Shown: positions 1 through 64,000 of the stretch, in pieces
Layout: each line of letters starts with the position of its first letter
How positions within the stretch are numbered: the first letter of the stretch is position 1
NCBI GenBank assembly: GCA_029858505.1
Contig: JAOUEW010000002.1
Coordinates: forward strand, 540,851 to 604,850
DNA: 64,000 nt
Origin: Deltaproteobacteria bacterium
GTDB lineage: Bacteria; SAR324; JACQKK01
Direction of reading: 5' to 3'
The notes under the pieces: generated by a model
Database searches by the model: none
The model's input: the letters and a program-made list of their open reading frames with translations, nothing else
What the model was told of the DNA's origin: nothing
Position numbers and translations under genes: made by a program

Positions 1-528
1 GTGCTGCGCACCCATACCTCACCTGGGCAAATTCGCTGCATGAGGGAATACCACCCCCAGCCCATTCGGGTGATTCTGCCGGGAAAATGTTACCGCTACG
101 AGGCCATAACACCCCGGTCGGAACACCAGTTTTTTCAGGTGGAGGGGCTGGCCATTGGCCGTAATATCACCATGACCGACTTGATCGGCACCATGCGTGA
201 ATTCACCCTCAAAATGTATGGAGAATCCCGCCGTTTGCGCCTGCGGGGAAGTTACTTTCCCTTCACCGAGCCCAGCATAGAAATCGACATGGATTGCATG
301 ATTTGCCAGGGAAAGGGCTGCCGGGTGTGTAAACACACCGGCTGGCTGGAGGTGGGGGGGGCTGGCATGGTGCATCCGGTGGTGCTGGAAAACGGGGGGT
401 ATGATCCGGGGGAGTGGACTGGATTTGCCTTTGGCATGGGGGTCGAACGGCCCGCCATGCTGCATCACGGCATTGAAGACATCCGATATTTTTACAGCAA
501 CGATCTGCGGTTTCTGCATCAGTTTTAA
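1..528 (+). CDS. pheS: Phenylalanyl-tRNA synthetase alpha subunit, 3' part
   Basis: The C-terminal catalytic part of the class II synthetase subunit that, with PheT, charges tRNA-Phe. The 5' end lies outside the window, so the first in-frame GTG at base 1 is not a start. The family hallmarks are visible: a GAGMVHPVVLENGG segment, then GFAFGMGVERPAML (motif 3 region) and the C-terminal NDLRFLHQF. Just before GAGMV there is a CxxCxGxGCxxCKxTGW insertion, a four-cysteine, possibly metal-binding hairpin that occurs in a subset of bacterial PheS proteins and is absent from the E. coli type. pheT follows after a short gap, the usual pheST order. Identification is secure. Confidence 0.95.
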   Translation: MLRTHTSPGQIRCMREYHPQPIRVILPGKCYRYEAITPRSEHQFFQVEGLAIGRNITMTDLIGTMREFTLKMYGESRRLRLRGSYFPFTEPSIEIDMDCMICQGKGCRVCKHTGWLEVGGAGMVHPVVLENGGYDPGEWTGFAFGMGVERPAMLHHGIEDIRYFYSNDLRFLHQF

Positions 529-575
529 TGATTCCAGGTTTCTTTTATTCACGGTGATTCTCTTTTTCGGTGGCC

Positions 576-3065
576 ATGGCTTTGCGTATTCCCCTCAGTT
601 GGATGAAAGACTTTGTGGATGTGGACCTGTCTGCCTCGGAATTGGCCGAACGGTTAACCGTGGCCGGAATGGAGGTGGAAAAAATCCACACCATCGGCGG
701 AGACTGGGCGCCGGATTTGATCAAGGTGGGAAAGGTCTTGTCGGTTTCGGCGCACCCCGATGCCGACCGGCTGTGCTTGGTGTCGGTGGATCATGGCGCC
801 TCGGCTCCCCTCACGGTGGTCACCGGAGCCCCCAATCTGGTGAGCTTGATCGGCAAACCTTTGCCAACTCTTAAGGTAGCCTTGGCGCTGGTGGGGGCCG
901 AGGTGATTGACGGCCACGCCACCGATGGACGGAAGATCAAACTGAAACCCGCCAAACTGAGGGGAGTCCCTTCCGAGGGCATGGTCTGCTCGGAGTATGA
1001 ATTGGGGCTGAGCCAGGAACACGAGGGGATTTTGTTCCTGCCGGATGACGCCCCGGTGGGGGCGCCACTTGCCCAGGTGTTGGGAGACACCGTGTTGGAG
1101 TTCGACATCAAAGGCGGGTTTGCCCACTTGCAAAGCGTGTTTGGTATTGCCCGAGAAACCGGGGCCATTACTCGCAAGGCATTGAACAAAAACAAGATTA
1201 TGCTTTCTGCCCCCCCCGCAGGCCAAGCCGACCCCGGCTTTGTAAAGCTGGAAATTACCGACCCTGCCCTATGCCGCCGTTACATGGCCATGAGGTTGGA
1301 AGGTGTGAAGGTGGGGCCTTCTCCTTTTTGGATGCAGCAACGCCTTACCCGGGCCGGGATGCGCCCCATCAACGTGGTGGTGGACATCACCAATTATGTG
1401 ATGCTGGAACTGGGGCAGCCGCTGCATGCCTTTGACCTGGACAAACTGAAAGGGAGCAAAAAGGGAGAGCCCCCCTTGATTCGCGTGCGGCGGGCTACCC
1501 CCGGCGAAACGATCACCACGTTGGATGGGGTGGAACGAAAACTGGAAGATCACATGCTGCTGATAACCGATGGCGGGGGGCCGGTGGCGGTGGCTGGGGT
1601 CATGGGCGGCCAAGAATCCGAGGTGGATGCTTCTACCACCAGGGTGCTGCTGGAATCGGCCAACTTTGAGTTTTTGAACAACCGGCGCACCAGCCAAGCT
1701 CTCAAACTGCGCACCGAAGCCAGCGATAGGTTTGGGCGGAACCTGGAACCAGAACTTTGCCAAACCGCGATTCATCGCGCTGCCGGGCTGTTGGTGGAAT
1801 GGGCCGGGGCAACTCTCCATCCCGTGGTTGGAGATGTGTACCCCGCACCCCAAACCCGTCCTGCGATCTCTCTATCTGGGGCTTTTATCCGCCGGGTGTT
1901 GGGGGTAGAGGTTCCCCAAAAAGAGGCCCAGGCCCTGCTGACCAGCTTAGAGTTCTCCTGCCAGCCTACCGACCCAGATACCCTGGCGGTGACCCCCCCA
2001 CCCCACCGGCAGGACGTGAACCGACCGGCGGACTTGGTGGAGGAAATCGCTCGGTTGACCGGCTATGACCGGCTGCCCCCCACCCTGATACGGGATGCGC
2101 TGCCCCCCCAGCGACGGAGCAAAATGCTGGACGGCACCGAGGGTGTACGGGATATTCTCACTGGCTGTGGATTGGATGAAATCATCACCTACTCCATCGT
2201 TTCTTTGGAAGATGAGCGCAGGTTATATCCGGAGGACCAGGGCTTTGACCCCCAGGTATATCTGTCGGTGCGGAACCCCCTTTCCGCTGAACGGGCCCAC
2301 CTGCGCCGCCGCCTGTTAACGGAAGGGCTGAATACCCTGCGGACCAATCTTCGGTTTACCAAACGGCTGGCCTTGTTCGAGGTGGGGGCGGTGTTCTTGA
2401 AGGTGCAAGGAGAAACCTTGCCGAAAGAACACAAACGGTTGAGCGTGCTGCTTACGGGGCCCCGCAACCCTGCCCATTGGCATGGGGGGGGAACCCAGGA
2501 ACCGTTTGAATTCTTTGACGCCAAGGGGGTGGCTGAAGCCTTGCTAAATGCTCTCGAAATTCCGCAACCCCAATGGGAGAGGGGAGATGACCCAGCCTAT
2601 CATCCCGGTCGTTCGGCCCGGGTGATGGTGAACGGTCAAGTGCTTGGCCAATTGGGAGAACTGCACCCCAGGGTGGTGGAAAGCTTTGGCCTGCCGATGC
2701 AACCTGTGGCCGCCCTGGAATTCGATTTGGAAGCCTTGGTGGAGTCTTGGCGGGAAGATAAAAAAATGGACGGGTTGTCCATCCACCCCCCGGTGTTGGA
2801 AGATTTGGCCTTTGTGGTGGATGAAGCCCTGCCTGCCCACCAAGTGGCCAAGCTGATCGCCCAAACGGGGGGTAGCCTGCTCAAAGAAGTGGTGCTGTTC
2901 GACCACTACAAGCACGAGAAACTAGGGGTGGGGAAGAAAAGTCTGGCCTATGCCCTCACCTATCAAGCCCCTGACCGCACCCTGACCGACCAAGAAGTGG
3001 CCAAGGTGCGGGGAAAAATCATTCAACGGCTGGAAAAAGATCTGGGGGCTGTCCTGCGGGGTTAG
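576..3065 (+). CDS. pheT: Phenylalanyl-tRNA synthetase beta subunit
   Basis: Large subunit of cytoplasmic PheRS, which supplies tRNA binding and editing. The order of domains matches full-length bacterial PheT: N-terminal OB-fold tRNA-binding domain (about residues 40-150), B3/B4 editing domain (about 215-400), B5 domain (about 410-480), the catalytic-like core, and a C-terminal FDX-ACB anticodon-binding domain (about 735-829). I chose ATG 576 (MALRIPLSWMKDF) over the in-frame GTG at 570. Neither has a strong ribosome site, but the family normally begins a few residues before the LSWLK/LSWMKDF motif. The stop overlaps by 4 bp the end of the convergent DHH gene. It follows pheS by 47 bp and is probably co-transcribed with it. 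Confidence 0.96.
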   Translation: MALRIPLSWMKDFVDVDLSASELAERLTVAGMEVEKIHTIGGDWAPDLIKVGKVLSVSAHPDADRLCLVSVDHGASAPLTVVTGAPNLVSLIGKPLPTLKVALALVGAEVIDGHATDGRKIKLKPAKLRGVPSEGMVCSEYELGLSQEHEGILFLPDDAPVGAPLAQVLGDTVLEFDIKGGFAHLQSVFGIARETGAITRKALNKNKIMLSAPPAGQADPGFVKLEITDPALCRRYMAMRLEGVKVGPSPFWMQQRLTRAGMRPINVVVDITNYVMLELGQPLHAFDLDKLKGSKKGEPPLIRVRRATPGETITTLDGVERKLEDHMLLITDGGGPVAVAGVMGGQESEVDASTTRVLLESANFEFLNNRRTSQALKLRTEASDRFGRNLEPELCQTAIHRAAGLLVEWAGATLHPVVGDVYPAPQTRPAISLSGAFIRRVLGVEVPQKEAQALLTSLEFSCQPTDPDTLAVTPPPHRQDVNRPADLVEEIARLTGYDRLPPTLIRDALPPQRRSKMLDGTEGVRDILTGCGLDEIITYSIVSLEDERRLYPEDQGFDPQVYLSVRNPLSAERAHLRRRLLTEGLNTLRTNLRFTKRLALFEVGAVFLKVQGETLPKEHKRLSVLLTGPRNPAHWHGGGTQEPFEFFDAKGVAEALLNALEIPQPQWERGDDPAYHPGRSARVMVNGQVLGQLGELHPRVVESFGLPMQPVAALEFDLEALVESWREDKKMDGLSIHPPVLEDLAFVVDEALPAHQVAKLIAQTGGSLLKEVVLFDHYKHEKLGVGKKSLAYALTYQAPDRTLTDQEVAKVRGKIIQRLEKDLGAVLRG

Positions 3066-4039
3066 TCCGTCTGTCCAGGGCCCCGTTCATATACCCCCTG
3101 AAAGGCCTCTAAAAAGGCCTTCCACTGGCTTTCCGGCAGTTGGTTCACACCTCCCGCCCCCTCCCGCCCTCCACCGCTGGGAAACCGCCCGCACAGCTCC
3201 CCGGCCCCCTGGGGAGAAAACAGGGGGGCTCGCACACTCACCCGCAGGGTACCATCGGTATTGGGCAGGGCCACTGCGTGGGCCAGGGTGGGCTGTTTCT
3301 GGGACAAGTGGTTGGCCCACACCCCCACCATCCGCCGGGCCCAGGCTTCGCCCGGCAGCCGAAACACCCGCCCCCCCCTTCCCTCCCACACGGGGGTCAT
3401 CTGTTCCCCGTGGCGCATGTCCTCCAAGTAAGCCTTCCGCAAGGCCTCCACCCTGGGGTCCTGCCGCCGGAAAGCCCAGGGGTCTGAATAGGCCTCCATG
3501 GCCTGGGCCAATTCGATGGGGGAAAAAAGCAGGTCTTCTAGGGTTTCGCCATATCCATTGTAATTCAGCCATTCTCCCAATTCCCGCAAATCGGATAATT
3601 GTTTGGCGGATAAATTCAATGTTTCCGCTGCCTGACGGGCCGCTTCCGGAAGGTTGTCGCCAAAGGCGGCAGCCACGGCCCAGGGGCGATATCGCCCCCC
3701 CAACAGCTGATCCACAATCAACGAGGTGCACAATTGGGAGTGGGTATGGATATAGGGGGTCAAACCTGGATGGGAGGGGAGTACACCCGGATGGTGGTGG
3801 TCGAACCAGGTGATCCGGCAGCCTGCTGCCAGCAGGGGAACCAACCAAGGGCGGTTGACCTCCAACGAGACATCAAACACCCACAAGTCGGCAGGTGTTT
3901 GGATGGGGATCTGTTTGAGCAGGTTGATTTCCCGCTTGGGGCCAGACACCAGCCGGGCCGGGCCAGGGTGAGCCAAACGCCATTGGTGCATGGCACAAAG
4001 CCCATCGGCGTCACCGTTGAACAAAAACACGCGTTCCAT
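3062..4039 (-). CDS. DHH-family phosphoesterase-like protein
   Basis: A 325-residue protein of the DHH/DHHA1 superfamily (RecJ/NrnA/PPX-like metal-dependent phosphoesterases). Visible motifs are the N-terminal FNGDADGLCA (metal-binding Asp pair, compare the family D-x-D), the signature WFDHHHPG near residue 80, and a C-terminal glycine-rich GGGREGAGG loop like the DHHA1 substrate-binding GGGH motif. In that loop the usual His is replaced by Arg, so substrate choice may differ. The nucleotide or polyphosphate substrate cannot be told from sequence. It is convergent with pheT and overlaps it by 4 bp. The gatA gene follows on the same strand upstream, separated by about 40 bp, so the two may share a transcript. 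Confidence 0.8.
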   Translation of the reverse strand: MERVFLFNGDADGLCAMHQWRLAHPGPARLVSGPKREINLLKQIPIQTPADLWVFDVSLEVNRPWLVPLLAAGCRITWFDHHHPGVLPSHPGLTPYIHTHSQLCTSLIVDQLLGGRYRPWAVAAAFGDNLPEAARQAAETLNLSAKQLSDLRELGEWLNYNGYGETLEDLLFSPIELAQAMEAYSDPWAFRRQDPRVEALRKAYLEDMRHGEQMTPVWEGRGGRVFRLPGEAWARRMVGVWANHLSQKQPTLAHAVALPNTDGTLRVSVRAPLFSPQGAGELCGRFPSGGGREGAGGVNQLPESQWKAFLEAFQGVYERGPGQTD

Positions 4040-4080
4040 GGGGAAGCCTCAAGCAGGGGGTGATCTGGGACCACCGGGAA

Positions 4081-5544
4081 TTACATCACGGGTCGCCGCA
4101 GATGGTAATCCGTGACTTGTTGAAACCCATGGGCCGCCTGCAGCAGTTTTTCTTCTTGAAAGGCGGGGGCAATGAATTGCAGCCCCAGGGGCAGCCCCCC
4201 TTTGGTGAATCCACCGGGAATGGACATCCCAGGCAACCCAGCCAAGTTCACAGGCAGGGTGTAACTGTCCACCAAGTACATTTGAAGCGGGTCGGAAAGA
4301 CGCTCCCCCAGCTTAAAGGGGGGCACTGGCGAGGTGGGGCATACAATCATAGAGACCTGTTGAAAAGCCCGATTAAAATCGGCTGACAACATGCGGCGAA
4401 CATTCAGAGCCTTGTTGTAATAGGCATCGTAATACCCGGCACTCAAAGCAAAGGTGCCCAGCATGATCCGACGTTTGACCTCTGGGCCAAAGCCTTCTTC
4501 TCGGCTTTTTTGATACACCTGAGACAAGTCTTCGGCATGTTTGGAACGCAGCCCATATCGAATTCCATCAAACCGCCCCAGGTTGGAACTGGCTTCACTG
4601 GGGGCCAAAATGTAATACACGGCCAGGGCGTATTCCAACGCAGGAAGGGATACCTCCACCACTTCGGCCCCCAGCCCTTGAAGTTCATTCAGGTTGGCTT
4701 GAAAGTGATCCTCCACTTCTTTGTCTAGCCCGGCACCTTGAAACTGTTTTACCAGCCCCAGCCGCACTCCTTTCAAGTCTCCCTGCAAGGCTTGGGTGTA
4801 ATCTGGCACAGGCCGATCCGCACTGGTGGAATCCCGGGGGTCGTGGCCAGCAATGGCCCCCAGCAACAGGGCCGCGTCCTCGGCATCGCGGGTCAACACG
4901 CCGCCTTGGTCCAGGCTGGAAGCAAAGGCAATCATGCCGTATCGGCTAACCCGCCCATAGGTGGGCTTTAAACCCACCAGCGAGGTGAAGGAGGCAGGCT
5001 GCCGGATAGAACCCCCCGTGTCGGTGCCCAGCCCGGCCAAAGCCATTCCCGCGGCCACCGCGGCGGCTGTTCCGCCGGAAGACCCCCCCGGCACCCGGCT
5101 GGTATCCCAGGGGTTCTTGGTGGGGCCATAAGCCGAGTTTTCCGTGGAAGAGCCCATGGCAAATTCATCCATGTTGGTCTTGCCCGTCAGGTTCAAACCT
5201 TGGTGCTTTAATTTTTCCACCACCGTGGCGTCGTAGGGGGGAACAAACCCTTTCAACATTTTAGACCCACAGGTGGTTTCCATACCCTGGGTGCAAAATA
5301 TGTCTTTCAGGGTGATGGGCATCCCCTCCAAGGGGTGGACAACTTCTCCAGAAGTCCTTTTTTTGTCGGCTTTCCTGGCATTTTCCAGCACGGTCTTTTC
5401 ATCGGTCATGGCCAAGTAGGCATGCAGCTTGGGTTCCGCTTGCTGAATTCTGGCCAGCACGCTTTTAGCAATTTCTTCGGTGGAAATTTCCCCGGTTGTA
5501 CGCATTTGATGCAGCACATGCAGGGGTTGCTCACAAGGGTTCAT
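4081..5544 (-). CDS. gatA: Glutamyl-/aspartyl-tRNA amidotransferase subunit A
   Basis: Amidase subunit of the GatCAB complex, which converts Glu-tRNA(Gln) or Asp-tRNA(Asn) to the amidated form in organisms lacking the corresponding direct synthetase. At 487 residues it has the normal length. The amidase-signature triad is in place: Lys80 in ITLKDIF, Ser155 in VPGGSSGG and Ser179 in TDTGGSIRQPA. Start ATG 5544 has an AAGGTGA-like ribosome site 10-12 nt upstream. Neither gatC nor gatB lies next to it, so the operon is split in this genome. The upstream flank holds a small mobile element rather than gatC. Confidence 0.95.
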   Translation of the reverse strand: MNPCEQPLHVLHQMRTTGEISTEEIAKSVLARIQQAEPKLHAYLAMTDEKTVLENARKADKKRTSGEVVHPLEGMPITLKDIFCTQGMETTCGSKMLKGFVPPYDATVVEKLKHQGLNLTGKTNMDEFAMGSSTENSAYGPTKNPWDTSRVPGGSSGGTAAAVAAGMALAGLGTDTGGSIRQPASFTSLVGLKPTYGRVSRYGMIAFASSLDQGGVLTRDAEDAALLLGAIAGHDPRDSTSADRPVPDYTQALQGDLKGVRLGLVKQFQGAGLDKEVEDHFQANLNELQGLGAEVVEVSLPALEYALAVYYILAPSEASSNLGRFDGIRYGLRSKHAEDLSQVYQKSREEGFGPEVKRRIMLGTFALSAGYYDAYYNKALNVRRMLSADFNRAFQQVSMIVCPTSPVPPFKLGERLSDPLQMYLVDSYTLPVNLAGLPGMSIPGGFTKGGLPLGLQFIAPAFQEEKLLQAAHGFQQVTDYHLRRPVM

Positions 5545-5608
5545 ATGTGTAAATCACCTTATATGTCAGTTAGTTTTAGTGATTAAGAAACAAATAAATT
5601 GACTATGA

Positions 5609-5731
5609 GAGACCTCTGCATAACCTATTTTTTCTCATCCCCCGGCCCTTGGGGAGGGGGGGTGATTTCATGGGGGGCTTCGCCCCCCACCCCCCCTTTC
5701 ACGGCGAAAACCCTGGTTATGCAGTGGTCTC
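5609..5731. mobile_element. MITE-like element with 17-bp terminal inverted repeats and target duplication
   Basis: A 123-bp non-coding element. The left end (5609-5625, GAGACCTCTGCATAACC) and the reverse complement of the right end (5715-5731, GAGACCACTGCATAACC) match at 16 of 17 positions. Directly outside both ends lies the same 5-mer TATGA (5604-5608 and 5732-5736), or CTATGA if the terminal C is counted, as expected for a target-site duplication. The interior has G- and C-runs and a strong hairpin with a TTCG loop (about 5672-5689) but no reading frame. The GAGACC...GCATAA ends resemble those of IS5-like elements. That family link is from memory and is an inference. It sits between gatA and an unknown gene and interrupts neither. 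Confidence 0.8.
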
Positions 5732-5788
5732 TATGAATCGTATGATTTCACCAGAGACACGGCCTATTCCAGCCCTCTTCCTGATCGC

Positions 5789-6247
5789 CTAACGCGAAAC
5801 GACCGAGAACAAATGCCGCTCGTTTAACACAAAAACTTTTCTGAGTTTGTAGCGGATGACCATATCCACCGCGTTGGGTTGAATGACATGGGGAGCCACC
5901 ATGTCTGGCTCGAAGGGAATCGGTTTGTTTTTGCGTTCTTTCATGCTTAGGGTAAAGGCGGTGCCGGGAAGCACCAACCCGTACACCAGCCCTTTTTGTT
6001 TAGAAAGATAGGCCGTGACCCCGGTGCCAAATTGGATGGGTTGGTTCAACAAATGCCCGGCCACATCCATCAGCAAGCCCTGGGTGCCTCCTCGTTTTTT
6101 TTCAAATTTCCATACCAAAGGGTTTTTCTTGGAGGGGGTAAGAACCATTCCCGACAATTCGGTGACCTCATCAAAGGGTTCTTGGTACAAGCCTAACAGC
6201 AGGTGACTGACCTGATGAACATTCAAAAGGTTAGGGGTATTCTTCAC
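5789..6247 (-). CDS. Hypothetical protein
   Basis: I do not recognise this 152-residue protein. It is soluble-looking, has no signal peptide, membrane segment or cysteine motif, and is rich in Lys and hydrophobic residues in a beta-like pattern (LVYGLVLPGTAFTLSM). The start is a GTG (6247) without a clear Shine-Dalgarno sequence, so the N-terminus is uncertain. It is the only long reading frame on either strand here, has codon use like its neighbours and diverges from nfeD, which supports a real gene. Its 3' end lies 57 bp from the MITE-like element. Confidence 0.55.
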   Translation of the reverse strand: MKNTPNLLNVHQVSHLLLGLYQEPFDEVTELSGMVLTPSKKNPLVWKFEKKRGGTQGLLMDVAGHLLNQPIQFGTGVTAYLSKQKGLVYGLVLPGTAFTLSMKERKNKPIPFEPDMVAPHVIQPNAVDMVIRYKLRKVFVLNERHLFSVVSR

Positions 6248-6456
6248 CGGTAAATTCCATTCAATGGCAGGGGAGCGTTTCTAGGGTGACAAGTTTCCCA
6301 TTGAAGATATCCGTTTTCCATAGGTCAGCGCAAACAAGCAATCCTTGAAGGGGGGAAAGTCTCCCATTGCCTATCCAGCACTGGATATGGTTCATTGGTC
6401 CTATACTTACAATTCTTGCTTTCTTCTTGTGTTCCGCAAGTTTTAGAAAGGAGACT

Positions 6457-7143
6457 ATGCGCTGGTTGCTATTTTTGACTTGGCTGGCCCTTCCTCTGCA
6501 AGCATGGGGGGCCGATGTCCTGCCTTCCTCCAATCAGGCGGGCTTCCATTCGTTTATTGCCGACCCTGATTTGATTTATGTGCTGCTTCTTCTGGGGTTA
6601 ATTGGGCTTTATCTTGAATTGGCCAACCCAGGCATGGTTCTTCCAGGTGTCGTGGGGGTGATCCTGCTCATCTTGGCTCTGTTTGCTCTGCAAACCGTTC
6701 CCGTCCATTACGGCTCCTTGGGATTGATGCTTCTTGGCATCTCCCTATTGCTGACCGAAGCCTTTGTGCCCAGTTTTGGCCTGTTGGGATTGGCGGGTCT
6801 TAGCACATTTTTATTCGGCTCTCTTTCCCTGGTGGATACCTCCCAGGGGAATCCAGGCATCAATCCATGGTTGGTTTATACTTCCACCGGAGTGTTGGCG
6901 GTCATTTCCATCGGCGCTGGAAGGCTGTTGGTGAAAAGCCAAAAATTAAAACCGTTGAACATTCAAGACAACATGGTGGGGGCTCAGGCGAAAGTGACCA
7001 AAGCCATTACCCCCCCAAAAACCGGCGAAATTCAAGTGTTCGGCGAATTATGGGAGGCTCGCGCTTCTCAACCCGTGGAACTCGGCCAATCCGTCCGCAT
7101 CACCGCTCTTCAGGGAATGGTGGCTGTGGTGGAACCCGTATAA
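6457..7143 (+). CDS. NfeD-family membrane protein (short form)
   Basis: A 228-residue NfeD-type protein thought to act with stomatin/slipin proteins in organising membrane microdomains. Start ATG 6457 is preceded by AAAGGAG and opens a clear signal peptide (MRWLLFLTWLALPLQAWG, cut near AWG-AD). A longer in-frame start at 6367 would bury this signal. Several transmembrane helices follow (about residues 38-150), then a linker and a C-terminal OB-fold-like NfeD domain (about 160-228) ending in GMVAVVEPV. The ClpP-like serine protease domain of long NfeD is absent, with only about 20 residues between the signal peptide and the first helix. The slipin gene starts 60 bp downstream, the classical NfeD-slipin pair. 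Confidence 0.88.
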   Translation: MRWLLFLTWLALPLQAWGADVLPSSNQAGFHSFIADPDLIYVLLLLGLIGLYLELANPGMVLPGVVGVILLILALFALQTVPVHYGSLGLMLLGISLLLTEAFVPSFGLLGLAGLSTFLFGSLSLVDTSQGNPGINPWLVYTSTGVLAVISIGAGRLLVKSQKLKPLNIQDNMVGAQAKVTKAITPPKTGEIQVFGELWEARASQPVELGQSVRITALQGMVAVVEPV

Positions 7144-7203
7144 CCCCACAGCATGGCCCTTTGGCCTGTAAGCCATAAACAATTACAACACGGAGATGAC
7201 ATT

Positions 7204-7971
7204 ATGGAAGGCAATCTTTTTATATTGATCGTTTTGGTGTCTCTGGGATTGGCCTTTTTGGTCTCCTCCGCCCGGATTCTTCCGGAGTACCAGCGGGGAG
7301 TGATTCTTCGTCTGGGTCGGGCCGTGGGAGTACGGGGCCCGGGGCTGTTTTTCATCATTCCCCTGGTGGACCGTATGTACCCGGTCAGCATTCGGACCAT
7401 TGTGCTAGACATTCCCCCCCAAGACATCATCACCAAAGACAACGTCACCATCACCGTCAACGCGGTGAATTACTTTCGGGTGGTGGACCCGCTGAAAGCC
7501 CTGGTGGCGGTGGAAGATTACATGTATGCCACCTCTCAATTGGCCCAAACCACGTTGCGGTCGGTGGTGGGTCAGGTGGAACTGGACCAAGTGTTGTCTG
7601 ACAGAGACACCATTAACCATCAATTACGTTCCATTTTAGACACCCAAACGGAATCCTGGGGGATCAAAGTCTCCAATGTGGAACTCAAAGATGTGAATTT
7701 GCCCAAAGATATGCAAAAAATTATCGGTCGGCAGGCCGAAGCCGAACGGGACCGCCGGGCCAAGGTGATTATGGCCGAAGCCGAGGAAATGGCTGCCCAA
7801 CACCTTTTGAATGCCGCCAGCCTGATCTCTAAAGATCCCATGGCCATTCAAATCCGCTTTCTGCAAACCATCAAAGAACTCCCGGCGGGAAACTCCATTT
7901 TGGTGCTACCCATTCCGGTGGACTTGATTTCCGGCATGTTGAAATCCATCGGTAAAAAACATGACGCATAG
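7204..7971 (+). CDS. Slipin / stomatin-like SPFH-domain membrane protein
   Basis: A 255-residue SPFH (band 7) protein. It has one N-terminal membrane anchor (about residues 4-22), the slipin signature around YQRGVILRLGR and the prohibitin-type repeat ending with the EAERDRRAKVIMAEAE coiled-coil region. It ends in a short hydrophobic C-terminal segment. Start ATG 7204 is preceded by a GGAG-containing site; an upstream in-frame ATG at 7153 lacks one and would block the anchor. It forms a pair with the NfeD gene just upstream. Bacterial slipins form oligomers in the inner membrane; their exact role remains open. Confidence 0.92.
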   Translation: MEGNLFILIVLVSLGLAFLVSSARILPEYQRGVILRLGRAVGVRGPGLFFIIPLVDRMYPVSIRTIVLDIPPQDIITKDNVTITVNAVNYFRVVDPLKALVAVEDYMYATSQLAQTTLRSVVGQVELDQVLSDRDTINHQLRSILDTQTESWGIKVSNVELKDVNLPKDMQKIIGRQAEAERDRRAKVIMAEAEEMAAQHLLNAASLISKDPMAIQIRFLQTIKELPAGNSILVLPIPVDLISGMLKSIGKKHDA

Positions 7972-8028
7972 AATTATAGACGCAGGACATGTTGTTATCG
8001 CATTGAATCATAACGAGAAATAAAGAAC

Positions 8029-8367
8029 ATGAATTTTCTATCCATTCGGCATTCTGTCATTACCATCCACTTGGTCGAAGTGTCGGCCGGACGGGAGGGC
8101 CCGCTTTCTGAAACCCTCCTTCCATACCTCACCATGACACCCCACCTGGTGTTGGATATGAAGGGCATTTTGCTCACCTCTTCGGAAATTGGTGAAATCG
8201 TCAATCTGGCCCAGGCGTACCAAAACAAATGGAAGGAACAATTTCGGCAGGTGGCCTTGGTGAATCTTTCCGATCACGGGAAGAAAGTATTAGAGGTGGT
8301 GAAGCTGGACAAACTCATCCATCCCTATTCATCGTTAGATGAAGCCTACCGGGCATGCATCGCTTAA
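8029..8367 (+). CDS. STAS-domain protein (anti-sigma factor antagonist-like)
   Basis: A 112-residue single-domain protein with the STAS fold pattern: a beta strand (ITIHLVEVSA), a hydrophobic strand LVLDMKGI followed by the LTSSEIGEIVNLAQ helix start, then VALVNLSDHGKKVLEVVKLDKLI and a final SLDEAYRA helix. The Ser-Ser at the helix start matches the place where RsbV/SpoIIAA proteins are phosphorylated by a partner kinase. No partner kinase or sigma factor is nearby. It begins 57 bp after slipin, so it may belong to that operon and act in a membrane-linked partner-switching step. That role is inferred from context. Confidence 0.75.
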   Translation: MNFLSIRHSVITIHLVEVSAGREGPLSETLLPYLTMTPHLVLDMKGILLTSSEIGEIVNLAQAYQNKWKEQFRQVALVNLSDHGKKVLEVVKLDKLIHPYSSLDEAYRACIA

Positions 8368-8404
8368 GGGGGGAGATATCGGCAGGTAGGATTGGAAATT
8401 CGTG

Positions 8405-8433
8405 TTGGCGGTCTTCAGAAGATCGGGTATCCT
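8405..8433 (+). promoter_or_regulatory. Candidate promoter for tRNA-Ser
   Basis: TTGGCG at 8405-8410 and TATCCT at 8428-8433 are separated by exactly 17 bp, as in a sigma-70 type promoter, and lie about 70 bp upstream of the tRNA. The match is moderate and other pairs are possible. Confidence 0.35.
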
Positions 8434-8504
8434 CAAACCTGTTTGCTCATCCATGAAAGATGCAGCAGCAAGAAGGCGGTCTTCAAAAGGAATGGGATGT
8501 TTCA

Positions 8505-8593
8505 GGAGAGGTGGCCGAGAGGTCGAAGGCGGCAGACTCGAAATCTGTTGAGTAGGTTAAACTGCTCCGTGGGTTCGAATCCCACCCTCTCCG
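8505..8593 (+). tRNA. tRNA-Ser (anticodon CGA)
   Basis: An 89-nt type II tRNA. The acceptor stem is GGAGAGG paired with CCTCTCC (8505-8511 / 8586-8592) with discriminator G8593. The anticodon stem GCAGA/TCTGT encloses the loop CTCGAAA with anticodon CGA at 8539-8541, reading UCG. A long variable arm follows (about 8548-8566) and the T loop is GTTCGAATC, all typical of serine tRNA. The 3' CCA is not encoded. The D arm has the expected GCCGAGAGG pattern of Ser isoacceptors. Confidence 0.95.
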
Positions 8594-8882
8594 TTATATC
8601 AGTAAGTTACAAAGTATAACCCCCCGATTTACCCCTCCAAACTTTTACTGTCAACTACTGCCAACCGACGAGTTTTGAGCCATTATTTGGCAACAAACTG
8701 GCAACCATTTTCACCCCCTGGCCGTCATCATTTCCGTGGGGGTGGTCATGGTTTTGTCCCGCTCAATAGATGGGCCGGGGGCACTCGGTCGGTTTTGTTT
8801 GGCAGTATTGATCCCTAAATCTTCTTATCTCCTGCCCTTTGGCCAAACCCTAAGGTTTGGGATGCCGGGCAGGGGAATGTGC
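8594..8882. other. Gene-free spacer after tRNA-Ser with TGNCAAC repeats
   Basis: I see no convincing gene here. Four copies of TGNCAAC, two in each pair, lie at 8649-8655, 8659-8665, 8688-8694 and 8699-8705, all on the plus strand. Short repeated sites just downstream of a tRNA can be integrase arm sites or remnants of an old integration event. No integrase gene is adjacent and no duplicated tRNA 3' end was found in the window, so this is suggestive only. Confidence 0.3.
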
Positions 8883-9638
8883 TTAGGCGGCTCTGTCGGG
8901 GGCAGGGATTTTTGGTTTGGTTCTTTTATGCACGTCGTGATAGGTCAACATTCGGACCAGTTGCTGCTCTTTGGGGTCATCAAAGCCACAGGTGTGTGTC
9001 CATTCCTTTGGATTTTCATAGGTTCCAAAGATCATATCCCACCAGGTGATATCTCCATAATTGTTTTTGTGCCGGTTATGCTGGTGGTGAATGCGGTGCA
9101 TTTCGGGCCGTTGAAAAAAGTAGCCGACCCAAACAGGCGTTTTCACGTTGGTGTGGTAAACAAACTCTCCCAGGGCGGTGCACATGGTGTAAACCGCGCC
9201 AGCTTCGGGGGATAGACCGAGCAGGGCATAGACCAGCAGACTGCCAATGATGGAGTTGGCGATCATTTCGCCGGGGTGCTTGTAAAAAGAGGTGATGACC
9301 TCCAAACGCTGGGGGCTGTGATGGATTTGGTGGAAGGCCACCCACAGAAAATCATACTCATGCCGCCAGCGGTGCCACCAATAAAATAAAAAGGTAGCGA
9401 TAAAATATGCGATAAACCCACCCGCCAGGGGATGAACGTGGCTGGATAGATGAAACAGCGATGCCGAAGAAAACCAGCGTTCCCAGGTTAACCCCGCCAA
9501 TAACAGCACCAGAATTTGAACCCCGTTGATGGCGATTACGCGAAAAGGCCAGGTTTTTACTTGGGGCAAAGACCAACCAGGAATCATCCGCTCCAACACA
9601 AAACAACCCGCAAACACGGCAAGAAGAGTTGGAAGCAT
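8883..9638 (-). CDS. Sterol desaturase / fatty acid hydroxylase superfamily membrane protein
   Basis: A 251-residue integral membrane di-iron oxygenase-like protein. Three histidine clusters of the family are visible: HRWRH, HQIHH and HRIHHQH, with a further single His in the FVYH-x-N segment. About four to five hydrophobic helices surround them. The end motif DMIFGTYENP is typical of the family. The substrate (lipid, sterol or carotenoid-like) cannot be inferred. Start ATG 9638 has a good AGGAG site 4 nt upstream. A run of 13 G (13 C on the coding strand) lies directly before that ribosome site and could affect expression. Confidence 0.85.
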   Translation of the reverse strand: MLPTLLAVFAGCFVLERMIPGWSLPQVKTWPFRVIAINGVQILVLLLAGLTWERWFSSASLFHLSSHVHPLAGGFIAYFIATFLFYWWHRWRHEYDFLWVAFHQIHHSPQRLEVITSFYKHPGEMIANSIIGSLLVYALLGLSPEAGAVYTMCTALGEFVYHTNVKTPVWVGYFFQRPEMHRIHHQHNRHKNNYGDITWWDMIFGTYENPKEWTHTCGFDDPKEQQLVRMLTYHDVHKRTKPKIPAPDRAA

Positions 9639-9650
9639 GGGGCTCCTATT

Positions 9651-9663
9651 GGGGGGGGGGGGG
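9651..9663. repeat. G13 homopolymer tract in the leader of the hydroxylase gene
   Basis: Thirteen consecutive G residues, followed by A-GGG-A-GGGG. On the coding strand of the divergent hydroxylase gene this is a poly-C tract 12 nt from the start codon and directly upstream of its AGGAG site. Tracts of this length slip during replication in many bacteria. It is also a place where assembly errors happen. Confidence 0.7.
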
Positions 9664-9944
9664 AGGGAGGGGATTAGCTTTTATTTCCCGGAAGGTATGT
9701 CGAGGGCAAAATGAGAACTGAGAAAACGGTGGTCGTTTAGCGCGCTACATACAAAAGGTCACCACATGGATATCCTGTATAAATAAATTATATTAGTAAC
9801 ATAAACATCATTCATGCGGGCAGGCGTGTGTTTAGACTGAAGTTATAACCGCCAGGTGAGCAATCGTACCTACGTCTGCTTTTTGAAGGAGGGGGGATTG
9901 GAGGGATGTCGTTTCCCTGGTTATTTTGGGAAGTTTATTGAACA
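9664..9944. other. Gene-free spacer
   Basis: No reading frame here looks real. The stretch is AT-rich around 9770-9810 and contains G-runs near 9890. It separates the 3' end of the DUF3047 gene from the 5' region of the hydroxylase gene, both on the minus strand, so the hydroxylase transcript would run away from it and the DUF3047 transcript would end in it. I see no clear terminator hairpin. Confidence 0.3.
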
Positions 9945-10817
9945 TTACCGGGTGATATAAATACCCTTCACTTTGGCTTCCGCCGAGGAGCGGGTGTCAT
10001 CGGAGTCAATTCCCACCCCCATGACCATGGGCAGGTCGGGTTCTTGGTTAAACTGCCGCCGGTAGTCATCGGCCATGTTACGGCGTTCGTGGTACCAGCG
10101 CCCGATGGGATGCAGTTTGCTTACCCGCAAAATATACACCCGCGTTCGGTCTCGCTTGGAACCCTTAAGCGGGGTGTCGAGGGGGCCGTCTTCCTGGTAA
10201 AGGTAACAGATGGTGTTGGACAAGAGTTTGTTGGTGGCCTGAGACACGCACATTTGCCCAGCTTGGTCATCCTTCTCCCTTACCCGAACATCCCCCCCTG
10301 GGGGCAGGGTTACCACCATCCAATCCCATTCCAGCCAGGGGTATTCCGATAGTTTGAATTCCACATTCCGCCCGAGAATAAACGAATTGACCTTGCCGCT
10401 GCGCAGCAGGATGTAACGGTCATCGGGGTGGGGGCCATGATGAAACTGGTAAAATTGTTCGGCGTCTTTTTCAAACAGCCGCCCGGCGAAGGGGATTTTT
10501 CTGGACCCAGGGAACAATTTCCCCGCGCCTTCTCCCAGGGGATTGGTGGGGACGATGGGGGCCACCCGTTCTACCTGCCAGCCAACGGGCAGTGCCATGG
10601 GGGCGTAGGGTTGGGTATGGTCATCTAGCCGGATTCGGGAGGGCGGTTGACTGGCAGGGCGTTTTGCGGGCTCAGAACCTAGGGCTAAACTTGCAACGAG
10701 CATGACACCCCCTGTAAAAAGCGAGAACGCGGCAACGTTCCACAGGAATGCCTTGCCGGATTTTACCAGGAAGGAATCAAGTCGATTTAGGGGATGACGC
10801 ATGAAAACAGGGCTCAT
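9945..10817 (-). CDS. DUF3047-family exported protein
   Basis: A 290-residue protein resembling the DUF3047 family (conserved W-x-W-x-V-x-x-LP-x-G-x-D-x-R core, here WEWDWMVVTLPPGGDVR, followed by KDDQAGQ and a C-terminal IDSDDTRSSAEAKVKGI). A hydrophobic N-terminal segment (about residues 25-47) predicts export or a membrane anchor. I chose the start at 10817 because its ATG overlaps the stop of the upstream gene in an ATGA, indicating translational coupling. ATG 10802 is an alternative. Longer upstream frames overlap that gene completely and were not used. The molecular function of the family is unknown. Confidence 0.72.
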   Translation of the reverse strand: MSPVFMRHPLNRLDSFLVKSGKAFLWNVAAFSLFTGGVMLVASLALGSEPAKRPASQPPSRIRLDDHTQPYAPMALPVGWQVERVAPIVPTNPLGEGAGKLFPGSRKIPFAGRLFEKDAEQFYQFHHGPHPDDRYILLRSGKVNSFILGRNVEFKLSEYPWLEWDWMVVTLPPGGDVRVREKDDQAGQMCVSQATNKLLSNTICYLYQEDGPLDTPLKGSKRDRTRVYILRVSKLHPIGRWYHERRNMADDYRRQFNQEPDLPMVMGVGIDSDDTRSSAEAKVKGIYITR

Positions 10818-11143
10818 CCGACGCTGATTTTCAGGTTTCGCAACAAAAATACAAACCCGCCAGTGGCCGCCAGCACACCGGCCACCCACACCAATCCCTC
10901 CAAAAGTTCTTTGAGCTGCCAGAGCAACACGGCCAGGGCCAGGGCCACAATCGCTTCGCCATAGCGTTGGGTGTAGGCTTGAAGGCCAGCGTACACAACC
11001 AAGGCCAGGGGAGCAGCATAGGGAACAATCCATTTCAGCAGCACCAGCACGCCGCCAATGGCTATGAGGGCAATTCCCCGCAGGGTGTCTTCCTCATTTA
11101 GCAGGCGGATATCCCATTTGGAGGGTTGAAATTTGTCGGTCAT
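10814..11143 (-). CDS. Small inner-membrane protein
   Basis: A 109-residue protein with a short charged N-terminus (MTDKFQPSKWDIRLLNEED) and about three to four hydrophobic segments (LRGIALIAIGGVLVLLKWIVPY, PLALVVYAGLQAY, EAIVALALAVLLW, LVWVAGVLAATGGFVFLL). I do not recognise the family. Start ATG 11143 is preferred over the upstream in-frame 11209 because the extra 22 residues are proline- and serine-rich and unlike a signal. Its stop overlaps the ATG of the DUF3047 gene, so the two are almost certainly made together and may work together in the envelope. Confidence 0.65.
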   Translation of the reverse strand: MTDKFQPSKWDIRLLNEEDTLRGIALIAIGGVLVLLKWIVPYAAPLALVVYAGLQAYTQRYGEAIVALALAVLLWQLKELLEGLVWVAGVLAATGGFVFLLRNLKISVG

Positions 11144-11317
11144 GGGGGGTAACACCCAATTAGAGGAGAGGGGAGAAGGCCAGAGAATCGGCATCTCTTG
11201 GTCCGACAATACCCTGCCGGTGGGGCCGGGGAAAATCCCTGGTCTTTCTTGAAAATATCACATATTTTTTTCCTATCCAATCAAAGCCCCCACTTTTCTT
11301 CAAAAGAAGGGATTTCC

Positions 11318-12943
11318 ATGAACGATTTGACCCTGGCGGAAAAAGAAATGCTGGCCCCGTTCGTGACCAACACGGAAGGGCCGGTGTTTGTCTTAACCAA
11401 CCTGCCGGAAGTGGTGAAAGGGGCCTTGTTTTCACGCTATTCCCGCTCTTCCCTGGGGTTAAGGGAGCTTTTGGTGAAGGAGTTTTTAGGGGCGTCGGAA
11501 GCGGAATTGGGAGACATGCTGGCCAATGCTTCTGCTGGAGACTTGGCCCGTAAAATGTTTCAAGCGGTGTCTAAGGCCCAGTCTTTTTATGACCGCATTC
11601 TGGATGGGTACGGAGATGATTCCATTGGGGAGTTGGGGGGGGCCCATTTGGCGCTGGAAGGGGTTTCGATGCTGGCAACCAAAGCCGTGGAAGACGCCCG
11701 TATTGGGGGGTCACCCCTGGAGAAATCCACCCGTTACGTGTCGTTTGCTGACAAAGCGAACGGGGAATACCGCTTTTATCAGGAACCCCGCCTAATGGCC
11801 GCCCATGGGGATTTATACCTGAATACCTGCCGCTCCTTGTTCGAGGGCTACAAAGACATGATTCCCCAGCTGACCCTGCATCTTCAGCAGCGGATGCCTC
11901 GGGAGGAGGGGGTATCCGAGGCCGCGTGGCTGCGCAGCGTAAAAGCCCGTGCCCTGGATGGACTGCGGGGGCTGTTACCAGCGGCCACCCTCACCAATAT
12001 GGGGGTATTCGGCAATGGGCGATTCTTTGAAACGCTCCTCATCCGGCTGGGGGTCTCTCACCTGACGGAGTTGAATCACTTGGCCAGGGATGCGGGCAGG
12101 GAGTTGAACAAGGTCATTCCATCGCTTATTCGCCGGGCAGACCCAGGTCACCGTCACTTTGAGGGATTTCAACGTTTCTATACGCATTACCATGCGGCGG
12201 TGAAAGACACGGCCACCACGGCGTTGTTTCCAGACCGAGAGGCTTCCTCGCTGCCGGAAGGGGGTGTGAACTTGGTGGATTGGGACCGGGACGCGGAAAC
12301 CCGCTTGTTGGCCAGTTTGGTGTATCCAGAAACGGATTTGCCCTTGGATCGATTACGAGCTTGGGCGGAGGGATTAACCGATGAAGACAAAACCGCCCTG
12401 TTCAAAACCCTGACGGACACCCGAGAAAACCGCCGTCATAAGCTGGGACGGGAATTGGAAATGGTTGAATATACGTTTGATTTGTTAGGTGATTTCGGCA
12501 TGTACCGAGACATGCACCGCCACCGCACGTTAACCCAGTCTCGTCAGCGCCTCACCACCCGGCATGGGTATGTTCTCCCCCCCGAAGTCGTTGAGGCTGG
12601 TCTAGAGGAACGCTTTCGTGGGTTAATGGCCCAAGCCGCCCATGCCTGGGAGGTGTTATCCGTGGAGTTTCCAGAGGAAGCCCAGTATGTGGTGCCCATG
12701 GCTTTCCGTGTTAGGTGGTTATGGAAGGTAAATCTGCGGGCGCTGTGCTGGCTGTTGGAACTGCGCAGCCAGCCCCAGGGGCATCCAGCCTACCGTGAGA
12801 TGGCTCAAAAAATGTTCCGACGGATTGAACAGGTGCATCCCCGGCTGGCTAGTTTGTTGCGCTTTGTGGATTTACACGACTATCCCCTGGGCAGGCTGGG
12901 GGCCGAACAACGGCTAGAGGAAAAACGACAGGAAAAAAAATGA
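11318..12943 (+). CDS. Tandem ThyX-like (FAD-dependent thymidylate synthase family) protein
   Basis: A 541-residue protein with two regions that each recall ThyX. The N-terminal half has YGDDSIGELGGAHLALEGVS near residue 98 and SPLEKSTRYVSF near 132, compare the ThyX ExSxRY element. The C-terminal half has FGMYRDMHRHRTLTQSRQRLTTRHGYVLPPEV near 430, compare the RHRxxSxxxxR flavin/dUMP motif. Normal ThyX is about 220-300 residues, so this is a duplicated, diverged form with the signature split between halves. Whether it makes dTMP is unclear. Start ATG 11318 has AGAAGGGA upstream. lipA overlaps its stop by 4 bp (ATGA). Confidence 0.75.
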   Translation: MNDLTLAEKEMLAPFVTNTEGPVFVLTNLPEVVKGALFSRYSRSSLGLRELLVKEFLGASEAELGDMLANASAGDLARKMFQAVSKAQSFYDRILDGYGDDSIGELGGAHLALEGVSMLATKAVEDARIGGSPLEKSTRYVSFADKANGEYRFYQEPRLMAAHGDLYLNTCRSLFEGYKDMIPQLTLHLQQRMPREEGVSEAAWLRSVKARALDGLRGLLPAATLTNMGVFGNGRFFETLLIRLGVSHLTELNHLARDAGRELNKVIPSLIRRADPGHRHFEGFQRFYTHYHAAVKDTATTALFPDREASSLPEGGVNLVDWDRDAETRLLASLVYPETDLPLDRLRAWAEGLTDEDKTALFKTLTDTRENRRHKLGRELEMVEYTFDLLGDFGMYRDMHRHRTLTQSRQRLTTRHGYVLPPEVVEAGLEERFRGLMAQAAHAWEVLSVEFPEEAQYVVPMAFRVRWLWKVNLRALCWLLELRSQPQGHPAYREMAQKMFRRIEQVHPRLASLLRFVDLHDYPLGRLGAEQRLEEKRQEKK

Positions 12944-13905
12944 ATCCACTCTCCTCGGCTCCTACCAACTTGGTCTCTATTTCTCTTCCCTACGCTCAAC
13001 CCGCGGTGGATGGGCAGGGAAAACGTGTGCGACTTCCTCCCTGGTTGAAGGTTTCCATTCCCCATGGCGAAACCTATCAGGGGGTCCGGGCTCGATCCCA
13101 TGGGTTGGGTCTGCACACCGTATGCGAGGAAGCCCGCTGCCCCAACATTGGCGAATGCTGGCAGGGGGGTACCGCCACCTTTATGCTATTGGGGGATACT
13201 TGCACCAGGGGGTGCCGGTTTTGCGCCATCAAAACCCATCGAAATCCCTCTCCCCCAGACCCTGAAGAGCCGGAGAAGATAGTAAAGGCCGTGGAGGCCA
13301 TGGAACTGGATTATGTGGTTCTGACCACCGTAACCCGGGATGACCTGCCTGACCAGGGAGCCCAGGCCATGGCCCGTGTGGTATTTGCCTTGAGAAAGGC
13401 CCGGCCCACCATGAAGGTTGAAATTCTGATTCCAGATTTCCGGGGGGATACCCGCTGTTTGGACACGGTGTTGGCCGCAGACCCCCATGTGTTGGCCCAT
13501 AACCTGGAAACCGTTCAAAGAACCACCCCGTTGGTGCGGGACCCCAGGGCAAATTACCGACAAAGCATGGAAATCCTCGCTGCCGCGGCAGGAAAATCCC
13601 CACGGTTGTGGGTGAAAACTTCTTTGATGTTGGGGGTGGGAGAAACCGAACAAGAGGTATTGGATACCATGGCAGAAGCCCATCAATCCGGGGTATCACT
13701 GCTGACCCTTGGGCAATATCTCAGCCCTGGTCCGGGCAAGCTCCCCGTAACCGAGTATGTTCTTCCCCAAACCTTTGCCCGACTGGAACACCTGGGGTTA
13801 AACATGGGGTTCCGTTATGTGGCCTCTGGGCCCTTGGTGCGCAGTTCTTACCGGGCCGGTGAGCATTTTGTCATGGGGCAAAAGGCAGGTTTCGCTGGGG
13901 AATAG
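12940..13905 (+). CDS. lipA: Lipoyl synthase
   Basis: Radical SAM enzyme that inserts two sulfurs into octanoyl groups on E2 and GcvH proteins. Both iron-sulfur cluster motifs are intact: the auxiliary cluster CEEARCPNIGEC and the radical SAM cluster CTRGCRFC. The family C-terminal region GPLVRSSYRAGEH, with the serine that ligates the auxiliary cluster, is present. At 321 residues the length is normal, with an N-terminal extension of about 25 residues before the LPPWLK segment. The ATG overlaps the preceding stop (ATGA), so translation is coupled to the ThyX-like gene. lipB is not nearby. Confidence 0.96.
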   Translation: MNPLSSAPTNLVSISLPYAQPAVDGQGKRVRLPPWLKVSIPHGETYQGVRARSHGLGLHTVCEEARCPNIGECWQGGTATFMLLGDTCTRGCRFCAIKTHRNPSPPDPEEPEKIVKAVEAMELDYVVLTTVTRDDLPDQGAQAMARVVFALRKARPTMKVEILIPDFRGDTRCLDTVLAADPHVLAHNLETVQRTTPLVRDPRANYRQSMEILAAAAGKSPRLWVKTSLMLGVGETEQEVLDTMAEAHQSGVSLLTLGQYLSPGPGKLPVTEYVLPQTFARLEHLGLNMGFRYVASGPLVRSSYRAGEHFVMGQKAGFAGE

Positions 13906-13998
13906 GAAAAACATAAGGCTAGAGCGATGTGCATACTCTAAATCGTTTCAGATCGTCACATGATCACGTTATAAAATGCCTCTGCTATTGAACCGCCC

Positions 13999-14385
13999 AT
14001 GTCCTGGTTGATCATCCTGTTTGGTCTATTTTTCCTCCCTCTCATCGAGTTGTGGGTCATGACCCAGTCGGGGTTGCCCCTTTCATTTTGGGTGTTTGAA
14101 TCTTTGGCGACCGCCTGGATGGGGTGGTACTTTTCCCGGCGGTATGGAGGAGGAGAAAACTTCACCTTATGGAGTGAGATGGAGTCGGACTGGCGGAACG
14201 GCCGGGTGCCTACGCTGGAGGCCATGGATTCCATGATGGTGTTGCTGGCAGGATGGCTGTTGATTGTGCCCGGTCCGTTGTGTGATTTGGTGGGGGGGGC
14301 AATGATGACGCCCGCCGTCCGCAGGCAATTGCTGCCACGAATGAGAGCCTGGGTGGGGGTCATGCAGGCCAACCGGAGGGTGTAA
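13999..14385 (+). CDS. fxsA: FxsA-family membrane protein
   Basis: A 128-residue inner-membrane protein matching FxsA. It has an N-terminal helix with the LFFLPLIELWVM pattern, a second helix, a cytoplasmic stretch containing a basic/acidic segment, and a helix-Pro-Gly motif (LAGWLLIVPGPLCDLVGG) that marks the family. In E. coli overproduced FxsA relieves exclusion of phage T7 by the F plasmid; its normal role is unknown. The 5' gap to lipA is 93 bp with AT-rich sequence, so it may have its own promoter. Confidence 0.88.
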   Translation: MSWLIILFGLFFLPLIELWVMTQSGLPLSFWVFESLATAWMGWYFSRRYGGGENFTLWSEMESDWRNGRVPTLEAMDSMMVLLAGWLLIVPGPLCDLVGGAMMTPAVRRQLLPRMRAWVGVMQANRRV

Positions 14386-14725
14386 TTGGATAGGTGATAA
14401 GTTAATGATGGTCTTTTTATTGCGAACACATAAGCGACATAGATAGAGGAGGATGAAACAAATTGTTTTCAGTCATTTCTAGCTAATATTTCGAAGCCGA
14501 CCCCGGGTAAAACGTATATATATAATATAAACAATCATATGTATGACATATAATTGAGATCCCTTTATTTATAGGCTTTGGCTATTTAATTCAAAAAATG
14601 GAATAAACCGACATAAATATTCTGGTTTCTAATAGAATTGGGATCAGGAAAATATGAGATCTGGTAAAATCATACAGACATATTATGTTAACATATAAAC
14701 CTTCTTTACCATTTTTTCCTCCATC
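14386..14725. other. AT-rich gene-free spacer
   Basis: A strongly AT-rich stretch (for example TATATATATAATATAAAC around 14515-14532) without a credible reading frame, lying between the convergent ends of fxsA and the RbgA-like gene. No GC-rich terminator hairpin is evident. It resembles the other AT-rich spacers at 18.2-18.9, 22.9-23.4 and 27.6-28.4 kb. Confidence 0.4.
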
Positions 14726-15643
14726 TCAATTCCCTTTCCCTACCCCTTCCTCCATCCACTCCAATGTCATTTTTCCCAATTTCCCTTCTCTAAAATCACC
14801 TAAAAACTGTTTGCTGGCTCTATCCATGTCGGGGGCACCGCCCTTGGTGATCCAACCCTTGGTTTTGGCCATGTGAAAAAGGATATCATGGGGATTCATG
14901 GCCTCCCATTGGTCAGCGCCAAAGTTCTCCATGGAAAGTTGAGGGTACTTCTTCAGGATCCAATCTACCAAATACAACGCGGAATCCACCGGGCGGGAGA
15001 TATGGTCGGGAATGGCTCCAATGAGGGTCAATTGCAACCCTTCCTTCTCATTTTGCGGGGTGGGGTCCATTAGCCCAGGGGAATCCAATAACAGAAATTT
15101 GTCCTGCACCACCACCCAATTTAATCCCCGGGTAGTGCCAGGGGTGGGGGTGACCAATTGGCGTTTTTTCCCGGCTAAACGGTTAATCAACGTGGATTTT
15201 CCCACATTGGGAAGACCTACGATCATTACTTTGGGTAAAGGCGGCCGTATGCCACGGCTTTCAAATTTAACCTTGTAGGATTGGGTAAGCTGGATCACCC
15301 GGGCGGATACGGTTTTCACCAAGCTTGAATCTTGGTTGTCTGAAAACAAAACGGGAATCCCCATGCGTTTAAAATATTTCTTCCACTCGGCGGTTTGGTT
15401 GGGATCTGCCAATGAAGTTTTGTTGAACAAAAGGATTCGTGGCCGCCCCCCCAACCAGGTGTCTATTTGGTGATTGGTGGAAGCCATCGGCAGCCGAGCA
15501 TCCCGAATTTCGATGACCAATTGGCATTGACCCACGGCTTCGGCCAATTGATTCCCGGCTTTCCGCATGTGGCCAGGGTACCAACCGATCCGTCGGCTTT
15601 CATGAGGCTCATGTGGTTCTTTCGGTTTTTTAGGAGAACCCAT
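14726..15643 (-). CDS. RbgA/YlqF-type circularly permuted GTPase
   Basis: A 305-residue ribosome-assembly GTPase. The G motifs occur in permuted order: G4 (LLFNKTSL, about residue 70), then G1 (GLPNVGKST, about 145) and G3 (DSPGLMDP, about 190), which is diagnostic of YlqF/RbgA, a factor for late 50S assembly. The RRIGWYPGHMRKA element near the N-terminus is the usual family start region. I chose ATG 15643 (MGSPKKPKEPHEP) over an in-frame TTG at 15673, which lies inside the terminator of the upstream lon gene. The C-terminal domain is shorter than in Bacillus but complete-looking. Confidence 0.9.
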   Translation of the reverse strand: MGSPKKPKEPHEPHESRRIGWYPGHMRKAGNQLAEAVGQCQLVIEIRDARLPMASTNHQIDTWLGGRPRILLFNKTSLADPNQTAEWKKYFKRMGIPVLFSDNQDSSLVKTVSARVIQLTQSYKVKFESRGIRPPLPKVMIVGLPNVGKSTLINRLAGKKRQLVTPTPGTTRGLNWVVVQDKFLLLDSPGLMDPTPQNEKEGLQLTLIGAIPDHISRPVDSALYLVDWILKKYPQLSMENFGADQWEAMNPHDILFHMAKTKGWITKGGAPDMDRASKQFLGDFREGKLGKMTLEWMEEGVGKGN

Positions 15644-15671
15644 GGGGTGTATCCAAAGAGAAAAAGGGAAC

Positions 15672-15697
15672 AAAAAAGCCCCGTTTCCGGGGCTTTT
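15672..15697 (-). terminator. Intrinsic terminator of lon (first copy)
   Basis: GCCCCG-TTTC-CGGGGC forms a 6-bp GC stem with a 4-nt loop (15678-15693), extended by A-T pairs on both sides. On the minus strand it is followed by six T, giving a classic rho-independent terminator 8 bp after the lon stop. The A-run on the other side would also make it work in the plus direction. Confidence 0.85.
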
Positions 15698-15703
15698 ATG
15701 CGG

Positions 15704-18118
15704 TTAGGTATAGGCGGGAGGGGTCACCTTGGGGATGCCACCCGTGGGTGGAATGACACCATGGCTGCTTTTATCGTTATCCGGTGGGATATCAATGGGT
15801 TTCGGTATGGTTTCCAGGGCCACCGCCAATACTTCCATCACATTCTTCACCGGAAGAACCGTCAACCCTTTTTTAATTTCCGCGGGAACCTCGGACAAAT
15901 CGTTGAGGTTATTAAAAGGGATCAAAACGGTTTCAACCCCGCCCCGTTTGGCCGCCAGCAATTTTTCTTTCAACCCCCCGATGGGCAAGACCTTTCCACG
16001 CAGGGTAATTTCGCCCGTCATGGCCACGCGTTTTTTCACCGGGATATGGGTGAAGGCGCTGACCAACGAGGTGGTCAGGGTAATCCCGGCGGACGGTCCA
16101 TCCTTGGGGATGGCTCCTTCTGGTAAATGCACATGAATATCGGTTTTGTGAAAGACCTGAGGGTGAATGCCCAGTTTAGCGCAATTGGCCCGCACAAAAC
16201 TATGGGCGGCCTGGGCCGACTCTTTCATCACATCTCCCAGGCGCCCGGTGACTTGAAGGGTTCCGGTGCCTCGCATCAGGGCCACCTCGATGAACAGCAG
16301 GTCGCCTCCGTTTTGTGTCCAAGCCAGCCCAGTGGTAACGCCCACTTCGTTTTTATCCCCCACCTGGTCTCGTTTAAAGCGCTCGACGCCCAAGTATTGA
16401 TGAACCCTGGCCGGCGTGATGTGAATGGCTTTGTCTTTAGGCTTTTTCACCAGTTCGGTGGCTACTTTGCGGCAAATTTTCCCAATTTCCCGCTCCAAGT
16501 TCCGAACCCCGGCTTCCCGAGTGTATTTTTGGATGACCTCGACCAAGGCTGGAACGGAGAATTTGACCTGTTCTTTTTTCAAACCGTTTTCAGTCAGCTG
16601 TTTATCCAGCAAGTGGCGTTGGGCAATGTGCTCTTTTTCAAGCTCGGTGTATCCGGGCAGAGAAATGATTTCCATACGGTCTTGCAGGGCCGCTGGGATA
16701 CCAGACAGGTTATTGGCCGTGCAGAAAAACAAAACATCCGAGAGGTTGTATTCGACCTCAAGGTAATGGTCCATGAAGGTGCTGTTTTGTTCGGGATCCA
16801 ACACCTCAAGCAATGCCGCGGCGGGGTCGCCCATGACCCCATGGGTCATTTTATCCACTTCATCCAACAGCAGCAGAGGGTTGTTGCTGCGGGCTTTCTT
16901 CAGCGATTGAATGATTTTTCCCGGCAGCGCCCCAATGTAGGTGCGGCGGTGGCCGCGAATTTCGGCCTCATCACGAATGCCCCCCAGGCTCATCCGTACG
17001 AATTTCCGGCCCAAGGCGCGGGCCACTGACCTAGCCAAAGAGGTCTTTCCCACACCAGGAGGGCCGACCAAACAAATAATCGGGCCTTTGATTTTCCCTA
17101 CCATTTTGGCCACGGCCAAGTATTCTACAATCCGTTCTTTCACTTTATCCAAGCCATAATGGTCTTCATCCAGCACGTTTTGGGCTTGGGTCAAATCAAA
17201 GTGGTCCTTGGTTTTTATCCCCCAAGGCATAGACAACAGGGTATCCAGGTAATTGCGCACCACGTTGGCCTCGGCCGACATCGGCGACATCATCTTCAGT
17301 TTTTTCAGTTCCTTATTGGCCACATCGGAGGCATCTTGAGGCATTTTGGCTTTTTTGATTCGGTTGGCATATTCATCAAACTCAGCCTTGCCGTCTTCGC
17401 CATTCCCCAGTTCTTTCTGAATGGCCTTCACCTGTTCGTTTAAATAATACTCTTTTTGGGTTCGGCCAATTTGCCCCTGAACCCGTTCTTTGAGTTTCTT
17501 TTCCAGCTTTTTAATCTCGGCCTCTTCAATCATCCGCTCAAACACGCGCTCCAAACGCAAGCGAGGGTCCAGGGTCGAGAGAATTTCTTGTTTCTTGCCG
17601 ATATCCATGTTCAATATCGGGGCAATTCTGTCGGCCAGCCGATGGGGTTCTTCGTTGTTGATGGCCACCTGGTCCACCCCTTCGGTGGATCGTTTAATTT
17701 CCTTCAGGTAGGCATCCAACTCGCTCTTTGCGGTTTTGGCCAAAGCCAGCATTTCTGGGCTGGTGTCTGGCAGATCTGGCAGCGGTTCCACCTCGGCGGT
17801 GTAGGCCGATTCTTCCAAATTGGCCGAAATCAACCGACCGCGACTTTTGGCCTCGTACAAGGCTTTGATGGTGCCATTGGGCAGGCGCATCACCTGCAAA
17901 ATTGTTCCGATGGTCCCGATGTCTTGGAGGTCAGCCTGGCCGGGTTGTTCCACCATGGGATCTTTTTGGGCGACCACAAATACTGTGCGGCCAGTGGCCA
18001 AGGCCTCTTCCAGTGCGGCCATGGATTGTTTCCGGCCGATGAAAAAGGGGGTGGTCATCTGTGGAAATACCACGATGTCCCGCATGGGGAGCAGAGGCAG
18101 GCGCTTGATTTCGTCCAT
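15704..18118 (-). CDS. lon: ATP-dependent protease Lon (first copy)
   Basis: An 804-residue soluble AAA+ serine protease of the LonA type that degrades misfolded and regulatory proteins. The domains are an N-terminal LON substrate domain (about 5-200), a coiled-coil region, and an AAA+ module with Walker A GPPGVGKTS (352-360) and Walker B LLLLDEVD (about 416-423). The S16 protease domain has catalytic Ser676 in PKDGPSAG and Lys719 in GGLKEK. The C-terminal tail is proline-rich (about residues 775-804). Start ATG 18118 has GAGG 9 nt upstream. A second Lon lies 11 kb away; they differ most in the LON domain and the tail. Confidence 0.96.
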   Translation of the reverse strand: MDEIKRLPLLPMRDIVVFPQMTTPFFIGRKQSMAALEEALATGRTVFVVAQKDPMVEQPGQADLQDIGTIGTILQVMRLPNGTIKALYEAKSRGRLISANLEESAYTAEVEPLPDLPDTSPEMLALAKTAKSELDAYLKEIKRSTEGVDQVAINNEEPHRLADRIAPILNMDIGKKQEILSTLDPRLRLERVFERMIEEAEIKKLEKKLKERVQGQIGRTQKEYYLNEQVKAIQKELGNGEDGKAEFDEYANRIKKAKMPQDASDVANKELKKLKMMSPMSAEANVVRNYLDTLLSMPWGIKTKDHFDLTQAQNVLDEDHYGLDKVKERIVEYLAVAKMVGKIKGPIICLVGPPGVGKTSLARSVARALGRKFVRMSLGGIRDEAEIRGHRRTYIGALPGKIIQSLKKARSNNPLLLLDEVDKMTHGVMGDPAAALLEVLDPEQNSTFMDHYLEVEYNLSDVLFFCTANNLSGIPAALQDRMEIISLPGYTELEKEHIAQRHLLDKQLTENGLKKEQVKFSVPALVEVIQKYTREAGVRNLEREIGKICRKVATELVKKPKDKAIHITPARVHQYLGVERFKRDQVGDKNEVGVTTGLAWTQNGGDLLFIEVALMRGTGTLQVTGRLGDVMKESAQAAHSFVRANCAKLGIHPQVFHKTDIHVHLPEGAIPKDGPSAGITLTTSLVSAFTHIPVKKRVAMTGEITLRGKVLPIGGLKEKLLAAKRGGVETVLIPFNNLNDLSEVPAEIKKGLTVLPVKNVMEVLAVALETIPKPIDIPPDNDKSSHGVIPPTGGIPKVTPPAYT

Positions 18119-18949
18119 GATGGGCCTCGATGGAAGTGGAACATCCTCTTAGAAAATATAAATTTTCCGCCCAACCCTGTCAAACCGATGCATGGGGTCT
18201 ATAAGATATTGTACGTCTTTTTTACCCGGATTGGATAGATCTCTGATTATGCCGCATAACTACGGATGTCACTCATCCATATGTTTATGAAATCATATAT
18301 TTATTGGGAAAATATTTTGAAAATTAAAATTTAAAAGTGGATTGGGGCCAAAATATAAAGAAAAATATTTTCTCGCAGAGACCAGGTTTATACCCAAAGA
18401 AATATTCATATATGAATAATTATATCAGCGCGATAAATAAATTATGGTCATAGGGCGAACGCTTCTAAAAAAAATATTAAAATATAAATTGATTGGTTTC
18501 AAAATGTTGAAAATATGAATATTTAAGTTAATATCACCAATGTGAAATACGAATCCTCTTGTGATCTGATTATCACATAACCATAACGAATATCCAATAT
18601 ATAAAGATAAATATGTAGTTATATGAGTATATATTGTAAATATACATAACAAATATAATAAATGTATTGCAGTGATATGGCTGGTGTATTCATGTCAAGG
18701 TCAGATTCTTTTTAATGACTTATTTTGTCTCTCGAATTATTTCCGCTCTTATGGAGAAACCAACCGTGATCTCATAGATATGGGACTTTTTGGGGGACGG
18801 TATCCGGTTTGCATTAAACAAACCAACTCTCTGAAAAAACCGCTCAAAAAGGTTTCATTTATTTCAAGTTGCTGGTAATTTAAAGGTCACTTCAATGGTA
18901 TTTTTACGTTAGGCTTCATTGAATCTCCTTTTCACTTAACCACAGGGAT
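18119..18949. other. Long AT-rich gene-free spacer with palindromes
   Basis: About 830 bp of very AT-rich DNA between the divergent lon and GAF/HD-GYP genes. The short frames in it have compositions unlike genes and no ribosome sites. It contains a 16-bp perfect palindrome TATTCATATATGAATA (18403-18418) and the inverted repeat TGTGAT-N6-ATCACA (18560-18577), reminiscent of a CRP/FNR-type site but with arms 2 bp further apart than the E. coli consensus. The promoters of both flanking genes must lie here; I cannot place them with confidence. Confidence 0.4.
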
Positions 18950-18964
18950 GTGGAAAAACCTGCC

Positions 18965-20956
18965 ATGACGCAACAAATTCTTTATATCCCAAACGATTAC
19001 AGTGGTCTTGTTGAATCCGCCAAGGGGCGGTTTACTCAACCTGTTCAAACGGAAACCTATAGCCGTTTGGAGCCCTCACTATTCAATAAAATTAAGAACG
19101 AACCTATCTTACTGGCCATGACGGCTCGGGATCTGTTTGATTTGATCAACCAGCCTGGGGGGTCGGCAGCGTTGGCTTTTGCCAAGGGGAAAGTCATTTT
19201 GTCGGTGAGCCGGGAGGATTTTCCCAAATTGAACGTGAATCAAACCCAATCTGTTTATTTGGTGATGGCCGATCCGCTGCCAGATGCGGTGCCCTTTGCT
19301 TTCTCAATCAACAAAGCCATGGCTGAAATAGCCGAAGAAGACGAGATTGAAACCTTACGGTCGGTGGAAAATAAGCAAGCCAGGGATTTGGAAACCCTGA
19401 ATGAAATCGGGATGGCCCTTTCCACCGAAAAAGATTTGGACCGCCTGTTGGATCGGATTGTGTTGAAATGCCGGGAAATGACCTACGCCGACGCGGGGTC
19501 CCTGTATATGATCGAATCGGACCCCGCTATTCCGGAAGACCCAGCAAACTACATGGCCAACAAAAAGATGCGGTTTCAGGTGGCCCAAAACTTTTCAAAA
19601 AAAGTTCCCTTTCGGTCTTTTGTGGTGGATATCACCAAAACATCTGTGTATGGCTATGTGGCCATTACGCAGAACATGTTGAATTTCGAGGATGCCTATC
19701 ACATTTCCAAAACGGCCGAATATGGCTGGGGTGGAAAGGATTTCGACAAGAGCATCAGCTACCGCACAAAGTCCATGCTCACCGTGGCCATGGTGAACTA
19801 TCGAGGAGAAACCATCGCGGTCATTCAGCTGATTAACCGCAAGATCTCTCCGGACATCGTGTTGGAAAACCCAGAAACCTGCATCAAAGACATCCTGCCC
19901 TTTTCCGAAGACGACTGTAGGATGGTGATGTCCATTGCCTCCCAGGCGTCGATTGCCATTCAAAACGCCCAGTTGGTGGAAGATATCAAAAAGCTGTTCA
20001 ACGGATTTATTAACGCCAGCGTGGGGGCCATCGAATCTCGGGACCCCACCACCTCGGGTCACTCTCAACGGGTGGCCACCCTCACCGTGGGGCTGGCCGA
20101 ACAAATGAACCAAACCGATACCGGGCGGTTTAAAGATCTGCAATTTACCTACGACCAAATACAGGAAATTCGTTACGCCTCGTTGTTACATGACTTTGGC
20201 AAGATTGGTGTTCGTGAGAGTGTGTTGGTGAAGGCAAAAAAACTTTTCCCTCACGAGCTTCAATCGGTGGTGGACCGGTTTGCGCTCATCCGCCGCACGT
20301 TTCAGGTCGAGCAGCTTGAATACCGCTTAGCTGAATTGGAAAAAAAGGGCGGAAAGCCGGGCAAGGGATTGATATCTAAAGCCAAAGACATGGAAAAACG
20401 GTTGCAAGAGGCCGAAGAGTTTTTGGCGTTCATATTAAAGTGCAATGAACCCACCGTATTGTCAGAAGGTGGTTTTGAACGGTTAAACGAAATTGCCAAA
20501 CTAACCTTCCCTTCCATGGATGGTCGTCAGGTTCCCTTCCTCACCGACGCAGAGGCCCAAAGTCTGTCTATCCCCAAAGGGTCTCTGAATGAAGCCGACC
20601 GAAAAGAAATTGAGTCTCATGTGACTCATACCTACAATTTTCTTCGGGATATTCCCTGGACATCCAACCTGCGAGCTGTTCCGGAAATCGCCTATGCCCA
20701 TCATGAAAAATTGAACGGTGAAGGTTACCCTACGGGGAAAAAAGGAGCTGAAATTAGCGTTCAGTCTCGGATGATGACCATTTCTGATATATTCGACGCC
20801 TTAACAGCCTGGGACCGACCCTACAAAAAAGCCATTCCCGTGGAACGCGCGCTGGATATTCTCAAAGAAGAAGTCAAAAGCCATCACGTAGACAGCGATT
20901 TGTTAGATATGTTCATCGAGGCCGAAGTGTATAAGTTGGTGGCCCGCTCAGAATAA
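18965..20956 (+). CDS. GAF / HD-GYP domain protein (probable cyclic-di-GMP phosphodiesterase)
   Basis: A 663-residue signalling protein. A GAF sensor domain occupies about residues 140-335 (ETLNEIGMALSTEKDLDRLL to SIASQASIAIQNAQL). The HD-GYP domain follows (about 345-650): HSQRVATLTVGLAE, the HD pair in LLHDFGKIG, a later HHEKLNGEGYP (the GYP motif) and SDIFDALTAWDRPYK. An insertion of about 100 residues, partly coiled-coil (RLAELEKKGGKPGKG), separates the HD and GYP parts. Such proteins hydrolyse cyclic di-GMP. No output DNA-binding domain is present. The start could be ATG 18965 or the in-frame GTG 18950; neither has a strong ribosome site. Confidence 0.86.
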   Translation: MTQQILYIPNDYSGLVESAKGRFTQPVQTETYSRLEPSLFNKIKNEPILLAMTARDLFDLINQPGGSAALAFAKGKVILSVSREDFPKLNVNQTQSVYLVMADPLPDAVPFAFSINKAMAEIAEEDEIETLRSVENKQARDLETLNEIGMALSTEKDLDRLLDRIVLKCREMTYADAGSLYMIESDPAIPEDPANYMANKKMRFQVAQNFSKKVPFRSFVVDITKTSVYGYVAITQNMLNFEDAYHISKTAEYGWGGKDFDKSISYRTKSMLTVAMVNYRGETIAVIQLINRKISPDIVLENPETCIKDILPFSEDDCRMVMSIASQASIAIQNAQLVEDIKKLFNGFINASVGAIESRDPTTSGHSQRVATLTVGLAEQMNQTDTGRFKDLQFTYDQIQEIRYASLLHDFGKIGVRESVLVKAKKLFPHELQSVVDRFALIRRTFQVEQLEYRLAELEKKGGKPGKGLISKAKDMEKRLQEAEEFLAFILKCNEPTVLSEGGFERLNEIAKLTFPSMDGRQVPFLTDAEAQSLSIPKGSLNEADRKEIESHVTHTYNFLRDIPWTSNLRAVPEIAYAHHEKLNGEGYPTGKKGAEISVQSRMMTISDIFDALTAWDRPYKKAIPVERALDILKEEVKSHHVDSDLLDMFIEAEVYKLVARSE

Positions 20957-21078
20957 ACCCGATACCGCTTCCGTGTAGGTTATTTTAGCCCGATTCGTTC
21001 CCAGGGTTTTTGACGTGAAACGGGGACGAGAGGGATGGAGTAATACGCAAATGATATCAACAGAATGCTCCAGGAATA

Positions 21079-21104
21079 GGGGGGCATGGCTAGCAGTGCC
21101 CCCT
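21079..21104. terminator. Probable bidirectional terminator hairpin
   Basis: GGGGGCA (21080-21086) pairs with TGCCCCC (21097-21103) across a 10-nt loop, between the convergent 3' ends of the HD-GYP gene and the DsbA-like gene. There is no long T-run on either side, so it may act with other factors or only protect transcript ends. Confidence 0.4.
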
Positions 21105-21128
21105 CTATGCCCTTTGGTTGAGAATAAA

Positions 21129-21773
21129 TCAGCGAGACTTCAGCAGTTGCCCAATAAGGCTATCTAAGTTTGCCAAATACTCATCCATTGTTTTAATCGG
21201 CTCGACTTTCAAGGCACCTTCCAACACAACCGTAGGTGTGTATTGTAGGTGAATACTCTGCATCTTTACATTGGCCTCCGTCAGCTTTTTATCCACCCAA
21301 TCGCTGTCTTTTTCGGCTTCATACTCCTTGGCCAGTCCCGCAGATCGAGCCAGATAACTTACCACCCCAGGGTCAAATACGCTCACCCCTTGTTCGAATT
21401 GAGCGTCGAACAGCATGTTTTTTACCTCTTCCCCTTTGCCATGCCGTTCCGCGATATAAAACAAGCGAGCTGGCCAGTTGGGCAATCCCTGGGGAACCAC
21501 CACAATATTCTTGATCACCAAGTTATTTTTATATTTTTTTAATAGTGGAACATTGAGCTTTCGAAAATCATTGCAGTGGGTACATCCGAAGTTGAAATAT
21601 TCGGCATATTCAACGTTAACCAGGCTATGAGGGGCGGGGACTTTGCCTACCACGACATACCGGCCCTGCAGACCAGCAGATAGAATGGTTATGGGAAGAG
21701 CGATCAAAAAAAAGATCACCCACAGGGCCCGAGACCGAACGAAATACCTGTTATTCCAAAGAATATTCATCAT
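21129..21773 (-). CDS. DsbA-like thioredoxin-fold exported protein
   Basis: A 214-residue protein with an N-terminal membrane anchor or uncleaved signal (about residues 15-38, ALWVIFFLIALPITILSAGL) and a thioredoxin fold of the DsbA/DsbC type. The active site is the CxxC in NFGCTHCNDF. A helical insertion follows and a cis-Pro segment YTPTVVLEGAL appears near residue 180, as expected for the fold. It should face the periplasm and oxidise, reduce or isomerise disulfides. No DsbB partner is adjacent. It diverges from the unknown gene starting at 21787, with only 13 bp between the two start codons. Confidence 0.82.
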   Translation of the reverse strand: MMNILWNNRYFVRSRALWVIFFLIALPITILSAGLQGRYVVVGKVPAPHSLVNVEYAEYFNFGCTHCNDFRKLNVPLLKKYKNNLVIKNIVVVPQGLPNWPARLFYIAERHGKGEEVKNMLFDAQFEQGVSVFDPGVVSYLARSAGLAKEYEAEKDSDWVDKKLTEANVKMQSIHLQYTPTVVLEGALKVEPIKTMDEYLANLDSLIGQLLKSR

Positions 21774-21786
21774 AAACTCCTAAGAG

Positions 21787-22902
21787 ATGAAACCGCATTC
21801 AAACCCTGAAATCCACCATCCCGAAACGGCCCCCTTGGATAAAGCTGGAACCGAATTTATTGAACGCCTGGATACCATCGTCTTGGATCTGGCTGAATCC
21901 GATCAAGACACTTCCCGCCAGGAGGAGACCTCGGATGTGATCCTCAACCTGTTGGAAAACCAATACCAAATTTTCCTGTTTTCCTCCAATGAAAAGCAAG
22001 ACCTGTCGAAAGAACATTACGAACACCCCAAACTTCATTTTCTATCCATGTCGAATCCGCCGATTGAGGCCCTCATCAAAGAATGGCCCGCGTTGGTTTC
22101 TCCCCATACCCTGTGGGTAAGTGAATCCAAGGATTGGCAGCGGTGGATAGGAGAGAAGGGGCTGGTGCTGGCGGCTCAAACGATTCATGGTTCCCCTGAA
22201 GGCTTGGTGTTTAGGTTCACCCGACTTGGTGAACTGGCCTTGTGGCTGGACCCCACCCTAGCTGCTGAACGGGCCCTGGCGGAAGAGATGCTGGCTTGGA
22301 AAAGCCAGAATCCAGGGAAATTTATGATGGTGGGAATTGGCGGCCCCCCTTTGAGTTTATACCAACAATTGTCATTGGGGGTTATTCATCAAATCGAACG
22401 ATCGTCTGAATACCTGGTGGAGTCCTTAAACCTGGACCCACTGCTGATCGGTACCGCCGAACCCAAGCCCAATACCCCCACAGGGTGGCTAAACCCTGCC
22501 TATGAGACTTGGTTTTCTAAATCGGTATGGGAACCCCTGACCGCAGGAAAGGAAGTGTTTATAGAACGTTTTCCAGAGGATTTTCCCCCTGAAATTCAAG
22601 ATCAAGCCCCCTTGTTTTTGACACCCGACTCTCTGGTGATCGCCACGGGAGAAATGATGTTTTTTGAACCTTTTCGTTCCCGGTTGGCCCTGGGGTATTT
22701 GGTGGAAGTGACCCCTAAAGAAACCACCCGGCGGTTGTTTGAACTGGGAGAGGACGGCACTTTTGATGAAACGTTTGTTCAGCAATACATGACCCATGAA
22801 GGTGCCCGCTATCAAGCCTACATGGAAAAAGAGCGGGTAAAATCCTGGGCGTCCCGGCGGGTTTCTGGAGAGCATCCTGGGGTGTTTCGGCTCATCAAAT
22901 AA
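21787..22902 (+). CDS. Unknown protein, possibly a degenerate HAD plus uridine-kinase-like fusion
   Basis: A 371-residue cytoplasmic protein that I cannot place firmly. The N-terminal part (about 28-130) has a pattern like a HAD phosphatase (DTIVLDLAESDQDTS, then TSDVILNLLENQYQIFLFSS), but the second catalytic Asp of DxD is missing. A middle segment MMVGIGGPPLSLYQQLSL (about 180-197) sits where a P-loop would be but lacks GKS/T. The C-terminal part (DSLVIATGEMMFFEPFRSRL, then FVQQYMTHEGARYQAYMEKERV) resembles the lid and end of uridine-kinase-like enzymes. This reading is inference. If right, both modules look inactive. It diverges closely from the DsbA-like gene. Confidence 0.6.
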   Translation: MKPHSNPEIHHPETAPLDKAGTEFIERLDTIVLDLAESDQDTSRQEETSDVILNLLENQYQIFLFSSNEKQDLSKEHYEHPKLHFLSMSNPPIEALIKEWPALVSPHTLWVSESKDWQRWIGEKGLVLAAQTIHGSPEGLVFRFTRLGELALWLDPTLAAERALAEEMLAWKSQNPGKFMMVGIGGPPLSLYQQLSLGVIHQIERSSEYLVESLNLDPLLIGTAEPKPNTPTGWLNPAYETWFSKSVWEPLTAGKEVFIERFPEDFPPEIQDQAPLFLTPDSLVIATGEMMFFEPFRSRLALGYLVEVTPKETTRRLFELGEDGTFDETFVQQYMTHEGARYQAYMEKERVKSWASRRVSGEHPGVFRLIK

Positions 22903-23393
22903 TTTCCGGGGCGAATGGTAAAGCGACTCACTATATTGCCATATAACGGCACATGATAATGTGAAACTGTCTTTATAAATATTTCAATGAGACGCATTAT
23001 AGCGTCTTATATAGCGTTATAATATATCCATATAAAAATACTCATTCCAGAATGTGGATAGACCAGCAGTTTTTATATTTCATATTCGTTAAGCATTGCC
23101 TATGTTCAATCTTGAATTATATGGTTAAACCATATGACGCTAAATAACCGATTTATGCGGGTTAGTTTATTGGTGTTTTGCTTGATCAAACCAGTTGGTC
23201 GTTCGGGATTGAGGTCATTGAAGCGATCAATACAAAGGATATTTACCTATTAAACTTTGATATATAAGGATATATATCCCTATGTGCCAGGGGGGCTTCC
23301 AGCGATATAGAGATAGTTTTCAAGGGCGGGTGAACGTTTGGGCGAAGTCAGGTTATCTTTTGGATTGTTCTGGAGAGTTTCCAGAGTCTTATA
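22903..23393. other. AT-rich gene-free spacer with a hairpin
   Basis: No credible gene. A stem of AGACGC-ATTATA-GCGTCT (22990-23007), extendable to nine pairs with one G-T (22987-23010), lies 85 bp after the upstream stop and is followed by TATATAGCGTTATAATATAT. It may help end the upstream transcript. The rest is AT-rich, between convergent gene ends. Confidence 0.4.
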
Positions 23394-24317
23394 TCATGAC
23401 TTGATAAATGCTTGACCAACCCACAACTGAAAAATATCACGAGGTTGTGAAACGAAGGTGATGGTTTGATCGGTGACTGGGTGTGGGACAGAAAGAGACG
23501 TTGCGTGTAGCAGATGCCTTGCGTCGGATGAACGATGATCATTGTCCACAGAATGTCGGAAATCATCGTCTGTTATGCCATAGAGTTTATCCCCATAAAC
23601 AGGAAAGCCTAAATGGTAGGCATGGGCCCTGATTTGATGGGTACGCCCGGTGACCGGCACGACCCTCACCAAGCTGGCCCCATCCAATCGGGCCAGCAAT
23701 TGAAAACGAGTGATACATGGGCGCCCTTCTGGCAGCACCGTTTGGCGGATATGAATGGTGCTGGCGGGGTCTTTTCCCAAGGGGGCGTTCACCACAACCT
23801 CCTTTGCTGGGAAGGCCCCCTTCAAAATGGCCGTGTAGGTTTTTTCAACCTTCCCCTCCCCAAATATTTTACCCAATTTCCCGGCGGCTTCTGGTGTTTT
23901 GGCGAACAAATTCACACCGCTGGTCTCTCGGTCTAACCGATGCACCGCATGGAGGCGATCCATCCCCAGGTCATCTTTAAGGATGTGCACCAGACAATTG
24001 TTCCAATATTTCCCAGAAGGGCTGGTGGGGATATTCCCGGATTTTTCCACCGCCAACAGGTGATCATCCTGGAATAAGATTCGGTAACGGGCGTCCACCT
24101 CCGGCTCCTGTTGTTCCGGTCGGTCGTAGGTGATTTTCTGGTGAGATTCCAGGGGGTGATGGGGGAGGATTTTACGGCCGTTGACCGTAACCCTGCCTTC
24201 CATGATCCGGTCAATCCATTCGGCTTGGTTATGGTAACGAAACCGTCGGCACAGGAATTCTAATATTGTTTCAGGGCCTTGAACCCCAACCACATATTGA
24301 AACGTGAGTTTTGGCAT
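23394..24317 (-). CDS. RluA-family 23S rRNA/tRNA pseudouridine synthase
   Basis: A 307-residue RNA-modifying enzyme. The catalytic Asp lies in HRLDRETSGVNLFAKT (RluA motif II, about residue 130). Other family motifs are ILFQDDHLLAVEKSGNIPTSPSG and PVTGRTHQIRAHAYHLGFPVYGDKLYG. The N-terminal 70 residues look like an S4-like RNA-binding region (IDRIMEGRVTVNGRKI). The target uridine cannot be inferred. It starts 6 bp after the recombinase stop on the same strand, so the two are probably co-transcribed even though their functions differ. Confidence 0.9.
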   Translation of the reverse strand: MPKLTFQYVVGVQGPETILEFLCRRFRYHNQAEWIDRIMEGRVTVNGRKILPHHPLESHQKITYDRPEQQEPEVDARYRILFQDDHLLAVEKSGNIPTSPSGKYWNNCLVHILKDDLGMDRLHAVHRLDRETSGVNLFAKTPEAAGKLGKIFGEGKVEKTYTAILKGAFPAKEVVVNAPLGKDPASTIHIRQTVLPEGRPCITRFQLLARLDGASLVRVVPVTGRTHQIRAHAYHLGFPVYGDKLYGITDDDFRHSVDNDHRSSDARHLLHATSLSVPHPVTDQTITFVSQPRDIFQLWVGQAFIKS

Positions 24318-24323
24318 ACCGGT

Positions 24324-25268
24324 TTAATACACGCCTTTCAGGGCCTTGCTGGTTTGGTTGCGGTCATAGCGCAGGGTGGTATCCGCTCGTTTATGGCGCA
24401 GGTGTTTGGCTACCATGTTCAGGGGAACCGATTGCTCCAATAGGTAGGTTGCGCAGCCAGCCCTGAGTGAATGCCCTCCAAACCGAGCTGGGTCAAAGCC
24501 ACATTGTTGGGCTGCCTGTTTAATGATGATACCAATGGAAACCGTGGACAACGAGGGGCCCAGTACCCCCTGACGACTGATCGACCTAAATACGGCTCCT
24601 TCTCGAAGGTTCGCCCAACCCAACCATGATTCCAAGGCTTTTACTGGGCAAAACAAGGGAGTCTGGTGGGATGGAACGATATGGACCCATTCCCCTTTAC
24701 CTTCCTGATCTGACTTAGAAAACTGGAGTAAAACTTGAACCCCACCCTTTGAAAACGCAAGGTCGTTCACCTGAATGCCCGCTAATTCTGAACGCCGGAA
24801 TCCTCCAGCGAAACCCAGCAATAACAAAGCTTTGTTTCTTAGACTTTTCGGAGATGAATCGAATGGGAGCAGGCGAATGTGCTCAATGGTCAACGCGTCT
24901 TTTGAAGATTGGCGTGATCCGTGGGTTCTCTTAATACCGCTCAAGGTAGCTTTTACCTGAGAGGTAAGCCCGGGAGCGGGTAAGCCAGCCATCCGATGGA
25001 CCGTATCCAAGGCCCATTTGGCCTGTTCGATGGAAGCCGCCTTAAGCCCGCCTTCCGCTAAAAAGGCCAAGAAGCTCTCCATGGTGGAAGGTTCGATGGG
25101 AAATTCTGGAATGCGTTTGTTTTTGCTCCAATGACTGAACTTTTTTAGATTTTTTTCCAAGGCCCGTTGGGTCTCCCAGGAGAGGGAAGCCTGCCGGTAT
25201 TGTTGAACCCTTGGGTCTATTTCAGTTTGAATCAAACTGGATGTTTGCTTGACGAGTGGTTTGTCCAT
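24324..25268 (-). CDS. Tyrosine recombinase / integrase
   Basis: A 314-residue site-specific recombinase of the phage-integrase superfamily. The N-terminal core-binding (SAM-like) domain spans about residues 20-115. The catalytic domain has Arg158 (AGGFRRSEL), Lys185 (FSKSD), His266 and Arg269 (GGHSLRAG), His292 (HLRHK) and nucleophile Tyr301 (TLRYDR). All are present, so it should be active. The HSLRAG form is nearer to mobile-element and Cre-like recombinases than to XerC/XerD, which have HxLRH. Its size is Xer-like and it lacks the extra integron-integrase segment. A 13-6-13 inverted repeat lies 40 bp upstream and lexA diverges from it. Confidence 0.9.
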   Translation of the reverse strand: MDKPLVKQTSSLIQTEIDPRVQQYRQASLSWETQRALEKNLKKFSHWSKNKRIPEFPIEPSTMESFLAFLAEGGLKAASIEQAKWALDTVHRMAGLPAPGLTSQVKATLSGIKRTHGSRQSSKDALTIEHIRLLPFDSSPKSLRNKALLLLGFAGGFRRSELAGIQVNDLAFSKGGVQVLLQFSKSDQEGKGEWVHIVPSHQTPLFCPVKALESWLGWANLREGAVFRSISRQGVLGPSLSTVSIGIIIKQAAQQCGFDPARFGGHSLRAGCATYLLEQSVPLNMVAKHLRHKRADTTLRYDRNQTSKALKGVY

Positions 25269-25308
25269 GGATATTGGTCCTGGTTTTCATCCCAATTTGT
25301 GAAAAAAT

Positions 25309-25340
25309 TAGGTTATGGTAATGACACTTACCGTAACCTA
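25309..25340. other. 13-6-13 inverted repeat, candidate recombination core site
   Basis: Arms TAGGTTATGGTAA (25309-25321) and TTACCGTAACCTA (25328-25340) are complementary at 12 of 13 positions around the 6-bp centre TGACAC. The inner part, GTAA-TG----TTAC, has the same layout as dif sites (11-bp arms, 6-bp centre, TAA/TTA at the inner ends), and the arm length equals that of loxP. It lies 40 bp upstream of the recombinase start codon, as difSL lies next to xerS in streptococci. On the minus strand the stem is followed by ATTTTTT, so a weak terminator or a 5' leader hairpin is an alternative. Confidence 0.5.
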
Positions 25341-25350
25341 TACAAAACAG

Positions 25351-25379
25351 AAAATAAATATCCTTGACAAAAAATTCAA
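25351..25379 (-). promoter_or_regulatory. Candidate promoter of the recombinase gene
   Basis: On the minus strand TTGAAT (25379-25374) and TATTTT (25356-25351) are spaced by 17 bp. Transcription would begin close to 25344, so the 13-6-13 inverted repeat would lie at the very 5' end of the mRNA. It overlaps the lexA promoter region on the other strand. Confidence 0.4.
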
Positions 25380-25393
25380 ATATCGTGTACTTA
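25364..25393 (+). promoter_or_regulatory. Candidate lexA promoter
   Basis: A perfect TTGACA (25364-25369) is followed after 18 bp by TACTTA (25388-25393) as a -10 candidate. The -10 falls inside the 16-bp palindrome, so a repressor bound there would block RNA polymerase. The leader to the lexA ATG would be about 115 nt. Confidence 0.5.
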
Positions 25394-25400
25394 TGTACAC
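25385..25400. promoter_or_regulatory. Perfect palindrome, candidate LexA operator
   Basis: GTGTAC-TTAT-GTACAC is a perfect inverted repeat with 6-bp arms. Its GTAC-N4-GTAC core resembles the GTAC-N4-GTWC type of LexA box described in cyanobacteria and differs from the E. coli CTGT-N8-ACAG box. It overlaps the -10 of the candidate lexA promoter and abuts the -35 of the candidate recombinase promoter. Autoregulation of lexA makes this the natural place for its operator. I saw no second copy elsewhere in the window. Confidence 0.6.
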
Positions 25401-25515
25401 CGGAGAACTTATGTTGACCATATATTGAACTTAGCAGAAAAAGCCGAATGGTGGAATTCAAATCGTAATCTTATCTGTCCTTCCCTTTACTCATAGGAAA
25501 TTCGCTGAGACGAAC

Positions 25516-26139
25516 ATGAGTAAAAATCTCACCGACCGCCAGCAAGAAATTCTTCACTTTATTGAAGAACATATTCGCCTTCATGGGTATTCCCCATCGG
25601 TGCGGGATATTCAGCACCATTTCCGGCTGGCCTCTCCCTCGGGCATTCAAAAGCATATCGAAGCCTTGGTTTCTAAAGGGTACCTATCCAAAGAAGGATT
25701 GATTTCACGCTCCCTACGCCCCATTCAGGAGGGGAAACCAACCCCCATATTCCCCTATATCGATCTTCCTTTGGCGGGTTTTGTGGCCGCCGGGCAGCCC
25801 ATTGAAGCCATCGAACAATTCGACTCCATTTCCGTCCCCTCTTTTTTGGCCAGCACCACCCATGCCCATTATGTTCTTAGGGTAAAAGGTGATTCCATGA
25901 TCGAGGACAACGTGCAAGATGGGGATTACGTGATTCTTGACCCCAGAGACACCGCGGCCAACGGAGAAATGGTGGTTGCCTTAATTCATGGTGGAGAAGC
26001 CACCTTAAAACGCTATTACCACGAAGGGCATCGCATTCGTTTACAGCCCAAAAATCCGGGCATGGAACCGATCTACCTTCGGGAAGATGAGGTCAAAATC
26101 CAGGGGGTCGTGGTGGGCATTTGGAGAATGTATAAGTAA
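25516..26139 (+). CDS. lexA: LexA repressor (SOS regulator)
   Basis: A 207-residue transcriptional repressor that self-cleaves when activated by RecA on single-stranded DNA. An N-terminal winged helix (about residues 1-68, LTDRQQEILHFIEEHI) precedes the S24 peptidase domain. The cleavage site is Ala92-Gly93 (FVAAGQPI), the catalytic Ser127 is in GDSMIEDNV and Lys165 in ATLKRYY. The whole apparatus is intact. The recognition helix (about 28-44) differs from E. coli LexA, in line with a different operator. Only a weak ribosome site precedes ATG 25516. The divergent neighbour is a tyrosine recombinase rather than recA or a polymerase gene. Confidence 0.95.
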   Translation: MSKNLTDRQQEILHFIEEHIRLHGYSPSVRDIQHHFRLASPSGIQKHIEALVSKGYLSKEGLISRSLRPIQEGKPTPIFPYIDLPLAGFVAAGQPIEAIEQFDSISVPSFLASTTHAHYVLRVKGDSMIEDNVQDGDYVILDPRDTAANGEMVVALIHGGEATLKRYYHEGHRIRLQPKNPGMEPIYLREDEVKIQGVVVGIWRMYK

Positions 26140-26421
26140 AGAATTGAAATATATAATCAATCATTTTGACAGACTACTAAAAAACGGGGCCGTGGAATTG
26201 AAGAATGTTCATATTACTGGAGAAAGGATTGGGTATGGTGTGGTGTTATTAGAAATAGGAATTATCTATATTAACATAATATATCCGTTATTTTTAAATC
26301 GAAAGGAACTGGGCGTCAGATTCCTCTCCAATGCCTGTTAAATTCGTATCACAACAGATACATATTTAGAATTACGGAAGGGAAAGTGTTTTTTCAAAAG
26401 TATCGGGATAAATATCCTGGG

Positions 26422-27564
26422 TTACCGCTTAAAAAAAGTCTGCACACGATCTACTACCCGGTTTACCTGGCCCTCCGTAAGCCCGAAAAATATGGGAAGG
26501 CGCAACAACCGTTCGGATTCCCTTGTGGTATACACATCTTCCCCGTGCATGCGGCCATATTTTTTCCCCATGGGGCTACTGTGAAGGGGAACATAATGAG
26601 AGGCTGACTGAATATTGTTTTCCTTTAAAAAATCAAAGAGTTTGTTTCGTTCGGTTAAGTTTTTTACCTTGATATAAAACATATGGGCGTTGTTCGTACA
26701 ATGTTCCGGAATCACGGGCAATTCAATGAAACCCCTGGTTTCCAAATGTTTTAGGCCCTGGCCATACCCTTCCCAAGCTTTTCGTCTAGATTGTTGAATG
26801 ATCTCTATATTTTCCAGTTGCCCCCACAAATAGGCAGCCGGCAGCTCCCCCAATAAATGAGAAGACCCCAAGGCCACCCATGTGTATTTGTCTACCTGGC
26901 CACTTAACACATTCTTTCGGTTTGTCCCTTTCTCTTGTGCTATTTCCGCGTCTTCCACATATTTTTTGTCATTGATGCACAGGGCCCCACCCTCGCCACA
27001 GGTAATATTCTTGGTTTCGTGAAAACTAAAACATCCCATGTCCCCTATAGAACCCAAGGCTTTCCCCTTATAAAAACTGTCGATGGCCTGGGCTGCATCT
27101 TCAACCACGCTCACACTGTGCTCTTGGGCAAGGGACAGGATGGCATCCATCTCACAAGCCACCCCTGCGTAATGGACGGGCACAATCACTTTGGTTTTGG
27201 GCGATATGGCTTCCGCCACTTTTTGCTCATCCATGTTCATGGTGTCCGGCCGTACATCCACAAACACCAGGCTTGCTCCGCGCAACGCAAAAGCACTGGC
27301 CGTGGAAACAAACGTAAAGGAGGGAACGATCACTTCGTCACCCGGGCCAACGTTTAACAGCATGGCAGACAATTCCAAAGCCTGGGTACAAGAGGGAGTC
27401 ATCAATACCCTCTGACCACCCAATTTTTCTTGAAACCAAATTTCTAATTTTCTGGTGAACGGGCCGTTGCCACACAAAAATTTATTCTGAATGGCTTGCC
27501 GAATATGGTTTATCTCATATCCCGTCTCTGGTGGAACGTGGAATTTGATCGTTTTATCATCCAT
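26422..27564 (-). CDS. WecE/RffA-type dTDP-4-keto-6-deoxyglucose aminotransferase (first copy)
   Basis: A 380-residue PLP-dependent DegT/DnrJ/EryC1 enzyme. The FSFHETKNITCGEGGA segment carries the PLP lysine and is typical of WecE/RffA, which makes dTDP-4-amino-4,6-dideoxygalactose. The PSCTQALELSAMLL and PVHYAGVACEMD segments also fit. The substrate would be supplied by RfbA and RfbB encoded 8 kb away. The gene stands alone between AT-rich spacers. A second, clearly different WecE-type gene lies at 41441-42565 in the glycan cluster. The two share motif blocks, but the N-termini differ. Confidence 0.85.
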   Translation of the reverse strand: MDDKTIKFHVPPETGYEINHIRQAIQNKFLCGNGPFTRKLEIWFQEKLGGQRVLMTPSCTQALELSAMLLNVGPGDEVIVPSFTFVSTASAFALRGASLVFVDVRPDTMNMDEQKVAEAISPKTKVIVPVHYAGVACEMDAILSLAQEHSVSVVEDAAQAIDSFYKGKALGSIGDMGCFSFHETKNITCGEGGALCINDKKYVEDAEIAQEKGTNRKNVLSGQVDKYTWVALGSSHLLGELPAAYLWGQLENIEIIQQSRRKAWEGYGQGLKHLETRGFIELPVIPEHCTNNAHMFYIKVKNLTERNKLFDFLKENNIQSASHYVPLHSSPMGKKYGRMHGEDVYTTRESERLLRLPIFFGLTEGQVNRVVDRVQTFFKR

Positions 27565-28362
27565 AATTATTCCATTATTGGTCGCCTTAATGTTGACTTT
27601 TGGGTCTTGAGTAGAAATCAGTCTTTTTCCTGTCTAGCCTTTACACATATCGGGGCAACTTTTTTACACCAGGATACTCCCACGCCCCTCGCGTTTTGAT
27701 ATTTTTATCTTATACAAAAGAAGACTTTTACATTTTATTCTTTGATCTGGTTAGAACTGATTTCGGGAACAAATATTCCTTCCTCAATCTATCTCACTAT
27801 ATCCAGATTCAAATCTCAGTGTAATCCGTTATCTAACTATAGAGACCATGTGAATGGACGATATTCATGGGGTTGTGGTCGTTTACAATAATTATTTTCC
27901 CACCGTTTTTATCCCTCTTCCCCATGGGGATTTCTTTGGGAGAGAATTTGATTCGTTCACTTGTTTTTACCGAGTCGTGGGGGCATATCACAGAGTGCTT
28001 TTGGGGTTTGAAGTATCTTTCAGCCTATCTCTCATGATCATTTATTTTTAGGCATAGCGGACTTATAGTTGATTATTATTCCATCACTTTTTATCTGCGT
28101 TATTATTTTCCACCATCAAAGTTTCATGACGTGATATTGTGTCTTTATTCGTCTTGTTTCTTTGCGCCCCTTGAATTAACATATAACGTCTCTTTTCATC
28201 CTATAAAGCAAGCGAATATTTTTCATATTTTTACCAGGGTCGTCCAGAGAAACACCAGAAAAAACACAGAGAGAATTTTGATTTTAAAAAGAACAGAACG
28301 ATGAGATTATCTTTGAATGAAGGGATTTTTCACGGAAGGGAGATATTTCTCGAAGAAACAAT
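27565..28362. other. Long AT-rich gene-free spacer
   Basis: About 800 bp with no credible reading frame on either strand. It is AT-rich with short homopolymer runs and contains no strong hairpin that I can see. It separates the start region of the first WecE-type gene from the 3' end of the Nudix gene, so the WecE promoter should be in its left part. It may be the remains of decayed genes; I found no recognisable protein fragment. Confidence 0.35.
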
Positions 28363-28986
28363 TTATTTACTAGAGGAACGTACTCGGTCTCGGTTTAGCT
28401 TCAACCAAAGAAGGCCAATCACCGTGAGGGAATATTGAAATTCACCCGCGTCAAGACGCTGGAAGGCTTCATCGGCTGACAACACATGGGTTAGGATATC
28501 CTCCCCCTCCTGGGCCATTCCATGAATGCCTTGTACCTCCTCCGCCCGGATAATCCCCAGGGAATAAAAAACCCGTTCGGTGGTGTATCCAGGGCTGACC
28601 AAATAAGTGCAGATCGGCTCTAACCGTACCAAAGAAACCCCCAATTCCTCTTGGGTTTCCCGCACCATCACATCTTGAGGGATCTCGCCAGAGTCCACCA
28701 TCCCCGCAACGGGTTCCAACTGCCAGCAATTTTCCCCAGCCAAATAGGAACCCGCCCTGAATTGCTCCAGCAGGGCCACCTGATCTGTGAGTGGGTCGTA
28801 GGGAAGAACGGCCGCAGCGTCTGCCCGGATATACACTTCACGGTTGATCGGGCCGATCCATCCTCCAGCATGGGCCTGAAGGTTCACCTGAAGGTTATCC
28901 ACCCGGCTGAACCCCTGAAATTCAGTCTTTTGGGAGATAAAACGCACCCGTTTATCTTTTGGCTGGCGTTTTGGGTTGTCCGTCAT
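28363..28986 (-). CDS. Nudix hydrolase, ADP-ribose pyrophosphatase-like
   Basis: A 207-residue NudF-type Nudix protein. The Nudix box GMVDSGEIPQDVMVRETQEELGV fits GX5EX7REUXEEXGU exactly, with catalytic glutamates in REtqEE. The upstream segment (DQVALLEQFRAGSYLAG) and the downstream SPGYTTERVFYSLG fit ADP-ribose pyrophosphatases, which split ADP-ribose into AMP and ribose 5-phosphate. I chose ATG 28986 (MTDNPKRQ); an in-frame start at 29025 adds 13 residues. The lon gene ends 67 bp upstream on the same strand and could be co-transcribed. Confidence 0.86.
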   Translation of the reverse strand: MTDNPKRQPKDKRVRFISQKTEFQGFSRVDNLQVNLQAHAGGWIGPINREVYIRADAAAVLPYDPLTDQVALLEQFRAGSYLAGENCWQLEPVAGMVDSGEIPQDVMVRETQEELGVSLVRLEPICTYLVSPGYTTERVFYSLGIIRAEEVQGIHGMAQEGEDILTHVLSADEAFQRLDAGEFQYSLTVIGLLWLKLNRDRVRSSSK

Positions 28987-29052
28987 GGGGGCAGTCCATC
29001 CGATAGAAATCCATCGGGACTTCAAGATAGACCCGTGGTGGGGGGAAATATA

Positions 29053-31497
29053 CTAAATGGAAGCCATATCCGGTTCTGCCATGGGTGGGGTTTTCCCATC
29101 CTCTTTGTCTTTTTCCATGGCATCCAGTCTTTTTTCTTCTTCGGCCATTTCTTCCGGGGTCAGGGGCTTGGGGGGCCGCACCAACGCAATGGCGATCACT
29201 TCCATCAAGGAATGAACGGGAGAGATTTTCAACCCGCTCAGAATTTCCTTGTGGATGTCGGCCAAATCTTTTTCGTTTTCCCCTGGAATGATGACTTCTT
29301 GGATGCGCCCCCGTTTGGCGGCCAAAAGTTTTTCCTTCAATCCGCCAATTTGCAAAACCAACCCGCGCAGGGTCAGTTCTCCAGTCATGGCCACGTCGTT
29401 TCGCACCGGAATTCCGGTCAAAGCGCTCACCAGAGAGGTTACCAGGGTAATCCCGGCGGAAGGCCCATCTTTGGGGGTGGCCCCCTCTGGCAGGTGGATA
29501 TGTATGTCTAGTTTTTTCAGCTTGGAGGGAAAAATTCCAAATTCGTAAGCGTTTGATCGGACATAACTATACGCAATCTGGGCCGATTCCTTCATCACCT
29601 CACCCAATTGACCCGTGATGAAAATTCCCCCTTTTCCACGCATGGTTTCCACTTCGGTAATCAACAGCTCTCCCCCTACGCTGGTCACCCCCAACCCCGT
29701 GGTAATCCCCACCTCTCCGGCTTCTTCCGGAGGGGTGTGTTGGTATTTAGGGGCCCCCAGAAATCGCACCAGGGTTTTGGGGGTAATGATCACCTTTTGG
29801 TCAGAGTCCTTTTTCACAAGGCCTGTTACAACCTTGCGGAATACCTTTCCAATTTCCCGTTCTAACCCACGAACCCCCGCCTCCCGGGTATAACTCCTCA
29901 CCACTTCGGCCAGGGCATCCTCGCGGATACGCACTTTTTTATCGTCGAGGCCGTGTTCCGCCAACTGTTTGGGGATTAAGTGCGTTTTGGCGATGTTGAT
30001 TTTTTCCATTTCGGTGTAGCCCGGAATGGAGATTACCTCCATCCGGTCCAGCAGGGGATGGGAAATGTTCTCGGTGGAATTGGCCGTGCAAATAAACAAA
30101 GACTGAGACAGGTCGTACTCAACCTCGATGTAGTGATCCATGAAGGTGTTGTTTTGTTCGGGGTCCAACACCTCCAGCAGGGCCGCCGAGGGGTCTCCCA
30201 TAATGCTGGTGTAGAGTTTATCGACTTCGTCCATGAGGATGACCGGGTTTTTGCTGCCAGCCTTCTTGACTGCCTGAATGATTTTCCCCGGCATGGCCCC
30301 AATGTAGGTGCGGCGGTGGCCGCGAATTTCGGCTTCGTCACGAATCCCCCCCAGGCTCATGCGGGCAAATTTCCTCCCCACGGCCCGGGAAATGGATTTC
30401 GCCAGGGATGTTTTCCCAACGCCCGGCGGGCCCACCAAGCATAGGATGGGGCCCTTGAGTTCGCCCTTTAGTTTGCAAACCGCCAAATATTCCACAATGC
30501 GTTCTTTCACCTTGTCCAGCCCGTAATGGTCTTCATCCAATATTTTCTGGGCCAATTCCAGGTCAAAGGTGTCCTTGGTGGATTTGCTCCATGGAAGACT
30601 GAGCAGCCAATCCAAATAGTTTCGTCCCACGTTGGCTTCCGCCGACATGGGAGACATCATTTTTAATTTTTTCAGTTCCTTTTTAGCGATTTCTTCCGGC
30701 CCTTTGGGCATTTTGGCTTTTTTAATCTTGTCATCGTATTCCTCATACTCATCTCGAATATCCTCGGTCTGCCCCAATTCTTTTTGAATAACCTTCAATT
30801 GCTCGCTTAAATACTGGTCCCGATGAACCGAACCCACGTTTTTCTGGGCGTGTTCCTTCATCTTTTTTTCCAATTGCCGGATTTTGATTTCCTCCGACAT
30901 TTGCCCCAGCACCATCTCCAACCGCCGCAAGGGGCTTTCTTCCTCCAGCAATTTTTGTTTCCAATCCCGGGGTGAAGTGAGCAGGGGGGCAATGCGGTCC
31001 GACAGTTCAAACGGCTGGCACTCCATGATGTTGGCGTGATCAATTTCCGCCGGGCTTTTCTTATTTTCCGATGTGTATTCCATGAACATGGTTTTGGCCC
31101 GCTCAGCCAACTGGGTGATTTCTTCCCCCTCCATCTCCAGGGTGGGAAGAATTTCAACCTGGGCCAGGTAATAATCCTTGGTAATCACCGCGTCCATCAG
31201 GCGGGCCCGGCCTTTGGCCTCGTACAATGCCTTCAACGTTCCATTGGGCAGCCGCATGATCTGGAGAATGGTTCCGACGGTTCCAACCCTAAATAGATCT
31301 TCCATATCAGGGCGTTCAACAGACGTGTCTTTTTGAGTGATCACGAAGATTCCCCGATCCCCAGCCAAGGCCCGTTCCACCGCCTCCATCGATTGCTTGC
31401 GCCCGATGAAAAAGGGAATGGTCATGCCCGGGTAAATGATATCTTCCCGCATGGGTAGCATGGGAAGGGAAACAACCTGTCGGGGGATCTGATTCAT
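29053..31497 (-). CDS. lon: ATP-dependent protease Lon (second copy)
   Basis: An 814-residue LonA protease, complete: LON domain from MLPMREDIIYPGMTIPFFIGRKQS, AAA+ module with GPPGVGKTS, and S16 domain with the catalytic serine in PKDGPSAG and lysine in GGLKEK. It is closely related to the first copy through the AAA+ and protease core but differs in the N-domain loops and in the tail, which is acidic and charged here (about residues 780-814) instead of proline-rich. Such pairs usually divide general quality control and developmental or stress tasks. Start ATG 31497 has AAGGAAT just upstream. Confidence 0.95.
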   Translation of the reverse strand: MNQIPRQVVSLPMLPMREDIIYPGMTIPFFIGRKQSMEAVERALAGDRGIFVITQKDTSVERPDMEDLFRVGTVGTILQIMRLPNGTLKALYEAKGRARLMDAVITKDYYLAQVEILPTLEMEGEEITQLAERAKTMFMEYTSENKKSPAEIDHANIMECQPFELSDRIAPLLTSPRDWKQKLLEEESPLRRLEMVLGQMSEEIKIRQLEKKMKEHAQKNVGSVHRDQYLSEQLKVIQKELGQTEDIRDEYEEYDDKIKKAKMPKGPEEIAKKELKKLKMMSPMSAEANVGRNYLDWLLSLPWSKSTKDTFDLELAQKILDEDHYGLDKVKERIVEYLAVCKLKGELKGPILCLVGPPGVGKTSLAKSISRAVGRKFARMSLGGIRDEAEIRGHRRTYIGAMPGKIIQAVKKAGSKNPVILMDEVDKLYTSIMGDPSAALLEVLDPEQNNTFMDHYIEVEYDLSQSLFICTANSTENISHPLLDRMEVISIPGYTEMEKINIAKTHLIPKQLAEHGLDDKKVRIREDALAEVVRSYTREAGVRGLEREIGKVFRKVVTGLVKKDSDQKVIITPKTLVRFLGAPKYQHTPPEEAGEVGITTGLGVTSVGGELLITEVETMRGKGGIFITGQLGEVMKESAQIAYSYVRSNAYEFGIFPSKLKKLDIHIHLPEGATPKDGPSAGITLVTSLVSALTGIPVRNDVAMTGELTLRGLVLQIGGLKEKLLAAKRGRIQEVIIPGENEKDLADIHKEILSGLKISPVHSLMEVIAIALVRPPKPLTPEEMAEEEKRLDAMEKDKEDGKTPPMAEPDMASI

Positions 31498-31722
31498 GAT
31501 TCCTTGGAAATCCGTTGAATAGGGGGTGAGATCATCTATCTATAACGGTAACATAGCCCGCCAGGGGTGAAAACAAGGGACAGGATTTAAACCATAGTCC
31601 TTTTGCTGATCCCCCCATCCTACGCTTCTTCCGTTTACATCCTGCTGGGCAAACGATAAAATTGAACAAGAATCTATCCATCGTAAGAGACACCGTTGCT
31701 TTCCTAACCCTCAAGGCCCCCA

Positions 31723-32097
31723 ATGATTACGCTGACGGAAAACGCAGCCAAAGAGATCCGCAAGGTGAAAGAGGAGGAAGGCATGCCCTTAGATGTTCCC
31801 GTCCGAATCGGGATCAAGGGAGGGGGGTGTTCTGGGTTTACCTATACCTTTGAATTTGATTCGAAAATGACCAAAATGGACCTGGAATTCCAATCCCAGG
31901 GGATTCATATACTGGTTGATAAAAAAAGCCATATTTACATTGATGGCACCGAAGTGGACTGGAGTTATGACCTGATGGACCGCGGATTAAAATTCAAAAA
32001 TCCGGCGGCCAAAGGTTCCTGCGGATGCGGAACCTCCTTTATCTACGATCCCCAAGAAAAACAGAAATCCCTGCCCACCCTGCCCTTCGAACTGTGA
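31723..32097 (+). CDS. A-type iron-sulfur carrier (IscA/ErpA/HesB family)
   Basis: A 124-residue Fe-S cluster carrier. The three invariant cysteines are present in GGGCSGFTY and the C-terminal CGCGTSF. An N-terminal strand MITLTENAAKEIRKV and the length suit IscA/ErpA. A C-terminal extension of about 17 residues (YDPQEKQKSLPTLPFEL) is longer than in most. The start has AAGG 6 nt upstream. No other isc or suf gene is near, which favours an ErpA-like delivery role over an assembly-operon role. aroQ starts 2 bp after its stop. Confidence 0.9.
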   Translation: MITLTENAAKEIRKVKEEEGMPLDVPVRIGIKGGGCSGFTYTFEFDSKMTKMDLEFQSQGIHILVDKKSHIYIDGTEVDWSYDLMDRGLKFKNPAAKGSCGCGTSFIYDPQEKQKSLPTLPFEL

Positions 32098-32099
32098 CC

Positions 32100-32537
32100 A
32101 TGGCAAAAATTCTTCTGCTAAATGGCCCCAATTTAAACCTGCTGGGAGAGCGGGAACCGGATATTTATGGAAAAGCCACCTTGTCGGATATTGAAGCCGA
32201 TGTTCGTAAGGTGGTGGAACAAGCGGGTCATGCCCTGTTCAGTTTTCAATCCAACCATGAGGGTCAACTGGTTGAGTGGCTTCAACAAAATCGGGATGCC
32301 CGCTTTGCCTTGGTAAACGCCGCTTCATTGACCCACACCAGCATTGCCCTGAGGGATAGCCTTTCCCTGACAAAAATTCCCTTCATTGAAGTGCACTTGT
32401 CGAACGTGTACAAGCGGGAAGCCTTCCGCCATCAATCCTACCTGGCCGACATCGCGGTGGGGGTGGTGGCTGGGCTGGGGGCGGCCGGTTATTCCTTCGC
32501 TGCCCGCTACGCGGTAGATCACTTGGCCAAAGATTAA
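32100..32537 (+). CDS. aroQ: 3-dehydroquinate dehydratase, type II
   Basis: A 145-residue type II dehydroquinase (third step of the shikimate pathway). The N-terminal ILLLNGPNLNLLGEREPDIYG contains the conserved Asn and the catalytic Tyr in the flexible lid; the Arg of RExxxYG is present. Later motifs are NAASLTHTSIALRD and EVHLSNVYKREAFRHQS with the catalytic His. NAAS replaces the more common NPGA. Start ATG 32100 lies 2 bp after the stop of the Fe-S carrier, so the two are translationally linked. Confidence 0.95.
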   Translation: MAKILLLNGPNLNLLGEREPDIYGKATLSDIEADVRKVVEQAGHALFSFQSNHEGQLVEWLQQNRDARFALVNAASLTHTSIALRDSLSLTKIPFIEVHLSNVYKREAFRHQSYLADIAVGVVAGLGAAGYSFAARYAVDHLAKD

Positions 32538-32673
32538 GTCTGGGGGTTGTGCCTGGTCCGGCTTCCCTGATATGTTTGAAACCGAAGGATGCCTTCTCCC
32601 CTGACCAAATCGTAGTAAATCCGGATCCATGGGGGCATCTTAAAACATCACATCTACATCCCTTTGGAGAAAC

Positions 32674-33102
32674 ATGGCCGTTGAGCGCACCCTTTCCATT
32701 ATCAAACCCGATGGAGTCAGCCGCAACCTGAATGGAGCCATCCTGCAACGGTTCGAAAAAGCCGGATTAACCATCGCCGCTATTCGGAAAATTCGCCTTT
32801 CCCCTGCCCAGGCCCAGGGGTTCTACGCCGTCCACAAGGACCGCCCTTTCTATCAAAGCCTGACCGAATACATGGCCTCCGGACCTGTGGTTGTATCTGT
32901 TCTGGAAGGTGAAAACGCCATCGCCAAAAACAGGGAATTGATGGGGGCCACCAACCCGGCCAACGCAGCCCCCGGCACCATTCGCAAAGACTTTGCCCAA
33001 AGCATTGAAGCCAACACCGTCCACGGATCGGACGGCCCAGACACAGCCCGGGAAGAAATTTCTTTCTTCTTTACCGAGGCGGAACTGATCGGGGCCAGGT
33101 AA
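32674..33102 (+). CDS. ndk: Nucleoside diphosphate kinase
   Basis: A 142-residue NDP kinase that equalises nucleoside triphosphate pools. The catalytic phospho-His is in the NTVHGSD motif near residue 117. Other family blocks are [29 protein letters not shown] and [22 protein letters not shown]. The length is normal and the start has GGAG about 8 nt upstream. It lies 136 bp after aroQ and 26 bp before an unknown gene on the same strand. Confidence 0.97.
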
Positions 33103-33128
33103 ATTCCTGGCGCCGCTTCACCGAAAGG

Positions 33129-34454
33129 ATGACGGTGAACAACGCCCAGCTTAGCGCAGACTTTCAATCCTCCGAACCCATTACCTTGGAGTTCGTGGAT
33201 TTAATTCGGGAAACGTTCTCGTTTTACGGGGAATTGCGCTCTCGTTTTTACAAGCACCTACCTCAACAACTCCGCCCCGGAGACTTCTCGGTTTTCCTGG
33301 CGGGGGACTTGAAAATCAAACTGTTTACCCCCGCCTTTTGCGAACGGATCCCAGAATCACTTAAATCTGTCCGCCGCGCCCTGATGCGGTTGGATGATCT
33401 GCGTAAAGCCCATCCGGGAATTCCTCCTTTTGTCAACGATCTCAAAGCCCTGGCAGCCATTGCCGAACGGGTGGAATCCCTTTACCAACTCCATTGGGAG
33501 TATTACCGTTACCCCTCCCATGTGGGGGAAGGGGAACTGCTGGCGGTGCTTTTGGAAATCGACCGGATCAGTTACCAATGGGATATTTACCTGGAGGGAT
33601 TCTCCCGGGTGAGGGCCTTGGTTGCCGCCCTGAAAACCCAAGACTGCCCGGAAGGCTCCCTGATGCTGACAGCCTCCTATCAGGACAACGTAACCCCTGC
33701 CATCACCGCTCCAGTTTTGTTGGGGGTCACCCGCCTGCTGGAGGGCATCTACCGGTTTGTTTGTGGGCTGAGAAACCTGGAACCCTCTGACCATCCCCTG
33801 GTTGTACTGCATGTGGAAACAGGCTCTCCCTGCCTGTTTCACTTGGCCGTGCCGAATACCGCCCATGGGGCCTTCCGAACCTTTCTGCATTACCTGCCCT
33901 TAAAAGACTTGGTGCAGGCCGACCAATTGCTGAAATTTGTGGTGGAATCGCTGGAAAAAGAATACAGCCCCGCCGCGGAAAACATGAAGGGCAAACCTCC
34001 GGGAAAGGCCCTGAAGGAACTGATCGCGTTAACCAAAGAATTGCCGCCCCAGGGCCGCTTAACACTGGCCGATTCCTCCTCCGGAACCGATCCGGTGGGA
34101 GTGATGGGCGAATTTATCGGCTCTTTAGAGCGCCAGAACATCCCCTATGAATCCCTGTTGAAAGCGGCGGATAAATTGAAGAAAAAAGCCGCCATGCGTT
34201 CTGGGGATGAGCTGCCCATTCCCGCCCCCATACCTGTACCCGCGGTTCCCCCTATCTCCACCCCTCTCAATGCCGCACCTGCTATGGCCACACCTTCCAA
34301 CGCGCCAGTAGCAGCCCGCCCTCAACCAGCAGCTGCCCCTGGGTCCCGTCCTTTTCCCTCCCCCTTTTCTCAGCCTTCTCCCATTCCCCAACCGGGAAAA
34401 CCCGCCGTGGGAAAAGAGCATGTTACCCTTCTGACCGAACGAGACAAACGTTAA
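33129..34454 (+). CDS. Unknown protein with Pro/Ala-rich C-terminal tail
   Basis: I do not recognise this 441-residue protein. Residues 1-370 look like a folded, mainly helical cytoplasmic protein with a short beta segment (LVVLHVETGSPCLFHLAVP). Residues about 365-435 are low-complexity, rich in Pro, Ala and Ser (PAPIPVPAVPP, QPAAAPGSRPFPSP), and predicted to be disordered. There is no signal peptide. The start may be ATG 33129 or GTG 33135: the ribosome-like AAAGG ends directly at the ATG, and sits 6 nt from the GTG, which is the better spacing. It follows ndk by 26 bp and is probably in its operon. Confidence 0.72.
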   Translation: MTVNNAQLSADFQSSEPITLEFVDLIRETFSFYGELRSRFYKHLPQQLRPGDFSVFLAGDLKIKLFTPAFCERIPESLKSVRRALMRLDDLRKAHPGIPPFVNDLKALAAIAERVESLYQLHWEYYRYPSHVGEGELLAVLLEIDRISYQWDIYLEGFSRVRALVAALKTQDCPEGSLMLTASYQDNVTPAITAPVLLGVTRLLEGIYRFVCGLRNLEPSDHPLVVLHVETGSPCLFHLAVPNTAHGAFRTFLHYLPLKDLVQADQLLKFVVESLEKEYSPAAENMKGKPPGKALKELIALTKELPPQGRLTLADSSSGTDPVGVMGEFIGSLERQNIPYESLLKAADKLKKKAAMRSGDELPIPAPIPVPAVPPISTPLNAAPAMATPSNAPVAARPQPAAAPGSRPFPSPFSQPSPIPQPGKPAVGKEHVTLLTERDKR

Positions 34455-34665
34455 TCCCCCTCCGGCATCCCTACCACATCGCTTGGTTTTGTTAGTGTTA
34501 GCTTCGAGGATTTTCATCATCCCCCCAAATCAATGCCATTGGATTATCGCGGATACTGGTCTCTTTAATATGATGACCGGGCATGTAAAAACTTTGTGGG
34601 GATTAAAAAATCAAGGCGAAGGAGATTACAGGCGAAAAGAGGGATCGAATATGGGCTGAACGTGC

Positions 34666-35478
34666 CTATACATACCCCATGTGTTGGGCAATTTCATCTA
34701 AATCGGCGATCTTAAAGCCCTGCCGCTTTTCGATGGTATGCACGAATTGCCCTGCCTCCAAAAATGATTCATGGGTTCCCATATCTAGCCATGCCGCGCC
34801 CCGGCCAAGCACCATGGCCTTCAACTGTTTTTTTTCCAGGTACATATTGTTAATGGAGGTAATTTCAAGTTCGCCTCGTTTGGATGGTGTTACTCTTTTT
34901 GCCATTTCAACCACTTGATTGTCGTAAAAATAAATACCAATCGCGGCATAATTAGATTTTGGTTTTGTCGGTTTTTCTTCTACAGATAGAACCCGAATGG
35001 GGGCATCGTTTAATTCCATGGTCGGATCACGGTCAAACTCTATCACCCCATACCTTTGTGGATCGGAAACGTGATAACCGAAGACATAAGCCCCTTCTTT
35101 TAATTTTGCGCACTCCTGCAACATGTGTTGCAGTCGATCCTTATAGAGAATGTTATCGCCCAACACGAGAGAGCATGCGTCCTTGCCGATGAATTTTTCT
35201 CCAATAATAAAGGCCTCTGCCAGTCCGTTTGGTTTTTCTTGCACCGCATATTGCAGTTGTACTCCCCATTGTGAGCCGTCCTTCAAAAGCCGCTGATAAG
35301 ACTCCTGATCCCTTTCCGTTGTAATCACAAGTATTTCACGAATTCCAGCCAGCATTAGCAAAGACAAAGGGTAGTAAATCATGGGTTTGTCATACACGGG
35401 TAAAAGCTGTTTCGACACCGCCAAGGTTACAGGGTAAAGCCTGGTTCCGCTCCCACCAGCCAAAATAATTCCTTTCAT
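34666..35478 (-). CDS. rfbA: Glucose-1-phosphate thymidylyltransferase (short form)
   Basis: Makes dTDP-glucose from dTTP and glucose 1-phosphate, the entry step for dTDP-deoxysugars. The nucleotide-binding [11 protein letters not shown], the PMIYYPLS and LGDNILY segments and the VEEKP motif are all present. At 270 residues it is about 20 shorter than usual RmlA: it stops at [11 protein letters not shown], exactly where other members continue with the last helix. The stop is a TAG immediately after. The core is complete, but the missing C-terminus could affect tetramer contacts or allostery. It overlaps rfbB by 4 bp and is downstream of it. Confidence 0.92.
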
Positions 35479-36470
35479 GCCCTATTCTCCAAAAACCACG
35501 TGATGGTGTGAGAAAGCCCCTCTTCCAACGTCTTTTCCGGCTTCCATCCCAAAGTATGATGAATTTTCGTGTTGTCTATGGCGTACCTAAAATCATGTCC
35601 TAGCCGGTCGGTGACATAGGAAATTTGGGTTTTATAAGACGATCCATCTTTTTTGGGAACCCTCTCATCCAACATGTCGCATATTTTTTCAACCAAGTGA
35701 ATATTTTTAACTTCGTTTTCCCCGCCCATGTTATAAACCTCCCCAGGCATTCCTTTGTTCATCACGTCGATTAGCCCCAAGGCATGATCTTCCACATAAA
35801 TCCAATCGCGGATATTTTCACCCTTTCCGTATACCGGGAGTTTTTTTCCGGCAAGCGCATGGGAAATCATCAGCGGGATTAATTTTTCGGTGTTCTGCCA
35901 CGGCCCGTAATTATTCGAACAATGGGTAATCATTACCGGGAGGGAGTAGGTCTCATACCATGCGCGGGCCAAGTGGTCAGAAGCCGCCTTGGAAGAAGAA
36001 TATGGAGAATTCGGTGCATATGGCGTTTGTTCAGTAAACGGCCGATCATCCTTCTGCAAGGCCCCGTATACTTCATCGGTAGACACATGGATAAAGCGAA
36101 ACAAGGAGGTTTTACCGTTTTCCTCCCAAAACGATCGAGCCGCCTTCAGCAGCGTGAAGGTTCCCATGATGTTGGTCTGAATGAATTCATCTGCTCCCGC
36201 GATTGAACGATCCACATGGCTTTCGGCAGCCAAGTGCATAATAACGTTGGGCTGAAAGGAGCGAAATGCATCTGTTACCGCGTCCCCATCACATATATCC
36301 CCTTTTATAAATTGGTAACGCTGGTTTTTTTTTACGCCTTCCAGTGCCTTAAGATTGGCGGCATAGGTCAACTTATCGAAATTCAGCACCGTATATCCAT
36401 CGGCAACCAACCTACGAACCAATTCCGACCCAATAAACCCGGCACCGCCCGTGACTAGAATTTTTTTCAT
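35475..36470 (-). CDS. rfbB: dTDP-glucose 4,6-dehydratase
   Basis: A 331-residue short-chain dehydrogenase-like enzyme that converts dTDP-glucose to dTDP-4-keto-6-deoxyglucose using bound NAD. The NAD motif [14 protein letters not shown] starts at residue 8. The DEVYG segment with the catalytic Asp-Glu and the YSSSKAASD motif with catalytic Tyr and Lys are intact. rfbA follows with a 4-bp overlap. rfbC and rfbD are not in the window, so the keto sugar probably goes to the WecE-type aminotransferases instead of rhamnose. It diverges from a wbqC remnant 67 bp away. Confidence 0.94.
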
Positions 36471-36537
36471 GTGGAAATTGATTTACTCGCGCAAAGTTTT
36501 TAAATATTCTTTATGTAGAAAAAAACCAAGGACTCCA

Positions 36538-36696
36538 ATGAAAACCGTTGCCGTTACACAATCCAATTACATTCCCTGGAAGGGATACTTCGACATCTTG
36601 CAATTTTTTTTCCGTGGCTATTATTCAACTAAACACGCATTACACCCGAGTTTGCCCTTGCTCACACCGTACAACCAAAACACTTTCACATCATAA
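36538..36696 (+). pseudogene. Truncated WbqC-family gene remnant
   Basis: From ATG 36538, with AAGGA just upstream, the frame reads MKTVAVTQSNYIPWKGYFDI, nearly the same start as the intact WbqC gene at 36946 (MKTVAILQSNYIPWKGYFDL). After about 21 codons, at a T8 run (36604-36611), the similarity ends and the frame continues into unrelated sequence to a TAA at 36694. Over the shared part the two genes differ at many codon positions, so this is the stump of a separate paralogue and not a recent duplicate. The DNA beyond the T8 run shows no further WbqC sequence in any frame that I can see. Confidence 0.6.
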
Positions 36697-36945
36697 GTCG
36701 AGGTATCCTCAAGCCGAGGGGTTAAGAGAACCATCATTTTACGATTGATCAGGGTGGCCGTCCTTCGGTTTTCCTAACCATTGTTACAACACTTCTGGCT
36801 GGCGTACCTGCCACCTAGATTTCCAAGCACTTGATGGTTTTTAATGCGCTTGATCGAGACCATTTGAATATTTAAATATAGCATAGAATAACTTCCGTTA
36901 TCTAGGCTAGCTCCTTTCATTTTGATCGCAAATTTAGGACCACGC

Positions 36946-37632
36946 ATGAAAACGGTAGCCATCCTCCAGTCAAATTATATACCATGGAAAGGATATTTCG
37001 ATCTAATTGCGGCCGTTGATGAATTTATTCTTTACGACGACATGCAGTTTACAAAAAATGACTGGAGAAACCGGAATAAGGTAAAAACTCCAAAGGGCAT
37101 TGAGTGGGTTTCTATCCCCGTTGGACAGAATATCAGCCGACGAATTCGGGATGTAAAACTTGATAATAATAGGTGGCAAGAAAAACATTGGAAAACAATA
37201 GAAAGCAATTATCGCAGGGCTCAACATTTTGAAGAAATTTCACAATGGTTGAAACCTCTATATCTTAACTCAAATTTTATTGATCTTTCAACAATGAATC
37301 GTCAATTTATTGAGGCCATTTGTCGATATCTTAATATTAAAACAATCATTCGAAATTCTTGGGACTACACCATTACTGACGGAAAATCTGAGCGAGTAGC
37401 TAATCTTTGCGCTCAAGCGGGTGGGACGGAATATATATCAGGTCCTTCTGCGAAGGATTATCTGGATGAAAATGTATTTATTAAAAAAAATATCAAAATA
37501 ACATGGTTTGATTATAGCGGATACCCTACTTACCCTCAGCTTTGGGGCGATTTTATTCATGAGGTTTCCATTATAGACCTGTTATTTAATTGCGGGAAGG
37601 AATCCAACAGGTTCATGAAGTATGTAAAATAG
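36946..37632 (+). CDS. WbqC-family protein
   Basis: A 228-residue protein of the WbqC family, found in O-antigen and capsule clusters. The N-terminal MKTVAILQSNYIPWKGYFDLI, the FILYDDMQFTKNDWRNRNKVK block and the C-terminal ISGPSAKDYLDENVF plus YPTYPQLWGDFIHEVSIIDLLFNCG block are the conserved signatures. The biochemical role is uncertain; they are often treated as sugar-modifying proteins. ATG 36946 has AGGA 8 nt upstream. This is the first gene of a strongly AT-rich block (36.9-41.2 kb), transcribed in one direction with short gaps. Confidence 0.88.
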   Translation: MKTVAILQSNYIPWKGYFDLIAAVDEFILYDDMQFTKNDWRNRNKVKTPKGIEWVSIPVGQNISRRIRDVKLDNNRWQEKHWKTIESNYRRAQHFEEISQWLKPLYLNSNFIDLSTMNRQFIEAICRYLNIKTIIRNSWDYTITDGKSERVANLCAQAGGTEYISGPSAKDYLDENVFIKKNIKITWFDYSGYPTYPQLWGDFIHEVSIIDLLFNCGKESNRFMKYVK

Positions 37633-37675
37633 AATTTATTTTTAATGAAATATCTTCTGATAATTGAGACTATTA

Positions 37676-39106
37676 ATGAATAATTCAATACAAAAATATA
37701 TCGTCATCGCAGGGGCCGGGATGACTGGTATGATGTCCGCCCTAAAACTAAGAAAAATGTATCCTCATTTCCCAATTTTAATTTTTGACAAATCAGATCA
37801 ACCTGGTGGAATGTATGGAAGCATATCCTATAAGGAAGGTCATATATTCGATTTTGGAATGCATGTTATTTATGAATCATGCAATTCTGAAGTAGATGAC
37901 CTTTATTTAGAAATCTTAAACCGTGAAGAGTGGCATATCTACCCGGGAAATGAAAAGGACATCGCGGGTCTTTTCTTCAATGGAAAATTACAAGAATATT
38001 CCCATTATGTTGATCTTCGTTCGTTTCCAAAGGAGCAGCAACTCCAATATTTTGGTGGTTTCTTCGATAATTTAGGCAAGAACCATCAGTTCAATTCTAT
38101 TAAGGCCATGGATTTTCTACGCAGTCAATTTGGAGAATATATTTCAGATAAGATTCACAGTAAAATACTTTTCAATCTATACCATAAAGAGCCAGAAGAT
38201 ATTAATGTTTTTGCAATTAAAGCAACAGCGCTTGAACGAATCATCCTGTTTGACAAAGAGATTATGCTTGATCTCATGAAGTCTGACATTCTACGTTCGA
38301 AGATTGCTTTTCCTGATCAAATTAATCTCCCCCCCTATCGCACCAATACACAAAAAGCCCTATACCCCAAAAAATTCGGGATGAGCTATTTTTTTGATCG
38401 ATTCACAAAATTATTGAAAGATCTGAATATCGAAATCCTTAATGGGACCAGCCTGAAGCATTTGCATCGAGACAAATCACGCATTACCCAACTCGAGCTA
38501 TGCGATCGCGAGGGTAAAACCCATGACATTTCTGTCGAGAGACTTATTTGGACAGCTGGATGGCACTCCCTGGCTCCTTCTTTAAATGTTAATATTTCAG
38601 ACCTTAAAATGGATAAAGGCCAACGGATAGTTTATATCAACCTGGTGTTGGACAAACCACCGGTGATGGGAAAACTTTATTATTTTTATTGTTATGATAA
38701 AGGATTTGCTACATTTCGCGTAACAAATTACAGCAATTATTGCCCTGGCGCAGGTGGAAAGGGCAATTACCCAGTTTGTGTGGAATTTTGGCCTTCAAGA
38801 ATTGGCCTCGATCCAGATAAAACATCAGAAGAGCAATTGATTAAAGCGGCTTTAGACGAAATAAAACATTTTGGAATTATCAAAGACCACCAGATTATTT
38901 TTTCAAAAGCAGAAAATATAAAGTCTGAATTTCCTATGCCGTCAAATTTGAATTTTAATAACTTTAGAGAATTGCGTAATCGGGTTGCGCAAGAAAACAT
39001 TATTAACTTAATTGTGTCGGGTGTTATGGCAGAAGATGGGTTATTCTTTCTACCGGATATCTTAAATGATGCCTTTAAAAAAATTTCAACCATTCGTTTA
39101 GACTGA
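37676..39106 (+). CDS. FAD-dependent amine-oxidase-like protein of the glycan cluster
   Basis: A 476-residue flavoprotein of the protoporphyrinogen oxidase / UDP-galactopyranose mutase-like group. An N-terminal Rossmann motif IAGAGMTGMMSALKL (GxGxxG) is followed by the second FAD-binding region DKSDQPGGMYGS. The C-terminal part ends VMAEDGLFFLPDILNDA, where relatives place the FAD-covering GD motif. Start ATG 37676 is chosen; an in-frame TTG lies four codons earlier. Oxidation or mutase chemistry on a sugar is inferred from the position in a glycan cluster. The DNA is AT-rich compared with the window average. Confidence 0.75.
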   Translation: MNNSIQKYIVIAGAGMTGMMSALKLRKMYPHFPILIFDKSDQPGGMYGSISYKEGHIFDFGMHVIYESCNSEVDDLYLEILNREEWHIYPGNEKDIAGLFFNGKLQEYSHYVDLRSFPKEQQLQYFGGFFDNLGKNHQFNSIKAMDFLRSQFGEYISDKIHSKILFNLYHKEPEDINVFAIKATALERIILFDKEIMLDLMKSDILRSKIAFPDQINLPPYRTNTQKALYPKKFGMSYFFDRFTKLLKDLNIEILNGTSLKHLHRDKSRITQLELCDREGKTHDISVERLIWTAGWHSLAPSLNVNISDLKMDKGQRIVYINLVLDKPPVMGKLYYFYCYDKGFATFRVTNYSNYCPGAGGKGNYPVCVEFWPSRIGLDPDKTSEEQLIKAALDEIKHFGIIKDHQIIFSKAENIKSEFPMPSNLNFNNFRELRNRVAQENIINLIVSGVMAEDGLFFLPDILNDAFKKISTIRLD

Positions 39107-39113
39107 GGATCCA

Positions 39114-40268
39114 ATGGAAGAGATCAAACTTGGGGATTTACCTTTTTATTGGCGTCTCGCAAATATTAATGAAAAAAAAAATAATCCTGTTAAAAGCTTT
39201 TTCCCATTCTCATTTTCTTTTGATCACACTGTTGATCTTCTCATTCAGAAACAGAATGAGGAAGTTATGCGAGCTCTAAGTAATATTTATACTCAAAATG
39301 AAAATATTGGATATCTTCAAGATGACAATGAAATCGCAAAGCCTTATGGTACCGATTTTATAAAATACGTTGAAAATATAATAAATACAAACCCAAATAT
39401 CAATAAAATTCTCGAGGTGGGTTGTGGTGGATGCGTTGTATTGAGCCACCTTAAAAAGCTTGGATATGAGGCTTCTGGAATAGATGCGAGCCCATTTGCT
39501 GCCACAGAAGGGAAAAAAAAGGGGATTGAGGTTATAACAGATTTTTTTCCCAGCCAAAAATTAAAGGAAAAATTTGGTTTAATTTACCATGTAGATGTTC
39601 TTGAGCACATTAGAAACCCCGTAGAATTCCTAAAAAATCACCATGATAACTTATTAGAAGATGGGATTATCATTGTTAACGTTCCCGATGCTACGGAGAG
39701 CATAGAAATCGGAGATATTTCTATGGCTATGCATCAACATATTAATTATTTTACTGAATTTTCACTTCGAAACACCTTAACAAGTGCTGGGTTTGATGTC
39801 ATTGATGTAAAGAAAGCTGGATATGGGGGATCCCTGTATGGGGTCGGGATTCGCACAAGAAACCCAGGTGCAATCGTACTCTCAAATGAAAAATCAAACA
39901 ATCATCCATTCAAAGAGTTTGCAAAAAAAGCAAATCATTCAATTCAGCGTTTTAGAGAGATAAACAATGCTTTTTTTGCTGATGAAAATAATACCATCGG
40001 TTATTATGTGCCGCTTCGAGCTCTTCCCTACATCGCTGCATGCCAAATTGGTTATAAGTTTCGTTTTTTTGATGACACTGAACATTGGCATAATAAAGAA
40101 TTTGATGGTGTCAGCGTAAAGGTTGAAAATTTTTCAGACCTTAAGGCAAATCCGGTTTCTCATATACTGATTATGAGCCTAACTTTTGGGGAGGTAATTA
40201 AGAAAAAGATTATCAGTGAGTTTGGGGAATCTATTAAAGTCATAACCCTATCCGAACTTATAGGATAA
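39114..40268 (+). CDS. SAM-dependent methyltransferase with C-methyltransferase-like C-domain
   Basis: A 384-residue protein. The SAM-binding motif ILEVGCGGCVVLSHLKKLGYEASGIDASP starts near residue 98, followed by VDVLEHIRNPVEFLK. A second Rossmann-like C-domain (about 265-384, with IGYYVPLRALPYIAACQ and VSHILIMSLTFGEVI) resembles that of dTDP-sugar C-methyltransferases such as TylCIII and NovU. The N-terminal zinc-binding cysteine module of those enzymes is absent. It begins 8 bp after the FAD gene. A role in methylating a deoxysugar is inferred. Confidence 0.78.
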   Translation: MEEIKLGDLPFYWRLANINEKKNNPVKSFFPFSFSFDHTVDLLIQKQNEEVMRALSNIYTQNENIGYLQDDNEIAKPYGTDFIKYVENIINTNPNINKILEVGCGGCVVLSHLKKLGYEASGIDASPFAATEGKKKGIEVITDFFPSQKLKEKFGLIYHVDVLEHIRNPVEFLKNHHDNLLEDGIIIVNVPDATESIEIGDISMAMHQHINYFTEFSLRNTLTSAGFDVIDVKKAGYGGSLYGVGIRTRNPGAIVLSNEKSNNHPFKEFAKKANHSIQRFREINNAFFADENNTIGYYVPLRALPYIAACQIGYKFRFFDDTEHWHNKEFDGVSVKVENFSDLKANPVSHILIMSLTFGEVIKKKIISEFGESIKVITLSELIG

Positions 40269-40276
40269 ATCACGCT

Positions 40277-41227
40277 ATGAACGAAACTCTTTCGCAACCT
40301 GACATTTCTATTGTTGCTACTGTTTACAATTCAGCTGAAATTGTTGATCAGTTGGTAATTCGAATCAAATCATCGATTGAGCCCCTCAAACTAGATTATG
40401 AAATCATCCTGGTTGATGATGGAAGCCGGGATAACTCATCGCAACGAATAGAACAACTGTCTTTGGTCACGCCAAACGTAAAGGGCCTTATCCTAAGCCG
40501 TAATTTTGGTCAACAAATTGCTATGAGCGCCGGGATTGCATATGCCCAAGGTAAGTACATTCTTATTATGGATGGAGACCTTCAGAATCCGCCAGAAGCT
40601 ATCCCAATCCTCTATCATAAAATACAGGAAGGTAACGATATTGTTTATGCCGTATCACACCAGAGAAATAATATTGTAGACAAATTATCATCTTTTATAT
40701 TTTGGGGGTTCCTAACAAAAATTATGAACGTTAACATCGTAAGAAGTCAACTCATGATGCGAATCATGACCTTTCAAGTCTCACAACTATATTTAAATTA
40801 CCCCGAAAGAATTAGAACGATTGCCGCCATCACAAACGATATCGGCATGAAATATTCAACTATAAATATTCAGAATGAAAAACGTTCATCCGGAAAAAGC
40901 AACTATAACACGATCAAAAGGTTAAATCTTGCAATTGATGTTCTGATTGATCTCTCCAATAATCCACTTAACATTCTTTTTTACAGTGGAATTATTGCTA
41001 TGTTTGCAACAATAATTACTGGAGGAGGATACCTGTATTCATATTTCAATCATGACGCCTTACCTGGGTTCACCACCCTCGTCATGCTAAACTTGCTTTT
41101 CGGTAGTATCAATCTACTCTCACTAGGAATATTGGCCAGATATCTGGCCAATATTTATACGGAAGTAAAGCGCCGCCCTCTGTTTCATGTTCGGAAAAAA
41201 TTTAATATTTCTGAGCACATAAATTAG
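40277..41227 (+). CDS. Family 2 glycosyltransferase, polyprenyl-phosphate type
   Basis: A 316-residue membrane enzyme like GtrB/ArnC/DPM1, which moves a sugar from a nucleotide donor to polyprenyl phosphate. The GT-A core has IVATVYNSAEIV, the VDDGSRDNSS block, LSRNFGQQIAMSAGIAYAQGKYILIMDGDLQNPPE (donor/metal-binding Asp residues) and an SGKSNYNTIKRL segment. Two C-terminal transmembrane helices (about 233-258 and 268-292) anchor it. It follows the methyltransferase by 8 bp and is the last gene of the AT-rich block. Confidence 0.9.
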   Translation: MNETLSQPDISIVATVYNSAEIVDQLVIRIKSSIEPLKLDYEIILVDDGSRDNSSQRIEQLSLVTPNVKGLILSRNFGQQIAMSAGIAYAQGKYILIMDGDLQNPPEAIPILYHKIQEGNDIVYAVSHQRNNIVDKLSSFIFWGFLTKIMNVNIVRSQLMMRIMTFQVSQLYLNYPERIRTIAAITNDIGMKYSTINIQNEKRSSGKSNYNTIKRLNLAIDVLIDLSNNPLNILFYSGIIAMFATIITGGGYLYSYFNHDALPGFTTLVMLNLLFGSINLLSLGILARYLANIYTEVKRRPLFHVRKKFNISEHIN

Positions 41228-41440
41228 CAGAACTGCCCCTATATCATAACCAATGTGTTGACATCTTTAATTGTGTGCAGAACTTTCCCGTAGATTTTTT
41301 TCTGTGTTGTCACCACTATCAAAAAGTTGCCAACATACTATATATTTGCCTAAAAAATAATGATAAATTTTTGAATGGTTTGAATTGACTACATCCGTTA
41401 GGCAACATTCTAGCAAAACCCCTCAGAGATTCGCAAAGAT

Positions 41441-42565
41441 ATGATATCTTTTAACATTCCACTAATTACCGGGAAAGAAGAAAAGTATGTTTTAGAAGTC
41501 CTGAGGGGCTCGAAATATTGCGGAGATGGGAATTTTAACAAAAAGTGTTCCTCATGGTTTATCGAAAATTTGTCTTGCTTGGCCGCCTATTCCACGCCAT
41601 CTTGCACGGCCGCACTGGAAATGGGGCTCATGCTGGCAGACATTCAACCCGGTGACGAGGTAATTCTTCCATCCTTTACATTTACCTCAACGGCAACCGC
41701 CATTGTGTTGCATGGAGGAATTCCCGTATTTATCGATGTCTACCCAGACACCCTGCACTTGAATGACAACCTGATTGAAGCGGCCATTACCCCCCGGACC
41801 AAGGCGATAATTCCCGTGCATTACGCTGGTGTCTCCTGCCGCATGGAAAATATTTTAGCCATTGCCGAAAAATACAATCTGTGGGTTTTGGAGGATGCGG
41901 CTCAGTGCGTTCATAGTTTTGATGAGCATGGAAATCATATGGGGGCCAAAGGGCATATGAGCGCGTTTAGCTTCCATGAAACGAAAAATATTCACTGTGG
42001 AGAGGGCGGAATGCTATGCGTCAATTCTCCCAAATTGACCCAACGGGCAGAGATCATCCGAGAAAAAGGAACCAATCGTCAGCAATTTTTCCGCGGCGAG
42101 GTAGATAAATACTCTTGGCAAGACAAAGGAAGTTCCTACTTGATGAGTGAACTGCAGGCCGCTTTTTTATTGGCCCAGCTTGAGCAAGCCCCGGAAATTA
42201 CCAAAAAACGCAGAAATATTTGGAGAACCTACCATGAGGGATTGGCTGGCTTAGAGAAAGACGGAAAATTGATCCGTCCCTCGTCTCAAGCAACTGGGCA
42301 CAACGCCCACCTTTATCACATACTTCTTCCTCGGGCAGATGAAAGCGAACGGGTGCAGACCGCTATGCGCAAAGACGGTGTGCAAACGGTTTTTCACTAT
42401 GTCCCCTTGCATTCATCTCCGGGAGGAAAAAAATTCGGCCGAACAGCATCGGCCATGACTGTTACAGATGACCTCCCCTACCGTCTCCTACGGTTACCTT
42501 TGCATGCCAGCTTAACCAACGATCAGGTGGATAAAGTCATCGAAACGCTGAGAAAACACGTATGA
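41441..42565 (+). CDS. WecE/RffA-type dTDP-4-keto-6-deoxyglucose aminotransferase (second copy)
   Basis: A 374-residue PLP enzyme with FSFHETKNIHCGEGGMLCVN (PLP lysine), STPSCTAALEMGLMLA and PVHYAGVSCRMENI. It matches WecE/RffA throughout, including the C-terminal FHYVPLHSSPGGKKFGR block. The base composition returns to that of the rest of the genome here. The following methyltransferase overlaps by 4 bp (ATGA). Together with RfbA and RfbB it predicts dTDP-4-amino-4,6-dideoxygalactose. It is a paralogue and not a copy of the 26.4-kb gene. Confidence 0.87.
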   Translation: MISFNIPLITGKEEKYVLEVLRGSKYCGDGNFNKKCSSWFIENLSCLAAYSTPSCTAALEMGLMLADIQPGDEVILPSFTFTSTATAIVLHGGIPVFIDVYPDTLHLNDNLIEAAITPRTKAIIPVHYAGVSCRMENILAIAEKYNLWVLEDAAQCVHSFDEHGNHMGAKGHMSAFSFHETKNIHCGEGGMLCVNSPKLTQRAEIIREKGTNRQQFFRGEVDKYSWQDKGSSYLMSELQAAFLLAQLEQAPEITKKRRNIWRTYHEGLAGLEKDGKLIRPSSQATGHNAHLYHILLPRADESERVQTAMRKDGVQTVFHYVPLHSSPGGKKFGRTASAMTVTDDLPYRLLRLPLHASLTNDQVDKVIETLRKHV

Positions 42566-43368
42566 AGACCCTTTTAAAAAATGCAAAAGTCATTGACGGG
42601 TTCCAAAGCTTCGTGGAAGAGGGGAAATGGAAGGATGATGGTTTTGATCCGGATGCCTTTCAAACGTTGATCCAACTGGAAGATCGTCACTTTTGGTTCC
42701 AGGAAAGAAATAAATTAATTCTTTGGAGCTTGAAAAAATACTTCCCCCGCATGGAAAACATGCTGGAAATTGGGTGCGGAACCGCGTATGTCAACCGTGA
42801 AATTCGAGCCTCTTTCCCCAATACATCGGTATGGGGAAGCGAATTCTATATAAACGGCCTGAAACAAGCCGCCTTTCGACTGGGCAGCAAAGTCGGGCTG
42901 ATCCAATTGGACGCTCGAACCATTCCCTTTCCAAATACGTTCGACGTCATTGGCGGGTTTGACGTGTTGGAGCACATTGAGGAGGACGAGTTGGTTCTGC
43001 GGCAAATCCACCAGGCATTGAAGCCTGGCGGTGGATTGATATTAACCGTTCCCCAGCACATGTTCTTATGGAGCAAACAGGATGACATCGCACATCACAA
43101 GCGGCGCTACTCAAGAAAAGAACTTGTGCAAAAATTGGAGGCCGCGGGGTTCCGAATAATTGTTGTCACTTCCTTTGTTTCGGCTTTGATGCCTTTGTTG
43201 TTCATTTCCAGAAGAAAAGGAAATGATTCCATGAAAACAGAATTTCAAATTCACCCCATCCTCAATCGTCTTTTTAAATGGATTGTCTGTGGAGAGCGTC
43301 TTCTCATCAAATGTAAAATTTCTTTACCCTTTGGGTCTTCATTGCTGGCAATTGGAGAAAAAAAATAA
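42562..43368 (+). CDS. Class I SAM-dependent methyltransferase
   Basis: A 268-residue methyltransferase. SAM motif I is MLEIGCGTAYVNREI (about residue 68), motif II/III region VIGGFDVLEHIEEDELVLRQIHQALKPGGGLILTVPQH, all typical of class I enzymes. An N-terminal stretch of about 40 residues with HFWFQERNKLILW precedes them, a layout common in glycan-cluster methyltransferases. The start overlaps the aminotransferase stop. The target, perhaps the amino group made by the WecE-type enzyme upstream, is a guess from gene order. Confidence 0.82.
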   Translation: MKTLLKNAKVIDGFQSFVEEGKWKDDGFDPDAFQTLIQLEDRHFWFQERNKLILWSLKKYFPRMENMLEIGCGTAYVNREIRASFPNTSVWGSEFYINGLKQAAFRLGSKVGLIQLDARTIPFPNTFDVIGGFDVLEHIEEDELVLRQIHQALKPGGGLILTVPQHMFLWSKQDDIAHHKRRYSRKELVQKLEAAGFRIIVVTSFVSALMPLLFISRRKGNDSMKTEFQIHPILNRLFKWIVCGERLLIKCKISLPFGSSLLAIGEKK

Positions 43369-43369
43369 C

Positions 43370-43741
43370 ATGATCGGATACTTATATATCTTTGGAACTG
43401 TGTTTTTTACGGTTTATGGTCAGTTGGTGTTCAAGTGGCGCATGGATATGTATATTCCTCACATGCCGAGTGAGATGAGGGAAAAGGTTTTATACATGGT
43501 TTCCCTGACATTAGATCCATTTATTTTTTCAGGCTTCTTATCGGCCTTCCTAGCCTCGTTGTGCTGGATGATGGTTTTAACAAAATTTCAATTAAGCTAC
43601 GCTTACCCTTTTATGAGCGCATCGTTCATACTGGTTTTATTCCTGTCGATGTTTTTGTTTCATGAAAGTTTAAATTTTCATAAACTGATCGGCCTCTCGT
43701 TTATCATTATCGGCCTAATCATCTCAAGCAAAGGGTTATGA
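43370..43741 (+). CDS. Small EamA/SMR-type membrane protein
   Basis: A 123-residue protein with four predicted transmembrane helices, a central conserved WMMVLTKFQLSYAYPF segment and a C-terminal GLSFIIIGLIISSKG helix, typical of ArnE/ArnF and small EmrE-like proteins. In glycan clusters such proteins often flip polyprenyl-phosphate sugars, which would suit the GT2 enzyme upstream. Its ATG lies 1 bp after the methyltransferase stop. The last 6 bp overlap the end of the convergent large membrane protein gene. Confidence 0.8.
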   Translation: MIGYLYIFGTVFFTVYGQLVFKWRMDMYIPHMPSEMREKVLYMVSLTLDPFIFSGFLSAFLASLCWMMVLTKFQLSYAYPFMSASFILVLFLSMFLFHESLNFHKLIGLSFIIIGLIISSKGL

Positions 43742-45730
43742 TCCCTTACGCTGAAAATATATCCAATGCGCGGAACGTTTTATTTCTTGATATTGAGGAA
43801 GTGCCTGCATTATCAGTCTTTGGTGCTCCATCCGGTTCGGCATGCTTTTTCCGGCTTCTGTATTTGGATTTTCCGATAAAATCCACACGGGATTACGGCT
43901 GGAGACATCGCCGATACAGTGATCAAATCTAGAATAGGTCCCCACCTCTCCAAAGGGATCATACCAAGGAAACCCCGCGTTGAACCCCTGAAGCCGAACT
44001 TCCATCGAATACCCAGACAAAATGAGCACGTCGGCTTTGTTGGTTATGGTTCCCAACTCGTTCATTTTTTCTGAAAAATCTTTCCCAGAATCGCCAAGTA
44101 AACAATATTCCGGATATGCGCCTTGGGTGTCATAGCAGGGAAGATTTCCATTTTGTAAATGATACATGCTGCGAGAATGATTTATCTCATCATAGGTAAA
44201 ATAAAGGACTCCTCCCATCGCCAATAAAAGATATACATGCCCAGTTCCAAACGACTTGGTCATCATAAAGCGCCATGCGGCCCAATTCACTCGAGGAGAA
44301 AATAGGAGTATCAATAAAACCAATAGAAACCACAGGTTCATTTCGCTCATACGGTTCATGTAATAAGACAACCACACCAAAATGCTGGTTCCCACTCCGG
44401 CTTGGTAGGCATCCCTCCAGTTGGCCACCCCCTGAGAAGCACGCCAGCACCCCCTAAAAACCGACAGGCTTGCAAAAAAAGCGAATACAATCACTTTGTA
44501 ATTTGTTATTTCGATCAGCCCGGCGTAACTACCCGTGATGCTTTTAAAAGGCATCAAGGTGGCATCAAGCCGGTATTTACTGAATATTGCCAGTATTGTG
44601 AATGATACCGCACAAAACACCGCCCCCGCAGACAGGATAAACTCTCCTGTCGTCTTCAGGGCATGCACAAATGGACGTTCTTTTTTATGATTTCGGATCA
44701 ATGCCGAAACCAACAACCCAGCCATCAGCGCCAGCGATGTCTCTGGACTTAGGATTAAACATATCCCCCCCAATCCCCCCAGCATCCAAGTCCGCGTATA
44801 GGGTCTCTTCATTTCAAAAGCCAGCACCACCACTCCCAATAAAAAGGGAAAATAACGCAATCCCGTTTGATTTGGGAAATGCAATCCGGGGCCAACATTG
44901 TGAAAATACACGGCGACCATTGCTAAAAGAAACAACCAGTAACGCCGATTCAATAAGTATATCCCCACCCCAATCACTCCCAGGGAAATGATTGAAGCTA
45001 TTTTTACCCCCATAAAAAATGGGGCTGCGCCCACCCCAGGCAAAACATGCATGGACACATACCCAGCCATAGGCATCCAAAACCCATATGCAAAATTATA
45101 AAACGAACGGGAGTCCTCACAACAGGTTAAATCTACCCCCGGAAAAATCGTTGCCGTGTAATGAAACTGAACGGATGCCATATATGCGGCCGAATTCATA
45201 ATCAATGGTTTTCCAATAGGCACAATGTAGTATTGTACAAAAACAATTAGTCCTATCCCGATCGCCCCCCACAACCCTATTACCCCAATATAAAAATTAG
45301 ACGATATTTTTTTGCCTGCCGTTCGAACCCAAAGGGAAAAGGCTGGCGATTGAAACAACCTTCTCAGAGCATAAAACAAAACGATTCCACCTATAAAACC
45401 GAGATCGACGGATGAAAATAGGATGACCGAGATCAGCAACGCAAAGAACACAAACAGTGGATAGGTGGAGTTCCCAGAGCCTCGAATCCATTTTTGCTTT
45501 GGAAAAAACAATATTCCGGCTGAAATCAACGCCAGCACGAATACCCAAGAAAAATATAACAGGGATTGTCCTTGCGAGTTTTGCATCTCGTATTCGCGAA
45601 GAACTGGAGGTAAAATGTAGGACGGAGCAGAGAGGTGTAGAAAATAAACTTCATGCAAACCTACGCTCAGCAAAAAAACCAATACGGCAGAAAGAACAAT
45701 AATATGTATGGGAAATATTTTTTTTTTCAT
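43736..45730 (-). CDS. Large multi-span membrane protein, possible GT-C-type glycosyltransferase
   Basis: A 664-residue polytopic protein with about 12-14 transmembrane helices over residues 1-510 and a soluble C-terminal domain of about 140 residues (from NHSRSMYHLQNGNLP onward). The layout is like GT-C glycosyltransferases or polysaccharide polymerase-type proteins. An early periplasmic loop with a Cys-Cys-Glu-Asp (GVDLTCCEDSRSFY) may hold acidic active-site residues, but no family motif is certain. Its 3' end overlaps the SMR gene by 6 bp. It starts with a lysine-rich N-terminus and membrane anchor, supporting ATG 45730. Confidence 0.7.
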   Translation of the reverse strand: MKKKIFPIHIIVLSAVLVFLLSVGLHEVYFLHLSAPSYILPPVLREYEMQNSQGQSLLYFSWVFVLALISAGILFFPKQKWIRGSGNSTYPLFVFFALLISVILFSSVDLGFIGGIVLFYALRRLFQSPAFSLWVRTAGKKISSNFYIGVIGLWGAIGIGLIVFVQYYIVPIGKPLIMNSAAYMASVQFHYTATIFPGVDLTCCEDSRSFYNFAYGFWMPMAGYVSMHVLPGVGAAPFFMGVKIASIISLGVIGVGIYLLNRRYWLFLLAMVAVYFHNVGPGLHFPNQTGLRYFPFLLGVVVLAFEMKRPYTRTWMLGGLGGICLILSPETSLALMAGLLVSALIRNHKKERPFVHALKTTGEFILSAGAVFCAVSFTILAIFSKYRLDATLMPFKSITGSYAGLIEITNYKVIVFAFFASLSVFRGCWRASQGVANWRDAYQAGVGTSILVWLSYYMNRMSEMNLWFLLVLLILLFSPRVNWAAWRFMMTKSFGTGHVYLLLAMGGVLYFTYDEINHSRSMYHLQNGNLPCYDTQGAYPEYCLLGDSGKDFSEKMNELGTITNKADVLILSGYSMEVRLQGFNAGFPWYDPFGEVGTYSRFDHCIGDVSSRNPVWILSENPNTEAGKSMPNRMEHQRLIMQALPQYQEIKRSAHWIYFQRKGS

Positions 45731-45877
45731 GATCTTTTTTTAGGATTACCGTATCGGTCGCCACATACCACAACCAATCAAACAGCATCTCATCTATCTG
45801 AATATTTTTGTGTCACAACCATCACGCTGTTTTTAATTTCATAGCGGGTGACATAAACACAAATTGGGGGATAATTT

Positions 45878-46198
45878 TCAAGTGATCTTTTGGTTTGGCT
45901 TGCCCTGAACCATACCGTTTTGCTCCTGCTCCATAGAGCGCATTTCTTCAATCATATTTCTAAAAATTTTCTCTACCGCTTTGGGGGGCAAGGGTCCCGG
46001 GTTTTGTTGAACCAAATTATTCACAATCAGGTTTTCCCGGCGCATGTCGGCCACGGGCCAGTTTCTGGCGTGTTTAATTCGGCCCACTTCCAACACCACG
46101 TGGGCCCGTTCGTTCAACAACTCCAACAGTTTCCGGTCAATCCGGTCAATTTCCTCCCGTAGGGGCGCCACGGTTTGATCCAATTCCTGTTCGCTCAT
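45878..46198 (-). CDS. Chorismate mutase (AroQ type)
   Basis: A 106-residue AroQ-fold mutase that turns chorismate into prephenate. The helical core LREEIDRIDRKLLELLNERAHVVLEVGRIKHAR contains the conserved Arg and Asp residues, followed by RRENLIVNNLVQQN and the C-terminal IFRNMIEEMRSMEQ helix. ATG 46198 overlaps the Der stop as ATGA and has AGAGAG upstream; longer frames run inside der and were rejected. No prephenate dehydratase or dehydrogenase domain is fused to it. Confidence 0.87.
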   Translation of the reverse strand: MSEQELDQTVAPLREEIDRIDRKLLELLNERAHVVLEVGRIKHARNWPVADMRRENLIVNNLVQQNPGPLPPKAVEKIFRNMIEEMRSMEQEQNGMVQGKPNQKIT

Positions 46199-47724
46199 CG
46201 CCATCTCTCTTTGGAAGACCTCCCCCGATTGCTGGTGGGGTGTTTCCCAGGTTCTTTGGGCTTGGCGGGGGGCCGTGGTTTCTTCTTTCCCTTGGCTTTC
46301 CATTCCACTTCCACCGGGGTTCCCTCTAGCCCAAAATGATATCTCAATTGGTTGATGAAAAACCTCGTGTAATCCTCTCGGATACTATCCGGTCGGTTGG
46401 TGAAAACGCAAAACCGGGGGGGGCGCGTTCCCAGTTGGTTGCCGTATTGAATGGATACCGTTCGACCGCCCGTGGACGGGTGGGGGTGTTGAGACACCAT
46501 GGCTTGGATCACACGATTCAAATCGGCGGTTTTGATTTCCCGATTGAACTGAGCATACACGGACCGAATCTCCCGAAACAATTTGCCAATTCCGCTGCCT
46601 TCCAGGGCGCTGGTATTCACCCTGGGGGCATAATCCAAAAACCTCAGCCGCTCCGCCACATCGGCCAAAACCGATTTTTGCCTGGAGGGCGGAACTCGGT
46701 CCCATTTGTTCAGGGCGATGACGACCCCCCTGCGGGCTTCGGCCAGATATCCCCCCAGCCGACAATCTTGGTCTGACACCGGTTCGGTGGCATCCAAAAC
46801 AAGAACCGCCACATGGACCCTCCGCAGAGAAGACAGGGAAGCCATGACCCCGATTTTTTCCAGATGATTGTCGGTGCGGGAACGGCGGCGGATTCCAGCC
46901 GTATCCACCAGCAGATAGGATTCTCCCTTGTGCTGAAAGGGCGTATCCACCGATTCCCTGGTGGTCCCAGCCCGCTCCGAAACAATCATCCGCTCCTCCC
47001 CCAATATTTGGTTGACCAGGGAGGATTTACCCACGTTGGGGCGGCCAAAGAAGGCCACCCGCAAAGGCCGCACGATTGTTTCTGGTTGAGGGTTTTCATT
47101 GCGGATGGACGGGACCAGTCTGGCGGTTTCCTCCAGCAGGTCTTCCATGCCCCGGCCATGGGCGGCAGATACCCCCACGATCCGATCGGTTCCCAGGCTG
47201 TAAAATTCAGAGAAGTTATCCCGGCCCTTGTTGGCATCCACCTTGTTCACCACCACCAACAGGTGTTTTCCACGGGCCATCCGCCGGTAAATATCTTCGT
47301 CTCCGGGGGTCAGCCCATCTTTGCCATCCACCACCAGCCACAAGACATCGGCCGTTTGCCCCGCCCTAATGGCCTGCTTTTCCACCAGAGGGGCAAAAAA
47401 GGTTTCTTCCTCCCCTGGGTACATGCCCCCGGTGTCCAGCAGGTCAAACTGGTAATCTCCTCGGTTCACCCGGCCTTGGCGGCGGTCCCTGGTCACCCCT
47501 GCTACATCGGCCACCAGCGCCCGAGATTCCCCAATCAGCCGGTTGTACAGGGTGGATTTCCCCACGTTCACCCGCCCCAGAATGGCCACCACGGGAACAG
47601 GTCTGGCTGGAACGGTTGAATCATCCTTGGGAGGATCTCCCTCCAACGGAACTTGTTGAACCTGAGTTTCTTCGGCAGGTTGAGCTGATTTCCGAGAAGG
47701 CTTGCGTTGTTTGGATGGTGTCAT
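46195..47724 (-). CDS. der: Ribosome-associated GTPase Der (EngA)
   Basis: A 509-residue essential GTPase for 50S subunit assembly with two consecutive G domains. The first has G1 GRVNVGKST (about residue 51) and DTGG (G3); the second has GRPNVGKSS (about 228) and DTAGIRRRS, and the KH-like C-domain ends near residue 480. There is an N-terminal extension of about 45 residues and a basic C-terminal tail (KAKGKKKPRPPAKPKEPGKHPTS). The first G1 has Val in place of the more common Pro. The chorismate mutase start overlaps the stop. Confidence 0.95.
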   Translation of the reverse strand: MTPSKQRKPSRKSAQPAEETQVQQVPLEGDPPKDDSTVPARPVPVVAILGRVNVGKSTLYNRLIGESRALVADVAGVTRDRRQGRVNRGDYQFDLLDTGGMYPGEEETFFAPLVEKQAIRAGQTADVLWLVVDGKDGLTPGDEDIYRRMARGKHLLVVVNKVDANKGRDNFSEFYSLGTDRIVGVSAAHGRGMEDLLEETARLVPSIRNENPQPETIVRPLRVAFFGRPNVGKSSLVNQILGEERMIVSERAGTTRESVDTPFQHKGESYLLVDTAGIRRRSRTDNHLEKIGVMASLSSLRRVHVAVLVLDATEPVSDQDCRLGGYLAEARRGVVIALNKWDRVPPSRQKSVLADVAERLRFLDYAPRVNTSALEGSGIGKLFREIRSVYAQFNREIKTADLNRVIQAMVSQHPHPSTGGRTVSIQYGNQLGTRPPRFCVFTNRPDSIREDYTRFFINQLRYHFGLEGTPVEVEWKAKGKKKPRPPAKPKEPGKHPTSNRGRSSKERWR

Positions 47725-47751
47725 GGTATGAATTCCGGAGGGTGGGGGAGA

Positions 47752-49194
47752 TTACCCCTGGGCGGCTTGGCGAATACGTTCCAGGGTTAAATCCCGGCCC
47801 AGGGCTTCCACCACCAGGGGCAACTCCGGGCCTTCACCGGCCCGGGTAATCACCATCCGGGCGGGAATCCACAAGTCTCGGCCTTTCAGACCGGTTTCTT
47901 TTTGAACGGTTTTCATGGCTTCTTGAAACCCTTTGGCACCCCAGGGGTTCACAGCCCCCAAATGGGTGGCCATGGACCCCGCCAACCGCCGAACTTCATC
48001 TTTGGCCAGGGTTTGATCTACTTCCGGCGCCAGGGGGGCCTGGGGGTCTTTCAGAAACAATTCCAATTGGCTGGGTAAATCGGCCAGGGTTACCAGGCTG
48101 GGCTGCACCACCCCCGCGGCCCGGACAACCAAATCATGGTTTCGCTCCAACACCGAAAGATCCGGAAAAAACGGTCGAGCCAATGCCACCAGCCGCTCCA
48201 CCGGCAGCCGGGACATGTATTGTTGATTCATCCAGTCCAGTTTGTCTCGGTTGAACACAGCCCCCGTTTTGTTGATTCGCTCAATGGAAAACTCTTGTAC
48301 CAATTCCTCCAAGGTAAACACCTCCCGGTCATCTCCCGGGCTCCACCCCAGCAGGGCGATAAAATTCACCAAGGCTTCGGGCAGGTAGCCCTTGGCCTGA
48401 TAGGCTTCCACCGACACATCCCCCTTGCGTTTGCTCATCTTGGAACGGTCATCGTTCAACAGCAGGGGCAGGTGGGCGTATTGAGGCGGCTCCCATCCCA
48501 AGTACCGGTACAGCAGCAGGTGTTTGGGGGTCGAGGGCAGCCATTCCTCCGCCCGCAGCACGTGTGTAATCTCCATGGCGTGATCATCCACCACCACAGC
48601 CAAGTGGTAGGTGGGAAAGCCGTCTGATTTCAACAGCACCTGGTCATCTAACTGACTGGTATTAAACGCCACGTTTCCCCGGATCAAGTCTTTCACCACC
48701 ATCCGTTCTTCCCGGTCGGGCAGCACCATGCGCACCACCGGGGTCAACCCCTTATCGTCCAGGCGCTTTCGGTCATCAGGGGTCAATTTTCGGCAGCGGC
48801 CGTCATAGCGGGTGGGCATACCCCGGGCCTGCTGCTGTTGGCGCATCTGGTCCAGGGTTTCCGACGAGCAATAGCAGGGATAGGCCAGCCCTTTGGCCAT
48901 CAACTCTTCGGCCGCTTGGCGATACATGGGCAGCCGTTCCGACTGATGATAGGGGCCATGGGGGCCACCTACCTGGGGCCCTTCATCGGGGGCGATTCCC
49001 GCCCATTTCAACATTTCCATCAGCCGCAATTCGGCTTCGGGCACATAGCGTGTCCGGTCGGTATCCTCAATCCGCAGGATAAACACCCCGCCATGGCGGC
49101 GGGCATATAAATAATTAAACAAGGCGGTGCGAAGCCCCCCAATGTGCAGTTCCCCGGTGGGGCTGGGAGCGAATCTCACACGAACAGTTTCCAT
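47752..49194 (-). CDS. gltX: Glutamyl-tRNA synthetase
   Basis: A 480-residue class I synthetase. The HIGH-type motif is PTGELHIGGLRTALFN near residue 10 and the KMSKS motif DRSKMSKRKGDVSV near 250. A CYCS segment (YPCYCSSETL) belongs to the family's zinc-binding-like region, here reduced. The C-terminal anticodon-binding helices are present. In an organism with GatCAB it may also charge tRNA-Gln with Glu, which would be the substrate for GatA. Start ATG 49194 has a perfect AGGAGG 6 nt upstream, the best ribosome site in the window. Confidence 0.96.
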   Translation of the reverse strand: METVRVRFAPSPTGELHIGGLRTALFNYLYARRHGGVFILRIEDTDRTRYVPEAELRLMEMLKWAGIAPDEGPQVGGPHGPYHQSERLPMYRQAAEELMAKGLAYPCYCSSETLDQMRQQQQARGMPTRYDGRCRKLTPDDRKRLDDKGLTPVVRMVLPDREERMVVKDLIRGNVAFNTSQLDDQVLLKSDGFPTYHLAVVVDDHAMEITHVLRAEEWLPSTPKHLLLYRYLGWEPPQYAHLPLLLNDDRSKMSKRKGDVSVEAYQAKGYLPEALVNFIALLGWSPGDDREVFTLEELVQEFSIERINKTGAVFNRDKLDWMNQQYMSRLPVERLVALARPFFPDLSVLERNHDLVVRAAGVVQPSLVTLADLPSQLELFLKDPQAPLAPEVDQTLAKDEVRRLAGSMATHLGAVNPWGAKGFQEAMKTVQKETGLKGRDLWIPARMVITRAGEGPELPLVVEALGRDLTLERIRQAAQG

Positions 49195-49254
49195 TCACGA
49201 CCTCCTAAGGGTGTCTTTCAACAGTATGGGTTTATGGGATTAGTATTTCACGGC

Positions 49255-50694
49255 TTATTCATGGGAGGAAGAAGAAACCGTACCGGCTTGAGAAATCATA
49301 GCGGGGAGGGCGCATCCCGCGCAGCCCTGTAAAAATGCCCCGCAAAAATCATCATGCAGTTGAATCAGCCCCTGATGCCCCGACAACGACCGATATGTAG
49401 TGGGTTTGATCATCAGTCGTTCCGCCATAAACTTGGTTTTGCGGTTGGCCCCTTCCGGCGGCAGCACATGAAACAGCCGGTACAGTAGGGATTCCAGTTC
49501 CCGGTCCCCATCCCGGCGGGCCATGGCCAGAAACACCGGAATCACCCCGTTGGCGGCCACCGTGGCGAGGCGCTCCACCCCCACCAAATCGGCTTCCCGG
49601 CCCAGGGGTGGCAGCCGAAACGAGACCCGTCGCCGCCATCCCTCCCAGCGGGGGGTTGAAAACACCTCCTCTAAGGCCTCTAAAGCGTTGTTTTTTAGGT
49701 TTTCTTTATTTCTAAGGGGGTCAATATCCCTTAACCGTTTCAACCACCCTTTTAGGTAATTTTCCTGCCCCAGTTGATACACATGGTGGAACATCGCCAC
49801 CAACCTACGCTCCGGGGCATTCCAGGGGCGTCCACCACCCGGCACCGGGTCTCCAGTTCGGAGGGGCATGTTCAAACCTTGCCATCGGCTGCGTAAAAGC
49901 CGAAATTCCTCCAATAGGGCGGGATCTCCCCCTTCTGGTTCCACCGCTAAAAACCCCATCCAGCCAAACCAGCGGGCCAAGATTTCTTCCCTGGCTTTCA
50001 TGTAGGGCAGTTTCAATGGCCCCCATAATGACTCCAGGGGAAACTGCTTGGCCAATTCCACAAACGGTTGGGCGTATTCTCGATAGCCCAAAGATCGAAA
50101 GATTTCTTCAAACAGTTTTTGTCCGTCTTCCTTAGGGGTGCCCATGGCCAGTCGTTGGGCCTTGTTTTGGGCACGCGCTTCTGCCGCCCGCCTCCATACC
50201 CGAACCAGTCCCTCCGTGTCCCCCTTCAAGGCTTCCACCCCGCATCTGCCGGGCAGGGCCTCCCGGCGGCGCAGCAATTCCTCGGCTTCAGCCATCCATG
50301 GCCGATAAAACGGGTCCATAAATTCTCCCGCGCACAACACCGGAATTTCCGCCCCCTGGGCATTTAACGCGGGTTTCCCTGGCGTACGCTGTAACACCAC
50401 GTGGAGAATCACTCCCCCGTAGGCGGAGTCTCGGTCGTGCCCATGGTGGAACCAGTCACCCTCCGATAGGTGAATTTCAACGGGGCCCTGATATTCCCTG
50501 CCATCCAGCCGCAGCCTGGCCTGGGAGAAATCAGGCCCAGGCCCACGGTTGGGCCATCCGGCAAATTCCACTGCAATGGTTTTCCCGCAATCCGTTTTTA
50601 AGGTATTGGTCCATACCTGCCTCGCCCAACAAGCCTGCAGAACAACCTCCCGCTGCCCCGCCCATTCCATCGCCCACCCATCCAGTCCATTCAC
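49255..50694 (-). CDS. DUF2851-family protein
   Basis: A 479-residue protein matching DUF2851: WPNRGPGPDFSQARLRLDGREYQGPVEIHLSEGDWFHHGHDRDSAYGGVILHVV is conserved as GPGPDF...G-x-VEIH...DW-x-H-H. The acidic and histidine residues in that block look like a metal site, but the function is unknown. A C-terminal CAGC segment ends with CGAFLQGCAGCALP. I chose GTG 50694: it overlaps the preceding stop as GTGA and has GGAGA 6 nt upstream. A longer frame from GTG 50727 runs inside the preceding gene. Confidence 0.78.
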   Translation of the reverse strand: MNGLDGWAMEWAGQREVVLQACWARQVWTNTLKTDCGKTIAVEFAGWPNRGPGPDFSQARLRLDGREYQGPVEIHLSEGDWFHHGHDRDSAYGGVILHVVLQRTPGKPALNAQGAEIPVLCAGEFMDPFYRPWMAEAEELLRRREALPGRCGVEALKGDTEGLVRVWRRAAEARAQNKAQRLAMGTPKEDGQKLFEEIFRSLGYREYAQPFVELAKQFPLESLWGPLKLPYMKAREEILARWFGWMGFLAVEPEGGDPALLEEFRLLRSRWQGLNMPLRTGDPVPGGGRPWNAPERRLVAMFHHVYQLGQENYLKGWLKRLRDIDPLRNKENLKNNALEALEEVFSTPRWEGWRRRVSFRLPPLGREADLVGVERLATVAANGVIPVFLAMARRDGDRELESLLYRLFHVLPPEGANRKTKFMAERLMIKPTTYRSLSGHQGLIQLHDDFCGAFLQGCAGCALPAMISQAGTVSSSSHE

Positions 50695-52076
50695 GGCGTG
50701 TCTCCGTTCGTATCTTTCCGGCTCCACTTCGGTTTTCCCTTGTTCTTTCCAAGCCCTGATTTTTTCCCGGTCTTATTTTTATTCCCTTTGGGTTTTTGAA
50801 ACTTATGGCTCTTTACCTCATTGGATTTCTTAACGGACGGTCTTGTTCTTGCCGGGGGTTGATCCCCCATTTGCTGAGATGGATGGAGGGAAACAATGGG
50901 TCCATCCCCCGCCATGGGAACTTGTTCAGCCCCATCCAGGAACCACCCTCTGGTGCGGGCTGGCAGGCTCAGGGCGGGTTGTTCTTCCAGAGTTCCCTTT
51001 GGGGTGCAGACCATCACCACCTTGTCTTGAGACTTCCCTGAGGACTTGGATCCCCTGGCCGGAAGCCGTTCCGACACCACCCTGGCTCCGGGCCGTTTTT
51101 GAAACAAACGGCTGGTTTCATTGGTCGCATTCACCCGAAATGCCAGCCCAGACAAATTCACCTCCCGCATGGAAAACCCCACCCCTCCCCAATCGCGCAA
51201 TTCCTGATCAAAGTAAAAATCCATGGGCAGGGGCGGGGTTTCGTGGCACCAGTGACCTGGGCGGTCGCGCTTCATGGGGCACGGCAACCCATGGGGGCAT
51301 GGGTATACCAGGGTTTCCTCCGTCAGGTGCTCCCGCAGGGCCATGACATTCAAGAAACCTTGGCGGGTTCCTGGTTCCACCCATAACCCCAAACCTCCGG
51401 GGGTAACCAACCCCGCCAAGGAACGGGCCATGCGATGAACATGGTTGCCCCGGCCACTGTCTTGTAGGCCCAGTTCGTTCAAAGCCATGCCACCCCCCGC
51501 CACGGAAAACCGGTCTCCTCCATTCTCCCGCAGAAAGGACACCACCCCTTGGGTATGTCTTGAAATGGTGAGATTCACTTGGGGCAGGTATAAACGGGCA
51601 AAGGCCCGCAGGTTGTCTTCAGCCCAGTCCAGCACTCGGCGCCCTTGGTCCACCAAGGCTATCTCCAGGGGTGGAAGGTTTTCTTGCCCCAGCCAACCCA
51701 GCCAAGCCAAAGAAAACGCACCCGAACCGCACCCAATATCCGCAATCCGAAGCCTACCCCCCACCAGGGGTGGAAAGGGCGGCCCATCGGCGGTTCCCCG
51801 CCAATTCAACCGCGACAACACATGCGCCACCCGAAATAAATTCCGTGGAAGGTAATAAAATTGATATCCCCCCAAATGTCCATGGATCGGATTCTCGCCT
51901 TTGGAGAACTCGGCTTCCCGCTCGGTATAGGCCTCGTGCAGCACTTCCACCTCCCGGCCAATCTTAAGCCAGAATTCACGGCCCGGGGGGGAACCGCCCT
52001 GCCTTTCTCTTTGGGCGTAGACTTCCCACAAGGCTTGCTTCACGAGGGCCTGCGGAAAGGGCTTGAATCGAGACAT
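50691..52076 (-). CDS. Rsm22-like rRNA methyltransferase-family protein with basic tail
   Basis: A 461-residue protein. A SAM-binding motif (RIADIGCGSGAFSLAWLGWL) lies near residue 115. The Rsm22-type segment LWVEPGTRQGF then YPCPHGLPCPMKRDRPGHWCHE gives the family's cysteine/His cluster, an iron-sulfur-like or metal site. The final 60 residues are very rich in Lys, Gly and Asn (KPKGNKNKTGKKSG), a likely RNA-binding disordered tail. Start ATG 52076 is preferred; a longer frame from 52184 adds 36 residues with no ribosome site. Relatives act in small ribosomal subunit assembly. The DUF2851 gene starts on its stop. Confidence 0.75.
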   Translation of the reverse strand: MSRFKPFPQALVKQALWEVYAQRERQGGSPPGREFWLKIGREVEVLHEAYTEREAEFSKGENPIHGHLGGYQFYYLPRNLFRVAHVLSRLNWRGTADGPPFPPLVGGRLRIADIGCGSGAFSLAWLGWLGQENLPPLEIALVDQGRRVLDWAEDNLRAFARLYLPQVNLTISRHTQGVVSFLRENGGDRFSVAGGGMALNELGLQDSGRGNHVHRMARSLAGLVTPGGLGLWVEPGTRQGFLNVMALREHLTEETLVYPCPHGLPCPMKRDRPGHWCHETPPLPMDFYFDQELRDWGGVGFSMREVNLSGLAFRVNATNETSRLFQKRPGARVVSERLPARGSKSSGKSQDKVVMVCTPKGTLEEQPALSLPARTRGWFLDGAEQVPMAGDGPIVSLHPSQQMGDQPPARTRPSVKKSNEVKSHKFQKPKGNKNKTGKKSGLGKNKGKPKWSRKDTNGDTP

Positions 52077-52226
52077 GGCAGATAGACCAAAAGGATGTGC
52101 GGAGGAACGATGATTATGATAAAGAAATAAGAGCGACCTGCCGCGAAGGAATGATTCTGGATGATTCAGAGGGAACGCATCCACTCAGCCACGGCGAATA
52201 TCTTTCAACCTCTCACACCCGATCCC

Positions 52227-52955
52227 ATGGAATCTCTATTTCATTTTCTGGCCGGAGCCGTCTTTTGGTTCCTGCTCATTTACGAGTGGATTCTCATCAT
52301 TGCAATCCTCATCACCTGGGTCAACGCCGATCCCGCCAGCCCATTGGTTCGGTTTTTAAACCGGATGAGCCGCCCTTTCTGGAATTTTCTACAACGAATT
52401 CTCCCAGCTAGGCTGGCCCCCTTTGCCGCTTATGCTTCGCTGCTGGTGGTGTGGTTTGGCCAGATTTTCTTTCCTGGGTTGCTGGATACCCTGGGAGACA
52501 CCCTGGGCGGAACCCTGGATTTATCCACGGGAGAAACCCGGATTGGTGGATTCTTTTTGTTGGGCTTGGGCGTTGTGTTCAAAAACCTGTTGAGCTTTCT
52601 TACCCTGATGTTGGTGGTGTGGTTTATTCTCACCATGGCCCGGCCATCGCCCTTCAATCCAGTGGTCAGGTCCCTGGGGATGCTGGTCGACCCTTTTATT
52701 ACCCCTTTTCAAAAGCGGTTGCCCCGCATGTCGGTAGATATTTCGCCCCTGTTGGCGGCTTTGGTTTTCTTTCTCATCAATCTGTATTTGGTGGGGAGCC
52801 TGGTGATGTATGGAAAACGGTTGAGTCTTGCTTACCCCTACACCAACCCCATGTATTTCCAAAGTCCTGATCAAACTTTTCCCTCTCAACCCTCTCAAGA
52901 TCAGGACCCCCAGGATGGAGAACCCCGTGAGCAATCACCCTCTACTCGCCCATGA
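52227..52955 (+). CDS. YggT-family membrane protein
   Basis: A 242-residue protein with two YggT repeats. Each repeat has a hydrophobic helix with a Trp and a P-F-x-x-P (PFWNFLQRILPAR near 52 and PFITPFQKRLPRM near 170) followed by a second helix. A disordered acidic tail (PSQDQDPQDGEPREQSP) closes it. YggT proteins occur near cell-division or stress genes; the function is open. ATG 52227 is chosen because the earlier in-frame start at 52161 lies before a non-hydrophobic stretch without a ribosome site. Confidence 0.78.
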   Translation: MESLFHFLAGAVFWFLLIYEWILIIAILITWVNADPASPLVRFLNRMSRPFWNFLQRILPARLAPFAAYASLLVVWFGQIFFPGLLDTLGDTLGGTLDLSTGETRIGGFFLLGLGVVFKNLLSFLTLMLVVWFILTMARPSPFNPVVRSLGMLVDPFITPFQKRLPRMSVDISPLLAALVFFLINLYLVGSLVMYGKRLSLAYPYTNPMYFQSPDQTFPSQPSQDQDPQDGEPREQSPSTRP

Positions 52956-53017
52956 AAGTTGTTGGGGTTGCAAATCAAATCATGCCTTAAGAACAGGATG
53001 ATTCGCTGGGTTGGTGC

Positions 53018-56000
53018 TTATACAATGCCTGAATCCATGAGGGTCAAGAACTTTTTCACGTTCTTCGGCCCTTGGAGGGTCTCGTAGTCGGAGGGTTTCA
53101 GGTAGAAATAATCCATCACCTGGATTCCGGTGGTGGTGATGAGTGCCTGCTGAAAAGACACCTGGAATTGTTCAAACAGCCGGACGGCTTTGAGAAACAA
53201 AAACGGCTGGTCCTTCAAACGCAACCGTACCAACGGAAAGGGAGTGTCCTTCCGGTAAAAACCATCCGGGGTTTCCACCACCAAATACCCTTTCCCATCT
53301 TCCTCTAAAAAGTCCAAGCCATAGTCTTCACTGCCCGCTCCCTTTTTTTCCGAAGACATCAATAAACCTGGCGGTTGGCCATCTAGAATGGCCGTTTCCA
53401 AATCTCGGGCAAAAAGGCCCTCTCCCGGATTTAAGGGCGTCACCTGGAAGTAATAGCAAAATCCTGAATCTCCGGATTGATACACCACTTTATTTACTTT
53501 TCCCTCCAGGATATTTAGATGGCGCAGGGATAAGGCATAGGCCACCCGGGCATGGGAACGTTCCACCCCCCGTGTGTGAACCAGTACCGATTCAGGCTGT
53601 CCTTGAGGGCCATACACCACATCGGCTTGAACCGGTTGAGTTCCATCCAACAGAAACTTGGCCGATTGTGCAGCCAGAAACCGGGGGCCTCGGCGCAACA
53701 AATACCGATTGGGAAAGGCATGAATAAACCAAGACAACCGTTTTTCATCCCCCGCCAGCAAACCAACCAACGATTCCTCACTTAAGCCTTGGCTTAACAT
53801 ATTGGCCAGTCCTTGCTCTTTTTTTTCCAGGGCCAGGGGGGTTCCCTGCCCCAGCAAAAGCTCTCGATGAGCGGATTCTATTTTTTCTTCCCATGTACGC
53901 AACGTTTGTTTTTCCGGCGGGTTCAACCGTTCCAAGGGATCGTACAACCCGGCTTTTAACCCTTGCGACAAGGTTTTGGCCACAAGCAAATGTTGTCGCG
54001 TGTGCCGAATCAATTCTTCTTTTTTTCGGTCCAAATAGGCCGATATTACGGCGTGGGATTTTCCAGCCTCGGGCACTCCGCGCAGTTCGCTTAAAATCCT
54101 CATGGCTTCCTCCATTAAATGACGGATAGAAGCCAACGACTCTGAGGGCTCCGCTTTGCGGGCGGTCAACACCCCGGCATTCATGGCATACAGCAGCAGC
54201 ACAAATTCCACTTTTCGCTCGGCCATTTCAAACAGGTCCATCAAGGCCTGATCGAAATACGTTGTGGTGCGAATGATATCCACCATGGCCTGCCGCCGGG
54301 TAATCAACATGCCCACCCTGGCCAGCCATTCCACATCCCGATACCCCAATCGGGTCAGCCATTTCACGGCTTCTTCAGAAGATTGTTGGGCGCTGTCTTC
54401 TTGTTCGGATAAAAGCCCCACCGGGTGAAGGAACAAGGCCCAGCGCAAAGCACGGTATAAATTTGGGGTGATGGCGTCCCGCCACTCTGGGTCTTGAACC
54501 AACACCTTGTTCAGGGCATCTTGCCCTGCCGCCAGGGCATCCAACATCAATCGATGAACGGCCATTTTCTTGTTTTCCACCGTTCGCATAAGGTAAAACA
54601 GCCGGTCACAGGCCGGAAGAAAACGCCCAATGAGGGTTTCTTGTTGTGGAGAAAGGGGATCATTCACCTCAAACATGGACTCTAAAGCTAAGTGGCAAAA
54701 AGACTCTGAAAATATTTGATTGAAACCATCCAGGGCTTTCGTTTCTACCCCTTGAATTCGGCTGACGTCCTCCGACAATTTATCTTTTAGTTCTAAGGTA
54801 AGGTCGTATCCGGTGCGGGCGATATAAGCGAACAAGGGAAGAAGATAATCTCCTTTTTTCCTGTTTTTCTCTGAGAAGGAAATGATTTGCTGGCGACCTA
54901 AATGAACAGAGACCTCGACCCCACCCATGGTTTGAACCAGGGTGTGGTCTAATACCCGTTCCATCAATGCTTGGCCAATCCGTCGAACATCTGCGGCCAT
55001 CCGCAGCATGCGGGTCATGACGTCATCCGGAGATAGAGCCGTATTTTTTTCACGGCAATATCGGGCCACGGTTTGCTCACCCACGTAATTATTGTCGTGG
55101 GTTCCACCAGATGGGTCATCCTCACAGATCACGTTCCTCAAGTCATAAAACATGTCTTGAGCTTTGGCCAAGGTTGCGGCCTCCCACATGGAAAGAAGGC
55201 CGTCCTGAAATGCCGAACGAATCCGCTCTCCCATTTGGCTGCCTGTGGCAGCTTTTCCTTGGGAATAGATCCACAAAGGAATTTGCATGGTTCTAAGACC
55301 ACCGCTTTCATTTTTTACATCAAAGCCATTGGATTCAGGAAAAGGAAGCCCCGCAAAGTCTTCCATTTTTTGGCGTAAAAAAACTTCCAGTGGGGATTCC
55401 CGTCGAAATTGAGCCCGCAACAGTTCCAACACCTTGGCATTGCCAGCAATCGTGCGGGATTCCAAAAGGGCTGGAACCGTATGAATGGTTTCTGCTCGAA
55501 AAAAACGCGTCAGGTCTTCTCCTAGCTCAAAATACTGGCTGGCCGAAACCAAGCCAGCCCCGGCCAATAACTCCTCCATTCGAATCACAACTTCCCGATA
55601 CACCATTCGTTCTTCCTCAACCAACCCTTTAGGATCCAAGGCGTATCCCGTATCCATATCCGACCGGAAACTCATTTCCCCCCGACCATATCCCCCACGG
55701 GCAAACACCACCAAACGTTTCTCTACGTTTTTTTTCCCTGGAGGCATGTTGGAGAGATATTTCACGGACCGTTGAAGCTTGGCGACGTCACTGTGAAGGG
55801 TTTCCAATTCGTCCTTCATCCGTTTTTCCAACATCCTGTAATAGGAGCGAGACTCCTCTCCTCCGCCTTCCTCCAGCAGCAACGCGGGCATCTGCTGCCG
55901 CAGCCCAGACAGTTGTTTTTCTTTTTGGGGAATATTTTTTTCTTTATAGGATAATTCCTGATGGACTTCCTCTTTTTTCACGGCCGCCAACAAAGGGAGT

Positions 56001-56371
56001 TCCTCCACAGACCATTGAAACAGGGCCGCCAATAGGCCATCTAACAAAAACGTATAACGGTGGAGGGTTTGAAACGAATGAAAAGCATTGCGGTGAAACT
56101 CTTGAAGGGTTTCTCGTTCCCGAGTCACATACTCCGCCATCACCCGTTCCAAAACGTTTTTTCGGCGCACAAGTATTGATTTGGGAGAATCGTCGTGGAT
56201 CGGATTGGGGTGAGGGACCACCAAACCAGCCCCTTTGGCCAGGGCGGCCAAGGCTGCTGCATGCTCCGCGGAGAGCGGAGAATGCTTTGGAATCACAAGG
56301 GATTCCAGCAGGTCATCCAGCCGTTTCCGGTGAACCCGGCCGGTCAAAGATGAGCGAGGGGATGGGATCAC
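53018..56371 (-). CDS. GlnD-like nucleotidyltransferase without recognisable HD domain
   Basis: A 1117-residue protein. The nucleotidyltransferase motif RGGYGRGEMSFRSDMD (225-240) has the G-G-Y/R-G...D-x-D layout of GlnD, and ESGGLRTMQ (355-363) matches the GlnD GGLRDIQ element. A C-terminal ACT-like region (about 1065-1110, LKAVRLFEQFQVSFQQALITTTG) is visible. The HD pair of GlnD, needed for deuridylylation, is not seen. About 200 N-terminal residues are extra. The GTG start overlaps the upstream regulator's stop (GTGA). A role in nitrogen or PII-type signalling is an inference. Normal GlnD is about 850-950 residues. Confidence 0.72.
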   Translation of the reverse strand: MIPSPRSSLTGRVHRKRLDDLLESLVIPKHSPLSAEHAAALAALAKGAGLVVPHPNPIHDDSPKSILVRRKNVLERVMAEYVTRERETLQEFHRNAFHSFQTLHRYTFLLDGLLAALFQWSVEELPLLAAVKKEEVHQELSYKEKNIPQKEKQLSGLRQQMPALLLEEGGGEESRSYYRMLEKRMKDELETLHSDVAKLQRSVKYLSNMPPGKKNVEKRLVVFARGGYGRGEMSFRSDMDTGYALDPKGLVEEERMVYREVVIRMEELLAGAGLVSASQYFELGEDLTRFFRAETIHTVPALLESRTIAGNAKVLELLRAQFRRESPLEVFLRQKMEDFAGLPFPESNGFDVKNESGGLRTMQIPLWIYSQGKAATGSQMGERIRSAFQDGLLSMWEAATLAKAQDMFYDLRNVICEDDPSGGTHDNNYVGEQTVARYCREKNTALSPDDVMTRMLRMAADVRRIGQALMERVLDHTLVQTMGGVEVSVHLGRQQIISFSEKNRKKGDYLLPLFAYIARTGYDLTLELKDKLSEDVSRIQGVETKALDGFNQIFSESFCHLALESMFEVNDPLSPQQETLIGRFLPACDRLFYLMRTVENKKMAVHRLMLDALAAGQDALNKVLVQDPEWRDAITPNLYRALRWALFLHPVGLLSEQEDSAQQSSEEAVKWLTRLGYRDVEWLARVGMLITRRQAMVDIIRTTTYFDQALMDLFEMAERKVEFVLLLYAMNAGVLTARKAEPSESLASIRHLMEEAMRILSELRGVPEAGKSHAVISAYLDRKKEELIRHTRQHLLVAKTLSQGLKAGLYDPLERLNPPEKQTLRTWEEKIESAHRELLLGQGTPLALEKKEQGLANMLSQGLSEESLVGLLAGDEKRLSWFIHAFPNRYLLRRGPRFLAAQSAKFLLDGTQPVQADVVYGPQGQPESVLVHTRGVERSHARVAYALSLRHLNILEGKVNKVVYQSGDSGFCYYFQVTPLNPGEGLFARDLETAILDGQPPGLLMSSEKKGAGSEDYGLDFLEEDGKGYLVVETPDGFYRKDTPFPLVRLRLKDQPFLFLKAVRLFEQFQVSFQQALITTTGIQVMDYFYLKPSDYETLQGPKNVKKFLTLMDSGIV

Positions 56372-57972
56372 TCTTTTGCCGTAAGATTTAAGCGGACCAT
56401 TTTCTTGCGCAATCCTTCCCGGCTAAGACCTAACCGTTTGGCTGCTTGCAGTTGGTTTCCGCCGGTTTCCTTCAGGGCTCTTTGAATCAAATCCAGTTCA
56501 ACTTCTTCCACGGCTGACCGTAAATCCAGGCCTTCTTTGGCTGGTTGTAAGGAGGCCGTTTTTGCCAAAGCCCCGCGGGAAGAGGATACGGAGGGCGTTT
56601 CCACCCCCAACAACGGGCATACATCCACGGTTTCCCCTTCAGACAGAATGACCGCCCGTTCGATGATGTTTTCCAGTTCGCGCACATTCCCCGGCCATGG
56701 ATAGGTCATCATGGCAGTCTCACATTCCGGGTTGAATATTTTTTTCCCCACCTTCATTTTATCAATGGCGTTGGACAGGATGAAACGAGCCAACATGATG
56801 ATGTCATCTCCCCGCTCTCTCAGCGGAGGAATGAGAATGGGAAACACGTTCAGCCGGTAGTACAGGTCTTCACGGAATTCACCCTGTTCAATGGCGGCTT
56901 CCAGGTCACGGTTGGTAGCCCCAATCACCCGAATATCCAGTTGAATTTCTTGGTTTCCTCCGATTCGCATGAAAGTCCGCTCTTGCAGCACGCGAAGCAG
57001 TTTCACCTGGGTAGACAGAGGCATCTCTCCCACTTCGTCCATGAACAAAGTTCCCCCCTTGGCTTGCTCCAGCAACCCAACCCGGCGGTTCACCCCCGTG
57101 GCCACGCCTTTTTCAATACCAAACAGTTCGCTTTCCATCAGGCTGTCCGGAAGTGCCGCGCAGTTGATGGCCACAAATGGTCGGTTAGCCCGTGGGCTTT
57201 GCGAATGTATGGAACGGGCAATCAGCTCCTTTCCCGTTCCACTTTCGCCGCGAATCAACACATTCGCCTCTGTGGCGGATACTTTATGGATGGCGTTTTT
57301 TACTTGAAGAATGGCCGGGGAGTCTCCCACGATGGCGGGATAGGCGTATTTACCCTTTAACTGGGCCTTCAGGGTGATGTTTTCCTGCTCCAGGGTGTCT
57401 TTGCGTTCAACCTCTTTTTCATACAACTGAATGTTTTCGATGGCGATGGCGGCTTGGGAGGCCACCATTTTTAAAACCTCCTGGTCATACGATGTAAATG
57501 TGCCGGTTCGCTTATTCAGCAGTTCAAATGCTCCAATCACCTCACCCTGGGTGGAAATCAACGGAACACACAACAGGGTGTGGGTTTTATATCCTGTTTC
57601 TTTGTCCACCAAGGGATTGAAGCGGGTATCTTGATAGGCATCCGGAATAATGAGAGGCATGCCCGTGCTGACCACCTTCCCCGCAATGCCCTCGTTTTTT
57701 TTCACTCGGATAATTTCTTCCTCGGCCAGCCCCGTGGCGATTTTGGACCATAGTTGTTCTCCCTCGACAAGGAAGATTGACCCCCGCTCGGCGTTCAAAA
57801 TCTGATTGGTTTCATTCACAATGGTTTGCAACAAATGATTGAAGTTCCGTTCTGTGGAAAATATATTTCCAATCCGAACCAAAGCCGAAACCAAGTCCGG
57901 TTGTTCTCCCGGGTTTCCAGAAGACACATCCGTTGAGGAAGAAGAGGAGGGGCGGGTTGTTTTCGTATCCAT
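56368..57972 (-). CDS. GAF / AAA+ / Fis-type regulator of the sigma-54 activator family
   Basis: A 534-residue enhancer-binding-type protein. A GAF domain occupies about residues 28-180. The AAA+ module has Walker A GESGTGKE (242-249) and Walker B GGTLFMDEVG (306-315). A Fis-type helix-turn-helix lies at about 495-530 (NQLQAAKRLGLSREGLRKKM). The loop that normally reads GAFTGA and touches sigma-54 reads GVATGV (289-294), a known variant that lacks the contact Phe. No receiver domain is present, so the GAF domain probably senses a small molecule. It overlaps the GlnD-like gene by 4 bp. Confidence 0.88.
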   Translation of the reverse strand: MDTKTTRPSSSSSTDVSSGNPGEQPDLVSALVRIGNIFSTERNFNHLLQTIVNETNQILNAERGSIFLVEGEQLWSKIATGLAEEEIIRVKKNEGIAGKVVSTGMPLIIPDAYQDTRFNPLVDKETGYKTHTLLCVPLISTQGEVIGAFELLNKRTGTFTSYDQEVLKMVASQAAIAIENIQLYEKEVERKDTLEQENITLKAQLKGKYAYPAIVGDSPAILQVKNAIHKVSATEANVLIRGESGTGKELIARSIHSQSPRANRPFVAINCAALPDSLMESELFGIEKGVATGVNRRVGLLEQAKGGTLFMDEVGEMPLSTQVKLLRVLQERTFMRIGGNQEIQLDIRVIGATNRDLEAAIEQGEFREDLYYRLNVFPILIPPLRERGDDIIMLARFILSNAIDKMKVGKKIFNPECETAMMTYPWPGNVRELENIIERAVILSEGETVDVCPLLGVETPSVSSSRGALAKTASLQPAKEGLDLRSAVEEVELDLIQRALKETGGNQLQAAKRLGLSREGLRKKMVRLNLTAKE

Positions 57973-58261
57973 GGGAGGAAGAATCCCGAAGGGGGTTGGG
58001 TTGTTTCATCCATTCGCTGATACAACCCCTGCCCAGAGGTCATTCTTACACCTAAACCTTCCCACAAGGGGTGTCAACATAATTGGCATACCGGGACCAT
58101 TTATTTTCTCTCGTTATTTCTGATTATTACAAAGGACTCAACCGCTTCTTGAATACCGGCTTCCCTACTTTTTCCCATAAGGGGTGACCGTGAAACCCAA
58201 ACCCCCATAAAAGTGATATATTTGATTTGTTAATATATTCTCACCTCAACGAAGCAAGCCC

Positions 58262-59227
58262 ATGCCCACTGGATTGGCCTACCATCCCAGTTTCCTCAAT
58301 CATGACACCGGCACACATCCAGAGTGTGCGGAGCGTTTAACGGCCATTCGGGAAGCTTTACGGCAATCCGCTGTGTTTCCGCGGTTGGCCCAGGTGCCCT
58401 GCCATGAAGCCACCGTGGAAGACCTGACACGAATTCATTCCCTCGAATATATCCAACGGGTGAAAGCGGCAAGCGCCCAATCCCTTCCTTACTTGGATAC
58501 CCCTGACTGCCCGGTGTCTCCGGGTACTTGGCCCGCCGCATTGCGAGCCGTTGGGGGGGCCGTGGAATTGTGCCGCCAAGTGCTGGCTGGAACCCTGAAC
58601 AATGGATTTTTGCTGGCCCGGCCCCCTGGCCACCATGCTGAACGAGATCGGGCCATGGGATTTTGTTTTTTCAACCAAGTGGCCATTGCCGCGGCTTGGT
58701 TGCTGCACTCAGGGTTGGAACGAGTGTTGATCTTTGACTTTGACGTTCACCATGGAAATGGCACCCAACACGCATTTGAAACCTCTTCCCAAGTGTTTTA
58801 TGCCAGCATTCATCAGCACCCTGCCACGCTTTACCCAGGCACAGGCTGGCCAGAAGAGCGGGGGCTGGGAGCCGGAGAGGGCTACACCGTCAACTTTCCT
58901 TTGAATCCTGGCGCTGGAGACGCAGAGTGTCTGGATGTATTTGAAACTCAATTACTTCCTTTATTTCATAACTATCGCCCTCAATTTGTGCTGATTTCTG
59001 CTGGTTTTGACGGCCACCGAGAAGACCCCTTGGCATCTCTCAACCTGACTCAAGTTGCTTATGACCGCATGATTTTGGCCATGAAAACCCTGGCTGAAAA
59101 GAATTGCGCCGGACGGCTGGTCACCGTGCTGGAAGGAGGGTATAATACAAAAGTACTGTCTCATTGCGCCAAGTCCCATGTGGAAATATTGGCCGATTCT
59201 TCTCCACCCCGAGGTACCCACTTTTGA
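58262..59227 (+). CDS. Histone deacetylase-family protein (class II-like amidohydrolase)
   Basis: A 321-residue zinc amidohydrolase of the HDAC/AcuC/APAH superfamily. The active-site blocks are intact: RPPGHHAERDRAMGFCFFN with the His-His pair, IFDFDVHHGNGTQHAF with zinc Asp and His, ASIHQHPATLYPG and the second metal Asp in SAGFDGHREDPL, ending LEGGYNT. Such bacterial enzymes act on acetylated polyamines, lysines or small molecules; the substrate is not predictable. The RNase R start lies on its stop (TTTTGA). Confidence 0.88.
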   Translation: MPTGLAYHPSFLNHDTGTHPECAERLTAIREALRQSAVFPRLAQVPCHEATVEDLTRIHSLEYIQRVKAASAQSLPYLDTPDCPVSPGTWPAALRAVGGAVELCRQVLAGTLNNGFLLARPPGHHAERDRAMGFCFFNQVAIAAAWLLHSGLERVLIFDFDVHHGNGTQHAFETSSQVFYASIHQHPATLYPGTGWPEERGLGAGEGYTVNFPLNPGAGDAECLDVFETQLLPLFHNYRPQFVLISAGFDGHREDPLASLNLTQVAYDRMILAMKTLAEKNCAGRLVTVLEGGYNTKVLSHCAKSHVEILADSSPPRGTHF

Positions 59228-61536
59228 CCTTTAATAAACCCGCTCTCCTTTCCCTTTGGGAAAAAAACAACACGCTTTCCTTTACCCTGGACGACATTCA
59301 ATCAGCCCTGGGCGCCCACCAAGACCACACCCGACAGCTTTCCGCCATTCTGGAGGAACTGGTGGGAGAAGGTTTGCTGGCCTTTGAGCGCAAGCAATAC
59401 CGAATGGTTCACGCGGGAAAACCCAGAAAAAAACGATCGGCAGAAGAACACCCCCACGAGGTTGAAGGAAAGTTTTCCTCCCACCGCAACGGATTCGGGT
59501 TTGTAGACCTTCAAACCGAACCCCGCCAATCCTACTTTGTCCCCCCCCCCTATGTGGGCGGGGCTTTGGATCAGGACCTGGTGAGGGCTGAAATTGTGAT
59601 GGAACGGCGGGGTGGACGCCCTACCGCCCGGGTGAAAGAAGTCTTGGAACGCAGCCGTAAAACCGTTCGTGGCTATCTGCAGCACAGGCATGGAAATGTT
59701 TGGGTTCTACCGCTCAACGAAAAACTCCCCGCCATTCACCTGGAACAAACGCCCCCAGAGGGGTGGCCTCCGGAAGGATCCCTGGTGGAGACCCGGATTC
59801 AACATTTTCCCACCCATGTCGATGAAGCCCCTGGTGGCATTTTAGAACGTTTATTGGACCCGGATGATTCCATCGGCCATATCATCGGCCATATTCTGGC
59901 CGATCAACAAATCGAAACCGGGTTTACCCCCGACACTCTGAAGGAAATGGAGCGGCTGCCGTCAGAAGTTGTCCCTCCGCCAGGGCGGGCAGACCTTTCT
60001 TCTTTGGCTTTGGTGACCATTGACGGGGAGGATGCCAAGGATTTTGATGACGCCGTGTATGTGGAAAGCCTACCCGGAGGTAAGTACCGGCTGCTGGTGG
60101 CCATTGCCGATGTGGCCGAATATGTGAGGCCCGGCAGTTCCACCGATACCGAAGCCTTTCGACGGGGGACCAGCATCTACCTGCCTGACCGGGTATTGCC
60201 CATGCTTCCAGAGGTTCTCTCCAACGAATTGTGCAGCCTAAAGCCCAAGGTGTTCCGGTTGGCCCTGGTGTGCGACATGACCATTGACCCCAAGGGAGAC
60301 GTTTCCGACTATCAACTGTATGAGGCCGTGATCAAAAGCCAAGCGCGGCTCACCTATAACCAAGTGCAAGCGTTCTTCGACTCCAAAGACGCTGGAGGTC
60401 TTCCCGAGAAATCATTGGCACCCCTGCTCACCACCATGCACGGATTGTTTCGGCTGCTGGAAGCCAAGCGGCGCAAACGGGGGGCCGTGGCCCTGGAACT
60501 CCCCGAAACCCGTTTCCAACTCAACGCGGAAGGGATTCCAGACAAAGTAATTAAAAAATATCCCACCGAGGCCACACGCCTGATTGAACAGTTCATGTTG
60601 GAAGCCAATGAAACCGTGGCCGTTCACGCGGAAAAATGCGGGTTGTCCATCCTTTATCGGGTTCATGAAGCCCCCCCCGATGACAGTTTTTACAACCTCA
60701 CGCTGCTGCTGAACCACTTTGGAATCCAGGTGGCCCTGGAAGACATTCAGGAAAAAGGCGGATTGAACCGACTGCTGGAGCGGATTCAAAATCACCCCAC
60801 CCGTGACCAGATTGAAATGTCCATTCTCCGCTCCATGTCTCAGGCCCAATACCGCCATTTGAACGATGGGCACTTCGGGTTGGCTTCCGACTGCTACACC
60901 CACTTCACCTCTCCCATCCGGCGTTACCCGGACCTGCTGCTGCACAGGGCCCTGAAAATGGCCATGGCACGGGCCGATGGCCGCTCCTCCCAGGCTTTTT
61001 TGCTGCCAGAGAATGCCGGGGCTCACCTTTCGTCGGCAGAGCGAACCGCAGCCGGCATTGAAACCCTGGTGAACCGTTTGTTTGCCGTGGTGTACATGGA
61101 ATCCCGACTGGGGCAAACCTTTCCCGCTCAGGTATCTGGCGTGACCGATTCTGGCGTATGGCTGGTGCTGCCAGAGTTCCACGTGGAAGGATTCATGCCC
61201 ATGGATCAGCTCCCCCCAGATCAGTACCGGCTGGATCGCACCCGCAACACCCTCACCGGTCGGCGCACTCAACAAGAAATTGGATTTGGCTCCAAACTGC
61301 ATGTCTTGCTGGCCCAGGCCGACCGCCACACCCAAAAACTAGAGTTTCAATTTGTTCAGTGGGAGGGCCAAGACAAACCCGACCCCGCAAACCAACACCG
61401 AAAATCCGCTGGAAAATCTGGCAAACCAGAAAGCAAGTCGGGCCCCAAAAAAGGCGGGCGCGGTTGGAGCCCCACCAAAACGGAATCTTCGGGGAGAGAA
61501 AAGTCTGGCGGTGGGAAAAGAAAAGGTCGGAGATAA
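59224..61536 (+). CDS. rnr: Ribonuclease R
   Basis: A 770-residue 3'-5' exoribonuclease. An N-terminal winged-helix-like region (about 10-60) and OB domains lead to the RNB domain with the catalytic cluster ITIDGEDAKDFDDAVYVE-like block at about 275-290 (metal Asp residues), then a C-terminal S1 domain (about 640-720) and a very basic tail (KGGRGWSPTK...GKRKGRR). The start is probably TTG 59224, preceded by GAGG at 9-10 nt and overlapping the HDAC stop; no ATG lies in a suitable place. RNase R degrades structured RNA and acts in rRNA quality control. Confidence 0.9.
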   Translation: MTFNKPALLSLWEKNNTLSFTLDDIQSALGAHQDHTRQLSAILEELVGEGLLAFERKQYRMVHAGKPRKKRSAEEHPHEVEGKFSSHRNGFGFVDLQTEPRQSYFVPPPYVGGALDQDLVRAEIVMERRGGRPTARVKEVLERSRKTVRGYLQHRHGNVWVLPLNEKLPAIHLEQTPPEGWPPEGSLVETRIQHFPTHVDEAPGGILERLLDPDDSIGHIIGHILADQQIETGFTPDTLKEMERLPSEVVPPPGRADLSSLALVTIDGEDAKDFDDAVYVESLPGGKYRLLVAIADVAEYVRPGSSTDTEAFRRGTSIYLPDRVLPMLPEVLSNELCSLKPKVFRLALVCDMTIDPKGDVSDYQLYEAVIKSQARLTYNQVQAFFDSKDAGGLPEKSLAPLLTTMHGLFRLLEAKRRKRGAVALELPETRFQLNAEGIPDKVIKKYPTEATRLIEQFMLEANETVAVHAEKCGLSILYRVHEAPPDDSFYNLTLLLNHFGIQVALEDIQEKGGLNRLLERIQNHPTRDQIEMSILRSMSQAQYRHLNDGHFGLASDCYTHFTSPIRRYPDLLLHRALKMAMARADGRSSQAFLLPENAGAHLSSAERTAAGIETLVNRLFAVVYMESRLGQTFPAQVSGVTDSGVWLVLPEFHVEGFMPMDQLPPDQYRLDRTRNTLTGRRTQQEIGFGSKLHVLLAQADRHTQKLEFQFVQWEGQDKPDPANQHRKSAGKSGKPESKSGPKKGGRGWSPTKTESSGREKSGGGKRKGRR

Positions 61537-61560
61537 ACTTATAAAAATGATTGATTAAAA

Positions 61561-61579
61561 GGGGCGGCATAGCCGCCCC
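61561..61579 (-). terminator. Intrinsic terminator, mainly for the lipoprotein gene
   Basis: GGGGCGGC-ATA-GCCGCCCC is a perfect 8-bp GC-rich stem with a 3-nt loop. On the minus strand it is followed by TTTTAATC, so it ends the transcript of the lipoprotein gene at 61602. On the plus strand only a weak T stretch follows the stem, 24 bp after the RNase R stop. Confidence 0.75.
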
Positions 61580-61601
61580 TGATTGGACAGATGATCTCAA
61601 T

Positions 61602-62120
61602 TTAAAACGTTTCTACAATTACCCCAACTTCCTTCCGCTCGCCGTTCTTAGCCACCTCATACAGGTGTGCAGAGCAGGAATCCTTCTCGTAAATATACGT
61701 ATAAGACACCGCATAGGTCTTTTTGGCCTTGGGAGAAAAGCGGATGTTCACGGGGCAGTCATATACATGATCGTCCTTGGTGATATCTTGAATCGCTATC
61801 CGAATTTCAGAATCCTCTCCAGGGCGGATAAGAATTTCATCGTCTTTAAACGGAAATTTTCTACCCGTTAACGACACCCCATTGTAACCTTTGTCTACAA
61901 AGGCTTTTAAAAATTTCTTCCCTTCATCCGAAAACTCTACATACCCCACTACGTTTTTCCCAATAATATCACGACCTTTGTATTCAAAATGGATTTTTAA
62001 AACCGCGTGAGGATCCGTTTCTCTGGGATGGGTATAAAAAGAAATCACTCCTCCGCACCCAGCCAAGAATGCGATGAGAAACCCAACCTTCACAAGATTC
62101 ATGTATTTTTTCATTTTCAC
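61602..62120 (-). CDS. Exported lipoprotein, paralogue A
   Basis: A 172-residue lipoprotein: Lys-rich start, hydrophobic segment and lipobox LAGC at about residues 19-22. The mature part has two cysteines (DCPVNI and KDSCSAHLYEV) that could form a disulfide, with a mostly beta pattern. It is a paralogue of the gene at 62243: both have DPHAVLKIHFEYKGRDIIGKNVVGYV-like blocks (SEPYALLKVRFSYGDRDISGDRISGYV in the other) and both Cys positions. Family unknown. They would sit in the outer or inner membrane facing the periplasm. Confidence 0.75.
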   Translation of the reverse strand: MKMKKYMNLVKVGFLIAFLAGCGGVISFYTHPRETDPHAVLKIHFEYKGRDIIGKNVVGYVEFSDEGKKFLKAFVDKGYNGVSLTGRKFPFKDDEILIRPGEDSEIRIAIQDITKDDHVYDCPVNIRFSPKAKKTYAVSYTYIYEKDSCSAHLYEVAKNGERKEVGVIVETF

Positions 62121-62148
62121 ACCCTTCGGTTTAATGAACTTTAATTGA

Positions 62149-62187
62149 TTTAGGGCATAAAATAATTTGTTTATTTTATGCCCTAAA
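62149..62187. promoter_or_regulatory. 17-bp perfect inverted repeat between lipoprotein genes
   Basis: TTTAGGGCATAAAATAA (62149-62165) pairs fully with TTATTTTATGCCCTAAA (62171-62187) around a 5-nt loop. It lies between the stop of paralogue B (62243) and the start of paralogue A (62120). It has no T-run after it beyond the stem, so it may be an mRNA hairpin that ends or protects the first gene's message, or a binding site. Confidence 0.65.
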
Positions 62188-62242
62188 CAACGCCTTTAAA
62201 GGAACGGGCAAGAATACTCACCGAATTTCCTTACATCCATTC

Positions 62243-62845
62243 CTATCGTTCCCGGCGTTCAACGCGTTCACCCGTTTCTTCCAAGGTATAGCCACCTTGC
62301 CCATTGGGTTTTTCTACATAAAGCTGGGCAGAGCAAGTGTCCCTGACGTTTTTGGTTTTATACAACAGGACATACATTTTTTTTGCTTCTGGATGAAACT
62401 TGACTTTGGTGGGGCAAGAATCCGTGTGAATGATCGTCGTCCTCCCCACATTTTCGTTCCACACCTCCTCCAACGTAGCCCACAGGTAAATATTTTTTCC
62501 TGGCTTAATACGGATGACGTCCATCCTCAAGGGTTTCGAACGACCTTCAAAAGCATTTCCGAAGAAGGGGATATAAGACATCGCCCGTTTGAAACCGCTT
62601 CTTCCATCATCGTCATACGCCAGACCCAATTTTTCAGCTTCATCTGGTTGGTTGCTTAGCCGCACATATCCAGAGATTCGATCTCCCGAGATATCTCTAT
62701 CACCATAGGAAAAACGGACTTTCAGCAAGGCATAGGGTTCTGAATCTGCCGGAAATTGGTAGTAGGTTTCACATCCAACCAGTAACGCCGCCATACCAGT
62801 TAGGGCAACGCCCAAAAAAAGTTTTTTCAGAGATATCCTGTTCAT
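62243..62845 (-). CDS. Exported lipoprotein, paralogue B
   Basis: A 200-residue lipoprotein with lipobox LLVGC (residues 21-25) and a Tyr-rich start of the mature part. It shares with paralogue A the ALLKVRFSYGDRDISG block, GYVRLSNQ, KPGKNIYLWATLEE and the CPTKVKFHPEAKKMYVLLYK block with the same Cys-Pro/Cys-Ser positions. It is 28 residues longer, mainly through an insertion YDDDGRSGFKRAMSYIPFFG. Start ATG 62845 has GAGGAG 4 nt upstream. A tandem gene duplication is clear; function unknown. Confidence 0.75.
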   Translation of the reverse strand: MNRISLKKLFLGVALTGMAALLVGCETYYQFPADSEPYALLKVRFSYGDRDISGDRISGYVRLSNQPDEAEKLGLAYDDDGRSGFKRAMSYIPFFGNAFEGRSKPLRMDVIRIKPGKNIYLWATLEEVWNENVGRTTIIHTDSCPTKVKFHPEAKKMYVLLYKTKNVRDTCSAQLYVEKPNGQGGYTLEETGERVERRER

Positions 62846-62889
62846 ATGCTCCTCGTTTGTTTCGATGGATGTTCATGACCAAAGGATGA

Positions 62890-63084
62890 TCAACACTGAT
62901 CGCGACATTCATCCATTTTTTGGTGACATTTATCAAATTCCTGGTCTTTCGTTCCATTGATCATGCATTGATCGTGGGCACTGTCGCACCGGGCCTGACA
63001 AGGAGTTATTTTTGGCACAGAGCAACTAGACATCGCCATGGTCAGTCCAACCATGAAAAGGGCACTGGTTTTCCACCGGGTCAT
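62890..63084 (-). CDS. Tiny cysteine-rich lipoprotein
   Basis: A 64-residue protein from ATG 63084; longer frames add residues without a signal. The signal ends in SSC (Cys21 as lipid site, lipobox MSSC is weak). The mature part has six more cysteines at 29, 33, 40, 53, 60 and 64. The spacing CX3CX6C...CX6CX3C is mirror-symmetric, as in a helical hairpin held by three disulfides. It lies just upstream of the paralogue B start on the same strand, so the three may be one operon. I do not recognise the family. Confidence 0.55.
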   Translation of the reverse strand: MTRWKTSALFMVGLTMAMSSCSVPKITPCQARCDSAHDQCMINGTKDQEFDKCHQKMDECRDQC

Positions 63085-63360
63085 TGAACCCCCTTTTATG
63101 AATGGGTTTTTAGGAGAAAGACTGCGAACTACAGCGGGAGGAAAGCATCCTCTACAATTTTCACCTCCCCTTGTCCACACCACAAATTCATTACTAATTT
63201 TCTAGCGTAGTGTCAATCAGAATCCGGTTTTCATCTCAGAAAATCCGTTCCTATAAGCCCAAACTGAAAGAAAAAGGCTTGAAATATCATTTCTAGGCGA
63301 ATCAACAATGACTCATTAGAGAATGTTAAAAGGGATAAGAGATCGTTATTTTAGTGGCGT

Positions 63361-64000
63361 TTATGGTTGACTCCCTTCCTGGAGCGTAAACCTGTTTTTC
63401 AACCTTATGTTTGCCCCCCCATCCGCCTCAATTATCTTCAGAGCCAACGCAATTCGATTTTCGGCGTTCAGCCGCTGCCAGAAACCAGCCAGAATATCTT
63501 CCGGTCCCCCGTCCAAAGCCACCAGTTTGGGTCCCCCCTCAAAAGACGGCAGGGGGTTTCCGTCTCCCTGATAGGTAGTCACCATCCAGCCAAACCCCGG
63601 AACCAGTTGATCCACCTGAAAGAACCCTCGCATAGAACGTGAGGAGTCGAAGGGATCGGCCTTGATGACCATCAGTCTCCCTATTGCCTTCTTTACCCTG
63701 TTCCCTTCCAATCCAGGAGCTATTTGAATTTCACCCGCGATGCGTGGTGTCCAGTTGGGGCCGTCCGGCTCGTGAACGCGCCCGGCCAATGCTTCGGCAA
63801 ATCCCAACCCATGAGAAATGCCATCATGCAAGCTATCCGTATGGTCACCGTTGGTGACCAGATAGCGTCCCGGCAGTTCTCGCATGGCGGTGTAAATGAC
63901 GAGAGAGGGATCGGTGAGTTTGGCGGGGTCGGCAGCTCGTGTGCGCAGAACACCTCTCGGCTGGGCTTCCAGCACCCGGTTGCGGCTGTTGTCGCTGCGG
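63361..64000 (-). CDS. PurO-like IMP cyclohydrolase, 5' end cut by the window
   Basis: The frame is open to the window edge (RSDNSRNRVLEAQ at the end), so the N-terminus is missing. Visible motifs are the YLVTNGDHTDSL segment, the HGLGFAEALAGRVHEPDGPNWTPRI segment and GFGWMVTTYQGDGNPLPSF, all typical of the archaeal PurO family, which closes the ring in the last step of IMP synthesis (FAICAR to IMP). Bacteria usually use PurH. At least 213 residues are visible. The gene ends 177 bp from the lipoprotein cluster. Substrate assignment rests on family resemblance from memory. Confidence 0.65.
   Translation of the reverse strand, partial: RSDNSRNRVLEAQPRGVLRTRAADPAKLTDPSLVIYTAMRELPGRYLVTNGDHTDSLHDGISHGLGFAEALAGRVHEPDGPNWTPRIAGEIQIAPGLEGNRVKKAIGRLMVIKADPFDSSRSMRGFFQVDQLVPGFGWMVTTYQGDGNPLPSFEGGPKLVALDGGPEDILAGFWQRLNAENRIALALKIIEADGGANIRLKNRFTLQEGSQP

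Follow-up and report, generated by a model that had tools for sequence, protein, structure and literature searches.

A Cre-like recombinase and its putative lox/dif-like site at the replication terminus of a SAR324 bacterium

In a 64-kb stretch of DNA from a marine SAR324 bacterium, referred to below as the window, a 32-bp inverted repeat next to the gene for a Cre-like tyrosine recombinase was identified as a candidate core recombination site, analogous to lox and dif. The site is conserved, linked to the recombinase gene, and present in a single copy in each of five SAR324 genomes. That recombinase and site form a genuine pair is given a probability of about 85%, and, with less confidence, the module probably serves in the resolution of chromosome dimers. 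These conclusions are based on MAG data, including a long contig around the site in one genome, and, with respect to the absence of FtsK, on profile searches.

The recombinase and the adjacent inverted repeat

The recombinase gene (24324..25268, minus strand) encodes a protein of 314 aa matching PF00589 with an E-value of 1.1e-18. The first-pass annotation had credited this protein with every catalytic residue, and a check by position confirmed the full set (Arg at 158/159, K185, H266, R269, H292, and Y301). It had also described the HSLRAG motif as not typical of Xer; within the large family of the recombinase, this motif turned out to be ordinary: H266, S267, R269, and G271 are invariant in an alignment of 30 members. 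Among solved chains, Cre was the nearest by sequence (E 3.7e-12; XerD, E 3.9e-10). The AlphaFold2 model (pLDDT 90.4, pTM 0.71) predicts a Cre-like two-domain fold. Foldseek searches with this model yielded Cre-type entries as the best 33 matches, starting from E 3.1e-15, followed by XerA (2.7e-9) and then by integron integrase and XerH (1.6e-7). The NCBIfam Xer models scored far under their cut-offs (XerD, 58.8 of 329.6 bits; XerS, 26.5 of 267 bits), and 30 phage records matched the recombinase, most of them P1-type Cre with about 25% identity. Judged by sequence and predicted fold, the enzyme is Cre-like and not Xer-like.

The repeat, TAGGTTATGGTAA-TGACAC-TTACCGTAACCTA, occupies positions 25309..25340 and has no strand. 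Its 13-bp arms (25309-25321 and 25328-25340) are complementary at 12 of 13 positions and flank a 6-bp centre (25322-25327) that reads GTGTCA on the recombinase strand. A leader of 40 bp (25269..25308, minus strand) lies between the site and the recombinase ATG at 25268, and both sequence and coordinates of the repeat, as originally described, proved to be correct. The site contains 12 G or C residues in 32 bases on a contig of roughly 57% GC, and the GC content of its surroundings is likewise low (47-53%). A single inverted repeat whose 13-bp arms match at 12 or more positions around a 6-bp centre was observed in the 64 kb, compared to 0.1 expected from the composition of the window. On its own quality, leaving conservation aside, the repeat is modestly unusual and only suggestive; a chance hairpin is excluded because the same site is conserved beside orthologues. 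Two more inverted repeats, perfect or nearly so and with arms of 13 bp or longer, are located at 62150-62186 and 41127-41156 of the window.

It had been considered from the start that the repeat could instead act as an RNA hairpin or a weak terminator or attenuator in the 5' leader of the recombinase mRNA. The sequence ATTTTTT follows the stem on the recombinase strand, and RNA folding gave a z-score of -2.2 on this strand, but the better fold, with -4.6, is found on the other, wrong strand. The T-run in the leader is not kept in orthologues and the repeat is missing from the output of the terminator scan; on these two grounds an intrinsic terminator or leader hairpin was rejected. Moreover, a hairpin needs neither conserved inner bases nor a fixed spacing, while the inner bases and the spacing of 6-7 bp fit a protein site. 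The hairpin reading, weakened in all these respects, is regarded as extremely unlikely.

Conservation of the site, its locus, and the wider family

Close relatives of the present genome (G000, an assembly of 2.79 Mb in 14 contigs) are represented by MAGs of the SAR324 cluster. Recombinase orthologues with 42-56% identity were detected in G003, G005, G006 (two), G008, and G044, and a fragment was present at a contig end in G002. In a tree of 85 sequences, the SAR324 recombinases form a single clade with support of 100/99. When DNA upstream of the SAR324 orthologues was aligned, the site was the sole conserved block. The SAR324 site pattern, TTMYGGTAA-N6-TTAYCRNWA with at most one mismatch, matched exactly once each in G000, G003, G005, G006, and G008, in every case immediately in front of the recombinase gene, and it had no match in the family genomes without a detected gene (G001, G004, G007, and G009). 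In the SAR324 genes, the site is found 10-45 bp upstream of the start, and its centres differ (GTGTCA, GTGCCA, TGGCAC, and TTAAGA). A search of related genomes for the repeat beside the recombinase, suggested by the first-pass annotation, thus revealed that the pairing is kept in five SAR324 genomes and, as described below, across phyla. Copies of the gene lacking the site were also encountered. The second copy in G006 (L034, on contig C100), which is near lexA with a sugar-nucleotide gene in between, has no upstream site, and for the orthologue L037 of family f4 no clear repeat was apparent; a dyad was sought at 10/11 and none was found.

The recombinase is not universal in SAR324, since G001, G004, and G009 (73-89% complete) are devoid of it, and of lexA as well, and the gene is absent from the sister family f2. 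For G007, absence is not established because its contig, which carries lexA and lon, ends upstream of lexA within a sugar-nucleotide gene; the counterpart of this gene in G006 sits between lexA and the recombinase gene. Most f2 genomes (L009-L030 except L010, L015, and L018) contain a conserved tyrosine recombinase of ~329 aa with the motif HYLRHTAI and without a strong adjacent dyad, which is possibly the equivalent enzyme in this family.

The locus is conserved along with the site. The module has lexA as its neighbour in SAR324 (25516..26139, plus strand; TIGR00498, 193 bits, above cut-off), and lexA is near the recombinase gene in G000, G002, G005, G006, and G008. In the region from which lexA and the recombinase gene diverge, the perfect 16-bp palindrome GTGTACTTATGTACAC (25385..25400) lies upstream of lexA and, as judged from its sequence, is probably a LexA box with the pattern GTAC-N4-GTAC; the DNA upstream of lexA in G007 contains GAAC-N4-GTTC instead. 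On the side opposite to lexA, a gene for an rluA-type pseudouridine synthase follows (23394..24317, minus strand; TIGR00005, 216 bits, above cut-off), and beyond lexA a gene for a lon-type protease is located (29053..31497, minus strand). The order HD-GAF, dsbA, a gene of unknown function, rluA, recombinase and site, lexA, and lon is common to G000, G005, and G008, and parts of this order are present in G006, G003, and G002; its conserved core is rluA-recombinase-lexA-lon. Relative to its neighbours, the recombinase-site module is flipped between G000/G003 and G005/G006/G008. Vertical inheritance of the module at a conserved chromosomal locus appears to be the best reading of these arrangements. 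Elsewhere in the window (11198-12943, plus strand), a protein of 581 aa with two Thy1 (ThyX) matches is encoded, which is unusually long for a thymidylate-synthase-type enzyme.

Low local GC and the frequent occurrence of the wider family on plasmids and viral contigs could indicate that the repeat is an attachment site, attL or attR, of an integrated plasmid or genomic island. No second copy with up to three mismatches was detected in the genome, however, the neighbours are housekeeping genes in a locus syntenic across SAR324 genera, and the recombinases belong to one SAR324 clade, which makes an attachment site very unlikely. An integrated island with a flanking att pair was rejected, the site being a single copy in a syntenic housekeeping locus.

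The wider set comprised 156 upstream regions of relatives, mostly with 30-50% identity, from many phyla, plasmids, and IMG/VR contigs. The consensus of their sites is ACTTCCGATAA-N6/7-TTATCGGAAGT, with ACTTCCGATAA as half-site. Scores of at least 15, based on dyad plus inner motif, were reached by 54% of these regions and by 5.9% of 4717 control windows; the spacing was 6 bp in 56 cases, 7 bp in 25, and 5 bp in three. A search for the best dyad alone was noisy in GC-rich genomes, and covariation was therefore tested on sites chosen without regard to the dyad. Sites were picked by the inner ten bases alone, a cut that 5.8% of control windows also pass, resulting in 64 distinct sites from 161 loci. 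Their outer six-base arms matched at 3.69 of six positions within a locus, compared to 2.47 after shuffling between loci (maximum of 2000 shuffles, 2.86). Both arms therefore evolve together, as in a dimer site. With the repeat kept beside orthologues and its arms covarying, the initial proposal of a self-contained recombinase-site module is supported. In the wider family, the right arm frequently reads TTCTCGG where the left arm implies TTATCGG, and this asymmetric third base may determine the order in which strands are exchanged.

At the search sensitivity used, family relatives were detected in 2830 plasmid records, and in viral contigs as well. They include plasmid proteins designated 'site-specific integrases' in Methylobacterium, Acetobacter, Komagataeibacter, and relatives, which share about 35% identity with the SAR324 recombinase; in several circular plasmids with complete sequences, they are likewise accompanied by a single related palindromic site. 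These systems are plasmid-borne, and their arm core is GATAA/TTATC or GGGAA/TTCCC, in contrast to GGTAA/TTACC in SAR324. Among eight complete small plasmids, one strong site each was found in five (L271, L273, L274, L277, and L278), and in some plasmids, for example L278, it is about 1 kb away from the gene. The role of these plasmid systems is probably multimer resolution.

The sites in SAR324 are in the promoter or leader region, 10-45 bp in front of the gene, and many members of the wider family also keep the site near the start. Such positions would be expected if the repeat were mainly an operator, at which the recombinase or another dimeric regulator represses the recombinase gene, with the true crossover site, if any, elsewhere. 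Conserved inner TAA/TTA, a fixed centre of 6-7 bp, and one site per replicon are features of core sites, though, and the distance of about 1 kb in some plasmids as well as the lack of a second copy to serve as crossover site also speak against an operator. Autoregulation by a core site would, in addition, be compatible with recombination. A mainly regulatory function is accordingly considered unlikely.

Position at the terminus and the usual dimer-resolution machinery

The contig harboring the site (C5, 646 kb) is chromosomal, since it carries pheT, lipA, gltX, lexA, the gene for RNase R, and eight tRNA genes. Its cumulative GC skew increases up to a plateau from 520 to 567 kb and drops after 567 kb, with values of 14652 at 520 kb and 14638, a local maximum, at 566 kb. 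The site, at 566,159, is located at the end of this plateau. On contig C4, which was sampled, dnaA is found at 37 kb, and the skew is negative before and mostly positive after this position. In this one genome, the single site sits at the replication terminus. On the contig of G005, the skew increases and levels off near the site, in weak agreement with a terminus. For proteobacterial dif sites, a median distance of 7.3 kb from the skew peak has been reported (PMC2731167). The first-pass annotation had suggested looking for extra copies near the terminus: a second copy was not detected at up to three mismatches, and it is the site itself that is at the terminus. When KOPS-like octamers flipping at the site were looked for, only a weak G-rich skew was seen, in keeping with the absence of FtsK.

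In profile searches, the FtsK motor domain PF01580 had no match in any of the ten family genomes, and PF09397 had none in G000. Among the genomes of SAR324 families f1 and f2 (G000-G040), PF01580 was also absent from most of the sister family, with weak matches only in G026 and G032, leaving nearly the entire SAR324 order without a detected FtsK/SpoIIIE motor. The same FtsK search was positive in outgroups, with strong scores, and in 10 of 14 genomes used as controls. Canonical dif was not found in the SAR324 family when up to one mismatch was allowed, and G000 has one match with two mismatches, which is at chance level. A XerC/D-type protein is present in both SAR324 families (C4:814700-815557 in G000; equivalents in G002-G005, G008, G010-G013, G020, G025, G029, and G036), but in every copy checked the catalytic residues R-I, H-II, and H-III are changed to K, R, and Y, respectively, whereas outgroup copies have the canonical residues. 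This homologue is apparently inactive, as far as can be deduced from its residues, yet retained across two SAR324 families. A classical XerCD/dif system, that is, two intact recombinases plus canonical dif, was thus not found. In G044, only one match to the XerD model was obtained; as the orthologue itself belongs to the tyrosine recombinases, it is probably this match. Besides the Cre-like enzyme, G000 encodes two tyrosine recombinases with a complete catalytic set, at C4:493734 and C12:6981, and either could resolve dimers instead.

These data also bear on the idea that recombinase and site are a genuine pair but constitute a relic or selfish cassette derived from a plasmid, of the type resolving plasmid multimers and without chromosomal role. 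Relatives outside SAR324 are often plasmid-borne with one site each, and the gene is missing from several SAR324 genomes. Against this, an intact catalytic set and the site have been maintained across 43-56% protein identity at one and the same locus, situated at the terminus, and this in a lineage in which neither FtsK nor dif nor an intact XerCD was detected. A relic or selfish cassette is therefore judged improbable.

Proposed function and related systems

As the core site for recombination by the neighbouring Cre-like enzyme, the repeat would be bound by two monomers at its arms of 11-13 bp, a tetramer would synapse two sites, and strands would be exchanged across the 6-bp centre; binding and strand exchange are inferred from the features described above. 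Since each chromosome carries a single site, located at the terminus, the relevant reaction would take place between two copies on a dimeric or just-replicated chromosome. In this way, the module would resolve chromosome dimers prior to division and take the place of XerCD/dif in this SAR324 branch.

In the literature, nothing relevant on the site sequence and no papers on a SAR324 tyrosine recombinase or SAR324 FtsK were found. By sequence and predicted fold, the nearest known systems are of the Cre type. Cre/loxP of phage P1, Nigri/nox, and Panto/pox (PMC4957104) share with the SAR324 module a single recombinase and palindromic arms of 11-13 bp near the gene. The spacer of Cre/loxP is 8 bp, in contrast to 6 bp here and 6-7 bp in the family, so that the combination of 13-bp arms with an 8-bp spacer is not matched; the arm sequence is different as well, identity between Cre and the SAR324 recombinase is about 22-25%, and Cre is found on phage or plasmid, whereas the SAR324 locus is at a chromosomal terminus.

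XerS/difSL of streptococci and lactococci and XerH/difH of Helicobacter and Campylobacter also consist of a single recombinase with the site beside its gene (PMC5357621, PMC2731167). They have one non-coding, low-GC, palindromic site at the terminus, as observed here in one genome. Unlike the SAR324 recombinase, XerS and XerH are Xer-family proteins, and they use FtsK, which is not detectable in the SAR324 genome. The nearest precedent for replacement by a divergent single recombinase is XerL/dif of Legionellales, where classical dif/Xer is likewise lacking and a dyad-symmetric site is located at the GC-skew maximum (PMC9765430). XerL, compared here by its description, is longer, its catalytic Tyr being residue 389 in Coxiella; the xerL gene of L. 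pneumophila is more than 400 kb away from dif, and an FtsK homologue is present in Legionella (PMC9765430). The SAR324 module is best viewed as analogous to XerS/difSL, XerH/difH, and XerL/dif, but with a Cre-type enzyme. Of the two resemblances in the original dif/lox-like designation, Cre/lox is the closer one by sequence and fold, while the position, a single copy at the terminus, is dif-like.

In E. coli, Cre/loxP can stand in for XerCD/dif if loxP is placed at the terminus (PMC2731167, PMC2680272), but dimer resolution then requires translocation by FtsK (PMC2680272). The absence of FtsK is therefore puzzling, and simple synapsis must be secured otherwise in SAR324. Independence of FtsK has a precedent in archaeal XerA, which was described as FtsK-independent (PMC5357621). 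At somewhat less than even odds, a natural Cre/lox-type system originating from a family of plasmid multimer-resolution systems with diversifying recombinase-site pairs might have replaced the whole FtsK-XerCD-dif apparatus and act independently of FtsK.

Carnoy and Roten pointed out that evidence for the use of loxP/Cre-like systems by dif/Xer-deficient proteobacteria was lacking (PMC2731167). With the SAR324 locus, a specific natural candidate for such a Cre/lox-like substitute of dif/Xer is available for testing, and genome engineering could draw on the predicted pairs for new recombinases and their sites. The locus also prompts the question of how dimer resolution stays topologically simple in bacteria that lack FtsK, and the very large family of plasmid 'site-specific integrases' is now tied to predicted target sites.
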